Source of the DNA: Andreesenia angusta
Lineage (GTDB): Bacteria > Bacillota > Clostridia > Tissierellales > Gottschalkiaceae
Length of the DNA stretch: 64,000 nucleotides
Direction: 5' to 3'
Assembly: GCA_030537835.1 (NCBI GenBank)
Contig: JAUNVB010000007.1
Location: forward strand, 1 to 64,000
Each line of letters opens with the position of its first letter. Position 1 is the stretch's first letter. Positions 1-64,000 of this stretch are shown here, one piece after another. Position numbers and translations under genes: made by a program. Below the pieces are notes generated by a model. That model searched no databases, was not told the origin of the DNA, and worked only from the letters and a program-made list of their open reading frames with translations.

Positions 1-192
1 TGTGCCCTTAGCAACAGTATTTACACTATTAGCTACATATCCAACCGTATTAAGGGTTTTTATTTCAACTCTAATAGCTTCTTGATCGATTGAATTATTA
101 TAATCCTTAATTAGTTTGACCTCTTGTCCTATATTAAATATCTTAATACCATAATAATTTTCTGCACCAACTAAAGTAACAAAATCACTCAT
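1..192 (-). CDS. HIRAN-domain protein, 3' part missing (runs off left edge)
   Basis: The minus-strand frame opens with ATG at 192-190, behind a GGGGTG ribosome site, and stays open to the window edge, giving 64 residues. The start MSDFVTLVGAENYYGIKIF, a central DQEAIRVE and a later VGYVAN match the HIRAN fold (VTLVG...G..V.L..D..N..D..AI.V......VGYV.N). HIRAN domains occur in DNA-repair helicases and in small stand-alone clostridial proteins; the latter are usually about 150 residues, so roughly the last half lies outside. A role in recognising damaged DNA ends is family knowledge only. The domain call is fairly firm, the function is not. Confidence 0.72.
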   Translation of the reverse strand, partial: MSDFVTLVGAENYYGIKIFNIGQEVKLIKDYNNSIDQEAIRVEIKTLNTVGYVANSVNTVAKGT

Positions 193-325
193 AATATCAC
201 CCCTTAATATTAGAAACTTCTATTATCTCTATATTTTAACATTTAAATTAGTTTTGTTCAATTTTTATTATCTTCATACTTCTTATATATGAAATTCAAT
301 GAAAATACGAGGATAATAATATAAA

Positions 326-340
326 TCATTATGATATAAT
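326..340 (+). promoter_or_regulatory. Extended -10 promoter of the M16C peptidase/cls pair
   Basis: TATGATATAAT ends at 340, 39 bases before the ATG at 380. It has the TGN motif directly before a consensus TATAAT (335-340) and no convincing -35 hexamer, the pattern of an extended -10 promoter. The same 11-mer recurs before several other genes in this window. Confidence 0.5.
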
Positions 341-379
341 ATTATTAGATTTATAATATAAGATTAAGGAGTTTTTTGA

Positions 380-3295
380 ATGAAATTAGAAATAGGTAAA
401 GAGTATCATGGATTTAAATTCATAAAAGAAGAATTTATAGAAGAAGAAAATTCAAATGCTTTGATATTTGAAGATGAAAAAACTAAAGCTAGACTTTTAA
501 AGCTTTCAAATAAAGATAATAATAAAGTCTTTGGAATAGGATTTAAAACTCCACCTGAAAATAGTACTGGTGTAGCTCATATATTAGAGCATTCAGTTTT
601 AAATGGATCTAAAAAATATACTACAAGAGAGCCTTTTATGGATCTATTGAAGAGCTCATTGCAGACTTTTTTAAATGCAATGACTTTTTCAGATAAAACT
701 ATCTATCCTGTAGCAAGTAGAAACGAAAAGGATTTCCACAATTTAATGGATGTGTATTTAGATGCCGTATTCAATCCTAGAATATATGAAAAAAAAGAAA
801 TCTTTATGCAGGAAGGTTGGCATTATGAATTAAAAGAAGAAGATCAGGATTTAAAATATAAAGGTGTTGTCTATAATGAGATGAGAGGTGCTATGTCTGC
901 ACCAGAAGATCAAGTTATGGAAAAAATCATGAAATCACTATATCCTAATACCATATATAAGAATAATTCAGGAGGAGATCCATATGAAATACCTAAGCTC
1001 TCTTATGAAGAGTTTTTAGATTTTCATAGAAAATTCTACCATCCTTCAAATTCCTATATCTTCCTATATGGAAATGGAGATTTAGATAGAGAATTAAGTC
1101 ATATTGAAGAGTATTTAAAAAATTATGAATATCTTGATGTTGATTCATATATTAAACCACAGGAAAGTTTCGATGAGCCAAAAGTGAAATTAGCTTATTA
1201 TTCCCTCTCAAAAGATGAGTTCAGAGATAAAAAAGCCTATCTTGCCTATTCAGTATGCCTTGGTAAGAGCACTAGTATAGAAGATTCTATAATGAATGAT
1301 TTATTAAATGAGATATTTATTGAATCTGAAGCATCTCCTATAAAGAAAAGTCTCTTAGAACAAGAGATCTGTGAAGATATTATATCTACTTATACTGATG
1401 GACTTTATCAAACATTCAGTATAATTGCTAAGAATGCTGATGCCGAAGATAAATACCATTTTGACAATATAATAAGAGAGCATCTAAGCTTTATAGTTAA
1501 AAATGGTATAGATGAGAAGCTATTAAATGCATCTTTAAATAAGATTGAATTCGCATTAAGAGAGAGACAGGATAATTCTGCAAAAGGCGTTATATCTTTC
1601 ATAACTGCATTTCACACCTGGCTATATGGTGAATCTCCTTTAAAGGCTTTAAAATATGAAGAACCTCTTAAGAAATTAAAAGAAAAATTGAAAAATGGCT
1701 ATTTTGAAGAATATATAGAGAAAAGAGTTTTAAATAATAATCATAAAACTCTATTAGTCGTCCATCCAGAACCTGGATTATTTGAGAGATTAGATATTGA
1801 AGCAGATAGAAAATTAAGAGAATATAAAGACAGCTTAAACGATGAAGAGATGAAAGATATAATAGAAAATAATCAAAAATTAGATGAGTTTCAAACTAGA
1901 ATAGATACTGAAGAGGATAAGAAATCAATTCCTAAATTGAGTTTAAAAGATATAGATACTAAGATTGAAAGAATTAATCTCGAAGAGAAGGAAATAGATG
2001 ATATTAAAATATTACATTTAAATGAATATACTAATGGAATCGACTATATTAAAATGGTTTTTAATATAGACTTTTTAGAATATGAAGATATACCTTATCT
2101 ATCACTATTGTCTTCATTATTAGGTAATTTAAATACGGATAGATTCGATTATGCAACTCTATCGAATGAAATATATATTAATTCCGGGGGAATAGATTCT
2201 TATCTACAATTATATACAGATTCTAATACGGATGAGCTATATCCTAAATTTGTTTTATCTGCAAAATGTATCGACGATAAGATCGAAGAGACTTTAGATA
2301 TTATGAATGAGATAGCATTTAAAACTATATTAGATGATAAGAAGAGAATTGGCGAAATCATAATGCAATTAAAATCCAAATTAGAGATGAATATATTTAA
2401 TTCTGGTCATATAATCTCTATGGCAAGAGCATTGTCTAAATTAAACCCTTCTTATAAATATAATGAATTATCTAAGGGATTAGATTATTATTTCTTTTTA
2501 CAGGAAATAGATCAAAATCTAGACAGTATATATGATGATTTAATCGAAAAATTAAAAGATCTCTATTCTAAAATTTTTAGAAGAAATGATCTATTGATAA
2601 ATCTAACTATGAATACTGAGGACTATAATAGAGTCTATGAAATTCTACCTAGATTTTTGGATAATTTAAATAATAATGAATTTGAAAAAGCAGATTTCAG
2701 AATAGAGGATAAGATTGAAAGAGAAGGTATTACGAGTGGAGCAAGCGTTCAATATATCTCTAAGGCAGCTGACTTAAGAGATTCGGGATTTGAATACGAC
2801 GGCTCTATGGAAGTATTAACTAATATTGTAAATATGGAATATCTTCATAATAATATAAGAGCTATAGGTGGTGCTTATGGTGCCGGTATGAAAATATATA
2901 GTAATGGCTGTATAGCAACTTATTCCTATAGAGATCCTAATTTAAAGAACACTATAGATGTCTATAATGGTATAGGCAAATATATTGAAAATATGGAATT
3001 GACAGAAGAAGATTTAGAAAACTCTATAATAGGATCTATGAGAGCTTTCGATCCTGTTCTTACAGTCAATATAAAATCAGAGCTCGCTCTTAATAGATAT
3101 ATTAAGAATACTAGATACGAAGACCTTGATAGATATTTAAAAGAAGCATTAGAGACTGATTTAGAAAAATTAAAATCGTATTCTAGTCTATTGAATAAAG
3201 CAATGGCTAAGGATTCTTATACTGTATTAGGAAATGAGACTATTATTTTAGATAATAAAGATCTTTTTGACAGTATATTGAGATTAAAAAAATAA
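380..3295 (+). CDS. M16C family zinc metallopeptidase (presequence protease-like)
   Basis: A 971-residue protein of the insulinase superfamily. The inverted zinc motif HXXEH is H67-I-L-E70-H71, and the distal zinc ligand is probably E167 in VVYNEMRG. Length and domain order (catalytic M16 half, linker, M16C-associated half) fit PreP/M16C enzymes, single-chain clamshell peptidases that degrade unfolded peptides. There is no signal peptide, so a cytoplasmic role in peptide turnover is likely. The start ATG has AAGGAG 6-8 bases upstream. The gene is followed after 22 bases by a cardiolipin synthase gene and probably shares its transcript. A second, shorter M16 peptidase lies at 47.3-48.5 kb. Confidence 0.93.
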   Translation: MKLEIGKEYHGFKFIKEEFIEEENSNALIFEDEKTKARLLKLSNKDNNKVFGIGFKTPPENSTGVAHILEHSVLNGSKKYTTREPFMDLLKSSLQTFLNAMTFSDKTIYPVASRNEKDFHNLMDVYLDAVFNPRIYEKKEIFMQEGWHYELKEEDQDLKYKGVVYNEMRGAMSAPEDQVMEKIMKSLYPNTIYKNNSGGDPYEIPKLSYEEFLDFHRKFYHPSNSYIFLYGNGDLDRELSHIEEYLKNYEYLDVDSYIKPQESFDEPKVKLAYYSLSKDEFRDKKAYLAYSVCLGKSTSIEDSIMNDLLNEIFIESEASPIKKSLLEQEICEDIISTYTDGLYQTFSIIAKNADAEDKYHFDNIIREHLSFIVKNGIDEKLLNASLNKIEFALRERQDNSAKGVISFITAFHTWLYGESPLKALKYEEPLKKLKEKLKNGYFEEYIEKRVLNNNHKTLLVVHPEPGLFERLDIEADRKLREYKDSLNDEEMKDIIENNQKLDEFQTRIDTEEDKKSIPKLSLKDIDTKIERINLEEKEIDDIKILHLNEYTNGIDYIKMVFNIDFLEYEDIPYLSLLSSLLGNLNTDRFDYATLSNEIYINSGGIDSYLQLYTDSNTDELYPKFVLSAKCIDDKIEETLDIMNEIAFKTILDDKKRIGEIIMQLKSKLEMNIFNSGHIISMARALSKLNPSYKYNELSKGLDYYFFLQEIDQNLDSIYDDLIEKLKDLYSKIFRRNDLLINLTMNTEDYNRVYEILPRFLDNLNNNEFEKADFRIEDKIEREGITSGASVQYISKAADLRDSGFEYDGSMEVLTNIVNMEYLHNNIRAIGGAYGAGMKIYSNGCIATYSYRDPNLKNTIDVYNGIGKYIENMELTEEDLENSIIGSMRAFDPVLTVNIKSELALNRYIKNTRYEDLDRYLKEALETDLEKLKSYSSLLNKAMAKDSYTVLGNETIILDNKDLFDSILRLKK

Positions 3296-3317
3296 TATAG
3301 AGAAAGAAAGTGATAGA

Positions 3318-4874
3318 TTGAATCCTTTAAAAATAATTTTTAATAGAGGTTTTATACTTGCATTATTCATGATATTACAAATTTCTTTCTTAGCTTATAT
3401 AGTTTTTGCTTTTGAAGGCTATTTCGTATATTATTTTTGGATTTCACTATTGATAAGCTTCATAGTAGTAATATCTATTATGAATAATAGGAGCAATTTC
3501 GTCTATAAAATAGGTTGGATTGTTCCGGTATTCGTATTTCCATTATTTGGAAGTATACTTTATCTACTCTATGGTGGAAATAAGCATGGTAAGAAGACTA
3601 AAAATCGTATGAAAGAGCTGATGGTTCAAAAAGATTTCATATTAAAACAAAATGATTCTACAATAGAAAAATTGAAAAATGAAAACTCTATTGCAGCTAA
3701 TCAAGCTTTATATATAAAGAATTATTCTAATTCTCCTATATATATAAATAGTCGTACTGAATTCTTTGAATTAGGTGAATTGGGATTTAAAAAAATGATT
3801 GAGGAAATTAAAAAAGCTGAAAAATTTATATTTTTAGAGTACTTCATTATAGATAAAGGTATAGTCTGGGATACTATATTAGATATTTTAATAGATAAAG
3901 TGAAATCTGGCGTAGAAGTGAAGATAATCTATGACGACATAGGTTGTCTCTTCACTCTTCCCCATAATTATTATAAGTATTTGGAATCTCTCGGAATAAA
4001 ATGCAAAGTATTCCATCCATTAAAACCATTGTTTACGCTTAAATATAATAATAGGGATCATAGAAAAATCCTCGTAATAGATAATAAGATAGCATTTACA
4101 GGTGGTATAAATTTAGCGGATGAATATATTAATGAATTTGAAAAATATGGTCATTGGAAAGACTCTGTAATAATGACTAGCGGTAAAGCCGTTCATAGTT
4201 TTACTGCATTCTTTCTATTGATGTGGGATTATATTTCTGATGAAAATACAGATTATAAGAAATATCTAGAAGAGCCTCTATATTATGAAATCTATGATAA
4301 TAAATTACAGATATATAGAGAGAATTCAGGATATATACAGCCATTTTCTGATTCTCCTCTAGACGGAGAGGCTCTTAGTGAGACCATATATTTAAATCTT
4401 CTAGGTTCTGCTAAAAAATATGCTTATATTACTACTCCTTATCTAATATTAGACGATACTATGAAATCTGCACTCTGTGCAGCAGGTAAAAGAGGTGTAG
4501 ATGTCAGAATCATCGTGCCACATATCCCTGATAAATGGTATGTTCATTCAGTTTCAAAGTCAAATTATGAAGAGCTATTAGAATCTAATATAAGGATATA
4601 TGAATATACACCTGGTTTTATACATTCTAAACTTTTCATATCCGATGATGAATATGCTGTAGTAGGAACTATAAATATAGATTATAGGAGTCTATATCTT
4701 CATTTCGAATGTGGTATTTGGATGTATAAAAGTCAATCACTTTATAATATAAAGAAAGATATTGAAGACACAATTAGCAAATCTAAAGAGATTAAATTTA
4801 CTGATATTGAAAAGGTAAATATTTTTCAAAGAACTACAAGAACTATCTTAAAGATACTATCACCTCTTATGTAA
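3318..4874 (+). CDS. cls: Cardiolipin synthase, phospholipase D superfamily
   Basis: A 518-residue membrane enzyme that joins two phosphatidylglycerol molecules into cardiolipin and glycerol. Two hydrophobic segments at about residues 10-32 and 36-55, plus a third near 65-85, anchor it. Two HKD motifs follow: H248-x-K250-x4-D255 with the trailing GG, and H436-x-K438-x4-D443. Length is typical of bacterial Cls. The predicted start is a TTG at 3318 behind a weak GAAAG; no ATG lies nearby upstream. It is the second gene of a short transcript and ends at a strong shared terminator. Confidence 0.94.
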   Translation: MNPLKIIFNRGFILALFMILQISFLAYIVFAFEGYFVYYFWISLLISFIVVISIMNNRSNFVYKIGWIVPVFVFPLFGSILYLLYGGNKHGKKTKNRMKELMVQKDFILKQNDSTIEKLKNENSIAANQALYIKNYSNSPIYINSRTEFFELGELGFKKMIEEIKKAEKFIFLEYFIIDKGIVWDTILDILIDKVKSGVEVKIIYDDIGCLFTLPHNYYKYLESLGIKCKVFHPLKPLFTLKYNNRDHRKILVIDNKIAFTGGINLADEYINEFEKYGHWKDSVIMTSGKAVHSFTAFFLLMWDYISDENTDYKKYLEEPLYYEIYDNKLQIYRENSGYIQPFSDSPLDGEALSETIYLNLLGSAKKYAYITTPYLILDDTMKSALCAAGKRGVDVRIIVPHIPDKWYVHSVSKSNYEELLESNIRIYEYTPGFIHSKLFISDDEYAVVGTINIDYRSLYLHFECGIWMYKSQSLYNIKKDIEDTISKSKEIKFTDIEKVNIFQRTTRTILKILSPLM

Positions 4875-4911
4875 AAAAATCGAGATATCTCTATTGATAT
4901 CTCGATTTTTT
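4873..4911. terminator. Bidirectional terminator between cls and the isochorismatase gene
   Basis: A hairpin with 9-bp core arms (CGAGATATC/GATATCTCG) and a 6-base loop, flanked by A and T runs on the two sides, lies exactly between two convergent genes. It can end transcription in both directions. Confidence 0.9.
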
Positions 4912-5464
4912 ATTTTATTATCTTAGAAATCTTTTTAAACTCCTCAGTTCCAGCAGTTTGAAGTATATTAAAGAGTATTGCCTCAGTATTCATAACTATT
5001 GCTCCCATATCTTTAAATAGGTCTAATGAGTTATTATAATTAACCTCTGATCTAGAGCTAATAGCATCTAAGGCTATATATACTTCATAACCATCTCTTA
5101 ATAGATCTCTTGCAGTTTGAAAAACACAGATATGAGATTCTATTCCTGAGATTATTATCTTTTTCTTCTGCTTATTTATTATCGCTTCTTTTATATCATC
5201 ACAATATGCCGAAAAATTCATCTTTTCAAGTACTATTGTATTATAGTTAAAATTCTCTTTTATCTCTTCAACAGTATTTCCTAGACCTTCTGGATACTGC
5301 TCTGTAACTATCATAGGTATTTCTAATATATTTGCTGAATTTATTAATATATTAGTATTTTTTACTACATCTTCCCTATGTTTCATTGCAGGTAATAATC
5401 TTCCTTGTATGTCTATTATAAGAAGTAAGACTTCCTCTCTATCTAAATAATATTTTTCTAGCAA
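4910..5464 (-). CDS. Isochorismatase-like cysteine hydrolase
   Basis: A 184-residue member of the isochorismatase/nicotinamidase superfamily. The expected Asp-Lys-Cys triad is visible: D in LLIIDIQG, K in LEKMNFSA and C in ESHICVFQTA. The family hydrolyses amides or vinyl ethers; this branch (isochorismatase-like hydrolases of unknown substrate) cannot be assigned further. I chose TTG at 5464, preceded by GAAGGTGA at good spacing. A longer frame to 5494 would overlap the upstream gene and lacks its own ribosome site. It lies 14 bases after the VWA-metallopeptidase gene and is probably its operon partner. Confidence 0.82.
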   Translation of the reverse strand: MLEKYYLDREEVLLLIIDIQGRLLPAMKHREDVVKNTNILINSANILEIPMIVTEQYPEGLGNTVEEIKENFNYNTIVLEKMNFSAYCDDIKEAIINKQKKKIIISGIESHICVFQTARDLLRDGYEVYIALDAISSRSEVNYNNSLDLFKDMGAIVMNTEAILFNILQTAGTEEFKKISKIIK

Positions 5465-5478
5465 AAAATCACCTTCTT

Positions 5479-6642
5479 TTACATATTTACACATGTGCCT
5501 ATTTCAGATGGACATCTTCCCTCAGGAGTCAGAACCCATAGTACAGTTTGATTTATCTTTTCTTTAACTGTGCCATAACCATCTGTAAAATAGACTACAA
5601 ATTTATAGCCGTTTCTATCTGCATATCGAAAAACAGGATCGAATGAAGTTCCCTCAAATCCTCTTCTTCTATTCATTCTAATATATCTCTCTAATGGAAC
5701 GGATGAGTTTATCGAATCATCACATTCAACAACCCTGATATTTGCACCACTTATTCTTTGAATGCTCTTAAGCTCTGCTATGAAACGAGAAAATTCTTCA
5801 TCAGTAACTGAGCCAGATGTATCTACGGCTACTAATACATTAATACCTATTTGTTTTCTTTTTCCCATTACATTTTCAAATCTTCTAGACTCTCTTAGAT
5901 GGGTTCTTTTATATTTAACTCTTCCTCTACCATTTAAAAATCTTCTCATAACTATCTGCCATTTTATCTTTGGATCTGCATAGAGCTCCTCAATATCTTT
6001 AACGATATTTGATGGCATCTCACCTGCTGATTTTTTAGCATCAGATATTATTTTCTTCAATATCCCTTTAGTTATATTTTCATTTTCTATAATATTACTG
6101 CTATATTCATCTTCAAATGTTTCCATCTTATCTATTTCCATATATTTTCCATTATTCATATCTCCTTCTGGAAATATTATTATCTTGCTTCCTTGAGCCC
6201 TTGATCTCTTCTTGACTTCTTCATTATTCATCAGCGCTGAATAATATTCTTCTGCAGAAAGTCCATGTTTTAAATTCATATTGAATATGGCATTTATCTT
6301 TCCTACCGTAACCACACTGCTAGGGAGTAATGAGCCATCTAATCTGTCATTTATAACCATATCAGAGGCCATATTCCAAATTTCTATATTCTTTCCCTTT
6401 GCTCTAATCGTATGAAAGAATAATACATGTAAAATCTCATGAATCAATGCTCCTTGAGCCTCTTTCAGTCCAACTTTGTCAAGATAATCCTCATTATAAT
6501 ATAGTTTTGGAACGGATTGTAGATATATTCCAAACTTCGCTACTCTTTTCGACTCTATCCTAGGTATTCCTGATACAACCATTGAATAGAATGGATAGTC
6601 TATTATAGTTTTAATTATTAAATCATTAATTTTATTAGACAT
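5479..6642 (-). CDS. VWA-like domain and putative metallopeptidase (DUF2201 family)
   Basis: A 387-residue protein with two parts. The N-terminal half contains a zinc-peptidase motif H68-E69-I-L-H72 within ALIHEILHVLFFH. The C-terminal part holds a von Willebrand A-like fold with MIDAS residues D274-x-S276-x-S278 in VAVDTSGS. This is the DUF2201 architecture, normally encoded beside a MoxR-type AAA+ ATPase, as here (11 bases downstream of it). Such pairs are thought to act as chaperone and remodelling modules on metalloproteins or surface complexes; the target is unknown. It is cytoplasmic, with no signal peptide. A second, unrelated MoxR/VWA pair lies at 55.6-58.1 kb. Confidence 0.85.
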   Translation of the reverse strand: MSNKINDLIIKTIIDYPFYSMVVSGIPRIESKRVAKFGIYLQSVPKLYYNEDYLDKVGLKEAQGALIHEILHVLFFHTIRAKGKNIEIWNMASDMVINDRLDGSLLPSSVVTVGKINAIFNMNLKHGLSAEEYYSALMNNEEVKKRSRAQGSKIIIFPEGDMNNGKYMEIDKMETFEDEYSSNIIENENITKGILKKIISDAKKSAGEMPSNIVKDIEELYADPKIKWQIVMRRFLNGRGRVKYKRTHLRESRRFENVMGKRKQIGINVLVAVDTSGSVTDEEFSRFIAELKSIQRISGANIRVVECDDSINSSVPLERYIRMNRRRGFEGTSFDPVFRYADRNGYKFVVYFTDGYGTVKEKINQTVLWVLTPEGRCPSEIGTCVNM

Positions 6643-6653
6643 CTAAATCATCC

Positions 6654-7727
6654 TTATATTAATTCCATTAATTTTGATGATATCTCTTTTTGGAATTCCG
6701 GCATTTTATTTAAAATATTTGAAAACTCAGTCTTTCTCTCTGCTAATATCATTCTTACGAAAACTACTTTCGTCTCATTATCTAAATCTTTTACGAACAT
6801 ATTTATATTCTTCATATGTTTTTCATTTTCTGGATCTAATTCAAGAGCTAATCTTCTCAATGTAAGAGTCAGTACATCATATCTAAATTTAGCCATTATA
6901 TCCCTTATAATGACTACTTGCTTATCTGAATAATTATTTAATATCTCTTCTGCATCAGGATAGTGTATATCTTTATCTTTTAAGAATCCAATATATGATG
7001 CAGTTGCTTCAGGTCCTACTAATCCTAAAAGCATAGTTGTAAGCTCTTCATCTGTTAAATCGCATGTATTTAAAATATTAGATGCTTTAGTCCAACCTCT
7101 TGGTGAAGGAGTCTTGCTACCGTCATCCGTTATCTTATCCATACAAAACATATCTCTATTTATATAGAGAAAATTAAGTATAGAATCGTTATTCTGCTTA
7201 GTTTTTATCATATAAGTTGCAAATTCATCTAGATCCGGTTCTACTGTTATAGGTAATATCCTATCCATACCTGCATTATCTATCGTATTAGTAGTATATT
7301 CTAATGATTCTGGATTCATACATACTACCATATGCCAGCCTTCTGCTAATTTATGATTATTTATTCTCCTCTCCTGTAGAAGCGGGAATAAAGCTGAAAT
7401 AGTTTGAGTATCCGATCTATTCAATTCCTCTAAGACGAGGATTCCTCTTTCTGGAAAAAATCCTTTATCTATTGCATTCTGTGTCGGAAAAAAATCTGGT
7501 GCTAGATATTGTGTAGTTCTAGACTCTAAATCTTTTATTAATAATCCCATGAAATCTTCTCCCTGAAGAGAAGATGGATAAATAGCTTGATATCCTAAAT
7601 CCAATTTATCTGCTAATTGTTTTATAGCTTCAGTCTTTCCTATGCCTTTTACTCCTATTAATGCGGGTACTACTCTAGTATTCATTATAAGTTTTTCTAT
7701 AAAGTTCTTTGTTGATTCTATATTCAT
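6654..7727 (-). CDS. MoxR-family AAA+ ATPase
   Basis: A 357-residue AAA+ ATPase. Walker A is GVKGIGKT at residues 25-32, Walker B is ILVLEELNR, and the sensor region reads VVCMNPES. The start is the ATG at 7727 with GAGGGTGG 7 bases upstream; an upstream in-frame GTG overlaps that site and is unlikely. MoxR ATPases work with VWA-domain partners, and the next gene downstream is exactly such a protein. The pair looks like one functional unit. The client is not deducible. Confidence 0.9.
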   Translation of the reverse strand: MNIESTKNFIEKLIMNTRVVPALIGVKGIGKTEAIKQLADKLDLGYQAIYPSSLQGEDFMGLLIKDLESRTTQYLAPDFFPTQNAIDKGFFPERGILVLEELNRSDTQTISALFPLLQERRINNHKLAEGWHMVVCMNPESLEYTTNTIDNAGMDRILPITVEPDLDEFATYMIKTKQNNDSILNFLYINRDMFCMDKITDDGSKTPSPRGWTKASNILNTCDLTDEELTTMLLGLVGPEATASYIGFLKDKDIHYPDAEEILNNYSDKQVVIIRDIMAKFRYDVLTLTLRRLALELDPENEKHMKNINMFVKDLDNETKVVFVRMILAERKTEFSNILNKMPEFQKEISSKLMELI

Positions 7728-7804
7728 AAGTTTTACCACCCTCTTAATCTATTGACAACAGTTCTTAATATATATTATACATCAAATTCCGTAATTTTAA
7801 TAAT

Positions 7805-8176
7805 TTAATTATTCAGTTTCTCTTTTTTGATATTATTCTTATCGATTTTAATCGAAAAATTATTCTCAGGATACATACTATCACTGACTTCTATCTCTCC
7901 TTGTATCCAAAAAATATCTGATTCGACTAAATGCTTTAATGAATCTTCGAATTTCCATTCAAGCTTTCCTATATTTCCGCTGAAATACTGTAATGTTATT
8001 TCATTGAATTGCATTATATTATTTATGACAGATCTCCCGCTATTATAATCTGAACAACATATTATTCCGTCCATCTCTCTATGCATATCTGGATTTAATG
8101 CTAATTCTATCTTTTTTGAATCATCTTTTAATCTTAAATTTATTTTTCCTTTAACTCTATAATAGTCAACGTGCAA
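7805..8176 (-). CDS. Hypothetical protein, 123 aa
   Basis: I do not recognise this protein. It begins at TTG 8176 with a strong GGGGGA ribosome site. It is soluble, has no signal peptide, alternates polar and hydrophobic residues as expected of beta strands, and ends in a lysine-rich tail. Two adjacent cysteines occur (IICCSDYN). It is transcribed toward the MoxR ATPase gene, 77 bases upstream of it, and could belong to the same transcript. It is divergent from the rRNA methyltransferase gene. Confidence 0.7.
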   Translation of the reverse strand: MHVDYYRVKGKINLRLKDDSKKIELALNPDMHREMDGIICCSDYNSGRSVINNIMQFNEITLQYFSGNIGKLEWKFEDSLKHLVESDIFWIQGEIEVSDSMYPENNFSIKIDKNNIKKEKLNN

Positions 8177-8263
8177 GAAAAATCCCCCTTTTAATCTCTT
8201 ATACTCTAATTATACCCTAAAAAAGCCATTTATAATTAGATTTTAAGAATTATCTATCCATAT

Positions 8264-8274
8264 TATGATATAAT
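8264..8274 (+). promoter_or_regulatory. Extended -10 promoter of the rRNA methyltransferase gene
   Basis: TATGATATAAT ends at 8274, 31 bases before the start at 8306. It is the same extended -10 element as at 330-340, again without a clear -35. Confidence 0.5.
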
Positions 8275-8305
8275 TATAATATTAATTTCAAAAAGGAAGA
8301 TTCGA

Positions 8306-9604
8306 ATGATAGTTAAATTAAATATTGTGGATATGACTGATGATGGCAGAGGTATTGGTAAGACCAGTGATGGTTTAACAGTATTTTTAGACTCTTGTCT
8401 ACCAGGTGATACCGTAAAAGCCAAAATAATTAGAAGAAAAAAAAATTATGCCGAAGCAGAGCTCCTAGAAATATTATCTCATTCAAATGATAGAATAGAT
8501 AATAATTGCATAACGCCTGCTGAATGCGGTGGCTGTGATTTTATGGAATATTCATATCCTGCTCAATTGAGATTGAAAGAGAAAAAAGTTAAGGATCTTT
8601 TGTCTAGAATATCTAATCTCGATATAGAGATCGATGATATAAAATATTCTAATATGAAATATAATTATAGGAATAAATCTATACTACATGTTAAGAATAA
8701 AGATATAGGATATTTTTCAAAAAATTCTCATAATCCTATAGATATGGTCAATTGCTTAATCAATAGTAGGATCTCTGTTGAAATAAAGAAAGAAATTTCT
8801 AAATTATTAAATAGATACGGTATAGATAATATTGATAATATTTTGATAAGAAATTCTAAAAACGACGAAGAAATTATGGTAGTTTTCATAACTAAAGATA
8901 AAAAACTTAAGAATATTGATAAAATTGTTGATCAATTAGTATCTAAATTCCCTAATATAAAATCTATAATTTTAAATATAAATAAAGATAGAAGACGTCT
9001 ATTAGGTAAGGAAGATATTGTAATATATGGACGTAATTATATAAACGACTATATAAAAGACTTAAAATTTAAAATATCGCCAGAAACTTTTTTCCAGATA
9101 AATCCTGAAGTCACGGAAATAATGTACGATACAGTCTTGAAATATGCTGATATTAAAGATAATGATATAGTTTACGATATATATTCTGGAATAGGAACTA
9201 TTTCATTGTTCTTAGCTCAAAAAGCAAAGAAGGTATATGGGATAGAGGTCGTAAAAAAATCTGTCGATAATGCAAAAGAAAATGCAAAATTAAACAATAT
9301 AGAAAATGTAGAGTTTCTAATGGGAAAAGCAGAAGAAATCTTACCTAAATTTACTAATGAAAAAGCTGATATCATAGTAATTGATCCACCTAGAAAAGGG
9401 TGTGAAAGGTCAGTTTTAGATGCTATAGTAAAAATGGCACCTAGAACTGTTGTCTATGTTTCTTGTAATCCTGCTACTCTTGCTAGAGATTTAAAGATAA
9501 TGACAGAAAATAATTATTCCGTAGAAAGAGTACAGCCTCTAGATATGTTTTCACATACTGTACATGTAGAAAATGTAGTAAAATTGACTAGAAATAATAA
9601 TTAA
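8306..9604 (+). CDS. rlmD: 23S rRNA (uracil-C5)-methyltransferase, RlmD/RlmCD type
   Basis: A 432-residue SAM-dependent RNA m5U methyltransferase. An N-terminal TRAM domain occupies about residues 1-58, and an iron-sulfur cluster region has C68, C74 and C77 (CGGCDF) with a further cysteine near 150. The Rossmann motif is DIYSGIGTISLFLA. The catalytic cysteine lies in VSCNPATLARDL, with IDPPRKG shortly before. In Gram-positives one enzyme (RlmCD) often modifies both U747 and U1939; which site is used here cannot be told. It is monocistronic, with GGAAG before the ATG and a strong terminator right after the stop. Confidence 0.92.
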   Translation: MIVKLNIVDMTDDGRGIGKTSDGLTVFLDSCLPGDTVKAKIIRRKKNYAEAELLEILSHSNDRIDNNCITPAECGGCDFMEYSYPAQLRLKEKKVKDLLSRISNLDIEIDDIKYSNMKYNYRNKSILHVKNKDIGYFSKNSHNPIDMVNCLINSRISVEIKKEISKLLNRYGIDNIDNILIRNSKNDEEIMVVFITKDKKLKNIDKIVDQLVSKFPNIKSIILNINKDRRRLLGKEDIVIYGRNYINDYIKDLKFKISPETFFQINPEVTEIMYDTVLKYADIKDNDIVYDIYSGIGTISLFLAQKAKKVYGIEVVKKSVDNAKENAKLNNIENVEFLMGKAEEILPKFTNEKADIIVIDPPRKGCERSVLDAIVKMAPRTVVYVSCNPATLARDLKIMTENNYSVERVQPLDMFSHTVHVENVVKLTRNNN

Positions 9605-9605
9605 A

Positions 9606-9635
9606 GCGACCTAAATATTATTTAGGTCGCTTTTT
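9606..9635. terminator. Bidirectional terminator between rlmD and ssrA
   Basis: A perfect 10-bp stem (GCGACCTAAA/TTTAGGTCGC) with a 5-base loop is followed by TTTTT on the plus strand, with AAA on the other side. It lies between the convergent rlmD and tmRNA genes. Confidence 0.92.
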
Positions 9636-9638
9636 CTA

Positions 9639-9988
9639 TGGTGGAGACGGTGGGAGTCGAACCCACGTCCGAAAATACTTCACAGAGAATTTCTCCGAGT
9701 GCAGCTCATGCTTTATTTTTTCGCCTTAAGAAGCTTCCATGAGCAAAATCATCTCTTAGCTAGTCCATTATTCTACTATAGGTTTGGACAGGCCTATAGC
9801 AGTTCCCTGCATCGAATGATGTCTGTTCTTTATGCGCAGGAACATAAAGAGAGACAAGCAGCGTTTATGCTACGCTGCTAAAGCGTAATTATCTTCTGCG
9901 TTTAATTTAAAAATGTCATTTTTACGTTTATGACAAAACGACTCGCTATTCTAAGCTCCATATCCCCGTCGAAACCATTTTCGTCCCC
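9639..9988 (-). ncRNA. ssrA: Transfer-messenger RNA (tmRNA)
   Basis: A 350-nt one-piece tmRNA. The 5' end GGGGACG (9988 downward) pairs with the 3' CGTCTCC preceding ACCA (encoded CCA at 9639), forming the alanyl acceptor stem with a G-U-type mismatch. The GGTTTCGACGGGGAT element and the TCGAACCC T-loop are present. The tag reading frame lies at 9870-9899 and reads AEDNYALAA then TAG; with the charged alanine the tag is A-AEDNYALAA. It rescues stalled ribosomes and marks nascent peptides for proteolysis. It sits 3 bases downstream of smpB, its protein partner. Confidence 0.97.
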
Positions 9989-9991
9989 ATA

Positions 9992-10447
9992 TTAATATTT
10001 TTCAGATACAGCTCTTTGTATTCTTCTCTCTGCATCTCTTTTTGCAATATCTGCTCTTTTATCATAGAGCTTTTTACCTTTTGCAATACCTATTTGAATC
10101 TTAACTTTTCCTCTTTTTAGATATACGGATAACGGTATTAGAGAATAGCCTTTTTGCTGAATATAGCCGAGTAATTTATTTATTTCTCTTTTATGCAATA
10201 ATAGTTTTCTCTTTCTTGTAGGATCTACATTATAAATATTTCCCTGTTCATATGGACTTATATGCATATTATTTATAAATATCTCACCATCATCAATACT
10301 AGCAAAACTATCTTTAAGGTTTAATCTGCCATTTCGAATTGATTTTACCTCAGTTCCTTTTAAAACTATACCTGCTTCTAATGTATCTTCTATAAAGTAA
10401 TCATGTCTAGCTTTTCTATTTTTAGCTAATATATTACTCTTTGCCAT
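9992..10447 (-). CDS. smpB: SsrA-binding protein SmpB
   Basis: A 151-residue RNA-binding protein that delivers tmRNA to stalled ribosomes. Family landmarks are the start ([27 protein letters not shown]), the region with INNMHISPY, and the lysine/arginine-rich tail with [22 protein letters not shown]. The start is ATG 10447 behind GAGAGGTG; a GTG nine bases upstream lies inside that site. The gene abuts ssrA and follows rnr, the classic rescue cluster. An extended -10 (TATGTTATAAT) lies just upstream near 10472-10482. Confidence 0.97.
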
Positions 10448-10515
10448 CTCTTTCACCTCTCCATATAGAAATCATTATAACATAAATTATCTATTCAATC
10501 AATTCTCAAAAATAA

Positions 10516-10535
10516 AGAGGAGAATACTCTCCTCT
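10516..10535 (-). terminator. Terminator of rnr
   Basis: An 8-bp perfect stem (AGAGGAGA/TCTCCTCT) with a 4-base loop overlaps the rnr stop codon and is followed on the minus strand by TTTATTTTT. It separates rnr from the smpB promoter. Confidence 0.8.
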
Positions 10536-12693
10536 AATCTAATTGACTGATTAATGAAAAATCTATTTTTCTATTTGCTGGAGTTGCTGATACTAATTTA
10601 ACCATTACCTTATCTCCTATACTCAATCTATTCTTAGTCATTTCTCCAACTAAACAATGCATTTCTTCATTCACATGGTAATAATCTGAGTCTATAGAGT
10701 GAATGGGAACGAATCCCTCTACTGTATTAGGTAGTTCTACAAAGAATCCACTACTGATAATTCCAGATATAACTCCTTCAAACTCTTCTCCAATTTTATC
10801 TTCCATGAATTCAACTTTTTTAAGATCTTCTACTTCTCTTTCTGCCTCGTCTGCTTTTCTTTCTGCTAATGAAGTCATTTCCGCAATTTGCGGTAGATTC
10901 TTTCTATATTTTGATATCTCATCATTATCTAATTTATGATTTATAAACTGCTTTAAGATTCTATGAATTTGTAAATCAGGATATCTTCTTATAGGCGATG
11001 TAAAATGACTATAATAATCTGCTGCTAAGCCAAAATGGCCTAATTCTTCCGTACTATATTTTGCCTTTTTCAGTGATCTCAACATTAATTTACTTATAAC
11101 AGGTTCTTCTTTTTTGCCCTTAATATTCTCTAATAATTTTTGTAGATCTTTTGGTTCTACACCTTCACCACCATCTCTTAATTTATAGCCAAATGTATTA
11201 AGAAATTTCTTAAAGCCTAAAATCTTTTCATCATCAGGCTCTTCATGTATTCTATATAAAAACGGTATATCTATCCAATAGATATATTCCGCTATCGTTT
11301 CATTAGTAACTAGCATGAATTCTTCAATCATTCTATTTCCAACTCGCCTTTCAGCCTCTTTAATAGCAATTGGTTTACCATCATCATCTATCTCTATATA
11401 CGATTCTGGAAAATCGAAATCTATACTCCCTCTAGTCCTTCTCTTTTTATGAAGTATATTAGATAGTTTTTCCATTTCCTTTAAATCGCTTGCTATATTC
11501 ATATCTTCGAATCTCTCTTTGACTTCATCCGATTTATCTTCTAAGAAGTCTGAAACATCTCTATAAATTAACCTTGCTTTAGAATTTACAATAGATTCAT
11601 ATATCTGATGCGATATGACTTTACCTTTTTTATCTATTTCCATAAAAGTCGTCATCGCAAGTCTATCCTCATTCGGATTCAAACTACATACTCCATTAGA
11701 TAGTTTTTCTGGAAGCATTGGTATAACTCTATCTACGAAATAGACAGAAGTTCCCCTTTCTAAAGCCTCTTTGTCTAATGCAGTAAATTCTCTTACATAA
11801 TGAGATACATCTGCTATATGAACTCCTAATTCGTAATTTCCATTTTCTAAAATCTTAATAGATACTGCATCATCAAAATCTTTAGCATCAGCTCCATCTA
11901 TTGTAAATAAATTTACATCTCTTAGATCTTTTCTTCTTTTAATCTCTTCTTCTCGTATATCATCAGGTATTTTCTTTGTTTCAGCAATGACTTCTTCAGG
12001 AAACTTTTGAACTAATCCATATTTCTTCATTATAGCTTTTATATCAACGCCTTTTTCATCTTGATATCCAAGCACTTCTACTATTTTTCCCTCTGGATTC
12101 TGTTTATCATCGTCTCCATTCCAATTTAAGATTTCAACTTCAACAACTTGACCATCTTCTGCTTTATTCCTATTTTCGTTTAATATGAAGATATCTGAAC
12201 TCATTCTATTATCCAATGGTACTACAAATCCAAATTTTTCACTTCTCTGATAAAGACCTATTAATTTACTATTTGCTCTTTGAAGTATCTTTATTACTTC
12301 TCCATTTCTTCTTCTATTCTCATAATTGCTTTCTCTACCATCTTCAATTATCTTTACAGCTACTTTATCTCCATGATAAGCACCATTTAGATTCTCATGT
12401 GATATGAAGACATCTCCTATATCCTGCTCTTCAGGACTCTCTGGAATTAAAAAAGCAAATCCTCTTTGATTTCCCTGAAGCCTTCCTATTATAAAGCCTA
12501 GTCTTCTAGCTGAACCAATTTTACCTTTTCTAGTCTTATATACATATCCTTCATCTTCCATCTCTTGAACTAATCTTCTAAATTCTCGCTTTTGATCCTT
12601 CGGTATTTCAAATATCTTCTCTAATTCTTCTATACTAGACAATTTTATACTAGAATCGTCAATATAGTTGTATATTTTATCTTTAATATTCAT
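10534..12693 (-). CDS. rnr: Ribonuclease R (3'-5' exoribonuclease)
   Basis: A 719-residue RNase II/RNB family enzyme. It shows an N-terminal helix-turn-helix and cold-shock domains, the RNB catalytic core with the acidic signature DGADAKDFDDAVS, and a C-terminal S1 domain (EFEGVISGIISSGFFVELPN). It degrades structured RNA and, with tmRNA/SmpB encoded just downstream, clears non-stop mRNAs. The start is ATG 12693 with AGGAG 8 bases upstream; a longer in-frame start nine codons earlier has no ribosome site. Length is usual for Gram-positive RNase R. Confidence 0.96.
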   Translation of the reverse strand: MNIKDKIYNYIDDSSIKLSSIEELEKIFEIPKDQKREFRRLVQEMEDEGYVYKTRKGKIGSARRLGFIIGRLQGNQRGFAFLIPESPEEQDIGDVFISHENLNGAYHGDKVAVKIIEDGRESNYENRRRNGEVIKILQRANSKLIGLYQRSEKFGFVVPLDNRMSSDIFILNENRNKAEDGQVVEVEILNWNGDDDKQNPEGKIVEVLGYQDEKGVDIKAIMKKYGLVQKFPEEVIAETKKIPDDIREEEIKRRKDLRDVNLFTIDGADAKDFDDAVSIKILENGNYELGVHIADVSHYVREFTALDKEALERGTSVYFVDRVIPMLPEKLSNGVCSLNPNEDRLAMTTFMEIDKKGKVISHQIYESIVNSKARLIYRDVSDFLEDKSDEVKERFEDMNIASDLKEMEKLSNILHKKRRTRGSIDFDFPESYIEIDDDGKPIAIKEAERRVGNRMIEEFMLVTNETIAEYIYWIDIPFLYRIHEEPDDEKILGFKKFLNTFGYKLRDGGEGVEPKDLQKLLENIKGKKEEPVISKLMLRSLKKAKYSTEELGHFGLAADYYSHFTSPIRRYPDLQIHRILKQFINHKLDNDEISKYRKNLPQIAEMTSLAERKADEAEREVEDLKKVEFMEDKIGEEFEGVISGIISSGFFVELPNTVEGFVPIHSIDSDYYHVNEEMHCLVGEMTKNRLSIGDKVMVKLVSATPANRKIDFSLISQLD

Positions 12694-12792
12694 ATAAATT
12701 CTCCTAACTATAGACTTCAATTAATCTCTAATTGTTTTATATATACCCGTGAAGAAAATCCTAAAACATAGTTTATATACCACTATTCAAAT

Positions 12793-12817
12793 AAAAAAAC
12801 CTCCATATAGAGGTTTT
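12793..12817 (-). terminator. Terminator of the metallophore-binding lipoprotein gene
   Basis: A short stem (AACCTC/GAGGTT, loop CATATA) is followed on the minus strand by a run of seven T. It ends the single-gene transcript upstream of rnr. Confidence 0.8.
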
Positions 12818-12841
12818 AAAATATATCTTATCTATCGTTTT

Positions 12842-13921
12842 CTAATTAGAAGGAGGATCTCCTGCTAATATTTCTTCTGCTTCTTCATCAGTTAATTCAT
12901 ATTCATAAAATCTCTTATAGAAGTCTTTGGTCTTTTCAATCATATTCAAATCTTCAAATTTTTCAGGATGAAATAATTTCGCAGCCCATAGAATCTGTAA
13001 TGCCTCTTCAGCAGAATATCTATCCCAATTAAAAGTCCCAACAGGATTTCTTATAAGATTATCATCCTTAACCGCTTTTACATCTTTCCAAGCAGGATCG
13101 TTCTTTATCTTTTCTATGCCCTCCTTAGATTCTGTTCCACCAATGATAATATATTCAGGGTCAGATGCTATTATCTCTTCCATAGTTATTTCTGCTAAAT
13201 TAGCTTCTAAAGGTAAAGAGTTCTCCGCTCCAGCTATATCCATCCATTCTCCAATTATAGATTTTGCCCCATCGACTTTATTTAAATCGTCTCCACCAAC
13301 AATATGAAGAACTTTAGGCTTTTTATCTACATCTTTTAATCTCTCTCTTACATATTCGATATTTCCATCTAAATAATCTATATATTCTTTTGCTCTTTTT
13401 TCTGCATCAGATCCAATTACTTGACTAGTTATTTGCACAGTCTTCTTTAAGCCATCAAAATCTTGAAACATAACTTTAACTGCTTTGAGTCCAGCAGCTC
13501 TAATAGATTCTACCTGTTCATCATTAGCAGCTATTACTACATCTGGTTCTTTTTCTATTACTTCTTCTACATTATAATCGTGTCCTTTTACTAATGCCGG
13601 TACTTCCTTTATTCTAGGGTATACTTTAGCAAACCAAGGAAGGTTCTCTATACTAGTAGTAGTAGTCACTAATTTATCAGCCCCTCCTAATAATAAGACT
13701 ACTTGATTATTGGCATGCCAAAAATCTGCAATTTTTTCTACATCTTTTGGCAATTCTACTTCAGTACCATCTTGATCTACTACTATTCTAGTCTCATTCG
13801 ACTTTTCAACCTCTGTTTTTTGTTCTAATTTTGTCTCTGTCTTATTTTCACTTTCTTGACAAGCAGATAGGCTTAAAATTGTAGCTAAAGACAATCCTAT
13901 TATAATTATTTTTCTTTTCAT
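12842..13921 (-). CDS. ABC transporter substrate-binding lipoprotein (iron-siderophore/heme/cobalamin class)
   Basis: A 359-residue type III (FecB/BtuF-like) periplasmic-binding-protein fold. The lipoprotein signal ends in the lipobox LSLSAC near residue 20. The domain motifs IADFWHANNQVVLLLGGADKLV, EPDVVIAAN and ASDPEYIIIGGT are those of the BtuF/FecB family, which bind Fe-siderophores, heme or corrinoids. The start is ATG 13921 with GGAAGGTG at good spacing; the GTG nine bases upstream is inside the ribosome site. No permease or ATPase gene is adjacent, so it must use a transporter encoded elsewhere. The ligand cannot be assigned. Confidence 0.87.
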   Translation of the reverse strand: MKRKIIIIGLSLATILSLSACQESENKTETKLEQKTEVEKSNETRIVVDQDGTEVELPKDVEKIADFWHANNQVVLLLGGADKLVTTTTSIENLPWFAKVYPRIKEVPALVKGHDYNVEEVIEKEPDVVIAANDEQVESIRAAGLKAVKVMFQDFDGLKKTVQITSQVIGSDAEKRAKEYIDYLDGNIEYVRERLKDVDKKPKVLHIVGGDDLNKVDGAKSIIGEWMDIAGAENSLPLEANLAEITMEEIIASDPEYIIIGGTESKEGIEKIKNDPAWKDVKAVKDDNLIRNPVGTFNWDRYSAEEALQILWAAKLFHPEKFEDLNMIEKTKDFYKRFYEYELTDEEAEEILAGDPPSN

Positions 13922-14023
13922 ATTTAACACCTTCCGATCTATTCGTTATATTTTAAAAAACTTTTTATTTATTTGATTTTATCATATTTTAAAGTATTAT
14001 AATACATTCTTTTAATTATTAAA

Positions 14024-14104
14024 TAAAAAAACTCCTAATGGATTAAATGAACTCTCAAATAAAATTCATTTTTTGAGAATCTCATCATATTTACCATTAG
14101 GAGT
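14024..14104 (-). terminator. Terminator of ddl
   Basis: A long hairpin has outer arms of 11 bp at 14031-14041 and 14094-14104 (ACTCCTAATGG/CCATTAGGAGT) and an inner complementary TCTCAAA/TTTGAGA pair. On the minus strand it is followed by a run of seven T. It begins 7 bases after the ddl stop. Confidence 0.9.
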
Positions 14105-14111
14105 TCTTATA

Positions 14112-15287
14112 CTACATCTCCCCAGCTTTAGAATCTTTCCCTAGATTTACTTTATCGAATAGATCTACATCATAAGAATACATATTCTCTTCTTTTTCAC
14201 TCTGTACAGCATATGCTATATCTAATAATTCATCAATTAATTGAGTGAAATTTATACCCATAGGTTCCCATAGATAGTAAGCTATAGAACCTGGCTGTGT
14301 ATTTATCTCATTTATATATACTTTATTATCTTTATCCATTAAAAAATCTATTCTTGCATTTCCTTTACAATCTATAGCCATAAATGCTTCTTTAGCTAAA
14401 TCTTGTATCTCTTTAGTCTTTTCCTCAGATAGATCTGCTGGAATATTTCTTCCTCCACCTTTAGTTCCTTTTGCATTACTGTGAATATACTTATCCTCAT
14501 AAGTTAAAAGATCTTTCCAACCAACAGGCTCTTCACATAGAGATGCTTTTACATTATTATTATATCCCATAACTGCACAATTTATCTCTCTAGGCTTTAT
14601 TAAAGCTTCCTCAACTATTATCTTTCTATCAAATCTCATAGCAATATCAATGGCCTCAGTCAATTCATTTCTATCATTTGCTCTAGATATTCCTATAGAT
14701 GAACCTAAATTAGATGGTTTTACAAAAACAGGATAGCCTATTTCATTTTCAACTTTAGTTATAACGGCATTACTCTGTAATTCCCAAGCCGATCTAAAAA
14801 ACCATGTATATTTAACTATCGGAAGATCATATGCTTTATAAACATCTTTCATAATAATTTTATCCATTCCAACAGCAGAACCCATAGTTCCAGCACTTAC
14901 ATAAGGTATATTAACGAGCTCGAATAATCCCTGTATAGTTCCATCTTCTCCATTAGTTCCATGTAATGCTATAAATGCTGCATCAATATTCTGCTCAAAT
15001 TTTTTACTGAATATTCCAATCTTATGGTCAGGATGACCAAAAATTCTCTTTTCATTATATATTGGAGTAATTACTATCTCTCTTAAATTATTGAAACTCT
15101 TATTTTTGAAATTATCAAAATCTTGTAATTCGTCCCCAGTATACCATTTTCCATCCTTGTCTATGAATATAGGTATTATATTGTATTTGCTCTTATCCAT
15201 ATTTTCCATGACTTGCATTCCAGTTATAACTGAAACCTCATGCTCAACACTCCTGCCTCCAAAAACTACTGCTATATCTTTTTTCAT
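14112..15287 (-). CDS. ddl: D-alanine--D-alanine ligase
   Basis: A 391-residue ATP-grasp ligase that makes D-Ala-D-Ala for peptidoglycan. Motifs: VFGGRSVEHEVSV at the N-terminus, HGTNGEDGTIQGLFE, the ATP-grasp EVNTQPGS equivalent (YINEINTQPGS), and FVKPSNLGSSIGIS. The active-site region shows KGTKGG and a tail beyond the usual end. The start is ATG 15287 with GGGAGAG upstream; an earlier ATG encodes the ribosome site itself. It lies downstream of a membrane MurF-like ligase, the enzyme that would use its product. A perfect 36-bp palindrome and a -10 box lie in its upstream region. Confidence 0.95.
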   Translation of the reverse strand: MKKDIAVVFGGRSVEHEVSVITGMQVMENMDKSKYNIIPIFIDKDGKWYTGDELQDFDNFKNKSFNNLREIVITPIYNEKRIFGHPDHKIGIFSKKFEQNIDAAFIALHGTNGEDGTIQGLFELVNIPYVSAGTMGSAVGMDKIIMKDVYKAYDLPIVKYTWFFRSAWELQSNAVITKVENEIGYPVFVKPSNLGSSIGISRANDRNELTEAIDIAMRFDRKIIVEEALIKPREINCAVMGYNNNVKASLCEEPVGWKDLLTYEDKYIHSNAKGTKGGGRNIPADLSEEKTKEIQDLAKEAFMAIDCKGNARIDFLMDKDNKVYINEINTQPGSIAYYLWEPMGINFTQLIDELLDIAYAVQSEKEENMYSYDVDLFDKVNLGKDSKAGEM

Positions 15288-15350
15288 ACTTTCTCTCCCT
15301 TTCAATTTATACGCTATTGTTTATTATCCTAAGTACATTTCTTTACAATT

Positions 15351-15386
15351 TAATATCGACTAGACTCTAGAGTCTAGTCGATATTA
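15351..15386. repeat. Perfect 36-bp palindrome upstream of ddl
   Basis: The two 18-base arms are exact reverse complements with no spacer (centre between 15368 and 15369, core CTCTAGAG). It begins 7 bases downstream of a TATAAT (15394-15399, minus strand), so it covers the probable transcription start and first bases of the ddl mRNA. There is no T run, which argues against a simple terminator. It could be an operator for a dimeric regulator or a 5' leader hairpin. Confidence 0.85.
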
Positions 15387-15393
15387 AGCTCGT

Positions 15394-15399
15394 ATTATA
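15394..15399 (-). promoter_or_regulatory. Candidate -10 box of ddl
   Basis: A consensus TATAAT on the minus strand in an AT-rich stretch between the MurF-like gene and ddl. No good -35 is seen at 17 bp spacing, so the call rests on the -10 and on the palindrome placed right at the expected start. Confidence 0.35.
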
Positions 15400-15452
15400 T
15401 TCTTATTTTATCATATTTTTAGAAAAAGTTTTATAAAAGGTAGTTAATTTCC

Positions 15453-17117
15453 CTATTTATTATAATTATCTGGTAGGTCATTTTCAAATAATACTATATC
15501 CTTAGGTCTAGTAAGATTAGGTAATATCTTTGTAGCTTCATCTAAACTTTTAACTATGAAAATAGAATTACTATCGAATCCCATTTCATCTATTCCTTCT
15601 TTTATCGGAATCGCTCTATCTTCTCCGACTAGAATAGCATAATCACAAACTTTAGCAATATTCCTACCAAATTCTTTATTCTCTTCAAATTCAGATTCAC
15701 CAAGCTCTATCATTCCAGGAGTTATTATTATCTTTCTTCCTTCTTTGAATTTAGACAATACATTTAATGCGGCTCTTGCACCATCAGGATTTGAATTAAA
15801 AGCATCATCTATTATTATAACTCCTGTACCTGGATTTATTAATTGTAGTCTATGAGGTACTGCTTCTATCTTAGATATTCCTTTTGCAATCTCTTGAAGA
15901 CCCATGCCTAGAGCAATACCTGCCGAAGCTCCTGCTAAGATATTCAATATATTATGCTCTCCTAAGAGTCTAGTACTACATTTAATCTCTTCTCCACCTC
16001 TAACGCCTAGGATGAATTCGGATCCTTCTGGCCCTACAACTATATCTTTAGCATATATATCTACAGAGTCTTCTTTTATACCATAATTTATCTTCTGTAT
16101 TCCTTCAGTTCTATCAGATAGTTCTTTTACGTATTTATTATCATAATTAAATACAGCTATACCATCCTCTGGTAGTCCCTTTACTATCTCATATTTAGTA
16201 TTCTTTATATTTTCAATATTTTTGAAAGTTTCTAAATGGGCCGGTCCTACTGAAGTAATAATACCTATTTTATTTCCAACAAGATCTACCATCTCTTCTA
16301 TATCGCCAATATTTCTTGCTCCCATTTCAGCTACAAATACCTCGTATGAAGGATCTAAATCCCTGTTTATGACTAAACTAACACCCATAGGTGTATTATA
16401 ACTTTCAGGAGTTTTCAATGTCTTAAATTTCTCTTCTAAAATTGTAGCCGTCAAAAACTTTGTACTAGTCTTACCATAACTCCCTGTAATTCCAACTATA
16501 TTAAGTCCATCAATACTTCTTATCTTATTCTGTGCTTCTACGAAATACTTTCTATTAATTTTTTCCTCTATAGGTTTATTTATGCTATTAGTTAATAGTA
16601 ATATTTTAGTTTGATAATATATTAATATAGAAGCCAGTATAAAACCTATAAAGATTGTATTTGCTAATAATATATTAAAAAAATTATATAGTATTGCCAT
16701 AAAAAGTATTATCAATAATCCAGATACTGTATTCACAATTATATCTGTTCTAATAAGTCTTTTTACTCTATCCGTTATCTTTAGCTTGACTTTAAAATTT
16801 TCTTTCTTTGTTATACCAGATAATGCTATTAATATATCCCAGATTATTATAGATAGATAGATTATAATATTATTCTGTTCAAATCTATTAAATATTAATA
16901 TAGATAATATCATTACTATTATGGAAATACCTATTCCAATTAATAAATTTCTATTATATGCTCTATGTTTAAATTCCTTTAACCATTTAGAAAAATTATT
17001 ATTCCTATAACCTTCTAATTGAAGCATATGAATTAGATATCTATTTCTTGAATATAAATTATATATACAAGCAGCCAATGTCGTTAATGCTAAAACTAAA
17101 GCTATTATCAAATTCAT
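15453..17117 (-). CDS. Membrane-anchored Mur ligase family protein, MurF-like
   Basis: A 554-residue protein, about 100 longer than ordinary MurF. The first ~185 residues hold about five hydrophobic membrane segments instead of the usual MurF UDP-binding domain. From residue ~205 the Mur ligase core begins: ATP loop GITGSYGKTSTK, then TPMGVSLVINRDL, EMGARNIGDI, GPAHLETF, HNILNILAGASAGIALG and DDAFNSNPDG, which resemble MurF most. It probably adds D-Ala-D-Ala, or a related dipeptide, to a lipid- or UDP-linked muramyl peptide; ddl lies directly downstream. Start: ATG 17117 is only 2 bases from GGAGG, and a TTG two codons later has better spacing. Confidence 0.82.
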   Translation of the reverse strand: MNLIIALVLALTTLAACIYNLYSRNRYLIHMLQLEGYRNNNFSKWLKEFKHRAYNRNLLIGIGISIIVMILSILIFNRFEQNNIIIYLSIIIWDILIALSGITKKENFKVKLKITDRVKRLIRTDIIVNTVSGLLIILFMAILYNFFNILLANTIFIGFILASILIYYQTKILLLTNSINKPIEEKINRKYFVEAQNKIRSIDGLNIVGITGSYGKTSTKFLTATILEEKFKTLKTPESYNTPMGVSLVINRDLDPSYEVFVAEMGARNIGDIEEMVDLVGNKIGIITSVGPAHLETFKNIENIKNTKYEIVKGLPEDGIAVFNYDNKYVKELSDRTEGIQKINYGIKEDSVDIYAKDIVVGPEGSEFILGVRGGEEIKCSTRLLGEHNILNILAGASAGIALGMGLQEIAKGISKIEAVPHRLQLINPGTGVIIIDDAFNSNPDGARAALNVLSKFKEGRKIIITPGMIELGESEFEENKEFGRNIAKVCDYAILVGEDRAIPIKEGIDEMGFDSNSIFIVKSLDEATKILPNLTRPKDIVLFENDLPDNYNK

Positions 17118-17127
17118 TTCCTCCTAT

Positions 17128-17892
17128 TTAATCTATTTTAAAAAAGCTTTTTAATACTGCAGTAAATTGAGCATATTGATCAATATAAGAAAAATGTCCA
17201 GCATTTTCTAAAATTACCAATCCACTGTCCTCAATTTCTCTTTCCATTATCTCTCCCATATAAACAGGTGTTGCCGTGTCATTTCTGCCCCATATTAAGA
17301 GTGTAGATGCTTTAATTCCCTTTAATAAAGGCTTTAAATCCTCATTAACTACTTTAACTAATATCTTCCTCATCTTCTCACTCGCATCCTTATAATCCTG
17401 AGAGCCAAATTTAGTATAGAATTTTTTCATCCTCTTATCCTTATCCATCCAGAAAAAGAAGGTATTATATATCTTCCTTAAAAACTTAAAAGAATAAACT
17501 TTAAAATAATACTTCATACTCCTCTTAGGTATAATACCTGCTGCATCTATTAATACCATTCTATCGACTAGTTCTGGATATTTATTCGCTAAAATTATGC
17601 TAATTCTCCCTCCAAATGAATGCCCTATTAATGTAATCTTATCTATATTTAATCTGTCTATGAATTTCTTAATATAATCAGCATATTCATAAACTCCCCA
17701 AGCTTCTGGGGGTTCAGGGCTCTCACCAAAACCAGGAAAATCTATAGTATAAACTTTAAATTTATCCTTCAAAATATTATGAACAGGAAGCATAGCCGGT
17801 ATATTAGCTTCCCAACCATGCATTATTAAAATCACATCTCCTTCACCTTCAGAAATATAATTCATCTCTACTCCATCTATATCTATTATCAT
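17128..17892 (-). CDS. Alpha/beta-fold hydrolase
   Basis: A 254-residue serine hydrolase. It shows the oxyanion strand ILIMHGWEAN, the nucleophile elbow GHSFGG, a late Asp (LLIWGRNDTATP) and a terminal His (LENAGHFSYIDQ). A lysine/aromatic-rich cap segment lies in the middle, and there is no signal peptide. The substrate is unknown. It lies 10 bases upstream of the MurF-like gene and is probably co-transcribed, so a role linked to the envelope is possible but unproved. Confidence 0.88.
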   Translation of the reverse strand: MIIDIDGVEMNYISEGEGDVILIMHGWEANIPAMLPVHNILKDKFKVYTIDFPGFGESPEPPEAWGVYEYADYIKKFIDRLNIDKITLIGHSFGGRISIILANKYPELVDRMVLIDAAGIIPKRSMKYYFKVYSFKFLRKIYNTFFFWMDKDKRMKKFYTKFGSQDYKDASEKMRKILVKVVNEDLKPLLKGIKASTLLIWGRNDTATPVYMGEIMEREIEDSGLVILENAGHFSYIDQYAQFTAVLKSFFKID

Positions 17893-17944
17893 ATCTTCAC
17901 CTAATAATCTTTCATTTTATTTCTATATTCTCTTAATTTTTTGC

Positions 17945-17970
17945 AAAAAAAAGCGATTCATAAGAATCGC
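17945..17970 (-). terminator. Terminator of secG
   Basis: A 7-bp perfect stem (GCGATTC/GAATCGC) with a 4-base loop at 17953-17970 is followed on the minus strand by eight T. It separates secG from the hydrolase-MurF operon. Confidence 0.88.
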
Positions 17971-17983
17971 ATAATCAATCTAT

Positions 17984-18220
17984 TTATTTAATTGCTAGCG
18001 ATATAACTATTGAAACTGCAATTACAATAGCTGATATTATTACTATTTTATCTGAAATAGCTTCATAAGATCTTCCTTGACTCTTAGACCAAGCGCTATC
18101 ATTAGTTGCTCCTCCGCCTATACTTCCAGATAGTCCTCCAGTCTTATCTTCTTGCATAAGTACATTTACTATTAGAATAATGCTCGCTATAACGACTATT
18201 ACCATTAATGCCGTTGACAA
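17984..18220 (-). CDS. secG: Protein translocase subunit SecG
   Basis: A 78-residue inner-membrane protein with two hydrophobic helices (about residues 3-22 and 57-76) separated by a glycine/serine-rich loop. The conserved region reads VLMQEDKTGGLSGSIGGG. SecG associates with SecYE and aids SecA-driven export. The start is TTG 18220, 8 bases after GGGAGG; the GTG upstream overlaps the ribosome site. In many Firmicutes secG precedes rnr, smpB and ssrA, as it does here after an insertion of cell-wall genes, and follows eno. Confidence 0.92.
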   Translation of the reverse strand: MSTALMVIVVIASIILIVNVLMQEDKTGGLSGSIGGGATNDSAWSKSQGRSYEAISDKIVIISAIVIAVSIVISLAIK

Positions 18221-18445
18221 AATTTCCACCTCCCAATGATATATTATACAATTATATCCTATTAGAATAATATTTTATCATTTATATTTTATTAAGTCAA
18301 TTATGTATATAAGCATACTGATATTCAGTTTTTATCATTTTTCAATTTTTCTCCTTTATTGTTATTATATACATATGGGGGTATGCGTTTAATTATACAG
18401 TTACTATATTTTTAATAAGGTATGGTTATTTCAGTAATACATATT

Positions 18446-18519
18446 ATTCTCATTTACCTAATTGAGAATCCTCTTTATTTCAAGCTGTGCATGAATTTAT
18501 TTTATTTATTTCTCAATTA
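18446..18519. promoter_or_regulatory. Inverted repeats upstream of the ferrosome-like operon
   Basis: Three copies of TTCTCA/TGAGAA occur. ATTCTCA at 18446-18452 is inverted against TGAGAAT at 18463-18469 (10-base spacer). TAATTGAGAA at 18459-18468 is an exact inverse of TTCTCAATTA at 18510-18519. The last copy ends 4 bases before the -35 box. This looks like an operator cluster. The rest of the ~400-base gap (18230-18445) is AT-rich with nothing else I can name. Confidence 0.5.
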
Positions 18520-18523
18520 ACTA

Positions 18524-18553
18524 TTGACATCTCTAATTTAATATATTATTATA
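18524..18553 (+). promoter_or_regulatory. Promoter of the ferrosome-like operon
   Basis: A perfect TTGACA (18524-18529) is followed by a TATTAT/ATTATA-rich -10 region at about 18544-18553, allowing 17-18 bp spacing with an imperfect -10. It lies about 90 bases upstream of the first gene and just below the inverted repeats. Confidence 0.55.
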
Positions 18554-18642
18554 AAGATACAGTATTAAATAAACTAGATTTTTTCATTTAGTACTAATAG
18601 ATTAAATGTTTAAATTTTTTATATATAAAGGAGATGGAGATA

Positions 18643-18906
18643 ATGAAAATAGGTGGAAAGAGAATATTAATATTTTTAGGTGGTTTAGTAGCAGGTGCAG
18701 CTGCTAAAAAAGTTTTAGAAAGCCAATCAGTTAGACAATTAGCTGTTGATGGAGTTGCAAAAGGTATAAAATTACAAAAGAGTGCACAAGAAACTTTAGA
18801 GAATTTAAAAGAAGATGCACAAGATATTCATCATGATGCAGCAAAAAAAGTAGATGAAGAAGATGCAATAGAAGCAAAAGTAGAAGAGATTAAAGAAGAA
18901 AAATAA
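18643..18906 (+). CDS. Small membrane-associated protein, FezA-like (DUF6110-type)
   Basis: An 87-residue protein. A glycine/alanine-rich hydrophobic stretch (ILIFLGGLVAGAAAKKVL, residues ~8-25) is followed by a charged, probably coiled-coil helix ending in an acidic EEIKEEK tail. The start is ATG 18643, 9-10 bases after AAAGGAG; an ATG nine bases earlier is too close. It is directly upstream (45 bases) of a P1B-type ATPase gene, the arrangement of the small FezA-type protein and FezB ATPase in ferrosome clusters, where such proteins associate with the membrane of iron-storing granules. The family call is from memory of that arrangement and size. Confidence 0.65.
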   Translation: MKIGGKRILIFLGGLVAGAAAKKVLESQSVRQLAVDGVAKGIKLQKSAQETLENLKEDAQDIHHDAAKKVDEEDAIEAKVEEIKEEK

Positions 18907-18951
18907 TTATCGGATTTAGTATTTAAATTGAATTATGTTAGGAGAAATTTT

Positions 18952-21051
18952 ATGAACTTTGTTATAAAATATGATCAACCAGGAAGAATCCGACTCAGAG
19001 CAGGCTATGATGCCTTCTCTGAGACGGATGCTTTAAATTTAAGGAGGGTTTTAGAAGACCTTCCCTATGTTTTTAACGCAAGAACGTCTCATAAAAATGG
19101 TGGTATGTTAATTTACTACAGATCGGAATATAGAGAAGATCTTTTAGATTTCGTAAGAGATTTAAAAAGAAGTGATATCGATTATTTGCCTAATGAGACA
19201 GAATTAGAATCATTAAGACTTAATAAAAAGTTTAAAAGAGATGTTATGAAAGTAATTGGTAAAGCATTATTCATGAGATTCTTAATGCCTATGCCTATTA
19301 GAAAATTCTCAGCGATTTGGAGATTTTCAGATTATCTTGATGCTGGAATAATGAGCTTATTGAAATTCAATCTGAATGTATCTGTATTAGATGCTACATC
19401 TATAGGAGTATCCATGTTAAGAGGAGATTATGGAACTGCTTCTTCTATAATGAATCTGCTTGAAATCTCAGATATTATGGAAGATTATACTAAGAAGAAA
19501 GCAGTTAATGATTTCAGTAGAGGTCTTTCAGTTAATTTAGAGAGAGTTTGGATAGAATCAGAAGATGGTGAAGAAATATCTATACCTTTAGAAGATGTAA
19601 AATTAGGAGATAGAGTAATCGTTCGTACCGGTTCATTAATTCCTCTAGATGGAAAGATAGCTGAAGGTGAAGCTTATATAAACGAATCCTCTATAACTGG
19701 TGAGATGCTTTCAGATTTAAAACAGAAAAACAGTAGTGTTTTTGCAGGAACTACTGTAGAGGATGGCAATATAGTAATGGAGGTTACTAGTCTTTCAGAT
19801 GAATCTAAGATAAATAAGATTGTAAATATGATAGAGCATTCTGAGAGCTTAAAAGCTAATATCCAAAATAGAGCTGAAGAAATGGCTGATAGATTAGTTC
19901 CATTTAGCTTTATAGGAGCAGGGCTTACTTGGCTATTGACTAGAAATACTATGAAGGTATTGTCTATACTATTAGTAGATTATTCTTGTGCACTAAAACT
20001 TACAGTGCCTATATCTATAATATCGGCAATGAGAGAGGCATCTAAATACAAGGTCTTAGTTAAGGGTGGAAAACATTTAGAGGCTTTTGCAAATGCAGAT
20101 ACGATCGTATTTGATAAAACTGGTACTCTAACTGTTGCAACTCCAAAGGTAAGAAAAGTAATTCCTTTTGGAGGTATGACTAGAGATGAAACTCTAAGAA
20201 CTGCTGCTTGCTTAGAGGAACATTTCCCTCATAGTGTGGCTAAAGCTATAGTTAAGCAGGCTGAGGAAGAAAACTTATATCATAGAGAGTTCCATGCCGA
20301 TGTCGAATATGTAGTCGCTCATGGTATAGCTTCAAAAATTGGAGATAAAAGAGCTGTAATTGGAAGTAGGCATTTCATCGTAGATGATGAAAAAACTCCT
20401 ATTTCAGAAGAAGATGAGAAGATTATAAATGAACTTGGAGAAAAATATTCACTTATTTATATGGCCATAGGTGGAAAATTATCCGGTATCATTTGTATAG
20501 AGGACCCTGTTAGAACGGGTGCAGAAAATACTATAGAAGAATTGAGAAATCTCGGTATAGAAAATATAGTTATGTTAACGGGTGATAGTGAAAAACCAGC
20601 AAAAGAAACTGCTGAAAAGCTTGGCATAACAGAATATAGATCACAAGTTCTTCCAGAAGAAAAAGCTAAATATATTCAGGAGTTAAAAAGACAAGGAAGA
20701 ACCGTTATAATGGTTGGTGATGGTGTCAATGACTCACCTGCACTAGCTGCTTCTGATGTATCTGTCTCTATGAATGAGGGTTCGGATATTGCTAGAGAAG
20801 TAGCAGATGTTATTCTATTAACACCTGATTTAAATGCACTTATAATGCTAAGAGAATTGAGTCAGGAACTATTTGCAAAAATAAATAGAAATTATAGAGA
20901 TATAATAGGTTTTAATTCAGGACTAATAGGGCTTGGACTATTAGGTTTATTGCCACCAGCTACATCAGCATTTTTACACAATGCTTCTACTGTTGCAATA
21001 AGCTTAAGAAGTACTTTCCCATGTCTACCAAATAGCTATAAAACGGTTTAA
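18952..21051 (+). CDS. P1B-type metal ATPase, FezB-like (ferrosome-type)
   Basis: A 699-residue heavy-metal P-type ATPase. The N-terminus carries a GRIRLR motif (R12, R14, R16) in a degenerate HMA-like fold. TGE loop is SSITGEM; the transmembrane metal motif is S345-C346-A347 rather than CPC/SPC; phosphorylation site D388 lies in DKTGTLT; GDGVND is at 589-594. SCA and an arginine-rich N-terminus are features I associate with the P1B-6 group that includes FezB, the iron transporter of ferrosomes in Clostridioides difficile and Desulfovibrio magneticus. Membrane segments are fewer and shorter than in CopA. Start: ATG 18952 behind AGGAG. Iron as substrate is inference. Confidence 0.8.
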   Translation: MNFVIKYDQPGRIRLRAGYDAFSETDALNLRRVLEDLPYVFNARTSHKNGGMLIYYRSEYREDLLDFVRDLKRSDIDYLPNETELESLRLNKKFKRDVMKVIGKALFMRFLMPMPIRKFSAIWRFSDYLDAGIMSLLKFNLNVSVLDATSIGVSMLRGDYGTASSIMNLLEISDIMEDYTKKKAVNDFSRGLSVNLERVWIESEDGEEISIPLEDVKLGDRVIVRTGSLIPLDGKIAEGEAYINESSITGEMLSDLKQKNSSVFAGTTVEDGNIVMEVTSLSDESKINKIVNMIEHSESLKANIQNRAEEMADRLVPFSFIGAGLTWLLTRNTMKVLSILLVDYSCALKLTVPISIISAMREASKYKVLVKGGKHLEAFANADTIVFDKTGTLTVATPKVRKVIPFGGMTRDETLRTAACLEEHFPHSVAKAIVKQAEEENLYHREFHADVEYVVAHGIASKIGDKRAVIGSRHFIVDDEKTPISEEDEKIINELGEKYSLIYMAIGGKLSGIICIEDPVRTGAENTIEELRNLGIENIVMLTGDSEKPAKETAEKLGITEYRSQVLPEEKAKYIQELKRQGRTVIMVGDGVNDSPALAASDVSVSMNEGSDIAREVADVILLTPDLNALIMLRELSQELFAKINRNYRDIIGFNSGLIGLGLLGLLPPATSAFLHNASTVAISLRSTFPCLPNSYKTV

Positions 21052-21147
21052 TTTTAATAATAAAGTGATTATAATTGAGGCTTAACATAATTTAAAATGG
21101 AAATAATTGAGGTTTAATTTCATAGGTCGATTAAGACAACGGATAAA

Positions 21148-21180
21148 AAGAGGAGAATCCTTAGGGGGGATTCTCCTCTT
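21148..21180. terminator. Bidirectional terminator between the ATPase gene and eno
   Basis: A 13-bp stem (AAGAGGAGAATCC and its complement) with a 7-base loop lies between convergent genes. It has AAAA before and TTATTTAT after, so it works in both directions. The following bases up to the eno stop (about 21172-21215) are a degenerate tandem repeat of a CTCTTTATTTAT unit. Confidence 0.9.
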
Positions 21181-21211
21181 TATTTATCTCTTTATTTATT
21201 TCTTTATCTCT

Positions 21212-24059
<2,848 letters not shown>

Positions 24060-24082
24060 ATTTTCACATCCTTAATTTCTAT

Positions 24083-24823
24083 TTAGTAGTTTATAAGGGC
24101 TTCAAAATCATCTTTTTTAAGACTAGCTCCACCTACTAAGGCTCCATCTATATCTGATTTAGACATGAGCTCCTTTATATTTTCAGGCTTCACACTACCT
24201 CCATATTGGATTCTGACTTTTTCTGATACATCTCCATATATCGATTTTAAACTCTCTCTTATGAATTTTATAGTATCATTAGCTTGATCCGATGTAGCAG
24301 TTTTACCTGTTCCTATTGCCCATATAGGCTCATAAGCTATAACTAAATCTTTTAAATCTTCCTCTTTTAAATCTTTTAATCCTTCTTCTATCTGCTTTTT
24401 AATTTTCTCTTCAGTCTTTTTAGATTCTCTTTCTTCTAATGATTCTCCAACGCATACAATAGGTTTTATTCCTATTTCAAAAGCTTTTTTAACTTTTTTA
24501 TTCACAGTCTGATCAGTTTCATTATAGTATTCTCTTCTCTCAGAATGTCCGATTATAACGTATTCTACACCAATATCCTTTAACATAAGTGGTGATATCT
24601 CTCCTGTATAAGCACCATTATCTTCATAATGCATATTCTGTGCACCTAATTTTATATCTGAACCTTCTAAAGATTTTTTTACTTCAGTAAGTGAGGTATA
24701 AGGTACGCATACTAATCCCTCTACACAATCATTCTTTATATCTTTTATACTATTTATGAAATCTATCGATTCTGAAACAGTCTTATTCATTTTCCAATTA
24801 CCAGCTATTAACGGCTTTCTCAA
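24083..24823 (-). CDS. tpiA: Triose-phosphate isomerase
   Basis: A 246-residue TIM barrel. Catalytic residues are visible: N and K in AGNWKMNK, H in IIGHSERR, and E in AYEPIWAIGTG; the phosphate loop reads IQYGGSVKPEN. It isomerises DHAP and glyceraldehyde-3-phosphate. It is separated from pgk by 52 bases that carry a 13-bp inverted repeat and an extended -10 box, so it may have its own promoter. Confidence 0.99.
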   Translation of the reverse strand: MRKPLIAGNWKMNKTVSESIDFINSIKDIKNDCVEGLVCVPYTSLTEVKKSLEGSDIKLGAQNMHYEDNGAYTGEISPLMLKDIGVEYVIIGHSERREYYNETDQTVNKKVKKAFEIGIKPIVCVGESLEERESKKTEEKIKKQIEEGLKDLKEEDLKDLVIAYEPIWAIGTGKTATSDQANDTIKFIRESLKSIYGDVSEKVRIQYGGSVKPENIKELMSKSDIDGALVGGASLKKDDFEALINY

Positions 24824-24856
24824 ACAAATCCACTCCTAATATTATTGATATTAATA

Positions 24857-24900
24857 ATTATATCATAGATTCTATTTATTTATCTTCAATAGAATCTATG
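24857..24900 (-). promoter_or_regulatory. Inverted repeat and internal promoter between pgk and tpiA
   Basis: Exact 13-base arms at 24864-24876 and 24888-24900 flank an 11-base loop that contains the pgk stop codon. Immediately after it on the minus strand is TATGATATAAT (-10 at 24862-24857). The structure may cut pgk transcripts or act as an operator, and the -10 could restart transcription for tpiA, gpmI and eno. There is no clear T run. Confidence 0.5.
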
Positions 24901-26063
24901 CCAGGTAATATTTTTCCTTCAAAGAATTCTAAAGAAGCACCTCCACCAGTTGAGATATGACTCATCTTATCTTCATATCCAAATTGCTCAACTGCTGCTG
25001 CTGAATCTCCTCCTCCAACTATAGTCATTCCATCACATTCAGCCATAGCTTTAGCAATTCCTATAGTTCCTTTAGCAAAATTCGACATTTCAAAAACTCC
25101 CATTGGACCATTCCAAACAACAGTTTTTGCATTCTTTATCTCTTCTGAGAACTCTTTAATACTCTCTTCTCCAATATCTAATCCCATCATATCTGAAGGT
25201 ATATTGTCGACAGAAACCATATCAGTTTCTATATCATTATTCACTTCACTAGCTATTATTACATCACTAGGTAATAATATTTTTACATTTTTATCTTTGG
25301 CTTTTTCTAAAAGTGATTTCGCTAAATCTATCTTATCTTCTTCTAATAATGATTTTCCAACTTCTTTTCCTTCAGCTTTTAGAAAAGTATAAGCCATTCC
25401 TCCACCGATTATTAAAGAATCTACCTTGTCCATTAAACTCTCTATTACACCAATTTTATCTGATACTTTAGCACCACCTAAAATAGCAACAAATGGTCTT
25501 TCAGGATTAGACATAGCCTTGCCCATAAAATCTATTTCTTTTTTTACTAAATATCCCATACCTGATGGAAGCTCTTTGCTGACTCCTACATTAGATGCAT
25601 GTGCTCTATGGGCAGTACCGAATGCATCATTTACATATATATCTGCTAATGATGCCAGTTCCTTAGCAAAATTCTCTTCATTCTTTTCTTCCTCACTTCT
25701 ATATCTGGTATTCTGTAAGAGTACTGTCTCTCCTTGCTTCATCTCAGAAACCGCTTTTTTAGCATTTTCACCTACTACATTATCATCGTTTGCAAAAATT
25801 ACTTTTGATCCTAAAAGCTCTTCAAATCTCTTTGCTACAGGCTCTAAAGAGAATTCAGGCTTAGCTTCTCCTTTCGGTCTTCCAAGATGCGATATAACTA
25901 TAGGCATCCCACCTTTTTCAATAATATATTTTATAGTCGGTAATGCTGATTTTATTCTAGTATCGTCAGTTATATTTTTCTTTTCATCCATTGGTACATT
26001 AAAATCACATCTTACTAATACTTTCTTTCCTTTTAAATCTAAATCTTCTATGCTCTTTTTCAT
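24876..26063 (-). CDS. pgk: Phosphoglycerate kinase
   Basis: A 395-residue two-domain kinase that makes ATP from 1,3-bisphosphoglycerate. Motifs: [57 protein letters not shown] and STGGGASLE. Usual length. ATG start behind AGGAGGG. It follows gap but is separated from it by a strong terminator hairpin. Confidence 0.99.
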
Positions 26064-26095
26064 ATAATCCCTCCTGTTTTTATGTATCAGATATT

Positions 26096-26125
26096 AAAAT
26101 AGAGTCGGCGTTCCGCCGACTCTAT
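26096..26125 (-). terminator. Intrinsic terminator between gap and pgk
   Basis: A GC-rich 12-bp stem (core AGAGTCGGCG/CGCCGACTCT) with a 3-base loop lies just after the gap stop, followed on the minus strand by TTTTAAT. Readthrough would be needed to express pgk from the gap promoter, so gap is expected to be transcribed in excess. Confidence 0.88.
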
Positions 26126-26131
26126 AGTATA

Positions 26132-27142
26132 TTAAACACCTTTTGATGCTATATATTCAACTAGATCAACAACTCTTTCTGAATAGCCCCACTCATTATC
26201 GTACCATGAAACTACCTTTACCATATCATCTATAACCATAGTAGAAAGGCTGTCAACTATTGAAGATCTTGCATCTTTTTTATAGTCTATTGAAACCAAC
26301 GGTTCTTCAGAATATCCTAGGATTCCTTTTAATTCATTTTCTGATGCTTCTTTTAATGCTGAATTTACTTCTTCTGCAGAAACTTTTTTCTCAGTTTCAA
26401 AAGTCACATCAACAACAGATACTGTAGGAGTTGGAACTCTCATAGCAAATCCATTAAGTTTTCCTTCTAATTCAGGAATTACTAATGCAACAGCTTTTGC
26501 CGCTCCCGTTGTAGTAGGTATTATCGACTCTGCAGCTGCTCTTGCTCTTCTTAAGTCCTTATGATCTCCATCTAAAATTCTCTGATCATTAGTATAAGCA
26601 TGAACTGTTGTCATAAGTCCTTTTTTGATTCCAAATTTATCTAAAACAACTTTAGCAACTGGTGCTAAGCAGTTAGTCGTACATGAAGCATTTGAGATTA
26701 TATGATCGTTTTCTGGATCATAGTCTTCATGATTAACACCCATAACTATAGTTTTATGACATTCCTTAGCTGGTGCAGTTATTATAGCTTTTTTAGCACC
26801 CGCCTTTAAATGTTTTCCTAATCCTTCTATATCTTTGAATGCTCCTGTTGCATCTATAACTATATCTACACCAAATTCTTTCCATGGAATTTCTTCTGGA
26901 TTTCTATGAACTACAACTTTAATATCTTTACCATCTACAGATATTGCGTCATCCTTAGCTATTACTTCTCCATCGAATATTCCATATAGTGAATCATATT
27001 TGAAAAGATGTGCTAATTGCTCAGTATCGCCTGAACCATTGTTTATAGCTACCACTTCAAATCCTAAATCTTTTCTCTCTAATGATGCTCTTAATACATC
27101 TCTTCCTATTCTACCAAATCCACTGATTCCAACTTTTACCAT
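26132..27142 (-). CDS. gap: Glyceraldehyde-3-phosphate dehydrogenase
   Basis: A 336-residue NAD-dependent enzyme. Motifs: [15 protein letters not shown] (Rossmann), the catalytic [12 protein letters not shown] with its active-site Cys, VHAYTNDQ, and the C-terminal [12 protein letters not shown]. The start is ATG 27142 with AGGAGGG; the frame extends 21 codons further upstream but without a ribosome site. First gene of the glycolytic cluster, behind a near-consensus promoter. No cggR-type regulator precedes it. Confidence 0.99.
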
Positions 27143-27225
27143 GAAATCCCTCCTAATTATTTTAAGTACAAATGACAATTCTATTAGTTTAATAATTAAA
27201 CGCATAAAAACTGTCCCATAGTTAG

Positions 27226-27254
27226 ATTATAACTCATATTAACCATATTTTCAA
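27226..27254 (-). promoter_or_regulatory. Promoter of gap
   Basis: TTGAAA (27254-27249) and TATAAT (27231-27226) are separated by exactly 17 bases. The leader is about 80 nt and contains a 7-bp near-perfect palindrome with a single central base (GTTTAAT-A-ATTAAAC, 27187-27201) that could be an operator. Confidence 0.75.
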
Positions 27255-27275
27255 TTCAATAATAATATACTAAAA

Positions 27276-28454
27276 TCAATTAAATCTAATGAAATTATAA
27301 ATTATTTGAGCTGCTTGTGCTCTTGAAGTATTCTCCTTAGGTGCAAATCTACCATCACCCATTCCATTTAATATTTCATGATTTGCTAAAAACATTACAG
27401 AATCATATGCCCAAGGTGCTATTTCATTTTCATCATGAAAGTATTTTTGATAATCACTTTCTCTGATATTTACATTATAGCTTTTAATATAATTTGTAAC
27501 CATTTTAGACATCTCTTCTCTAGTGATATTTCTATCTCCATCGAATCTCCCATTATATCCTACAGCTATGCCATTTATATATGCCCAGTTAGCATTCGCT
27601 TTATACCAGATAGTATTATTAGAAATATCATCGAAGATATTCGCATCATAGTATTCAGATATATTTTCTCCTGAAACTCTAGATAATATGGTAACAAATT
27701 CTGCTCTAGTTATATTATCATCAGGATAGAATTTACCAATTTCTCTTCCATTTACTATCTCCATCATAGATAAAGTATCTATGGCTTCATAATACCATGA
27801 TTCTAAGCTCACATCTTCATACATTAATGCTTTTATTTCATCGAATATACCGTCTAGATAAGGTGCATTTGGATCTCCATAATGCTCATTTATTAAATTA
27901 TATTGAGTCATAAGATTTGTTTCATAGTCTTTGTCTTCTATAATCTTATCTAGCACAATATCATAATCAAGATTTAAAAAATTATTCACTATTTCACTAT
28001 CAGATTTATCTTCTTTAGAAATTAAATCAAAGCTTATAAATTTGTAAGTTCTTGTATTGCTTACCATTTTATTATCATCAAAATGTGTAACTCTTATACT
28101 TCCTTTACCATCACATTCCATAAATGCATAATGATATTTCATATCTAGAGTTAATACTTTACCAAAGACTACAGTCTGACCTTGATTAATATCTTGATCA
28201 AAACTCACAAATATCCAATTATTTGAATTCGTCATTACATTCCCTGTATTAACTTCTTCCCATGCTTTTGCTCTAATAGAATCATCAATAATCTCAATAT
28301 CTAATACCTGTTTAACTCCTTTTTCATCAGTATATGAATACTCTGATTTTATAAAATGTCCCAGCTTATTAGCATTTGAAACTTCTCCTCTAATAATAGA
28401 GATAAAGCTGATAAATAAAAATAATAATAAAATCCTTTTAATGATTTTACTCAT
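27276..28454 (-). CDS. Surface protein with three SLH domains
   Basis: A 392-residue exported protein. An N-terminal signal peptide (KIIKRILLLFLFISFISII) is followed by a ~190-residue domain I do not recognise, rich in beta-strand patterns. Three C-terminal S-layer homology repeats start near residues 215, 275 and 335 (for example IGKFYPDDNITRAEF, NGRFDGDRNITREEM and DGRFAPKENTSRAQA). SLH domains bind pyruvylated secondary cell-wall polymers, so the protein should be displayed on the cell surface. It follows grdD but is separated by a terminator, so it is probably not part of the grd operon. Confidence 0.88.
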   Translation of the reverse strand: MSKIIKRILLLFLFISFISIIRGEVSNANKLGHFIKSEYSYTDEKGVKQVLDIEIIDDSIRAKAWEEVNTGNVMTNSNNWIFVSFDQDINQGQTVVFGKVLTLDMKYHYAFMECDGKGSIRVTHFDDNKMVSNTRTYKFISFDLISKEDKSDSEIVNNFLNLDYDIVLDKIIEDKDYETNLMTQYNLINEHYGDPNAPYLDGIFDEIKALMYEDVSLESWYYEAIDTLSMMEIVNGREIGKFYPDDNITRAEFVTILSRVSGENISEYYDANIFDDISNNTIWYKANANWAYINGIAVGYNGRFDGDRNITREEMSKMVTNYIKSYNVNIRESDYQKYFHDENEIAPWAYDSVMFLANHEILNGMGDGRFAPKENTSRAQAAQIIYNFIRFN

Positions 28455-28524
28455 ACCAATTCCCCCTTAATCTTTTATGTATATATTATACCCTCAGTAA
28501 AATATATGAAACTATTTAGAAAGC

Positions 28525-28555
28525 AAAAAGGACTAGGCAAAAAATTGCCTAGTCC
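28525..28555 (-). terminator. Terminator of the grd operon
   Basis: An 11-bp perfect stem (GGACTAGGCAA/TTGCCTAGTCC) with a 4-base loop at 28530-28555 is followed on the minus strand by five T, right after the grdD stop. Confidence 0.92.
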
Positions 28556-28570
28556 AAAATTACTATTTAT

Positions 28571-29737
28571 CTATCCTAAGAAGCCTGCTTTTTCAAGCAC
28601 TTCTGTAGCTTTATCTACTTTTTCTTCGTTTACCATTACTATTGGACCTGTACATCCCATTCCACTCTCTGCATAAATGCCTTCCTTCCAAAGAGCTGTT
28701 ACAGCATCTTCAAGATCCATTATATCGATTCCTGAAACTGAACCTGTAACGATCTCTTTTTCTGGCATTTCAACTTCTTCATCATCATCTGATGATGATT
28801 TAGCCGAATCCTTCTTAAGTGAATCGAATATATCTTCCATCTTAGCTTTCTTAGCTTTAGCAAACTCAGCTTTAGAAACTTCTGCAAGTTTTCCTTTAGC
28901 TAAATCTCCTGCAAAGCCTAGAGCATTTGCTATAACTGGTGCGCCTGATGCTCTTGAAACTATTAATATTTCATTATCAAATCCATCACCTACACCAGGT
29001 CCATATCCATATCCCATAGCTTCGATACTTCCGCCTGTTGTATAAGATGAGAATATTTTCATCATAAGATTACCAGTAAGTGAATCCATTACCATAACGT
29101 CTGGAGTTCCTGCTAGAAGGTCATTACCCCTCATAACACATCCTCCATCTGCTCTCATAGACTCAGCAAATTCTAGATCGTATCCTTTTTCTTTCATTTG
29201 ATTAAGCGCTCTTTCAACTTGTCTAGCTCCATCAACGTTTAGAATACCAACCTTAGGCTTTTCAATTCCCATTGCTTTTGCAGTTACTACACCATGAACA
29301 GCATTTCTAATCATAGCTTCTATTCTAGAAGCTGATGATGTTCCAGTAGTAGTAGCTATAAACATTTCTTTTCCAATTCCAGGAGTTATAACTCTACCTA
29401 CAGTAGATACTCCTATAGGGAAATTATAATGCATAGTTACAACTGCATCTAATTCTTTAGAAGAAAGTAATTCTTCCATTACTTTATGTTGCTCATCTTC
29501 GTCTTCAGCTTTATAAACCTTAAGATCTGTTTCAACCTCAGGTCCAATAACAGCTATCTCTTTATCAGGATTTCTCTTTTGAGCCATTTCAGCTCCTTTT
29601 AGAACATTTTCTACACCATGTTCAGATCCTAATAGAGTAACTGCCACTCTTACCTTTGAACCAAAGCTTCCAGTTTCAATAGCATCAGCTACATCGTTGA
29701 AAACTTTTCCTATCATAGCTTTTACATTTTCTGACAA
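28571..29737 (-). CDS. grdD: Glycine reductase complex component C, alpha subunit GrdD
   Basis: A 388-residue subunit that, with GrdC, takes the acetyl group from the selenoprotein A carboxymethyl intermediate and releases acetyl phosphate. It is homologous to PlsX/phosphate acyltransferases. Features seen: VRVAVTLLGSEHG near the N-terminus, NVDGARQVERALNQM, MVMDSLTGNLMMKIFSSYTTGGSIEAMGYGYGPGVG, and an acidic linker (DDDEEVEMPEKE) before the conserved tail with ESGMGCTGPIVMVNEE. TTG start behind GAGGTGA. It lies 11 bases after grdC. Confidence 0.95.
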   Translation of the reverse strand: MSENVKAMIGKVFNDVADAIETGSFGSKVRVAVTLLGSEHGVENVLKGAEMAQKRNPDKEIAVIGPEVETDLKVYKAEDEDEQHKVMEELLSSKELDAVVTMHYNFPIGVSTVGRVITPGIGKEMFIATTTGTSSASRIEAMIRNAVHGVVTAKAMGIEKPKVGILNVDGARQVERALNQMKEKGYDLEFAESMRADGGCVMRGNDLLAGTPDVMVMDSLTGNLMMKIFSSYTTGGSIEAMGYGYGPGVGDGFDNEILIVSRASGAPVIANALGFAGDLAKGKLAEVSKAEFAKAKKAKMEDIFDSLKKDSAKSSSDDDEEVEMPEKEIVTGSVSGIDIMDLEDAVTALWKEGIYAESGMGCTGPIVMVNEEKVDKATEVLEKAGFLG

Positions 29738-29748
29738 TTATATCACCT

Positions 29749-31290
29749 CTAATTTCCTAATAGATGTGATGCAAAATCTCTCATAGCTTCTGCAACTAGT
29801 GTCTTAACTTCTTCTTCAGAAACTCCTGCACTTCCTGCATCTGCATTTCCATCATTTTTTTCTACAACTATTGAAACTCCGTCGAATAAATTAGTCATAC
29901 GTCCTAAGAATAGACTTCCTTTTCCAACGAACATAGCTCTATTTACTTTTCCATCTAGTATATCTTGTCTACAGAATCCTAAATACGGTACTCCTGATGG
30001 TATATGACCTTGAGTCGGTGCCCATCCTACCATACCATGCTTAGAACCGAAAGTAGCAACATCTGCTCTTTCCATTTCTTTTCTCTTAACTCCAAGAGCT
30101 GCAATCATCTTATAGTTAGCTGCTGGAACATCTCCTGCTCCTGCTGGCTTAGTTATATCTGGGTTTTGCATCTCTACTGAGTATTTGTCTATATCCACTA
30201 TTTTTAAATCCCCTTTATCAAGAGGAGCAGTTACTAATGAAGTTATTACTGCCTGTGGTGAAGAACCTGTTCCAACAGTATGTCTTCCTACTAAATCAGT
30301 TCTTAATATAGGATTAACTCCATCATTTTCAGAAATAAGTGCTGCAAATCCTCCAACTACGTCTTCAAGTATTGGTAGATCTTTCTTAACATGATCTTTA
30401 CCATTCATACCTAATTTAGCTGAAGCTCCACCTGCAACTATAACAACATTCTTAAAAACTCCAGATTTAACTAATGCTGCAGCTTCAATTAGTGAATGAG
30501 TTGGAGCTGCACAGAAACCTCTTGTATCTGAACCTGTAGCATTAACGCATCCTGTCATCTCAGCTATAGCTTTTGCGAAGTTTCCTCCACCTCTTTGATT
30601 CATATCTCCACAAGCTTCTTCTGAACACTCTATTACGTATTCAACATCCGCTGGATCTAAATCATTCTTAGCTAATAGATTAAGAAGTGATAGTACTCCT
30701 GATGCTTTTACTACTAAGTTTTCAAACATAACATGAGCAGTTAAGTTAGCATCTATTTCATGAGCTCTCTTAACACATCCTACAACCTTTCCACCAGCAT
30801 ATATTGCTTCTGCACCATGCTCATTTATCTGAGCTTCTATAGCTGATAGTTCAACTCCTGGTTTTAATTTAGATATTAAATCATCACCAATAAGTGGATG
30901 TTTTTCTAATTTTTCTCTTACATCGTTTACGAATGATTCTTCTAACATAACTAGATCGAATGCATCCGAAATCTGCATAAGTCCTATGAACTCATCTTCA
31001 GGCATGATTTCTCCAAGCTTACCAAATCTATCTGCATTTTCAACTTTTTTATCTTGCCAAGGAGCTTCATAACCTGCTAATTCTTCAGGAGTTATATTTC
31101 CTATATAAGTTTGGTTTGGAGGATAACTAACAACTTCCTCGAATGAACGAATATGCTCTGGTAATTTTTTCAGATATTCAGAATCAGGATTAACTATTCT
31201 CTCTGATGTCTGAGTTGTTCCATTATGAATAATCATATCTGGTGTATGTGCAAGAATATAACCTGCACCTTTTAATACTGGATAAGACAT
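29749..31290 (-). CDS. grdC: Glycine reductase complex component C, beta subunit GrdC
   Basis: A 513-residue thiolase/FabH-like subunit of protein C. It forms the acetyl-thioester and passes it to phosphate with GrdD. Seen: YPVLKGAGYILAHTPDM at the start, the active-site region TRGFCAAPTHSLIEAAALV with its cysteine, VIVAGGASAKLGMNGKDH, and FGSKHGMVGWAPTQGHIPSG. Start ATG with GGAGG. It is preceded by its own extended -10 promoter and a terminator after grdB, so GrdCD may be expressed separately from GrdEAB. Confidence 0.95.
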   Translation of the reverse strand: MSYPVLKGAGYILAHTPDMIIHNGTTQTSERIVNPDSEYLKKLPEHIRSFEEVVSYPPNQTYIGNITPEELAGYEAPWQDKKVENADRFGKLGEIMPEDEFIGLMQISDAFDLVMLEESFVNDVREKLEKHPLIGDDLISKLKPGVELSAIEAQINEHGAEAIYAGGKVVGCVKRAHEIDANLTAHVMFENLVVKASGVLSLLNLLAKNDLDPADVEYVIECSEEACGDMNQRGGGNFAKAIAEMTGCVNATGSDTRGFCAAPTHSLIEAAALVKSGVFKNVVIVAGGASAKLGMNGKDHVKKDLPILEDVVGGFAALISENDGVNPILRTDLVGRHTVGTGSSPQAVITSLVTAPLDKGDLKIVDIDKYSVEMQNPDITKPAGAGDVPAANYKMIAALGVKRKEMERADVATFGSKHGMVGWAPTQGHIPSGVPYLGFCRQDILDGKVNRAMFVGKGSLFLGRMTNLFDGVSIVVEKNDGNADAGSAGVSEEEVKTLVAEAMRDFASHLLGN

Positions 31291-31356
31291 GTATTTCCAC
31301 CTCCGAATAATTTTAAATTGTCTTAACTCTTTTATTAATTCATAAAACCAATAATA

Positions 31357-31365
31357 ATTATATCA
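31357..31365 (-). promoter_or_regulatory. Extended -10 promoter of grdCD
   Basis: Minus-strand TGATATAAT (-10 at 31362-31357) lies about 65 bases upstream of grdC. It is the recurring TATGATATAAT element of this window. No good -35 is seen. Confidence 0.45.
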
Positions 31366-31488
31366 TAACATGCAAAATAACTCTAATTAATAGAGTTTAT
31401 AGCGATTGTTATTCTAATATTATTTTTCTATATTATTGATTAAAGAATTATTGTGACTAAAAAGTCACTAAGTACAAATTAATTTATT

Positions 31489-31513
31489 AAAAAAGGGTGG
31501 TAAATAACCACCC
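31489..31513 (-). terminator. Terminator between grdB and grdC
   Basis: A 7-bp GC-rich stem (GGGTGGT/ACCACCC), 5-base loop, followed on the minus strand by six T, begins 17 bases after grdB. A second small hairpin (GTGACT/AGTCAC, 31453-31468) follows downstream. The operon is therefore split into grdEAB and grdCD segments. Confidence 0.88.
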
Positions 31514-31529
31514 CAAAAGTAAATTTATA

Positions 31530-32840
31530 TTAGTCTTCGAATACAGTTTGTCCGTCAACTTCAGTTGTAAGAGCTTTTATAGCCTTATCAATAATTCCTC
31601 TTCTAAGAGCTTTTTCCTCTTCATTATTTAAACTTGGATTTCCAAGTGGATGAGGAATAGCTATTGCTGGTACTATTCTATTAGCTCCAACAGTTAATGA
31701 AATTGGTACTACAGTACAGATATGAACTACTGGTAAACCAGTCTTCTCTATCTCTTTTACCATCGTTGCCCCGCAACGTGTACAAGTACCTCAAGTAGAA
31801 GTTAAGATAACTGCATCTACTCCATCTTCAACTAGTTCCTTAGCGATATCAGCTGCATATTGTTTTGCACTAGCAACTGCAGTACCGTTACCTGTAGTTG
31901 AGTAGAAGTATCTATGAAGTGATCCTATTTCTCCATTCTTTTCCATTTCTCTTAAAATGTCAACTGGGATAACTCTATCAGGGTCCTCATTAGCATAAAC
32001 TGGGTCATGACCACCATGTGCAGTTTCATGAGTTTCTGATGTTAAGTCATCTAATCCATCTATATCGTATTTTCCATACTTAGATGCTGATGAAGATTCT
32101 ATATGATCTGGATTTCCTTTTGGAACTATACCTCCAGAAGTTACTATAGCAATCTTTGCTTTAGTTATATCAGCAATCGCCTTTCCTGGTTCAACTCTGT
32201 CGAAGTCAGGCATAGGGAATTCTGTAACGAAATCTTCACCCTTAAGTTTCTTAATGAGCATATCAACAGCTCTTGCAGAACCTCTTTTATCTTCAAATAT
32301 ATTCTTTCTAACACCTCTTGCTATATAGCCTTCTTCATCAGGTGTTCCAATCTCTTCTCCCTTAGCTAATTTAAGAGCTAATTGAGACATTGATTTTACA
32401 GCACCTCTCATTCCTGCAGCACTGTTCTTAGTAGATACCATATATACGTTTTTCTTAAACATATCAGCTCCAGGGTTTTCAACATACATTCCTGTAAGTG
32501 ATGGTATTCCTAATTCGTCTTGCACTGCAGTAGCTATAGTTCCACAAGCAACTCCGTATCTACCAGCGTTGAAAGCCGGTCCAGCTATAAATAAATCTGG
32601 ATTGTATTCTTTAACCATTTCAAGAACTTTCGCTTTTGCTTCTTCCAAGTTTTCGTTGAAGTATGTGTCTCCACATATTACTGTAGCAACTATTTCAGCC
32701 TCATCTTTGAAGTTTTGCTTGAAAGCTAAACCAGGTCCTATTACTTCTTCTTTAACAACCGGTTCGAAATCAGCTTTTTCTTCTCCACCAATTCCACCGA
32801 AGAACTGGTTTATATAGTGTACAACCTTGATTTTACTCAT
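31530..32840 (-). CDS. grdB: Glycine reductase component B gamma subunit GrdB, selenoprotein
   Basis: A 436-residue selenoprotein, the substrate-specific subunit of glycine reductase. An in-frame TGA at 31793-31791 encodes selenocysteine at residue 350 in the redox motif ILTSTUGTCTRCGATMV; translation continues in frame to TAA at 31530. A standard caller splits it into 349-aa and 77-aa pieces, but family alignment and spacing match full-length GrdB. Together with the GrdE pyruvoyl group it binds glycine as a Schiff base and transfers the carboxymethyl group to GrdA. A perfect hairpin lies 12 bases after the TGA. ATG start, 45 bases after grdA. Confidence 0.96.
31764..31778 (-). promoter_or_regulatory. 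SECIS-like hairpin downstream of the grdB selenocysteine codon
   Basis: CGTTGC and GCAACG form a perfect 6-bp stem with a GGG loop, beginning 12 bases after the TGA codon. This matches the placement of bacterial SECIS elements, which lie inside the coding region just after UGA and carry conserved G residues in a small apical loop for SelB binding. Confidence 0.65.
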
Positions 32841-32885
32841 AATAACCCTCCTCTCAGAATATTTTATATTCCGCCTAATCTATAA

Positions 32886-33350
32886 TTATTCTGCATCTCT
32901 AACATCGTGCATTGCTTCTATTATTTCATCTACATCTAGAACCATTTCCATCATTCCTATTTGGTCATCATAGATATCTTCATCTACAACATCTTTGAAT
33001 TCTGGTTCTACAGCGTGATAAACTTCGAGTCCTAACTGAACTCCTGTTAATGGACCTGCAAACGTAGGGTCTCCTAATCTAACTGTTTCTGCAGCTAATG
33101 CAGCTGATTCAGCTTCCGCTGCTCCAACTATAACTACTATATTTTCAGCTCCGTGCTTCTCAGCTAAATCTTTCACCCTTTGTTGATTTTCTAAGTCCAT
33201 TGATCCTGCAGCCGTTCAGACAAAACACTCTGTTGATGAGAAAACAACTTCTGTGTCTTCTATCGGCTTTAGGCATTCTTCGATAGCTGGTCCTGGTATA
33301 CCATCTCTATCGCCTATTACGATAACTTTTTTATCAGTAAATACGCTCAT
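32886..33350 (-). CDS. grdA: Glycine reductase component A, selenoprotein GrdA
   Basis: A 154-residue selenoprotein shared by all glycine/betaine/sarcosine reductases. The frame starts at ATG 33350 ([20 protein letters not shown]) and reads through TGA at 33218-33216, giving C42-F-V-U45 followed by [14 protein letters not shown]. The selenocysteine carries the carboxymethyl group and is re-reduced by the thioredoxin system. A caller that stops at TGA would report only a 104-aa C-terminal fragment from 33200. Located between grdE and grdB with short gaps. Confidence 0.96.
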
Positions 33351-33417
33351 CTTCTTACATCCTTTCATAATATATTTTTTTATTGTTATAATATTGTCGA
33401 ATATTTCTATTCTAGAA

Positions 33418-34704
33418 TTAATATCCTCTAGCAGTAAGTTTGTTAAATCCTAACTCATTAGTAGCTCCTGTTATTGCTTGAAGCTCTACAGTTATTGTTC
33501 CATCTTCTGCTAAACTTCCATCAAAACCTCCAGCTATAGTATCAACTGGATCTAGATATCCTATTACTTTATCTAATTTAGGAAGCTTTATAAGCTCATT
33601 AGCATTTCCTCCTGTAACAACAGCATTTGCTGATTCATGAGCGTCTGCTAATGATTGAGATGCTCCATCTCTTCCTGCATACTCGTCAGTAACTATAACA
33701 GTTTTTATTCCTTTTCCTTCTATCTTCTTACAGTTCATGATTAAATCAGTATCTGGATTTCCAAATCCTTCCTGAGAAATTATAGCTCCATCAAGACCTA
33801 TAAACTCAGCTAATTGTGATGTCCAGTTTGATGATCTCTCTTTATCTGCAAGATATACGTTCTCGTTAGTTATTATCATACCAACGAAATTGAATTCTTC
33901 TCCGTGTTTTGCAAACATATCCTTAACTACTGGATTGTTTTGGTGATGATAAGTTGTGTTCTTATCACATGCAGAAACACAGTTACCACTTATTATAGCT
34001 CCATCCATAACTTCTGTTGGAGATATTAATGTTGGTAATACTTGCTTAGCATCTACACCGTAAACATAAGTGTCATGCATAAGCCCTTGACTTTGAAGCA
34101 TTTGCACATATGCCACTTTTGGAAGGTCTGGGTATTGTTCCACACCCTTTAGAAGTGGTTGAGTTTCATAAACTTCTACCTCATCAGGTTCTACATCTCT
34201 TCCTGCTTCTCCTAGATATACTGAAGCTTTCAGTCCAGCCTTTCTTAATGCTTTCTCATGAGCATGCTGATCAAGTCCCTCAACCGGCTCTATTATAAGC
34301 ACTACGTTGTTAAGCTGTGAAAATGGTGTATAATCAGCTCCTGGACCTGTCATATCAATTATTCCTTCCTGGAATGCTACAACTTTTCCTGTAGTTACAA
34401 CAGCTGAGCCTTTCAGCACATTTGTTTTTCCTGAGCCTACAGTGTCAACTTTTGAGACTACTCCTGGGAATAGACCTCCATTACCTTCAACTTTAACTCT
34501 TGGTTCTATAACGTCTTTTACAGGAGTTATTCTTATACTCTCTCCTGGTCTAGCTAGTTCAACTTCAACACTAGCTATGTGTTCGTCATTTGAAACTTCA
34601 GCGATAAGCTCCTCTTTATTTACATAAAGAACACCATTATCTACTTTAGTTTCGCTGCCAAATTGAACGTCTTTAATTAAGATATTTCCTAATTCTAAAC
34701 GCAA
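33418..34704 (-). CDS. grdE: Glycine reductase component B alpha/beta precursor GrdE
   Basis: A 428-residue proprotein. It is cleaved before Cys242 in [16 protein letters not shown]; the cysteine becomes the pyruvoyl group that binds the amino group of glycine. The N-terminal piece is about 25 kDa, the C-terminal about 20 kDa. I chose TTG 34704 ([16 protein letters not shown]), 8 bases after GGGAGG; this gives the family length and places the cysteine at 242. A GTG three codons earlier lies within the ribosome site. First gene of grdEAB, with grdX upstream and no trxA/trxB between. Confidence 0.96.
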
Positions 34705-34812
34705 TATGCTCACCTCCCAATTATATTTATTAAATCGTCAATTAAGACGTATTTTATATTATAATCACCCTCACAATTTTTAATATTGTTCGGGGTATTA
34801 GCAAATTAAAAT

Positions 34813-34877
34813 ACAGGATCAATATTCGATTTCAAGTGATTGTCATTAAATTAACAATCTTGACCGATAACTCCTGT
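34813..34877 (-). terminator. Long imperfect hairpin between grdX and grdE
   Basis: Outer arms ACAGGA/TCCTGT, a middle TATCG/CGAATA match and an inner CAAGATTGT/ACAATCACTTG pairing build a 65-base stem-loop starting 9 bases after the grdX stop. It is followed on the minus strand by TATTTTAATTT. It may be the grdX terminator or a conditional attenuator for grdEAB. A TATAAT near 34760 could restart transcription for grdE. Confidence 0.6.
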
Positions 34878-34886
34878 AATACTTTA

Positions 34887-35264
34887 CTAGCCTCTTATCT
34901 TTAAGGCATCGTCTATTATAGAATAGTCTATTTCTTTAAAATCTTCTTTGGCTTTATCTAACCAGTTCGGTGTAGCTCTATCCTTTAAGAATTTTTCAGC
35001 AACTCTAATGCTAGATTCTATTATCTCTAGGGATTCAAAATCTAGACCTTTGCAAGTATCGGATACAATTACACTCTTATATGGAGTCTCATTCGGTTTT
35101 ATACTACCTGATAGAGGATGTGTATACAATTTAAAACCTAAATGTACCATATCTCTAATCTTTTTTAATACTCCAATATAATCAGTATCTAGATATTCCA
35201 AATTATAATTTTCAGAGAACATATCTCTTACTTTTGAATTATTAGTTATAATTTTTATTCCCAT
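34887..35264 (-). CDS. grdX: GrdX family protein
   Basis: A 125-residue soluble protein of the GrdX family, found at the head of glycine reductase operons; its biochemical role is not established. Typical start MGIKIITNNSKVRD and core KLYTHPLSGSIKPNETPYKSVIVSD. The start is ATG 35264 with GAGGAG upstream; the frame is open 31 codons further but without a ribosome site and across the promoter. It is the first gene after the grd promoter. Confidence 0.92.
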   Translation of the reverse strand: MGIKIITNNSKVRDMFSENYNLEYLDTDYIGVLKKIRDMVHLGFKLYTHPLSGSIKPNETPYKSVIVSDTCKGLDFESLEIIESSIRVAEKFLKDRATPNWLDKAKEDFKEIDYSIIDDALKIRG

Positions 35265-35309
35265 AATTTCTCCTCTTTTTTGAAGAAAATATTTTTGATG
35301 CTCTCTATT

Positions 35310-35376
35310 GAAAAGATTAATCTCATAGATCTTTTCTATAATCCCATTATAGTACACTTGTCTTACTTAAACAAGT
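35310..35376 (-). promoter_or_regulatory. grdX promoter with inverted repeat and leader hairpin
   Basis: TTGTTT (35374-35369) and TATAAT (35351-35346) are 17 bp apart. An exact 6-bp inverted repeat ACTTGT-N9-ACAAGT (35356-35376) overlaps the -35 and spacer, a good place for a regulator. In the ~80-nt leader an 8-bp hairpin GAAAAGAT/ATCTTTTC lies at 35310-35336. Confidence 0.6.
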
Positions 35377-35461
35377 ATTTTTTTTAAAAATATGCTTTCA
35401 TTTATAAATACATTAAATTAGTAATAGTCTCAATCAGATTATTATAATACTATTTAATTTT

Positions 35462-35506
35462 TAAAAAAGCTCTTATACTTTGAAATTTTTTCAAATTATA
35501 AGAGCT
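35462..35506 (-). terminator. Terminator of the Na/Pi cotransporter gene
   Basis: A 10-bp stem (AGCTCTTATA/TATAAGAGCT) with a partly self-complementary loop is followed on the minus strand by six T, just after the stop at 35523. Confidence 0.85.
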
Positions 35507-35522
35507 CTATAATATATCTTTT

Positions 35523-37148
35523 TTAAAAGAAGCTTTCTTCTCTCTGCTTCTCTACAACTTCTACTATATATTGCGAAATATTTACCGAATGATCTGATAC
35601 TCTCTCAAGATTAGCGATTAAATCAAGATATACAATACCAGAGCTAGGATTACAGAGATATTTATTTATTCTTTCTATATGGCTTGCTCTATAGAATTTC
35701 TCCAATTTATCTATCTCGGCTTCACCCATTATGACTTCTTTTGCTATATCTTCATCGGCTTTTTTAAATGCCAATAGAGAATTTTTATATAAATCAATAG
35801 TCTTATCGAATAACATATCTAATTCTTTTTTTGCCTTATCAGAAAAATTCAAATTATTCTCTATAGCATATTGTGTCTGATCAGCAATATTCTCTGCATG
35901 ATCTCCTATTCTTTCAATATCGGTCATCGCATTGAATAGAGTCATAATAACTCTGTGCTGAGCATTAGTGAGACTTAAATTGCTGACTTCTGCAAGATAT
36001 CTTGTCGTCTCCGTCTGTATTGCATTTATTAGCTTTTCTCTTTCTTTTATCTTATTCGTCAATTCATAATCCATATTTTTAAAGGCTTCTTTTGCAAGCT
36101 CAATATTTTCTAAAGCCTTCTTTCCCATTCTTAAAACCTCTTTAGATCCTTGAGAAACTGCTAGTGAAGGAGTCTCCATTAGACGATAGTCTATGTACTT
36201 CATAGTCTTCTCCTTCTCTACACCAGTCTTTATTATCTTCTCTGCTGCTTTTACAATTAAAGCTGCAAATGGGAATTGTATTACTATATTTAATAGATTG
36301 AATAATGTATGAGCATTCGCTATCTGTCTAGAAACATCTCCTGGTGATAGATAGAGAACGAACAATTCTACAGGCTTTCTCAATATCGTTATAAATATTA
36401 TTGTACCTATTAAATTAAATAGAAAATGCATAAGTGCTGCCTGCTTTGCAACTCTACTAGCACCAATACTAGAAAGCATAGCTGTAGTAGTAGTACCAAT
36501 ATTATCTCCAAATAATATCGGCAATGTCATATCTATATCTAAAAGCCCTTGACTTGCAAGTGCAAGTAATAATCCTATCGCCGCACTACTACTCTGCAAT
36601 ATAGTAGTGAGTAAGAATCCTACTAGCATTCCAATAAAAGGGTTTTTCAAACCAGATAGTAGATCTATGAACATCTGTGAACTACTTAATGGCTTTAAAG
36701 ATGATGACATCATTGACATACCTATGAAGAGTACACCAAAACCTATAATAATTTCTGATATATCCTTCATCTTACTCTTCTTACTAGCAAGAGAAAGAAC
36801 TACCCCTAAACCTACTGCTAATGGAGCTATTCCAGCTAAGTCAAACGCAATTAACTGAGCTGTTACAGTAGTACCAAGATTGGCACCCATAATAACGCCA
36901 ATAGCTTGTTTCAATGTCATTATACCGGCATTTACAAACCCGACTACCATAACTGTTGTAGCACTAGAGCTTTGAATAACCATAGTTACGATAACCCCTA
37001 CTAATACGCCGATGAATCTATTTTTTGTAAGTATTTCAACTAGCTTTTTTAATTTGCTTCCTGCAGATCTTTGAAGCGCACTTCCCATTAGATTCATCCC
37101 ATATAAGAAGAGACCGAGTCCACCAATAACACCAACTGCTATCCCCAC
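35523..37148 (-). CDS. Na/Pi cotransporter family protein with C-terminal PhoU-like domain
   Basis: A 541-residue integral membrane protein of the NptA/YjbB family. Two Na/Pi-cotransporter repeats share QSSSATTVMVVGFVNAG and LQSSSAAIGLLLALAS, with several membrane helices up to about residue 310. A cytosolic PhoU-like helical domain follows (RVIMTLFNAMTDIERIGDHAENIAD and ANLERVSDHSVNISQYIVE). It moves phosphate with sodium, import or export. GTG start, 8 bases after GGAGG. Tandem TTTAACA repeats about 70-85 bases upstream resemble a PhoP box, which would tie it to phosphate limitation. Confidence 0.93.
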   Translation of the reverse strand: MGIAVGVIGGLGLFLYGMNLMGSALQRSAGSKLKKLVEILTKNRFIGVLVGVIVTMVIQSSSATTVMVVGFVNAGIMTLKQAIGVIMGANLGTTVTAQLIAFDLAGIAPLAVGLGVVLSLASKKSKMKDISEIIIGFGVLFIGMSMMSSSLKPLSSSQMFIDLLSGLKNPFIGMLVGFLLTTILQSSSAAIGLLLALASQGLLDIDMTLPILFGDNIGTTTTAMLSSIGASRVAKQAALMHFLFNLIGTIIFITILRKPVELFVLYLSPGDVSRQIANAHTLFNLLNIVIQFPFAALIVKAAEKIIKTGVEKEKTMKYIDYRLMETPSLAVSQGSKEVLRMGKKALENIELAKEAFKNMDYELTNKIKEREKLINAIQTETTRYLAEVSNLSLTNAQHRVIMTLFNAMTDIERIGDHAENIADQTQYAIENNLNFSDKAKKELDMLFDKTIDLYKNSLLAFKKADEDIAKEVIMGEAEIDKLEKFYRASHIERINKYLCNPSSGIVYLDLIANLERVSDHSVNISQYIVEVVEKQREESFF

Positions 37149-37216
37149 TGTCGAAACCTCCTAAAGTATATATTTTAAATACCCAATTTAATAATACTAT
37201 ATATTTTATGCAATTA

Positions 37217-37234
37217 TGTTAAATCCATGTTAAA
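37217..37234 (-). promoter_or_regulatory. Candidate PhoP-box direct repeat
   Basis: Two exact TTTAACA copies on the minus strand start 11 bases apart (37234 and 37223). PhoP of Bacillus binds TTAACA-like repeats with this 11-bp period. A TATTAT -10 lies about 20 bases downstream with no -35, as at activated promoters. The gene downstream encodes a phosphate transporter. Confidence 0.5.
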
Positions 37235-37270
37235 TCTTTTATTTTTATAATATTTTTATATTATAATCCG

Positions 37271-37756
37271 CTATATATAATCTAATATAAGTTTCCATTT
37301 ATCTTTTAATTGCTCTAAATTATACCTTGCATTAGCAGGACTAGTAGATGGTAATAGAACTATATCTATATCAAAATGCTTTTTTACTATATCATGAGCT
37401 TTTTTCCCATTTGCAAAAACTTTCTCTATAGATGAATTTTTTAAAATTGGCTCTAAATCACTCGGCTCTATAGACTTCATACTTGAATCACTAGAACCTA
37501 TTATCTCACATGATTTCGCTGCATCGTATATAGCTATTCTATTTCTTATCAAAAACTCCTTCTTATCTTCTATCGTCTCAGGAACTGTCTGTTCTAATAT
37601 CTCTGCTAATAATTTCCAAAATCTATTTCTAGGATTTCCATAATAGAATTGATTTTCTCTAGATATTACTGAAGGAAATGAACCTAGAATCAATATTTTT
37701 GAATCCTGATCGTAAACAGGATCAAAATTATGAGCAATAAAATTTAATTCATTCAT
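37271..37756 (-). CDS. DNA-deoxyinosine (hypoxanthine) glycosylase, UDG family 6
   Basis: A 161-residue member of the uracil-DNA glycosylase superfamily. Motif 1 is LILGSFPSVIS, the adjoining QFYYGNPRNRFWKLL is typical of the family-6 hypoxanthine-DNA glycosylases, and motif 2 is LPSTSPANAR. It would excise hypoxanthine from deaminated adenine. It lies 10 bases downstream of trmL in a DNA/tRNA maintenance operon with nth, queG and nfo. Confidence 0.9.
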   Translation of the reverse strand: MNELNFIAHNFDPVYDQDSKILILGSFPSVISRENQFYYGNPRNRFWKLLAEILEQTVPETIEDKKEFLIRNRIAIYDAAKSCEIIGSSDSSMKSIEPSDLEPILKNSSIEKVFANGKKAHDIVKKHFDIDIVLLPSTSPANARYNLEQLKDKWKLILDYI

Positions 37757-37766
37757 AAAATCCTCC

Positions 37767-38234
37767 TTAAACTAATCCTAAGAAATCATTCTGTCTTAAT
37801 GCTTCATATAGAACTATAGCTACAGTATTAGAAAGATTCAAAGATCTTGCTTCTTCAATATTTAACATTGGAATTCTCATACAATAGTCCTTATATCTCT
37901 GATGTATTATATCTGGAAGACCAGCTGTCTCTTTTCCAAAGACTATATAATCGTCATCATTGTATTCAAAATCTGAATAATCTTTACTCCCTTTAGTAGT
38001 TGCAAAAATATATCTTTTACCCTTTGTTTTTTCAAAGAATTCATCAAGATTTTCATATATATTCAAATTAAGTAAAGGCCAATAGTCAAGTCCTGATCTC
38101 TTTACATGTTTTGAATCTATAGAAAATCCCATTGGCTTAATTATATGAAGTCTTGTCCCAGTTACTACACATGTTCTAGCAATATTACCAGTATTCTGTG
38201 GAATCTCGGGCTGATACAATACTATATTAAACAT
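37767..38234 (-). CDS. trmL: tRNA (cytidine/uridine-34-2'-O)-methyltransferase
   Basis: A 155-residue SPOUT (trefoil-knot) methyltransferase. Motifs: QPEIPQNTGNIARTC, the knot region IVFGKETAGLP, and IPMLNIEEARSLNLSNTVAIVLYEALRQ. It methylates the wobble ribose of certain tRNA-Leu. Length matches TrmL. It sits between nth and the glycosylase gene in one transcript. Confidence 0.95.
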   Translation of the reverse strand: MFNIVLYQPEIPQNTGNIARTCVVTGTRLHIIKPMGFSIDSKHVKRSGLDYWPLLNLNIYENLDEFFEKTKGKRYIFATTKGSKDYSDFEYNDDDYIVFGKETAGLPDIIHQRYKDYCMRIPMLNIEEARSLNLSNTVAIVLYEALRQNDFLGLV

Positions 38235-38254
38235 AATTCACACCTCATATTATT

Positions 38255-38887
38255 CTAAATTTGTCTAAAATGCTCACAGATATCTGTTAGATTACATTCT
38301 TCACAAAGCGGCCTTCTAGCTTTACAAGTTCTCCTACCATGAAATATTATAAGATGATGAGCTCTACTCCATTTACTCTCATCTATATTATTCATCAAAT
38401 CCCTCTCAGTATCTAGAACATTATCTGCATTAGCAAGACCTATTCTATTAGATACCCTAAAGACATGGGTATCAACAGCAATGGCATTTTTATTAAAAGC
38501 ATTACTAAGTACAACATTAGCAGTCTTTCTCCCGACCCCAGGTAATTTTTCTAAATCCACTCTATTATCCGGTACTTTAGAATCAAATTGCTCTACTAAT
38601 AATCTACAAGTATTCAATATATTCTTACTCTTATTTCTATAAAACCCTATAGTTCTAATCTTATCTTCTAACTCTTCAATGCTAAGTGTTAAAAACTTTT
38701 CAGGTGTATTATATTCTTTAAATAATTCCCCAGTTACAATATTCACCCTCTTATCTGTTGATTGTGCGGATAGAATTGTAGCTATTAATAATTCGAATGG
38801 ACTACTATGAACTAATTCACATTCCGCATCTGGATACCTCTGTTCTAATCTATTTAAAACCTCATCTATTTCCCTTTTTGATAACAT
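38255..38887 (-). CDS. nth: Endonuclease III
   Basis: A 210-residue helix-hairpin-helix DNA glycosylase/AP lyase for oxidised pyrimidines. The HhH is LPGVGRKTANVVL with catalytic Lys, the catalytic Asp is in AVDTHVFRVSNRIGL, and the 4Fe-4S motif is C-x6-C-x2-C-x5-C near the C-terminus (CKARRPLCEECNLTDIC). The start is ATG 38887 behind GAGGAA; it overlaps the 3' end of queG by 26 bases, a sign of translational coupling. Confidence 0.97.
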   Translation of the reverse strand: MLSKREIDEVLNRLEQRYPDAECELVHSSPFELLIATILSAQSTDKRVNIVTGELFKEYNTPEKFLTLSIEELEDKIRTIGFYRNKSKNILNTCRLLVEQFDSKVPDNRVDLEKLPGVGRKTANVVLSNAFNKNAIAVDTHVFRVSNRIGLANADNVLDTERDLMNNIDESKWSRAHHLIIFHGRRTCKARRPLCEECNLTDICEHFRQI

Positions 38888-39968
38888 AAAATTCCTCAAT
38901 CCTCTTCAATTCATTAATATTTTCTTCTAAATATCTACCTGATGCTTTTAATATAATAGCTTCTAGATCTAAATATCCATGCATATAAAGAGCCCAGATA
39001 GAATATTTTCTTATCATTTCACTTGAGTCCTTTAACAATTCAATCAGTATATCTTTAGATTTTTTATTTACTATCTTAGAGAGAAGAATCACTGCATTTC
39101 TCCTTATTATATTCTTTCCTCTCCAAGAAAAAGCCTTATCACCATACTTTCTCTTGAATTCTTTATTGCTAATAAATATGATATCTTCAAGATCTATATC
39201 AATAATCTCTTTCTCATCTTTTTTAATAGCATTTCTATTATATGGACAAACATTCTGACATATATCACAACCATAGAGTGTATTTATCTTCTCTCTTAAA
39301 TCGAATGGTATATCTTCTTTTGTCTGAGTGAGATATGAAAGACATCTTTTCGCATCCATATCATTATTATCTCTTAATGCATTAGTAGGACAAGATTTTA
39401 TGCAGAGATTGCAATTAATACATCTATTTTCTAATATTCTATTCTTACCCCATAGTTCTGAAATATCTATATCGATTATTATAAATCCTAAAAAGATAAA
39501 AGAACCGTATTCTTCATTAATTATTGAATTGTTTTTGCCAAAAAATCCTATGCCTGCTTCAGCTGCTATTTCTCTATCGACTAAAGGTGTTGTATCTACA
39601 CCTTTAAAATAATTGAATTCATACCCTTCTTCATTAAGTGCTTTTATTAAAGCATCCATCTTTTCATTCAATATAAGATGATAATCTCGTCCTATTGCAG
39701 ATTTCGAAACCCTTCCTTTAAGTTCTGCATCTATAGATTCTATATTAAAATTATATGATATTCCTATAGATATTATATTCTTCCAACCTGGCAATATCGA
39801 CTCTATATCTAATCTCTTATTTATATCGAATTCAAATTCAGTATGGTAATTTTTTTCTCTTCTCTTAACAAGCCTCTTATATATCTTATCGATATCATAA
39901 TTTTTCGTTATCCCAATAATATCTATACCTATTTTTCTTAAAATAGTATCCAATCTATTTTTTTGCAT
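38862..39968 (-). CDS. queG: Epoxyqueuosine reductase
   Basis: A 368-residue cobalamin-dependent iron-sulfur enzyme for the last step of queuosine synthesis in tRNA. Two 4Fe-4S clusters are indicated by CINCNLCIKSCP and CDICQNVCPYN. The N-terminal part has GVDTTPLVDREIAAEAGIGFFGKN, and the C-terminus carries a HEAT-like repeat. It overlaps nfo by 14 bases upstream and nth downstream. Its need for cobalamin gives one possible reason for a corrinoid-binding lipoprotein, but that link is speculation. Confidence 0.95.
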   Translation of the reverse strand: MQKNRLDTILRKIGIDIIGITKNYDIDKIYKRLVKRREKNYHTEFEFDINKRLDIESILPGWKNIISIGISYNFNIESIDAELKGRVSKSAIGRDYHLILNEKMDALIKALNEEGYEFNYFKGVDTTPLVDREIAAEAGIGFFGKNNSIINEEYGSFIFLGFIIIDIDISELWGKNRILENRCINCNLCIKSCPTNALRDNNDMDAKRCLSYLTQTKEDIPFDLREKINTLYGCDICQNVCPYNRNAIKKDEKEIIDIDLEDIIFISNKEFKRKYGDKAFSWRGKNIIRRNAVILLSKIVNKKSKDILIELLKDSSEMIRKYSIWALYMHGYLDLEAIILKASGRYLEENINELKRIEEFYVIKKGNR

Positions 39969-40782
39969 TTCTAATCATTTCAATCTCTCTTCTATAGCCT
40001 GATAATTCGTTTGGAGTCTCTAATATAAATATCTTATCCTTTAATCTCTGATTATTTATTATATTTACAAAGGTCTCAAATCCTAAACTACCATCTCCAA
40101 TTTTTTGATGCCTATCTTTATTAGAGTTGAATTCTGTCATACTATCATTTAAATGTATTACCTTTAATCTATCTAATCCTATTATAGTATCGAATTCATC
40201 TAAGACTCCTTCTAGATTATTTACTATATCGTATCCTGCAGAATATATATGACAGGTATCTAAACAAACACCTAAATTATCAGAATATTCAGTATAATTG
40301 ATTATCTCTCTTATCTCTTCAAAATTTCTTCCCATCTCTGTTCCTTTTCCAGACATAGTTTCTAATAGAATCATAACTTCTTCTTTTTCATCTAATACAT
40401 TATTTAAGCCTTCTGATATTCGTTTAATCCCATATTCTGGACCTTTTTTGAGATGATTTCCAGGATGCAATACTATATATCCTGCTGGCGTTTCACTCAT
40501 CCTTATTAAATCTTCTTTTAAAACTCTAATGGCTATTTCAAAAGTATCTTCTTTATGAGAAGCTAGATTTAAAATATAGGGTGCATGAGCTACAATATCT
40601 GATATATCGTTTTTTTTCATTATACTTTCTAATTTTTCTATATCTTTAAAATCTAATGCCTTAGCCTTTGTCCCTCTAGGATTTCTAGTAAAAAACTGAA
40701 AGGTATTTGCTCCTATTTCTACTGCCATATCCCCCATTTTCTTATATCCTTTTGCTACGGAAAGATGTGAACCTATTTTCAT
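39955..40782 (-). CDS. nfo: Deoxyribonuclease IV (AP endonuclease)
   Basis: A 275-residue zinc-dependent TIM-barrel AP endonuclease. Zinc ligands lie in VAHAPYILNLAS, VLHPGNH, LLETMSGKGTE, GVCLDTCHIYSAGYD, VIHLNDS and DRHQKIGDGSLG. It incises DNA at abasic sites, working with the glycosylases encoded downstream. First gene of the nfo-queG-nth-trmL-glycosylase run. Confidence 0.97.
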   Translation of the reverse strand: MKIGSHLSVAKGYKKMGDMAVEIGANTFQFFTRNPRGTKAKALDFKDIEKLESIMKKNDISDIVAHAPYILNLASHKEDTFEIAIRVLKEDLIRMSETPAGYIVLHPGNHLKKGPEYGIKRISEGLNNVLDEKEEVMILLETMSGKGTEMGRNFEEIREIINYTEYSDNLGVCLDTCHIYSAGYDIVNNLEGVLDEFDTIIGLDRLKVIHLNDSMTEFNSNKDRHQKIGDGSLGFETFVNIINNQRLKDKIFILETPNELSGYRREIEMIRNAKK

Positions 40783-40952
40783 TTAATCAACCCCATTTAA
40801 ATAAAAGTCTAATATTTCTTTCAATAATAAAAGAATATCATATAATAACTATATATTTAAGTTAAAATAGCAAAAGATTATTAAGTTTGAATCCTTTTAT
40901 TCTAAAATATGATATTATTTATATAATATGGAATGGAGGTTATCTATTCGTT

Positions 40953-42047
40953 ATGAATACAAAATATGATAGAGGAATAATAGTATCTACAATAATCCTA
41001 TGTATATTAGGACTTTTCATGGTATATAATACGACTCATTTAATAGATCATAATAAGCCTTATCTAATAAATCAGCTCTTAGCTACTATTATTGGAATTA
41101 TAGGTATAATTATTATACAGAAGATAGATATTGAAATTTTTGAAAGACTATATATATTAATTTATATCTTATCGATTTCAATCTTAATATGGGTGTTGTT
41201 ATCAGGCACTGGATCGAATGAATGGGGTGCTCAGTCTTGGATTAGATTTAAATACTTTGGTTTTCAACCATCGGAATTGACTAAATTGGGGTTTATACTT
41301 TTCTTTGCAAGTTATTTTTCGAAATACGATCATAAGATAAATGAACCGCTATTTCTTCTCCTAACTACTTTATTATTGGCAATTCCAATAGTATTGATTC
41401 TATTACAACCTGATTTCGGTACGGTCATAGTATATCTCTTCGTTTTTGGAATAATACTATTGAGTACTGGTATAAGTAAGAGATTTTTAGCATTCGGTAT
41501 GAGTATTCTAACTATTGCTTTGCCGATTATATGGTTGAATCTATCCGATTATCAAAAGAAGAGAATCTATGTTTTCTTAGATCCAAATTACGATATTGAG
41601 GGCTCGGGCTATCAAGTCTTCATATCGAAGGAAGCGATAAAATCTTCCGGTTTTCTAGGTAAGGGGCTTTTAAGAGATAATAGTGAAGTCTTTTTGAAAG
41701 TTCCTGAAAATCATAATGATTTCATCTTTCCCTCGACTATAGAGAGTTTTGGTATACTAGGTGGAATTATTTTAATACTATTGTTTTTATTTTTAATTTA
41801 TAAAATATTCAAATATGGTAAATTACAAGAAAATTCTTTTCAAAAATATGCTCTCTACGGCTTTTCATCTATGCTATTTTTTCATTTCTTTGAAAATATA
41901 GCAATGACTATTGGCGCTATGCCTATGACTGGAATACCTCTTCCATTCATATCTTATGGTGGAACTTTTCAGCTCTCTAATATGCTTTTAATCGGTCTTT
42001 GTTTAAAGTTCATAAAAAATAGAAAGCCCCTTAGTTATAATAACTAA
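40953..42047 (+). CDS. rodA: FtsW/RodA/SpoVE family peptidoglycan polymerase
   Basis: A 364-residue SEDS-family membrane protein with about ten helices. Signature regions are RFKYFGFQPSELTKLGFILFFASY, ILLQPDFGTVIV, the catalytic-loop LRDNSEVFLKVPENHNDFIFPSTIESFG, and GIPLPFISYGGTFQLSNM. RodA-type glycosyltransferases polymerise lipid II with a partner class B PBP. The start is ATG 40953 with GGAGG 13 bases upstream, which is long; an upstream TTG at 40887 lies across a likely promoter (TATAAT near 40922) and has no ribosome site. RodA versus FtsW is judged from HND/IPLPFISYGG only. Confidence 0.88.
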   Translation: MNTKYDRGIIVSTIILCILGLFMVYNTTHLIDHNKPYLINQLLATIIGIIGIIIIQKIDIEIFERLYILIYILSISILIWVLLSGTGSNEWGAQSWIRFKYFGFQPSELTKLGFILFFASYFSKYDHKINEPLFLLLTTLLLAIPIVLILLQPDFGTVIVYLFVFGIILLSTGISKRFLAFGMSILTIALPIIWLNLSDYQKKRIYVFLDPNYDIEGSGYQVFISKEAIKSSGFLGKGLLRDNSEVFLKVPENHNDFIFPSTIESFGILGGIILILLFLFLIYKIFKYGKLQENSFQKYALYGFSSMLFFHFFENIAMTIGAMPMTGIPLPFISYGGTFQLSNMLLIGLCLKFIKNRKPLSYNN

Positions 42048-42053
42048 GGGGCT
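42025..42053. terminator. Bidirectional terminator between rodA and rny
   Basis: A perfect 13-bp stem (AGCCCCTTAGTTA/TAACTAAGGGGCT) with a 3-base loop contains the rodA stop codon. T-rich sequence follows on the plus strand and T-rich sequence on the minus strand. Confidence 0.9.
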
Positions 42054-42057
42054 ATTT

Positions 42058-43602
42058 TTATTTTGCATATTGAACTGCTCTTGTCTCTCTTATTAGATTG
42101 ACCTTTATATGGCCAGGATAAGCGAGTTCAGATTCTATCTTCTTCACTATCTCTCTAGCAATTATCACTGCTTCATCATCGCTTACTATTTCTGGTTGTA
42201 CCATTATTCTTATCTCTCTTCCAGCTTGTATTGCAAACGATTTTTCTATACCATCGAAAGAATTTGCTATTTCTTCTAATCTCTGCAATCTCTTAATATA
42301 ATTCTCTAATGTCTCTCTTCTAGCACCAGGTCTTGCGGCCGATATAGCATCAGCTGCCTGCACAATAACCGCCTCTAAGGTCTCTGGTTCAACATCTCCA
42401 TGATGGGCTTCAATTGCATGTATTACTTCTTTGCTTTCCTTATATTTTCTAGCTAAATCTACACCAATAGCCACATGAGGCCCTTCCATTTCATGGTCTA
42501 CTGCCTTACCAATATCATGTAATAATCCACCTCTTCTAGCGATTTTTACATCTGCGCCTAATTCTTCTGCCATATAACCAGCTATATGAGCAACTTCTAT
42601 CGAATGTTTCAATATATTCTGTCCATAACTAGTTCTATAAGTCAATCGACCTATCAATTTCACTATTTCTGGATGCAGCCCATGGACTCCTGCTTCAAGA
42701 GCCGCTTGTTCTCCTTGTTCTCTCATATAACTTGCTATTTCTTTCTTAGCTCTTTCAACCATCTCTTCAATTCTAGCAGGATGAATTCGTCCATCTATTA
42801 TCAATTTCTCTAGAGCAATCCTAGCAACTTCCCTTCTAAGTGGGTCGAAGCCAGAAAGTATAACCGCCTCAGGAGTATCATCTATTATTAAATCAATACC
42901 TGTAAGCGTTTCTAAGGTTCTAATATTTCTACCTTCTCTACCTATTATTCTACCTTTCATATCATCACTAGGTAGACTCACTACTGATACTGTAGTCTCT
43001 GCTACATGATCTGCAGCACATCTCTGTATAGCATAAGTTATGATTTCTCTTGCTTTTTTATCTGCCTCTTCTTTTGCTTTCATTTCCATATCTTTTATCA
43101 TAATAGCAGTATCATGAGTTATATCTCTTCTAACCTCATCTAGCAAGATATCCTTAGCTTCTTCTCTAGTAAGGCCTGAAATTCTATCTAATTCATCTTT
43201 CTGTTCATCGTATAATTTTTCTACTTCAGACTCTTTAACCTCTACTTCTTTTAATCTCTTAGATAGGTATTCATCTTTTTTCTCAACAGAATCAGATTTT
43301 TTCTCTAAATTTTCTTCTTTCTTCAATAGTCTTTTTTCTTGTGATTGAATTTCAGCTCTTCTCTCTTTAGTTTCAATTTCTAATTCATTTCTCATCTTAT
43401 GAATTTCTTCTTTTGCTTCTATTAACATTTCTTTTTTCTTTGTTTCAGCTTCTTTTTTTGACTCTTCTATTATTAAACTAGCCTTATTCTCAGCTCCACC
43501 AATTTCTTTTTCGGCAATCGATTTTCTTATAAAAAATCCTATTCCGAGACCTAAAGCTATGCATACAATTCCAATAATAATCGTTATAACGATAGCGTAC
43601 AC
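42058..43602 (-). CDS. rny: Ribonuclease Y
   Basis: A 514-residue membrane-anchored endoribonuclease that initiates mRNA decay. It has an N-terminal membrane helix (residues ~2-25), a long charged coiled coil (~30-175), a KH domain ([19 protein letters not shown]) and an HD domain ([16 protein letters not shown]...[13 protein letters not shown]). Start: the GTG at 43602 is inside the AGGAGGTG ribosome site; the codon at normal spacing is ATC at 43593, so initiation at a non-canonical codon is possible. It has its own strong promoter at 43711-43739. Confidence 0.96.
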
Positions 43603-43710
43603 CTCCTATAAAATTTTCAAAATTCAAACTACTCAAATTTATCTCGAATGGATAAAATATAAAGTAATTATCCTAAGATATGGTTTATTTCTATACAATA
43701 ATATAATCTA

Positions 43711-43739
43711 ATTCTAATACTTTTATACTCTTCTGTCAA
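43711..43739 (-). promoter_or_regulatory. Promoter of rny
   Basis: Perfect TTGACA (43739-43734) and TAGAAT (43716-43711) are 17 bp apart, giving a ~110-nt leader. The remainder of this 309-base gap holds a small inverted repeat AGTTC-AC-GAACT (43772-43783) upstream of the -35 and the encapsulin terminator. Confidence 0.78.
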
Positions 43740-43843
43740 TATCATATAAGCTCTATACTTGTATTTATCCGAGTTCACGAACTGTGATTAAATATACTAT
43801 TTGAATTGAAATAATTTAATAATCAAATATAGTCTTATAATAT

Positions 43844-43890
43844 TAAAAAAAATAAAGCCCTGAAGCCATTTAGTCTATTGGCTTCAGGGC
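43844..43890 (-). terminator. Terminator of the encapsulin operon
   Basis: A 12-bp stem (GCCCTGAAGCCA/TGGCTTCAGGGC) with a 10-base loop at 43857-43890 is followed on the minus strand by TTTATTTTTTTT. It ends the transcript 21 bases after the encapsulin stop. Confidence 0.93.
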
Positions 43891-43911
43891 AATAAATATA
43901 TTAATACTTAT

Positions 43912-44712
43912 TTATTTTTCTTCAAATACTACTAGTTTATTCTCATCTAAAACTCTTAACATAAGTGATTCTGTAACGAATAATTGTACAGTACTATCTA
44001 ATTCTCTTTCATATCCTATAGATAGATCTTGTCCTATTGTAAATTCTATATCATCCGATTTATGAGGTAGTAATAATGCACCTTTAATTACTTTAGATCT
44101 TATTATCTCTCCACCTATTAGATCTTCTACTATTTTTATAAGATGTGCACCTTCAAATACTACATTCAGTCTATTATAAACTTCTGTTGATACTATTAGA
44201 TCGAATGGCATCTCTCCGTATGAACTGAATAGAGTATATTTTCCTTCTCCTATAGCATTCAAAATATCATTGCCTTCTTTTCCTAATTTTAATCTATGAC
44301 CTGCAACCTCACATAAGCCTTCTATATCACCATTCTTATAGCCATTATATAATAGATTTTCTTCGAATAATGCTAAATCTTCACATGCTAGTTCAAGATT
44401 TGTAAAGTCTATATCTTTTGCACCTCTTTGAATATTATCTAATTCCCATTTATTCAATTCAAAGCTAACTCTAGCTTCTACTAAAGGTTTTACTTTATAT
44501 ACTCCTGTTCCAACATTTTTATTATCAGATGCTCTATCAAGTTCTTCTAATCTTCCTTCTACTACTGCGGAATAATCCCAGCCTTTAGGTCCATTAATCT
44601 TTAGTGCTTTTCTTCCTGATAAGACTTTTGTTAAAACTTCTTTCGCTGTATCATCTATCTCACTCCATGCTTCTTGTGAAATTGGAGCAATTTCTCTTTT
44701 TAAAATATCCAT
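43912..44712 (-). CDS. Encapsulin nanocompartment shell protein (family 1)
   Basis: A 266-residue HK97-fold shell protein, the same size as the Thermotoga maritima encapsulin. Typical N-terminus MDILKREIAPISQEAWSEID with APISxEAW, then GPKGWDYSAV, GVYKVKPLVEARVSFELNKWELDN, FSSYGEMPFDLIVS and the C-terminal DLSIGYERELDSTVQLFVTESLMLRV. It self-assembles into a ~24-nm (T=1) cage; the gene just upstream encodes its ferritin-like cargo. ATG start behind AGGAGG-like sequence. No phage structural genes are nearby, so it is not a prophage capsid. Confidence 0.95.
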   Translation of the reverse strand: MDILKREIAPISQEAWSEIDDTAKEVLTKVLSGRKALKINGPKGWDYSAVVEGRLEELDRASDNKNVGTGVYKVKPLVEARVSFELNKWELDNIQRGAKDIDFTNLELACEDLALFEENLLYNGYKNGDIEGLCEVAGHRLKLGKEGNDILNAIGEGKYTLFSSYGEMPFDLIVSTEVYNRLNVVFEGAHLIKIVEDLIGGEIIRSKVIKGALLLPHKSDDIEFTIGQDLSIGYERELDSTVQLFVTESLMLRVLDENKLVVFEEK

Positions 44713-44759
44713 ATTTTCCTCCTATTTTCTAATTTATATTATTTCAATTATATTATTTT

Positions 44760-45110
44760 CTATAATTCACCGATACCTAGACTGCTCTTCGAGTCACTAT
44801 CGCCTTCTTCTTCATCGCCTTCTTCTTCAAGCTCCATTATAGGCTTATCTTTAAACAGATATGTTCTCATCTGCTCATCCCAACCATCTTGATTACGTCT
44901 TAGCCACTCTAAAGTCATCATAGCATGCTCTATCTCTTCTACTGCATTATGCCACATTATATCCTTTAGTTCTTGATCATTCGCTACAGCAACTCTCTGC
45001 ATATACCAGTCTACTGCTTCTATTTCCTCTTTTAAACTATTTATAGCACGAATAATATCCCTCTCTTTAGCACTTAATTCTTGTGCCGGTTCATGATAAT
45101 CGTTCGCCAT
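44760..45110 (-). CDS. Encapsulated ferritin-like protein (EncFtn), encapsulin cargo
   Basis: A 116-residue cargo protein. Two antiparallel helices carry the ferroxidase signature: E28/E29/E31 and W35 in the first, E58/E59 and H62 in the second (EEIEHAMMTLEW), matching EncFtn of Rhodospirillum rubrum with a constant offset of three. A linker rich in E, D, G and S leads to SSLGIGEL, which resembles encapsulin targeting peptides of the LGIxxL type. It should oxidise Fe(II) and mineralise iron inside the shell. First gene of the two-gene operon, 47 bases before the shell gene; ATG behind AGAGAGGTG. Confidence 0.94.
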   Translation of the reverse strand: MANDYHEPAQELSAKERDIIRAINSLKEEIEAVDWYMQRVAVANDQELKDIMWHNAVEEIEHAMMTLEWLRRNQDGWDEQMRTYLFKDKPIMELEEEGDEEEGDSDSKSSLGIGEL

Positions 45111-45197
45111 TAAAATACACCTCTCTAAAATTATATTTTCATCATATTAAAGATTATACCCATTTTTTATTCAATAAACACTTTTTTTTAAATTTTT

Positions 45198-45500
45198 TTA
45201 TGCCTTATAATCGACACATGCTCTACTCTCTACAACTTCTCTCATATAGTCGACTATAGGTAGATGTTCAGGATGTTTTTGATAATACTCTAAGCCTTCT
45301 TCATCTTTAAATTCAGTATATAAAACTAAATCATAGTTCCCGGTTAATCCATCTATATTTACTCCTAATTCTAAATCAATTATTGATTCTATAATATTTT
45401 TTAATCCTTCTATCTTCTCTTTTGCTTCTAAAATATTTTCTTTTTTGGATTTACCATTTGCATTTTCTTTAAAATTCCACATTACAATATGTTTAATCAT
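45198..45500 (-). CDS. Dabb (stress-responsive A/B barrel) family protein
   Basis: A 100-residue dimeric ferredoxin-like barrel protein. Family marks are MIKHIVMWNF at the start, ELGVNIDGLTGNYDLVLYTEF in the middle, and YQKHPEHLPIVDYMREVV. Members include plant stress proteins and bacterial ring-modifying enzymes; the function here is unknown. The start is ATG 45500, although GAGG lies 14 bases upstream; a GTG in that site is less likely. It lies 87 bases upstream of the encapsulin cargo gene on the same strand, without a terminator hairpin between. Confidence 0.85.
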   Translation of the reverse strand: MIKHIVMWNFKENANGKSKKENILEAKEKIEGLKNIIESIIDLELGVNIDGLTGNYDLVLYTEFKDEEGLEYYQKHPEHLPIVDYMREVVESRACVDYKA

Positions 45501-45552
45501 AATTTCTATTCTCACCTCTATACTATTTTATCATATTTTATAATATTTTTAT

Positions 45553-45590
45553 AAAAAAATCGGGCAACTAATTTAAAATTAGCCACCCGA
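45553..45590 (-). terminator. Terminator of the hypothetical gene at 45.6-46.3 kb
   Basis: Outer stem TCGGG/CCCGA and inner CTAATTT/AAATTAG form a hairpin at 45560-45590, followed on the minus strand by seven T. Confidence 0.85.
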
Positions 45591-45612
45591 TTAATAATAT
45601 TTTAATCTATTC

Positions 45613-46314
45613 TTATTTTACAAATTCTAATGTATATCTTGTAGTATTATATCTATTCTCAGATATTACAACGAATTTTTCTTCTTCTGTTACTAAATCA
45701 AGTTTATTATCCTTAGTTATCAATGCATCATCGAATATAGGCTCAATTCCTTGAACATCGTATACTTGATTAGATCCATCTTTTGCAACTATCATTTCAA
45801 TTAAATCTGATGCCATTAAGCCATTTACTGGCTCAACTAATTTAATAACCTTATTGATATTATCAATTTCTTTAATAATAGAATTCATTTCTTTAGCTTC
45901 TATCTGAGTTGAGATGCTCTTACCACTATTATCTTCCATTATCACATAGGATTTAGATTCTGAGCTATCTTCTGATATAACTTTTATAATATCTCCAAAA
46001 CAAGCTATAGCATTTTCATCCTTAGGAAGCTTATTATTGTAATAAGAGTCATTAAGTGAAAACTTAGCGTCTGAACCATCTTCTAACTCTAACTCTTCTA
46101 GTATTTCTGCTCCAGTAGCTCCTGCTTTTATGAATATGATCTCAGCTCCATTTTGTAGATCTATTCCTCTTACATTTTCATTCAATCTCACAAGAGTTAA
46201 ATTCGTTTCACTACTAGATTTGATTTCATTTTCTAAACTTCTTAAAAGCTCTTCATAATTTAACGAGTTCGTTAATGTCTTCGGTGTAATCATATTGTTC
46301 ATCATTCTAAACAT
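45613..46314 (-). CDS. Hypothetical protein, 233 aa
   Basis: I do not recognise this protein. It has no signal peptide or membrane segment, is acidic, and has an N-terminal methionine-rich stretch (MFRMMNNMITPKT). Two similar modules seem to be present: VRGIDLQNGAEIIFIKAGATGAEILEELELEDGSDAK, and NGLMASDLIEMIVAKDGSNQVYDVQG; both pair a short strand with a GAxGAE or ASDLIE turn. The start is ATG 46314, 7-8 bases after AAAGGGTG. It is transcribed alone, with its own terminator. Confidence 0.72.
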   Translation of the reverse strand: MFRMMNNMITPKTLTNSLNYEELLRSLENEIKSSSETNLTLVRLNENVRGIDLQNGAEIIFIKAGATGAEILEELELEDGSDAKFSLNDSYYNNKLPKDENAIACFGDIIKVISEDSSESKSYVIMEDNSGKSISTQIEAKEMNSIIKEIDNINKVIKLVEPVNGLMASDLIEMIVAKDGSNQVYDVQGIEPIFDDALITKDNKLDLVTEEEKFVVISENRYNTTRYTLEFVK

Positions 46315-46411
46315 TTTATACACACCCTTTCTAAGTAGATTATCTTTGTTCTTAGCTTAATTATAATACTTTTTACAGTATTTATCAAGGGAAAAGTCGC
46401 ATTTTGTCGTT

Positions 46412-47305
46412 TTATACAATTGCTTTTAATAAAGATTCAATATAAGATTTTTGAATACTAATGGTCTTTTTTTCTCTTTTTATCTTAGATATAAATATTA
46501 AAATAGTATTCTTTTCAGGTATTATACTCATGTATTTATCATCTATACCAATAGCAGAATATACTTTATACCCTTTTATATTCTTAAACCATGCTTGATA
46601 AGTATAATAGCCGTAGTTCTCTGCTTTTATCTGTGGCTTAAATGATGCTTTAATATAATCTTCTGATAAAATTCTCTTCCCTTTTACAATTCCTTTATCC
46701 AAAATCATTCTACCTATTTTTAATAAATCGTTTGCAGATAGTCTAAGAGCAAAAGAACCCATATTATTTCCCTTAGGATCTATATCCCAAGTCCTCTTGC
46801 TTTTATAAAGTCTATCTTCTATATAATAGTCTATTTCTTCAGAATCTTTATCATAATCTATTCCCAATGGATTAAAGAGATATTCTATAGCAAAATCTTC
46901 TAAACTCATATCTGCACTATCCGATATTATCTTGCCTAGAAGATGAGATGAAGCTCCTCTGTATTCAAATTTACCGATTTTTTCTTCTAAGACTTCACTA
47001 TTAGATATTGTATCTATCCAATCATTAGAATTATAGAGAAGATTTTCAGGACAATTTATGCCACTACTCATAGTCAGAAGTGATTCTATGCTTATTCTCT
47101 GATCTATATCGTATTCTCTTATATAGTGATTAGCAGGATCTTTTATATCTTCAATAATTCCATTAGTTTTTGCTATCCCTATTAAAATTGCAATTATAGT
47201 CTTAGTTATAGAGTTTATCGGAACTTTTTTATCTATATTGCCAAATGATTCTATAATTTTATTATCTCTATATAATATTTTAGCTTCTAAATTTTCAATC
47301 TTCAA
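46412..47305 (-). CDS. Serine hydrolase, beta-lactamase/PBP4-like family
   Basis: A 297-residue protein of the class C beta-lactamase/esterase superfamily. The S-x-x-K nucleophile is S32-I-T-K35, and a second motif YRGASSHLLG follows mid-protein (Tyr of the Y-x-N/S type). MSSGINCP, NPLGI and LLKIGRMILDKG are typical family blocks. There is no signal peptide, so it should act in the cytoplasm, unusual for penicillin-binding relatives. Its start overlaps the end of the M16 peptidase gene by 11 bases, implying translational coupling. The substrate is unknown. Confidence 0.85.
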   Translation of the reverse strand: MKIENLEAKILYRDNKIIESFGNIDKKVPINSITKTIIAILIGIAKTNGIIEDIKDPANHYIREYDIDQRISIESLLTMSSGINCPENLLYNSNDWIDTISNSEVLEEKIGKFEYRGASSHLLGKIISDSADMSLEDFAIEYLFNPLGIDYDKDSEEIDYYIEDRLYKSKRTWDIDPKGNNMGSFALRLSANDLLKIGRMILDKGIVKGKRILSEDYIKASFKPQIKAENYGYYTYQAWFKNIKGYKVYSAIGIDDKYMSIIPEKNTILIFISKIKREKKTISIQKSYIESLLKAIV

Positions 47306-48545
47306 TTCTCATTCCACCTTCTATAATCTGAACTGTAGGATTTTTCAATACTTTTTTAGCTACCTCTATTATCTCTTCTGTTTTTAAACTGTCAATGATC
47401 TCTAAATTTCTTTCAAATTCATATATATCTCTTCCATCTAATATTTGAGATATTAGATAGTCTGAAGTATTCTGTGGATCTAATAATGTAGAAGCAAGAG
47501 CCGTCTTTATTATCTTCTTCATCAATTTAACCGATTTTTCATTGACTAGTTTGCCTGATTTTACTTCTTTTATAGTATTATCTATTATTTCTTTAGCCGA
47601 TAGTATATTATCCCTAGAGAGTTCAGTATAGATATAGAGAAGCTTTACATCTTCAGAATTATCTAAATCGCTATAGACTTCATATGTCATTCCTTTTTCT
47701 TCTCTGAGTCTTTTAAATAAATGAGAATTAGAGTTTTCTCCTAAGCTATAAGATATTATACTTAATGCTAACTCTTCTCTAATACTCAAATTCTCATAAG
47801 AATAGAGATATAGAATATTGCTTATATCGAATTCCTGACTATATATTGAATATTCTTTCGATATGTTTTTTTCTCTTTTAATATCTAATAATTTAACTTC
47901 TCTTTGATCCCAAGTCTTAAAATACTCTTCTACTTTTGAGAAAACATATTCATCATCGAATGAAGAAGCTATTACTATTACAGTATTATTAGGTAAATAG
48001 TATTTTTCATAGTATTTCTCTACATCTTCTACAGAATATCTGACTATATCTTCTATCTCTCCAGCTATATCCCATCTTAAAAAAGAGTTTAAAAAAGCCT
48101 CTTTTGAAATTCTATAATAAGCATATTCTTCTATATTATCTAGATTCGACTTTATTTCTGATATTATTACTTCCTTTTCTTTTAAGAATTCCTCTTCTGG
48201 AAATATTGGATTTACTATAATATCTGAAAGAATCTCTAATGCGTTTTCAAACTCTTCGTTTAATGCCATAAATTTAAATACGGTATCTGAATATGATGTA
48301 AAGGCGTTAGAATATCCAGCTAATTCTTCTATATCTTCATTTATCATAATATTATCTCTCTTCTTAGTTCCTTTAAATACCATATGTTCAAGAAAATGAG
48401 ATAATCCTTTTTCTTCATATCTTTCATATTTAGATCCTATTTTTATGCCAAGATTTAAAGAGAATAGTTCTGTATTCGTATTTAGATGATATACTTCTAT
48501 TCCATTCACAGTTTTATAAGAATTGTATTTAAAATGTTTTTTCAT
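47295..48545 (-). CDS. M16 family zinc peptidase (processing-peptidase type)
   Basis: A 416-residue single-module M16B peptidase. The zinc motif is H50-F-L-E53-H54 in GLSHFLEHMVFKGT, and the distal ligand is probably E130 in EKEVIISEIKSN. YNEPGNS-like and RLREEKGMTYEVYS blocks in the second half match the family. These enzymes cleave peptides as dimers. It is unlike the 971-aa two-module enzyme at 0.4-3.3 kb. It is coupled to the downstream serine hydrolase. Confidence 0.93.
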   Translation of the reverse strand: MKKHFKYNSYKTVNGIEVYHLNTNTELFSLNLGIKIGSKYERYEEKGLSHFLEHMVFKGTKKRDNIMINEDIEELAGYSNAFTSYSDTVFKFMALNEEFENALEILSDIIVNPIFPEEEFLKEKEVIISEIKSNLDNIEEYAYYRISKEAFLNSFLRWDIAGEIEDIVRYSVEDVEKYYEKYYLPNNTVIVIASSFDDEYVFSKVEEYFKTWDQREVKLLDIKREKNISKEYSIYSQEFDISNILYLYSYENLSIREELALSIISYSLGENSNSHLFKRLREEKGMTYEVYSDLDNSEDVKLLYIYTELSRDNILSAKEIIDNTIKEVKSGKLVNEKSVKLMKKIIKTALASTLLDPQNTSDYLISQILDGRDIYEFERNLEIIDSLKTEEIIEVAKKVLKNPTVQIIEGGMRIED

Positions 48546-48566
48546 ATTATCTCCTATTATTAAATT

Positions 48567-48600
48567 AAGAGTCCAAACTATAAAAATAGCTTGGACTCTT
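48567..48600 (-). terminator. Terminator downstream of the livF/AI-2E gene
   Basis: A 10-bp stem (AAGAGTCCAA/TTGGACTCTT) with a 14-base loop that can itself pair (CTAT/ATAG) lies just after the stop at 48615. Only a weak T run (TTAATTTAAT) follows. Confidence 0.7.
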
Positions 48601-48614
48601 AAAACTAATTGAAT

Positions 48615-49133
48615 TTATTTAATATCATAGAATTTAGCTTTTTCTTCTATTTCTCTCTGTCTCTCTTTATATTCTATAATCTTTTTCCCATTGACAACCG
48701 ATTTAATTATTATAGCTAATATCGGGCCTAAGATAACACCTAAGGGTCCTATAAATATAGAACCTAGTACTGTAGCTATGAAAGTATATAGTGGTCTAAG
48801 TCCTATATTGTTTCCAACTATCTTAGGCTGTATAAATTGTTTAAATATCGTTATGCCTACATATAGTATTGCTATCTTAAAAGCAATATCCTTAGATCCA
48901 TCAAAAAATTTATATATAGCCCACGGGATCATAATAATGCCACTTCCAAATACAGGGATAGCATCTAATAAAGCTATTCCTAATGCCTTTAAACTACTAT
49001 ATTCTATTCCTATATATTTTAATCCTAATAATAGAACTAAGAATGTTATTATAAATAATATTATCTGAGCTCTAATATAGTTTTTTATTCCTTTAGATGT
49101 ATCTATTAAAATTTGTAAGAATAGCTCTCCCAT
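48615..49133 (-). CDS. Half-size AI-2E/UPF0118 family membrane protein
   Basis: A 172-residue protein that matches only the C-terminal half of AI-2E family transporters (usually ~350 aa). Blocks seen are LGIALLDAIPVFGSGIIMIPWAIY, QPKIVGNNIGLRPLYTFIATVLGSIFIGPLGVILGPILAII, and a charged tail. Four or five membrane segments remain. It has a good ATG with GGAGG overlapping the livF stop, so it is expressed, not an obvious broken fragment. It is the last gene of the liv operon. Whether it is functional, or needs a partner carrying the other half, is open. Confidence 0.8.
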   Translation of the reverse strand: MGELFLQILIDTSKGIKNYIRAQIILFIITFLVLLLGLKYIGIEYSSLKALGIALLDAIPVFGSGIIMIPWAIYKFFDGSKDIAFKIAILYVGITIFKQFIQPKIVGNNIGLRPLYTFIATVLGSIFIGPLGVILGPILAIIIKSVVNGKKIIEYKERQREIEEKAKFYDIK

Positions 49134-49135
49134 TA

Positions 49136-49840
49136 CTAGCCTCCTAGATAAGCTTTTCTAATATCATCATTATTCATAAGATCTTTTGCATCTCCAGATG
49201 TCACTATCTGACCAGTTTCTAATACATACGCTCTATTAGCAATGGAAAGAGCCATATTAGCATTCTGCTCAACTAATAGAACTGTAGTTCCCTGTTCATT
49301 AACTCTCTTTATTATATCGAATATTTCTGCAACTAAAATAGGTGCAAGTCCCATTGATGGCTCATCCATTAAAACTATCTTTGGACTGGTCATAAGCGCC
49401 CTACCTATAGCAAGCATTTGCTGCTCACCACCACTAAGTGTACCGGCTAATTGTTTTCTTCTCTCCTCTAGTCTTGGAAAACTTTTATAAGCTCTTTCTA
49501 AGCCATTCGATATTGCCTCTTTATCGCTGAGTATATACCCTCCGAGCTCTAGATTATCCTCTACCGTCATATTTGGAAATATCCTTCTACCTTCTGGAAC
49601 ATGTGCTATTCCTTTTCTGACGATATTATGAGGATCTATACTTAAAAGATTCTCACCTTGATAATTTATAGAACCATTTCTCGGCTTTATTAATCCTGAA
49701 AGAGTCTGTAATATAGTAGTTTTTCCTGCACCGTTTGCGCCGATGAGAGTAACAATTTCTCCTGTATTAACTTCGAAACTTATCCCTTTTATTGCATTTA
49801 TAACTCCATAATAAACTTCTAAGTCTTTTATTGAAAGCAT
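49136..49840 (-). CDS. livF: Branched-chain amino-acid type ABC transporter ATPase LivF
   Basis: A 234-residue ATPase. Walker A is GANGAGKTT, the signature LSGGEQQMLAIGRALM, Walker B IVLMDEPSMGLAP, and the H-loop VEQN. The short length and VIDLxV-like start match LivF of the HAAT family. It energises uptake with LivG/H/M/J, encoded upstream. Confidence 0.97.
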   Translation of the reverse strand: MLSIKDLEVYYGVINAIKGISFEVNTGEIVTLIGANGAGKTTILQTLSGLIKPRNGSINYQGENLLSIDPHNIVRKGIAHVPEGRRIFPNMTVEDNLELGGYILSDKEAISNGLERAYKSFPRLEERRKQLAGTLSGGEQQMLAIGRALMTSPKIVLMDEPSMGLAPILVAEIFDIIKRVNEQGTTVLLVEQNANMALSIANRAYVLETGQIVTSGDAKDLMNNDDIRKAYLGG

Positions 49841-49852
49841 CCTATTACCCCC

Positions 49853-50611
49853 TTATTCTCCTAAATACGCTTTTATAACTTGCGGATTATTTCTTATCTC
49901 TTCTGGTGTTCCCTGTGCTAATAAAACACCATAGTTTAAAACTACTATTCTTTCACAAATTCCCATTACTAGATTCATATCATGTTCTATCAATAAAATC
50001 GATACATCAAATTTATCTTTTATAAAAGATATTGTATCCATTAATTCCCTAGTCTCTTGAGGATTCATACCTGCTGCTGGTTCGTCAAGCATTAGTACTT
50101 TCGGATCAGTAGCTAAGGCTCTTGCAATCTCAAGTTTTCTCTGTCTACCATAAGGTAGATTCTTTGCAGTAACACCTGCAAGATGTTCCATATCAAAAAT
50201 ATCTAAAAGTTCTCTAGCTTTTTGATCGGCAATTCTCTCTTCCGTCCAGTATTTAGGTGTTTTTAATATACCTGAAAGGATGCTATAAGACATATTCTTT
50301 TGAAAAGCTATTTTTATATTATCTATTACAGATAATTCTCCAAATAATCTAATATTCTGAAAAGTTCTTGCAAGTCCTTTTGAAACTGTCTGATTAGGCT
50401 TTAATCCTAATATACTCTCCTCTTCGACAAATATATCTCCAGATGTAGGCTGATAAACTCCAGTCAACATATTAAATGTAGTAGTCTTTCCTGCTCCATT
50501 CGGTCCAATCAACCCTACTATCTCATTTTCAAATATCTCTAGATTGAATTTATCTACCGCTTTTAAACCACCAAATTGAATACCAATATTTTTAGCTTCT
50601 AATATTGCCAT
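49853..50611 (-). CDS. livG: Branched-chain amino-acid type ABC transporter ATPase LivG
   Basis: A 252-residue ATPase. Walker A is GPNGAGKTTTFNMLTGVYQPTSG; the signature is the LivG-type degenerate form PYGRQRKLEIARALATDPKVLMLDEPAAGMNPQET, and the H-loop reads IEHDMNLVMGICERI. It pairs with LivF. Its start overlaps the livM stop by one base. Confidence 0.97.
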   Translation of the reverse strand: MAILEAKNIGIQFGGLKAVDKFNLEIFENEIVGLIGPNGAGKTTTFNMLTGVYQPTSGDIFVEEESILGLKPNQTVSKGLARTFQNIRLFGELSVIDNIKIAFQKNMSYSILSGILKTPKYWTEERIADQKARELLDIFDMEHLAGVTAKNLPYGRQRKLEIARALATDPKVLMLDEPAAGMNPQETRELMDTISFIKDKFDVSILLIEHDMNLVMGICERIVVLNYGVLLAQGTPEEIRNNPQVIKAYLGE

Positions 50612-51591
50612 TATTCCTCACCTCCAAGACCTGATGTCTTAACATCTTCTTTAGATCTTCTTCCGAATAGAGAGAACTCTTTCGTCCCCAATAATCCCTT
50701 AGGTCTGAAAAGCATCATTACGAGCAATAATAATGCATATATTAAAAGTCTATAATCGGATAATCCTCTTAATAATTCTGGTAAAAATGTTAATATTATT
50801 GCCGCTATTATAGATCCTGTTATACTTCCCATTCCTCCAAGAACTACCATTACTAATATCTCGATTGAAAACATGAAATTAAACTTCTTAGGATCTAATA
50901 CCATCATATAATGTGCGAATAATCCACCTGCTATTCCAGCAAAAAATGCTGAAAGTACGAATGTAAATATCTTATAGAAAGATGTATTTATCCCTACAGC
51001 TTCTGAAGCTATTTCATTTTCTCTTATAGATATTATACTTCTTCCATGTCTTGAATTCATAAGTGAAAATATAATCATAACTATTATAGCCATAATCCAA
51101 TATATGTTTGTAAAATTCGAATAAGGCATTATTCCTCTAAGTCCTAATGCTCCTCCTGTTATATCTAGATTGACTAATATAACTCTTATTATCTCACCAA
51201 AACCTAATGTTATTATTCCTAGATAATCACCTCTTAATCGAAGTGCTGGCACTCCTACTACAAATCCGCATATCCCTGCTATTATACCACCTATTAACAA
51301 TGAGATTAATAAAATTAAAGTATCTGAAATCTGCATATTCGTATTCATAGTGAAAATTGCTGAAGCATATGCTCCGACTGCCATAAAACCTGCATGGCCT
51401 AAGGTTAATTCTCCTAAGAATCCTGTTGTCATATTTAAGCTCGTAGCAAGTATTATATTTATACCTACTAGTATTAAAATACCTTCATAATATGAATCTA
51501 TTATCCCAGAGCCCATAAGTAGTTTGAATACTACAAATAACAATATAACAGCAGCTAGATTCAATACATATCTCTTCTTATTATTTGTCAT
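50611..51591 (-). CDS. livM: Branched-chain amino-acid type ABC transporter permease LivM
   Basis: A 326-residue permease with about nine membrane helices. Family blocks are TGFLGELTLGHAGFMAVGAYASAI, ALRLRGDYLGIITLGFGEIIRV, and the coupling-loop region SIRENEIASEAVGINTSFYKIFTFVLSAFFAGIAGGLFAH. The start is ATG 51591; a GTG three codons earlier is possible. It forms the transmembrane pore with LivH. Confidence 0.95.
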   Translation of the reverse strand: MTNNKKRYVLNLAAVILLFVVFKLLMGSGIIDSYYEGILILVGINIILATSLNMTTGFLGELTLGHAGFMAVGAYASAIFTMNTNMQISDTLILLISLLIGGIIAGICGFVVGVPALRLRGDYLGIITLGFGEIIRVILVNLDITGGALGLRGIMPYSNFTNIYWIMAIIVMIIFSLMNSRHGRSIISIRENEIASEAVGINTSFYKIFTFVLSAFFAGIAGGLFAHYMMVLDPKKFNFMFSIEILVMVVLGGMGSITGSIIAAIILTFLPELLRGLSDYRLLIYALLLLVMMLFRPKGLLGTKEFSLFGRRSKEDVKTSGLGGEE

Positions 51592-51600
51592 ATCTTCCAC

Positions 51601-52476
51601 CTACACTTTCTCTCTGGTATTTTTTCCGAATATCCCTGAAGGTTTTACTAATAAAACTATTATTAAAATTCCAAAAACTACTGCATCAGATAATTGTGAA
51701 GATATATATGATTTAGTCATACTCTCTGCTATTCCCATAACTACTCCACCAAGCATAGCTCCTGGTATAATTCCAATTCCTCCAAGTACTGCTGCAACGA
51801 ATGCTTTAAGACCTGGCATCATTCCCATATAGGGATCTATTAGAGGATAGGCCATACTGTAAAGTATTCCACCTACTGCTGCAAGTCCTGAACCTATTGC
51901 AAATGTAACCGAAATAGTCTTATTTATATTGATTCCCATAAGGGTAGATGCTTGTGCATCTTGAGATGTTGCTTTCATTGCCTTACCATTTTTTGTCTTA
52001 TTTACAAAGATTTCAAGTGCAATCATCAATATTACTGATATAACTATTGTAACTATAGTTATACCTTCAATCTGTAATCCCCCAATATTCAAGCTCGGTA
52101 TATCCCAAGTCTGAGGGAATGGTCTTGGATCCGGTTTAAATAATACCATAAATAAATTTTCTAAAAATAAACTAACGGCTATAGCTGTAATCAATGCCGA
52201 TATCCTCGGTGCTTCTCGCAATGGTTTATAAGCAAATTTCTCTATAATAACTCCTACTAGTACACATAATAAGACACTTATAATTATAACTAGCCAAATA
52301 GGAATTCCAGAACCTATTAGAAAATACGCAGAAAAGGCTCCTATCATCAATATATCCCCATGAGCAAAGTTTATAAGTTGTATTATTCCATATACCATCG
52401 TATAGCCTAGAGCTATAAGAGCGTAAATGCTACCAACATGCAGACCGTTTATCAACTGCTGAATAAATTTTTCCAC
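51601..52476 (-). CDS. livH: Branched-chain amino-acid type ABC transporter permease LivH
   Basis: A 291-residue permease. Typical blocks are INGLHVGSIYALIALGYTMVYGIIQLINFAHGDILMIGAF, KATSQDAQASTLMGININ and PLIDPYMGMMPGLKAFVAAVLGGIGSIPGA-like sequence. The start is GTG 52476, 7 bases after GGGAG; the longer frame to 52494 includes that ribosome site. A hairpin with a T run separates it from livJ. Confidence 0.95.
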   Translation of the reverse strand: MEKFIQQLINGLHVGSIYALIALGYTMVYGIIQLINFAHGDILMIGAFSAYFLIGSGIPIWLVIIISVLLCVLVGVIIEKFAYKPLREAPRISALITAIAVSLFLENLFMVLFKPDPRPFPQTWDIPSLNIGGLQIEGITIVTIVISVILMIALEIFVNKTKNGKAMKATSQDAQASTLMGININKTISVTFAIGSGLAAVGGILYSMAYPLIDPYMGMMPGLKAFVAAVLGGIGIIPGAMLGGVVMGIAESMTKSYISSQLSDAVVFGILIIVLLVKPSGIFGKNTREKV

Positions 52477-52493
52477 ATTTTCACTCCCTATCA

Positions 52494-52525
52494 TAAAAAG
52501 GAAACTATAATATATTATAGTTTCC
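52494..52525 (-). terminator. Terminator/attenuator between livJ and livH
   Basis: A perfect 26-bp palindrome (52500-52525, arms GGAAACTATAATA and its complement) is followed on the minus strand by five T. It probably limits readthrough so that the binding protein is made in excess of the membrane subunits. Confidence 0.8.
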
Positions 52526-52545
52526 CTTAATAATGCAAAAACAAA

Positions 52546-53718
52546 TTATTTTTCTAATTCTAATTTATCTTCTAATTTATAATTTCCTTTTTCAACTTTA
52601 ATTATTGAAACTTCTTTTATAGGATCTCCATTTTCATCGAATTTAGTCTTACCTGAAACGAGCGGTAAATCCGTTTTCTTTATCTGATCTACTATTGCTT
52701 TTCTATCTGTACTTCCAGCTTTATCTATAGCTTCAAGCATAGTCTTAGCTGCATCGTATCCTAGTGCAGAGAATGATTTAGGCTCTTCACCATTATACTT
52801 ATCTTGATATTTCTTAACGAAGTTTTGAACTATTTCATCTTTATCATCTGGTGAGTAGTGATTACTGAAAAATCCACCTTCTATAGATTCAGGGTCAATT
52901 TCAAGAACTCCATCCCATCCATCTCCACCAACTAGATCCGCATCTAATCCTGTTTCTTTAGCTTGCTTTCCTATAAGAGCTATTTCATTATAATAACCAG
53001 CTAAAAATACAACATCTGGATCTGCCGATTTTATATCAGTAAGAGCTGATTTAAAATCTTTATCTCCTGAGCTATATGCTTTTTCCTCTACAATCTCTCC
53101 ACCGTTCTTCTCATAGTATTCTTTGAAAGTTTTAGCTAATCCTTGTCCATAATCTGTCTGCTCATTCAATATAGCAGCTTTTTTACCATTTAATTTTTCT
53201 AAAGAATATTTTGCAATTATCTGTCCTTGTTGTGAATCTGTAAAACATGAACGGAATACAGCATCTTTTCCTATTGTAATATCTTCTGCTGTACCTGTTG
53301 GTGTTATCATAGGTAGCCCATCTTTATCTGCTAATGGAGCTATTGCAAGTGTATTCGTACTTATAACTGGACCTATAATACCAGCTACATTGTCACTAGA
53401 AGTCAATTTTTTATAAGCATTTATAGCCTCAGCATTATCTCCCTTATCATCGTATACTACAGCTTCTATTTTCTTGCCATCTAGTATCCCGCCTGCTTCG
53501 TTATACTCTTCTATAGCTAGCTGTGCTCCATTAAGTGTAGCCTTTCCATAAACTGCAACTTGTCCAGTTTGTGGTGCTATAATACCTAATTTTACTACAT
53601 CACCATTATCTGATGATGTACTTCCCCCATCATCTTTACTATCTCCACAGCCTGCTAATAATCCTATCGAAAGAGCTGCTATAGATACTAAAGAAATCAT
53701 TCTTTTAAATCTCTTCAT
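52546..53718 (-). CDS. livJ: Branched-chain amino-acid type ABC transporter substrate-binding lipoprotein LivJ
   Basis: A 390-residue lipoprotein with lipobox LLAGC near residue 24, followed by a Gly/Ser/Asp linker and a Leu/Ile/Val-binding-protein fold (VKLGIIAPQTGQVAVYGKATLNGAQLAIEEYN; VAGIIGPVISTNTLAIAPLADKDGLPMITPTGT; DPDVVFLAGYYNEIALIGKQAKETG). Binds an amino acid or related compound and delivers it to LivHM; the exact ligand cannot be read from sequence. First gene of the operon, with a GGAGG site and an extended -10 promoter. Confidence 0.95.
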   Translation of the reverse strand: MKRFKRMISLVSIAALSIGLLAGCGDSKDDGGSTSSDNGDVVKLGIIAPQTGQVAVYGKATLNGAQLAIEEYNEAGGILDGKKIEAVVYDDKGDNAEAINAYKKLTSSDNVAGIIGPVISTNTLAIAPLADKDGLPMITPTGTAEDITIGKDAVFRSCFTDSQQGQIIAKYSLEKLNGKKAAILNEQTDYGQGLAKTFKEYYEKNGGEIVEEKAYSSGDKDFKSALTDIKSADPDVVFLAGYYNEIALIGKQAKETGLDADLVGGDGWDGVLEIDPESIEGGFFSNHYSPDDKDEIVQNFVKKYQDKYNGEEPKSFSALGYDAAKTMLEAIDKAGSTDRKAIVDQIKKTDLPLVSGKTKFDENGDPIKEVSIIKVEKGNYKLEDKLELEK

Positions 53719-53755
53719 ATGAATCCTCCTATTTTAATTTTGCATTATATCCAAA

Positions 53756-53766
53756 ATTATATCATA
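53756..53766 (-). promoter_or_regulatory. Extended -10 promoter of the liv operon
   Basis: Minus-strand TATGATATAAT (-10 at 53761-53756), 38 bases upstream of the livJ ATG, without a convincing -35. Confidence 0.5.
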
Positions 53767-53817
53767 GATTTTCATCAATTAACAGTATATTATAAGCTCA
53801 AAGATAGTAATATAAAT

Positions 53818-53842
53818 AAAAAAAAGCATCTTAACGATGCTT
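53818..53842 (-). terminator. Terminator of the gene at 53.9-54.2 kb
   Basis: A 7-bp stem (AAGCATC/GATGCTT) with a 5-base loop is followed on the minus strand by a run of T. Confidence 0.85.
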
Positions 53843-53857
53843 ATATTTAAATAGTAT

Positions 53858-54235
53858 TTAAGAAAAATTCTTTAATAAATAAATCGATATAGCTATTACT
53901 AAAATTATAACTAATTGGAAAGATACAATTTTTTTATACTCTATACCGCTCGATATATGAAGAGAGTATGCTAATATATATATAGTCATAATCAATAGTC
54001 CTAAAGCTCCAAAATACCAAGGTAGTAAAATAAGAGCTATGACTATATAGACAAGTATTATACCTAGTATAGTGATGAAATTCGATTTCTTTACATAGTG
54101 TTCATATCTTTCATCTGCTCTTACCTCTTGATTCGCGTTTTTTGCCTTGCTTCTCATAAATAAACCTATTATCAAAACAATAAAAGCTGCTAATAATAGT
54201 ACTGCTGAAGCCATAGTATTCATACCTTCATTCAT
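53858..54235 (-). CDS. Hypothetical four-helix membrane protein, 125 aa
   Basis: I do not recognise a family. Four hydrophobic segments lie at about residues 8-27, 53-72, 74-93 and 103-121. A charged cytoplasmic-type loop (RSKAKNANQEVRADERYEHYVKKSN) sits between the first and second; its RADERY stretch recalls small Firmicutes DUF2178/YcsC-like membrane proteins, but not enough for a call. The ATG has GGAGG 8 bases upstream. It lies 20 bases downstream of the amidotransferase-like gene and is probably co-transcribed with it. Confidence 0.75.
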   Translation of the reverse strand: MNEGMNTMASAVLLLAAFIVLIIGLFMRSKAKNANQEVRADERYEHYVKKSNFITILGIILVYIVIALILLPWYFGALGLLIMTIYILAYSLHISSGIEYKKIVSFQLVIILVIAISIYLLKNFS

Positions 54236-54255
54236 TTATTAAACCTCCATTTATC

Positions 54256-54984
54256 TTATTTAGATTTCGATACGAGCATTTTAAAGAGCTTAAAATCCTT
54301 ATTATCTTCTGTTCTAGATAGATGCTCTGGATGCCACTGTACTCCTATTCCAAATTTCTTTCCTTCTACTTCTACTGCTTCTATAACTGTATCAGCCGTT
54401 CTGGCAACTACCTTCAATCCATCACCTAGTTTCTTTATAACTTGATGATGATAGCTATTTATAAAATGCTTTTCTCCAAATAAATTGTATAATATGCTAT
54501 CCTTTTCTATCGTTATGCTCTGAGTTCTTTCACAACTAAGTGCTAATTGATTATGCTGAATAGGTTCAAAGGCCTTAATCTCTGATAGATCTTGATAAAG
54601 TGTTCCTCCTCTTACTATATTCAACATCTGAAAACCTCTACAAACAGCAAGAAAAGGTTTATCTGTATCTAAAACCATTTCTATAAATCTATACTGATAT
54701 TCGTCTAAATCTATAGATATCTTTCCTAAGCTTCTATTAGGTTCTTCATTGTATATTAATGGGTTTATATCTAAGCCTCCGGAGAAAATGAAGCCGTCGC
54801 ATAGAGAAATCTGTTTATCTATATTTTCTTTAGAAGTTATTGGCAACATTATTGGTACTCCACCTGCTTTTTCAACTGCTTTAAAATAATTTACTGAAGT
54901 AGCCATCTTCGTTATAACTTCTTCGTTACTAGGTATTATATTTCTCATTATACCACTTAAAACTCCTATAACTGGTTTGCTCAT
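54256..54984 (-). CDS. Class I glutamine amidotransferase-like hydrolase (PuuD/peptidase C26)
   Basis: A 242-residue gamma-glutamyl-gamma-aminobutyrate hydrolase family protein. The triad is C115 in FLAVCRGFQMLN, H218 and E220 in GVQWHPEHL; FSGGLDINP is another family block. The family splits gamma-glutamyl amides in polyamine or other amine catabolism. The start is ATG 54984 behind AAGGAG; the frame is open 13 codons further. No other puu genes are nearby, so the substrate is unknown. Confidence 0.88.
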   Translation of the reverse strand: MSKPVIGVLSGIMRNIIPSNEEVITKMATSVNYFKAVEKAGGVPIMLPITSKENIDKQISLCDGFIFSGGLDINPLIYNEEPNRSLGKISIDLDEYQYRFIEMVLDTDKPFLAVCRGFQMLNIVRGGTLYQDLSEIKAFEPIQHNQLALSCERTQSITIEKDSILYNLFGEKHFINSYHHQVIKKLGDGLKVVARTADTVIEAVEVEGKKFGIGVQWHPEHLSRTEDNKDFKLFKMLVSKSK

Positions 54985-55035
54985 TCTACTTAACTCCTTA
55001 TATTTTATTAATATAGTATCCATCTACTTCATATA

Positions 55036-55494
55036 CTATATTCCTTTATTCTTCAATAAAAACTCAAATATCCCTTCTAATATATTGGCATTTATCTCTT
55101 TCTTCTTCAATTCTTCCTCATCAATTATAATCTCCTCTGATTCAAAATTATCGAGTTCTAATACAGTTTCATCAAAGTATAGTGATAGTTTAGTATCGCA
55201 ACCAAAACTTGAATTAGTAGAAAATTGATAATATTTTAAATCGTCTAATCTATATACATTGTATATGGTCTTTAGACTGTTCTGTTCTGTATTGAATACA
55301 ATCTCTATAATTTTATCCTTTAAAAAAATATAGATTATCTCTTCTAAATCTTTTTTACAAAAATTTAATATATATATTCTAAGTTCTTCAGGGTCATTAA
55401 GATATTTCTTTAATCTATCTAGAGCTTTATATTTTTCTTTATAGGCTTCTATATAGAAAGAGTTCTTTTCATAATAGCTAAGCAAAGCATCCAT
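55036..55494 (-). CDS. Hypothetical protein, 152 aa
   Basis: Not recognised. Soluble, strongly charged, no signal peptide. It begins with an amphipathic helical stretch (MDALLSYYEKNSFYIEAYKEKYKALDRLKKYL), then beta-like segments, then an acidic EEIIIDEEELKKKEI helix. The start is ATG 55494, 7 bases after GGGAG. It lies between the VWA-protein gene upstream (separated by a terminator) and the amidotransferase-like gene 51 bases downstream, and may be transcribed with the latter. Confidence 0.7.
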   Translation of the reverse strand: MDALLSYYEKNSFYIEAYKEKYKALDRLKKYLNDPEELRIYILNFCKKDLEEIIYIFLKDKIIEIVFNTEQNSLKTIYNVYRLDDLKYYQFSTNSSFGCDTKLSLYFDETVLELDNFESEEIIIDEEELKKKEINANILEGIFEFLLKNKGI

Positions 55495-55547
55495 TAACTC
55501 ACTCCCTTTTCTTAAAATTATAAAAGAAAAATGTCTTTCATACAAGC

Positions 55548-55580
55548 TAAAAACCATATTCTCTAGATTGAGAATATGGT
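55548..55580 (-). terminator. Terminator of the MoxR/VWA operon
   Basis: An 11-bp stem (ACCATATTCTC/GAGAATATGGT) with a 6-base loop contains the stop codon of the VWA gene and is followed on the minus strand by TTTTT. Confidence 0.85.
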
Positions 55581-56936
55581 TTCATTCGTTTTATCTACTT
55601 CTTCATCGGTTAAATCTCTCAAAAGCAATTGTATATCGTTGATTTCATCTAATGCTTCTTCTATCTTATCAGATACATTCACAGTTATCATTCTAAACTG
55701 TTTTTTCTCTTTTATTTCCTTAAATTCTTCTATGAATTCATCATCTAATGGTGCCTCTCCATCAGTAATAAATATTATATCCGCATATTTATATCTATAA
55801 GTCTCTAATAATCTCAAGCTCTCAGTAAGTGGTTCTACAAAATTAGTTCCACTGCCGAAAAAGAGAGTAGCTAGATCATATATCTTACTAGGATCTATTC
55901 TATTCTTATTAAATTCTATTATAGAGCCTACTTTATATGAGAAGAGAATAGCTACAAAATCTCGTCTCTGTTTATGAGCTATATCTAATAATGTAAGAGC
56001 TATTGATTTAGACCATACTTCTAAGTCTCCTTCCATCGAAGTCGATGTATCAACACAACATATGATTGGTCCTTTAGATTGAATTCTATTATTCTTATAC
56101 TTATAAGATAATAATTCTTTTTGAATATATTTTTTCATAAAACTTCTCTTAGTCTTTTTATTTCCAAGTAAGATCTTCTCTGAAGGTAGAACTCTGTGTA
56201 TCTCATTACCTATTTCTACACCACATATCTCCTGACCTTCTTCTTTAGTCCTCTTTCTTTGAAGATTGCTAGCTGAGGCTCTGAATCTACCCGTCATCTC
56301 AGATATATCTCTTACCTTCTTCATCTTTCTTAATTTTGAACTGACTACTACTTTTTCATCATACGATTCTGCTGTCAATTTTCCATCATCTAAACCCCAG
56401 GAATTTATCGAATTCACTGTTGCCATCATTTCCTTATAGGCATTATTTAATATCTTATGAAAGAAATTCGATTCATATAATATATTGAAAATATTTTTTG
56501 CAAGGGTTTCAAATCTATCATAATTCTCCTCTTGCAAATTGTATATTTTTCTATATTCTTTAATATAATTTTTGAATTCAAAATTTTGTTCTTCTATTTC
56601 TGAAAAATTCTTTATAAATTCTCTAATTATGAATTCTGTAGCCAATATAGAATTTAAATATTTCAATGATGTTCTCTTTTTTATAGCATCTAATTCATAA
56701 TCATCGTATATTCCTTCTATCATCCTCTTATTCAATAGAAATCTTGGATCTATTTCATCATCGTCTTTAAAATTTACTCTATTCTTGAATACGACTATAT
56801 ATATATCTTCCGAAAGACAGTCTAAAGTATAATAGATTTCTTTACTCTGATCATAGAATTCCCTTAATCTCTTAGAATTCTGAAATATATTGCTATATAT
56901 ATCTAATTCTGCATCAGTTATATTAATACTATTCAT
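55563..56936 (-). CDS. VWA-domain protein (ViaA-like partner of a MoxR ATPase)
   Basis: A 457-residue protein. About 280 helical residues precede a C-terminal von Willebrand A domain with an intact MIDAS site D296-x-S298-x-S300 (CCVDTSTSM), a downstream ATLFFGSGTNF threonine region, and an ITDGEAP aspartate. This matches ViaA-type proteins that pair with RavA-like AAA+ ATPases. The gene follows such an ATPase by 19 bases. The family modulates assembly or turnover of protein complexes; the client here is unknown. Confidence 0.87.
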   Translation of the reverse strand: MNSINITDAELDIYSNIFQNSKRLREFYDQSKEIYYTLDCLSEDIYIVVFKNRVNFKDDDEIDPRFLLNKRMIEGIYDDYELDAIKKRTSLKYLNSILATEFIIREFIKNFSEIEEQNFEFKNYIKEYRKIYNLQEENYDRFETLAKNIFNILYESNFFHKILNNAYKEMMATVNSINSWGLDDGKLTAESYDEKVVVSSKLRKMKKVRDISEMTGRFRASASNLQRKRTKEEGQEICGVEIGNEIHRVLPSEKILLGNKKTKRSFMKKYIQKELLSYKYKNNRIQSKGPIICCVDTSTSMEGDLEVWSKSIALTLLDIAHKQRRDFVAILFSYKVGSIIEFNKNRIDPSKIYDLATLFFGSGTNFVEPLTESLRLLETYRYKYADIIFITDGEAPLDDEFIEEFKEIKEKKQFRMITVNVSDKIEEALDEINDIQLLLRDLTDEEVDKTNETIFSI

Positions 56937-56955
56937 TTAAACACATCCTATTTTT

Positions 56956-58131
56956 CTAAAAGAACATATCTTCTTCATCACCGATTTGTGATTGTAAATT
57001 TTCCATAAAATTACCAATCTCTTTGCTAAGTGCAGTGAATTTATTTATATTTCTTTGATCCATAATCTCTCTATCTTTTAGAATTCTATTTATTTTATCA
57101 TCTAATAATTCAGTAGATCCCTTTATTTCTACTAGCATTCTAGTATCTTTTATATTTTTTGTAGATATTAGAATATTATCGTATCTCTCTCTAAGAGTAT
57201 TATACTCTTTTTCAAAAGGTGATAATAATCTCTCCTTTAGCACCTCATCTATTATCTCCATATCGGATAAATCATTCCATAATACATCTCTTAGGGAATT
57301 GAAATCCTCAGTTATAACCTTTTCTCTTTTATTTAATAATGCATTAGCCTTTAGAACTTTCAAAGCTTCATTCTGTCTTCTATCTGAGACTATTACACCT
57401 TCTTGTAATAATGCATTCATAAGATAGATATATTCTTTTAGTATATCCTCACTGACTTCTATCTCATCTAATGCTTCTCTTAAATAATTTATCTCATCAA
57501 GACTTATCATAGTCTGACTTTGATTTTTACCTCTTTTTAAGGATCTCTTAAGCATAAGCATTTTATTTTCAACATCACCAATATAATCAACATACATTCT
57601 ATATATCATTCTATCGTATAATGCCATTAATGATTCCTCTTCTGGGAATTCATTCGATGCTGCAAACATTGTAATAAGTGGTACTGGTATTGGATTACCA
57701 TCATTATAGAATACTTTTTCATTTATTATAGGTAGTAATATATTCAATGTTGGCTCATTACATTTAAATACCTCATCTAGAAAAACTATTTCTGCTTCAG
57801 GTAATTTATTCTTTGTAACTCTTATAAATTTATCATTCTCCATCTCTTTTATACTGAATGGTCCTAAGATTTCAGCTGGATCTGAAGTCCTATTTAAAAG
57901 CCATGAAAAATATCTACCATGATCTATTCTCCTACATAATTCTGTTGCTAGAGCCGATTTTGCTGTACCAGGTGGTCCTATTAATAAAACGGTTTGACCT
58001 GTTACTAAGGCTTTTATGCTATTTTTTATTGCATCATCTCTTTCAACAAATATATCATTTAGTTCTTTAGATATTGCCTCTAATTTATCTATTGCTTTAA
58101 TGACTTTCTCGTCTTTAATATTTCTATTCAA
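56956..58131 (-). CDS. MoxR/RavA-like AAA+ ATPase
   Basis: A 391-residue AAA+ ATPase. Walker A is GPPGTAKS (residues 52-59), Walker B is EIVFLDEVFKCNEPTLNILLPIINE, sensor 1 is FAASNEFPEEE and the arginine finger region is LYDRMIYR. GRYFSWLLNRTSDPAEILGPFS is characteristic of the RavA branch. TTG start after GGGGATG. It forms a two-gene unit with the VWA protein downstream. It is of a different subfamily from the MoxR ATPase at 6.7-7.7 kb. Confidence 0.92.
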   Translation of the reverse strand: MNRNIKDEKVIKAIDKLEAISKELNDIFVERDDAIKNSIKALVTGQTVLLIGPPGTAKSALATELCRRIDHGRYFSWLLNRTSDPAEILGPFSIKEMENDKFIRVTKNKLPEAEIVFLDEVFKCNEPTLNILLPIINEKVFYNDGNPIPVPLITMFAASNEFPEEESLMALYDRMIYRMYVDYIGDVENKMLMLKRSLKRGKNQSQTMISLDEINYLREALDEIEVSEDILKEYIYLMNALLQEGVIVSDRRQNEALKVLKANALLNKREKVITEDFNSLRDVLWNDLSDMEIIDEVLKERLLSPFEKEYNTLRERYDNILISTKNIKDTRMLVEIKGSTELLDDKINRILKDREIMDQRNINKFTALSKEIGNFMENLQSQIGDEEDMFF

Positions 58132-58181
58132 AAGCTTTCATCCCCTATCTTTCAATCTAATTTTAATAAATATATACAGTA

Positions 58182-58217
58182 AAAAAGGAAATACAAAGTA
58201 TTTTGTATTTCCTTTTT
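58182..58217 (-). terminator. Terminator of the BMC shell gene
   Basis: A stem of about 11 bp (AAGGAAATACAAA and its complement, 3-4 base loop) with flanking A and T runs lies just after the BMC stop. It is fully followed by T on the minus strand. Confidence 0.92.
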
Positions 58218-58221
58218 CTCT

Positions 58222-58500
58222 CTATAGTAATTTGTCTGTTAAAGCTTTGTCTAATTCTTCATGTGGTGCTGGAATTACGTGAGAAGCAATTACTCTACCA
58301 AATTGTTTAGCTATATCAGTACCTGTATCAACTGCTGCTCTTACAGCTCCAACATCTCCTCTTATCATTACTGTAACATGGCCTGCACCTGTTGATTTAT
58401 ATCCTTCTAATTCAACACTAGCAGCTTTAACCATTGCGTCTGCTGCTTCTATAGCCGGTGTAAGTCCGAATGTTTCTATCATACCTAATGCTTTTCTCAT
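58222..58500 (-). CDS. Bacterial microcompartment shell protein (BMC-H, EutM/PduA type)
   Basis: A 92-residue single BMC-domain protein. It matches the hexameric shell consensus: ALGMIETFGLTPAIEAADAMVKAA, GHVTVMIRGDVGAVRAAVDTG and a C-terminal VIPAPHEEL. Such hexamers tile the facets of metabolosomes. The gene is monocistronic (own GGAGG, own terminator). No other shell, vertex or cargo-enzyme gene is in the window, so the organelle it belongs to must be encoded elsewhere or the protein has a stand-alone use. Confidence 0.95.
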   Translation of the reverse strand: MRKALGMIETFGLTPAIEAADAMVKAASVELEGYKSTGAGHVTVMIRGDVGAVRAAVDTGTDIAKQFGRVIASHVIPAPHEELDKALTDKLL

Positions 58501-58582
58501 AATAAATCCTCCTAAACCAAAGATTCTTGCCTATTCTTATTATACCATATTTTCGGCTTTAATCTAATACTATTTATCTCTT

Positions 58583-59077
58583 TTAATCGACAATTGAATC
58601 CATTATCTTATACGCTATAATGACTATAATCGTATTCATAACTGCTGTCAACAATACTACCGATTTAAATAATGTCATTATAGTCTCTCCACCTGGAATA
58701 GCTGCTATGAACATAAGTGAGAATAAGAATAAAAGCCCTGAAATTATCGTACCTATAAATCCAATTATACCCGTTTTAATAATATTCATATTGACCATTG
58801 CTTTTATTATGAAAAATACTATAATAGCAGAACCTATCTTGTCTATTAATGATGGAATCTGTCCTCCCGGCATCCCTGTAGTCAATGCTGCTATTATTCC
58901 TGCTACAATTCCTATAGCTATAGTATTTTTTATTTCTGGCTTATATATTATGGCTAAAAACATCATAGCCAATAGAAAATCAGGCTTTATTCCTGCAAAG
59001 AATGGCGGCATTATTGCATGAAGTATTGTACCTAAAGCCAATAAAATTGCTGCAACGACTAAGTCTTTTGTTTTCAT
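58583..59077 (-). CDS. trpP: TrpP-like tryptophan transporter (ECF-S-like fold)
   Basis: A 164-residue membrane protein with about five helices. KTKDLVVAAILLALGTILHAIMPPFFAGIKPDFLLAMMFLAI and the GIVAGIIAALTTGMPGGQIPSLIDKI block match the TrpP family, small tryptophan permeases of Firmicutes related to ECF substrate-binding subunits. ATG behind AGGAGG. A 12-bp inverted repeat lies in its leader. The tryptophan specificity is inferred from family membership. Confidence 0.85.
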   Translation of the reverse strand: MKTKDLVVAAILLALGTILHAIMPPFFAGIKPDFLLAMMFLAIIYKPEIKNTIAIGIVAGIIAALTTGMPGGQIPSLIDKIGSAIIVFFIIKAMVNMNIIKTGIIGFIGTIISGLLFLFSLMFIAAIPGGETIMTLFKSVVLLTAVMNTIIVIIAYKIMDSIVD

Positions 59078-59096
59078 AAAAAAACCTCCTAAATAA

Positions 59097-59133
59097 ATTA
59101 TAAGTCATCTCCTAAAAGAAAATGACTTATAAT
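59097..59133 (-). promoter_or_regulatory. 12-bp inverted repeat upstream of trpP
   Basis: Exact arms ATTATAAGTCAT and ATGACTTATAAT are separated by 13 bases, ending 19 bases before the trpP ATG. Its position between the sirtuin stop and trpP, without a full T run, allows either a terminator of the sirtuin gene or a regulatory leader hairpin for trpP. Confidence 0.55.
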
Positions 59134-59168
59134 AATTCTACTAGTTTAATTTTTTTATGTCAATCTAT

Positions 59169-59912
59169 CTATTTTTCATAATTCATCGCCAAGCTCAATA
59201 CATCAGATATATCTTCATGAAAAACTAAATCCGCTATTTTATCGTATTTAGTATCATCCATATTTATTATAACTAAATTATCTCCCTTAAAATATCTGAC
59301 TAATCCCGCTGCTGGATATACTATTAGTGAAGAGCCTACTACTATTAGAGTATCTGCTCTCATCACATAATCTACTGATTTTTCTAATGCTTCTTGATCT
59401 AAGGCCTCTTCATATAGCACTACATCAGGCCTTATCACTCCACCACATTCATCACATCTAGAAAGTCCTATATCTCTTAATACATATTCCATAGGAAATT
59501 GTTTATTGCAATCTATGCAATAATGTCTAGACAGTGTTCCATGTATCTCAATCACATTTTTAGACCCTGCCATCTGATGCAAATTATCTATATTCTGAGT
59601 TATCACGGCCTTAACCTTGCCCATTTCTTCTAATTTTGCTACTACTTTATGTGCATCATTCGGCTTTGCATCCGTATTTATCAATTTTTCTTTATAATAT
59701 CTTGAAAAGAAATCTGGATTCTCATTAAAGAAAGTTCTACTCAATAAATATTCTGGTGCATAGTTTATATCGAGCTCTTGATTATAGATTCCTTCTGCAG
59801 ATCTAAAATCAGGTATATTGCTCTTAGTCGATATTCCTGCCCCACTAAAAAACACTATATTATCACTATTCTTTATTATATTACTTAGCTTTTCTATATC
59901 CTCTTTATTCAT
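59169..59912 (-). CDS. NAD-dependent protein deacylase, SIR2 family
   Basis: A 247-residue sirtuin. NAD-binding GAGISTKSNIPDFRS, catalytic TQNIDNLHQMAG and IEIHGT, four zinc cysteines (HYCIDCNKQF...SRCDECGG) and VVGSSLIVYPAAGL are present. It removes acyl groups from lysines using NAD. Its class (CobB-type II/III or U) is not resolved. Monocistronic, ATG behind GAGGTGG. Confidence 0.95.
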   Translation of the reverse strand: MNKEDIEKLSNIIKNSDNIVFFSGAGISTKSNIPDFRSAEGIYNQELDINYAPEYLLSRTFFNENPDFFSRYYKEKLINTDAKPNDAHKVVAKLEEMGKVKAVITQNIDNLHQMAGSKNVIEIHGTLSRHYCIDCNKQFPMEYVLRDIGLSRCDECGGVIRPDVVLYEEALDQEALEKSVDYVMRADTLIVVGSSLIVYPAAGLVRYFKGDNLVIINMDDTKYDKIADLVFHEDISDVLSLAMNYEK

Positions 59913-59948
59913 AAAACCACCTCAATACTATAATATCATATATATAGT

Positions 59949-60854
59949 CTATAAATCATACGGTGTCTCTTGATATACATAGTAGTTTAGCCAATTAGAA
60001 AATAGTAAATTCGCATGAGCTCTCCAAGTAACTTTTGGAATCTTTGCAGGATCATCCTCTGGAAAATAATTCTCCGGAACTTGTATATCTAATCCCTTCT
60101 TCATATCTCTTAAGTATTCATCTTTTAACGTATCTCTATCGTATTCTGAATGACCAGTCACAAATATATATTTCCCATCGAATGCAGATATGATATTTGC
60201 CCCAGCTTCTTCTGAATGGGCTAGAATCTCTAAATCGTCAATCTTTATTATATCTTCTGTTCTTACTTCAGTATGTCTTGAATGAGGAGCATAGAAGACA
60301 TCATCGAATCCTCTTAAAAGTTTTATTTTCTTTATATTTGTATCATGTTTAAATATACCAAATAGTTTTCTTGGCAATCTATGTTTATTTATACCAAAGT
60401 GATGATATAGACCAGCTTGTGCACCCCAACATATATGAAGAGTCGATGTAACATTCTCTTTTGTATACTCCATTATTTCTTCTAATTCTTTCCAATAACT
60501 CACTTCTTCAAATTCAAGATTTTCAACTGGAGCACCGGTTATAATCATACCATCAAACTTCTTATCTTTTATCTCATAAAATGTCTTATAAAAACTACCA
60601 AGATGCTCTCTCTTAACATTTTTAGGCTCATAGCTAGCAGTTCTTAATAGAGTCACTTCTACTTGAAGAGGAGTATTCCCTATAAGTCTTAGTAATTGTG
60701 TTTCCGTCTGTATCTTCGTAGGCATTAAATTGACAATAGCTATTCTTATAGGCCTAATATCCTGAGAATAAGCTCTCTTAGTTCCCATTACGAATATATT
60801 CTCTTCAGTAAGTATATCATGTGCTGGTAATTCTCTAGGTATTACTATTGGCAT
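59949..60854 (-). CDS. metAA: Homoserine O-acetyltransferase, MetA family
   Basis: A 301-residue enzyme of methionine synthesis that acylates homoserine. Catalytic C142 in [11 protein letters not shown]235 and E237 in [10 protein letters not shown]. Position 111 is Glu ([12 protein letters not shown]); in this family Glu111 specifies acetyl-CoA, while Gly111 specifies succinyl-CoA, so acetylation is expected. No other methionine genes lie beside it. Confidence 0.95.
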
Positions 60855-60880
60855 ATATAACCCTCCTCAAAACAATATTT

Positions 60881-60907
60881 AAAAAAACTTCTCCCAAAAG
60901 GGAGAAG
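60881..60907 (-). terminator. Terminator of the GLUG/dockerin protein gene
   Basis: A perfect 8-bp stem (CTTCTCCC/GGGAGAAG) with an AAAA loop at 60888-60907 is followed on the minus strand by seven T. Confidence 0.92.
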
Positions 60908-60980
60908 CTTTAATCTGTTTCCATATGATTATTATAGTCTTAAAAAATATATAAGTCAATTTATTGAAAATCTAGTTATT

Positions 60981-63900
60981 TTATAACCCTGCATTATTCA
61001 ATATAATATTAACATCTGATATATCTACTTGTCCATCATCGTCGTAATCATATATTTTCATATTATCCTCTGTTATTTCATTATTATTTATTAGATCTAA
61101 TAAATAATAAGCATCGTGACTATCTATCAATCCATCTTTGTTTAAATCATAATCAGATGAATCATCCCCAATATCATCATCAGGAGTAGCAGTTCCTTCT
61201 ACAATTATTACTCGCTCTACTTTTGTTGAATTTCCTGCAGAGTCTGTTGCTGTATATATCACTAAATATTTTCCAGGCTTTTTAGTATCTACAAAGTCCC
61301 CGCTGATATGCAATTTTGGAGAATCTGCTCCTAAATAATTATCGGTAACTTGAACTCCTTCATAAGGATTGAAATCATCTCCTAGATTTATAGTAATAGA
61401 TTCTGTTCCAAAAATTTTAGGTGCTTCATTATCTGGTTTTGTATTCTCAGTTAAATCATATATTTTTTTCAGTATTTCTCTTATTTGTATATCTGTAGCA
61501 TCATTATCCTTATATAATTTATTTCCTTCTTCTATTAATTTATTTGCTTCTTCTATCCTCTTATCCATAATCTTCCCTTTTGGTAATTTGGGGTTTAATA
61601 AATTATTAGATAATTTTGTTAGAGATGATTCTAAAACTGATTTAAGATTTTTCAATATTATTTCTTCCTCATCTATCTCTATAACTTCAATATTTTTCAG
61701 TTCTTGTTTAAATTCTTCTACTATTTCTCTAATTCTTATTTTATCACTCTCTACAGACGTTTCATTTGTAAATCCTTCAAATTTATTCTCATATTCTTCA
61801 ATCAAGTTTTTTACTCTTTCCCAATTTTCTGCAGTATAATTATCTACAAAAGGATAGCTCTGTATTTCTTTCTTAGCCAGATTCCTCAAATCTTCTATAG
61901 AAGTGTTTTCTATCCAACCATTTTCAAATTCTAATACTGGATATCCGTTATTTATATGGTATTTATCTTCAGAGAATTCTGCTCCCATAGTTCTTAGGAA
62001 TTCTGTTGATAAAAACTCTTCTTCGCTCTTTATTTCAACACCCAAGATCTCATTTTCACTATATACGGTTTTATCTAAACAATATGAATTATTAGCATTT
62101 GTATTCATTCCTCTATACTTAGGTATAAACCCACTATATTTTGTTATATTTAGTCTATTATCGAGTTTTCCAGTAGAATATACATTTTTCGCTACTTCTC
62201 CATATTTTTCTGCATTTGCAATTACGGTTCCTATAGATGATTCTGCTGAAGACGATCCTAATGAAATTACATTTCCTGTTGAATATGCATTTTCTATGGA
62301 TTTATAACTTCTTCCAATAATTCCACCAGTCCAATAGTGACCAGTTATAGTTCCAGTATTACTAACTCTATTCACTCTTCCTTTATTCTCTCCTACTATA
62401 CCACCTAGTGTCAGTCCGTTTTTAGAATCTAGTATAGGCCCTTGATAGATATTTCCTGTATTTCTTGCTTGATCTATTGAAGACTTATCATCTAAATACC
62501 CTGCTATGCCACCAACATTACCATATTTTGAGCTAATAGTCCCTTTATTCTCTGCTAATTTAATTTGAGTATTAACTGCAGTACCAACAATTCCACCTAT
62601 ATTTGAATCAGTGGCAACAGTAGTTTCTGCAAAGGATTTAACATTTTCTAATATAGCATTTTCTGTATATCCAACCACGCCACCTATAGGTGTTCCACCT
62701 TCATTTACTAGTATTTCTCCATCTACTGTAAGATTTTTTATTACTGCTGGCTGATCCTCTGTTCCTATGAGATTTGCGAATAATCCCATTCCCTTTTCAT
62801 TTGCATTATAGATATTCATACCTGAAATTCTATAACCATTTCCATCGAAAACACCTGCAAAAGCATTAGCTTTACCCATAGGAGCCCATGGTAAATTTTT
62901 AAAAGGACTTCCCGTTGAGTTAACTCTCAATCTTATATCACTTGTTAATTTTATAGTCTTACCTTTAAAATCTTCATTTTTTATATTATAAACTTTATTA
63001 TTTAATATCTTTGCCAGTCCTGCTAACTCATACTGATTTTTTATTTCGAAGACTGTATCCTCGGGATTATACCAGCTGAAGTCCGCAGCTGATAGCAGAT
63101 CCCATTCAATTTGTGCTTTAATAGCTTCAGTTGTAATTACAGGTTGTTCTGTTCCTAATACTTTATACCTCTCTTGCCAATCTGGTAAATAATATTGTTT
63201 TACACCTGTTGCATTGAATTTAATATGCGAAATTCGCGAATAAAATTCTTCAAATACTGTATATTCAAACTGAAGATCATCTCCCTCATATACTAGATCA
63301 CCAGATTTCACTTCTTTATCATAAACTCTTTCAAATTCTCCATTCTCATTAATATCAATTCCAGTTTTTAGAACTTTAATAGCATATTCTTTAAATTTAG
63401 GGATTTCTAGCGGAAAAGATTTAGCGTCTTTTATAACTGCCGATACTCTTATATCCCTATCTGCTATAACTACATCTCCTTCAATTTTTTCACCATTAAC
63501 AGTGTAATAATCTATAATCTTTCCTGGTTCTACCTCTGCTTTTAGATGTATGAACATCCCATAATCAACTTCACTATTTATTTCATTCGTTATTTTTATA
63601 CCTTCTATATTATTATCTATTTCTACTTTAACTTTTTCTCCTCTTTCTTCATATACCAATTTAGGCATTCCAGAATCATTATATTTAAATGCCGATATAT
63701 TAGAATTTAAAAGATTTGCGAATTCTTTTGACTTCATTTCACTTTCTGTCTTCATGCTACAATTATTCTTTTCTAAATCTGAATCACTATATTTATTTAT
63801 ACCTTTACTTAACAATTTATCTTCTTTCCAGTAGCAATTACTAGCATATCCTTCTTTAGCTGCATCGATTGAGCTATAGCTTCCTATACCATAAGCTTCA

Positions 63901-64000
63901 CTATTTTTTCTTTTTTTCTTATCTTTATTAGGATAAATATTTCCTGCATTATAGCAGTATCTGATTTTTCCATCTGCATAACCTGCAATCCCACCAACTA
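60981..64000 (-). CDS. Large surface protein with GLUG repeats, Ig-like domain and dockerin, N-terminus missing
   Basis: The frame is open from the window edge to the stop, about 1006 residues; the TTG at 63815 is internal, because upstream codons continue with another GLUG motif (VGGIAGYADGKIRYCYNAGNI). Order: a GLUG repeat, a Cys-Tyr segment, a beta-rich region, a large block of GLUG repeats (GGVVGYT, GGIVGTA, GGIAGYL, GGIVGEN, GGIIGRS), FIVAR-like charged helices, a DUF5011/HYR-type Ig domain (VTDNYLG...YTATDSAGNST), and a C-terminal type I dockerin with two calcium loops (DLNKDGLIDSHD, DYDDDGQVDISD). Exported adhesin- or IgA-peptidase-like surface role; dockerin implies a cohesin partner. 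Confidence 0.88.
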   Translation of the reverse strand, partial: VGGIAGYADGKIRYCYNAGNIYPNKDKKKRKNSEAYGIGSYSSIDAAKEGYASNCYWKEDKLLSKGINKYSDSDLEKNNCSMKTESEMKSKEFANLLNSNISAFKYNDSGMPKLVYEERGEKVKVEIDNNIEGIKITNEINSEVDYGMFIHLKAEVEPGKIIDYYTVNGEKIEGDVVIADRDIRVSAVIKDAKSFPLEIPKFKEYAIKVLKTGIDINENGEFERVYDKEVKSGDLVYEGDDLQFEYTVFEEFYSRISHIKFNATGVKQYYLPDWQERYKVLGTEQPVITTEAIKAQIEWDLLSAADFSWYNPEDTVFEIKNQYELAGLAKILNNKVYNIKNEDFKGKTIKLTSDIRLRVNSTGSPFKNLPWAPMGKANAFAGVFDGNGYRISGMNIYNANEKGMGLFANLIGTEDQPAVIKNLTVDGEILVNEGGTPIGGVVGYTENAILENVKSFAETTVATDSNIGGIVGTAVNTQIKLAENKGTISSKYGNVGGIAGYLDDKSSIDQARNTGNIYQGPILDSKNGLTLGGIVGENKGRVNRVSNTGTITGHYWTGGIIGRSYKSIENAYSTGNVISLGSSSAESSIGTVIANAEKYGEVAKNVYSTGKLDNRLNITKYSGFIPKYRGMNTNANNSYCLDKTVYSENEILGVEIKSEEEFLSTEFLRTMGAEFSEDKYHINNGYPVLEFENGWIENTSIEDLRNLAKKEIQSYPFVDNYTAENWERVKNLIEEYENKFEGFTNETSVESDKIRIREIVEEFKQELKNIEVIEIDEEEIILKNLKSVLESSLTKLSNNLLNPKLPKGKIMDKRIEEANKLIEEGNKLYKDNDATDIQIREILKKIYDLTENTKPDNEAPKIFGTESITINLGDDFNPYEGVQVTDNYLGADSPKLHISGDFVDTKKPGKYLVIYTATDSAGNSTKVERVIIVEGTATPDDDIGDDSSDYDLNKDGLIDSHDAYYLLDLINNNEITEDNMKIYDYDDDGQVDISDVNIILNNAGL

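Follow-up and report, generated by a model that had tools for sequence, protein, structure and literature searches.

The closest described system to the locus reported here is the ferrosome locus of Clostridioides difficile, given as fezAB (CD630_05910-05920) in one report (PMC11651100); a second states that the ferrosomes need both FezA and FezB and that Fur represses both (PMC12574912). Ferrosomes are granules enclosed by a membrane in which iron is stored with phosphate. Multi-gene fez clusters are found in Desulfovibrio magneticus and Rhodopseudomonas palustris, with six fez genes used in the latter (PMC12016538). Another related arrangement is the mycobacterial PacL-CtpC effluxosome, where a one-helix small protein is likewise encoded directly before a P1B ATPase. 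The kinship of Pfam families DUF1490 (the PacL family) and DUF6110, and the position of DUF6110 genes beside P1B6 pumps, have already been stated (PMC9374683), and the PacL authors have termed DUF6110 proteins PacL-like and suggested that they assemble platforms (PMC9374683, PMC13043812). Neither of these papers, the only two naming DUF6110 in the literature searched, mentions ferrosomes.

We analyzed a 64,000-nucleotide stretch of Andreesenia angusta DNA (contig JAUNVB010000007.1, hereafter the window) and found that it carries fezA and fezB, forming a genuine but diverged member of this known, widespread system. The pair shares with C. difficile fezAB the two genes, their order, a FezB with both SCA and HN motifs and the FezA family, but differs in its FezB subgroup, in the length of FezA (87 aa versus 131 aa in C. 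difficile) and in its position between eno and secG with no Fur box found. The D. magneticus and R. palustris clusters share the core idea, and proteobacterial SCA FezB-like ATPases form the sister clade, whereas the window pair has no FezC-like or HMA2 genes beside it.

Organization of the locus

The features of the locus are as follows.

17984..18229, minus strand: secG, left border of the insertion
18446..18469, no strand assigned: inverted repeat ATTCTCA-N10-TGAGAAT, upstream of the promoter
18524..18552, plus strand: promoter of sigma-70 type, TTGACA-17-TATTAT (11/12 matches), upstream of fezA
18643..18906, plus strand: fezA homologue, 87 aa, with ATG 18643 as the best start
18952..21051, plus strand: fezB homologue, 699-aa P1B-6-type ATPase, ATG 18952 preferred (AGGAG upstream)
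18952..19161, plus strand: FezB N-terminal domain (residues 1-70), GRIRLR at 11-16, predicted beta-beta-alpha-beta-beta-alpha
19984..19992, plus strand: SCA metal-site motif in TM4 (residues 345-347), context VDYSCALK
20113..20127, plus strand: DKTGT phosphorylation motif (D388)
20977..20982, plus strand: HN motif in TM6 (residues 676-677), context FLHNASTV
21147..21181, no strand assigned: strong hairpin of 16 pairs between fezB and eno, followed by T-rich plus-strand sequence
21212..22504, minus strand: eno, right border of the insertion, convergent with fezB

The initial annotation had described a small Gly/Ala-hydrophobic protein with an acidic helical tail directly before an ATPase, and this was borne out by the 87-aa FezA, encoded first and on the same strand, with 45 bases separating it from fezB. 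Its placement of SCA at residues 345-347 is exact with the ATG 18952 start; the fezB frame is open from TTG 18928, and a start there would put SCA at 353. Position 18446, given as the start of the operon, belongs instead to the inverted repeat upstream of the promoter and is not a gene start. This repeat, present as a single copy in the whole genome, may be an operator, but repeats of that size were not above chance in the region (1 found versus 2.4 expected) and we did not retain it as a candidate. Promoter-like sites in the region were also at chance level in number, while seven terminator-like sites were found versus 0.9 expected, several of them overlapping the hairpin at 21147..21181. No RNA elements were observed in the 15-24 kb part of the window. 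Searches for a Fur box upstream of fezA with 15- and 19-base consensus sequences found nothing above shuffles, the best 15-mer having 9/14 matches; the genome's own feo promoters were also at chance, and the consensus may be unsuited to this species.

Elsewhere in the window, grdB and grdA of glycine reductase (31488-33338, minus strand) carry in-frame TGA at the expected selenocysteine places (ILTSTUGTCTRCG, STECFVUTAAG), and both are split in the mechanical list of open reading frames. A 944-aa surface protein (60984-63815, minus strand) contains GLUG and bacterial Ig-like domains and a C-terminal EF-hand-like repeat pair of dockerin-like look, with no match to a dockerin family reported.

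The FezB homologue

The window ATPase scored 493.7 bits with TIGR01525 (heavy-metal P-type ATPase), above the cut-off, and was 46% identical to C. difficile FezB over the full length. The C. difficile genome contains one close FezB homologue, its other matching pumps being 28-31% identical. In two trees, the second with bootstraps and both built without P1B-5 and P1B-7 references or D. magneticus FezB, the window protein was placed within a fully supported clade of DUF6110-linked SCA pumps; support for the clade of window and C. difficile FezB was 100/100 in the second tree and SH-aLRT 100 in the first. Proteobacterial Fez-type pumps (SCA) were sister to this clade, which was separate from CopA and ZntA of E. 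coli, from the genome's own CPC pumps and from the PacL-linked pumps of Rhodococcus, Pseudonocardia and Mycobacterium plasmids; the P1B-4/PfeT group was represented, in the first tree, by a single protein with an SPC motif, which was placed with the ZntA group. Within the clade, the window FezB grouped with those of Anaerotignum, Methanobrevibacter, Fibrobacter and Ruminococcus, outside the C. difficile subgroup, and to our knowledge ferrosomes have not been demonstrated in the subgroup to which it belongs. Three archaeal fezAB pairs from Methanobrevibacter (L060, L062, L066) were nested among bacterial ones, which suggests that the genes may have been transferred between domains.

Residues S345, C346, A347, D343 and K349 were invariant across the aligned FezB sets, as were HN and many other residues of the membrane site, and the SCA/HN site is unchanged between the window and C. 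difficile proteins. An HN motif in TM6 has been described as a feature of P1B6 pumps (PMC9374683). The nucleotide-domain HP motif is replaced by HFPHS in the window FezB and most FezB proteins, while HP is kept in proteobacterial Fez-type, PacL-linked, CopA and ZntA pumps. The structural model (mean pLDDT 79) matches P1B structures of Cu and Zn pumps and contains eight helices that we assign as the probable membrane helices of a P1B pump. In its N-terminal domain, for which we found no CxxC and no Pfam match, strands and helices follow one another as in a ferredoxin-like fold. The GRIRLR sequence noted at the ATPase N-terminus is present, but its value as a FezB marker was lost on comparison, with GRIR or GRVR also carried by PacL-linked CPC pumps; the SCA motif and the tree therefore carry the identification of FezB.

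Two observations concern related ATPases. In relatives belonging to the same order, three P1B ATPases (L144, L153, L154), each roughly 615 aa long, have CPG in place of CPC in TM4. An in-frame TGA in the fezB of two relatives was considered as selenocysteine and rejected, the one checked being an ordinary stop through which the alignment had read.

The FezA homologue and its similarity to PacL

FezA consists of a Gly/Ala-rich TM helix (approximately residues 8-26) followed by a charged helix whose tail is acidic; the protein contains an internal DIHHDA and ends in EEIKEEK. It is the sole DUF6110 match in the 1.52-Mb genome, passing the Pfam cut-off narrowly (27.5 bits versus 26; 27.3 bits in the genome search), while C. 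difficile FezA itself scores 83 bits with this family. The two FezA proteins matched by BLASTP (E 3e-10), and comparison of their group profiles by hhalign gave a probability of 98.6% (E 1e-15, score 89.6, shuffled maximum 17.4). Together with the FezB identity and the fully supported clade, these matches uphold the fezAB identity proposed in the initial annotation. Neither outcome that it had named as contrary was seen: the ATPase did not group with CopA, with ZntA or with the one SPC-motif protein standing for PfeT, and the small protein does resemble FezA. In one relative, a DUF6110 gene beside an intact fezB contains an in-frame TAG (G384:C2:254922-255131, L043), so that either this fezA is disrupted or the assembly is wrong there.

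The most probable explanation, and the one we favor, is that the locus encodes an Fe(II) pump, FezB, gathered by a scaffold, FezA, into a ferrosome vesicle that stores iron. FezB would pump ferrous iron from the cytosol across the membrane through a transport site centered on Ser-Cys of TM4 and on His-Asn of TM6. The Gly-rich helix and charged cytosolic helix of FezA would gather FezB into a membrane patch, a scaffold role suggested by analogy with PacL, and this patch would become the ferrosome vesicle in which iron would be stored with phosphate. Ferrous iron is the expected cargo because of the characterized C. difficile homologue and the iron-gene neighbors seen in relatives. We infer from homology that vesicles of this kind may form in A. 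angusta, and we regard ferrosome formation by the source organism as plausible.

Comparison with PacL proteins brings in the main rival explanation. The window FezA scored 25.6 bits with Pfam DUF1490, below the cut-off of 28.4. In profile comparisons, based on small groups (10, 16 and 8 sequences) of a short helical protein, the window FezA subgroup matched eight PacL proteins at 82% probability with a score of 35.2, against at most 19.8 for shuffled sequences; the C. difficile-type FezA group was at the level of noise (18.2 versus a shuffled maximum of 17.6). The window subgroup thus appears to form a sequence bridge between FezA and PacL, a reading that needs confirmation. These scores speak for a PacL-like platform for Fe(II) efflux in the plasma membrane, in which FezA would cluster and stabilize FezB and excess iron would be exported with no organelle formed, as do the N-terminal GRIR and TM6 HN that the window pump shares with PacL-linked CtpC-type pumps, and the published suggestion that DUF6110 proteins are PacL-like and assemble platforms (PMC9374683, PMC13043812). 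However, the PacL-CtpC pump has CPC rather than SCA and a separate position in the tree, the window ATPase lying in the FezB clade; the window FezA lacks the metal-binding His motif found at the C-terminus of PacL; and the characterized DUF6110 protein, C. difficile FezA, is needed for ferrosomes (PMC12574912). We therefore consider an efflux platform rather unlikely, and ferrosome storage remains the favored reading.

The partners of the two small-protein families were also recorded. PacL genes were observed paired with at least three P1B classes, CopA-like, ZntA-like and CtpC-like (L166, L171, L221, L223, L224, L225), and FezA-type genes were seen solely beside SCA-clade pumps. On Mycobacterium avium plasmid pP2-4a (L222, 2714-4451), a DUF1490 gene is flanked by an ABC ATPase gene on one side and fetB on the other, with an iron-export annotation, and not by a P-type ATPase.

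Iron genes near fezAB and in the genome

Among the best-matching loci, 21 of the 73 FezB loci had a Feo, Fur, DtxR or FecCD gene within 5 kb, compared with 3 of the 22 control P1B loci (Fisher p 0.18). When only same-strand iron genes (feo, Fur, DtxR-like, iron ABC permease) within 5 kb were counted in the best-matching loci, the numbers were 18 of 73 and 0 of 22 (p 0.010), a statistic that is no more than indicative, the test having been picked post hoc with a probe panel mostly from fez loci and with loci that are not independent. Examples include a feoA-feoA-feoB-FeoB-associated Cys-rich protein-fezA-fezB cluster in G036, a genome of the same order, fezAB with a Fur gene and feoB nearby in Coprococcus comes, and fezAB with iron ABC permeases nearby in G108. 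The G036 pair is homologous to that of the window (FezB 43-45% identical) but lies within a ferrous-iron uptake cluster, while the window pair stands alone.

No Feo, Fur, DtxR or FecCD neighbor was found within 5 kb of the window pair. The nearest iron-type gene, about 5 kb away on the opposite strand, encodes a Peripla_BP_2 protein (12845-13930, minus strand, 84 bits) of the iron/heme/cobalamin-binding type, which has no transporter genes of this kind as immediate neighbors. The two-gene locus had been taken as unusually minimal, which does not hold: C. difficile itself uses just fezAB (PMC11651100), and fezAB pairs without iron neighbors occur commonly in a different family of the order. Iron handling in the genome includes one Fur-family regulator, two feoB, one ferritin and one rubrerythrin; with ferritin present, iron storage does not require ferrosomes.

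The lack of an adjoining iron gene leaves some room for a P1B-6 pump that moves Zn, Cd, Mn or Co, aided by the small protein, and to which the iron linkage of relatives would not be transferable, within a group that has been called poorly characterized (PMC9374683). We regard this as improbable given a metal site invariant with that of C. difficile FezB. The genome's two further P1B ATPases, both CPC and of CopA and ZntA type, are expected to handle Cu and Zn/Cd, which also argues against it, as do the DtxR-like repressor and the TonB receptor near the pairs of two members of the window subgroup, Anaerotignum and Fibrobacter, respectively.

Insertion and distribution of the pair

The fezAB pair occupies a 3-kb insertion between eno and secG, which are adjacent in G001 (same genus), in G002 and G003 (same family) and in G036. 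The first three of these relatives, the ones compared from the genus and family, lack fezAB. Within the 249 genomes of the order, FezB was observed in family f4 (56 genomes) and otherwise in the window genome only. Gain in the window lineage is the simplest reading, and loss in the few relatives compared is also possible. The best full-length f4 matches were 47-48% identical to the window FezB, so no recent donor is visible, and recent acquisition was unsupported by composition, the GC and GC3 of fezB being similar to those of neighboring genes. That the locus was acquired horizontally and sits intact yet idle, poorly expressed or decaying, would fit its absence from these relatives and its insertion at a conserved junction but is very improbable in view of its two intact frames, ribosome-binding sites, near-consensus promoter, conserved catalytic residues and neighbor-like GC3.

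Implications

The FezA-PacL match ties together the scaffolds of ferrosomes and those of metal-efflux platforms, and the two literatures, on ferrosomes and on PacL, cover related proteins, as the DUF6110 match of C. difficile FezA indicates. As a speculation that we think unlikely, the window FezA subgroup could be intermediate, with one ancestral one-helix scaffold that clustered P1B pumps giving rise both to plasma-membrane efflux platforms and to ferrosomes, and present-day members of the subgroup could be assembling the older Fe(II) platform that lacks vesicles. On the favored reading, the genes place a small-genome anaerobe, with a locus as short as that of C. difficile, among the bacteria in which iron is probably stored in ferrosomes.
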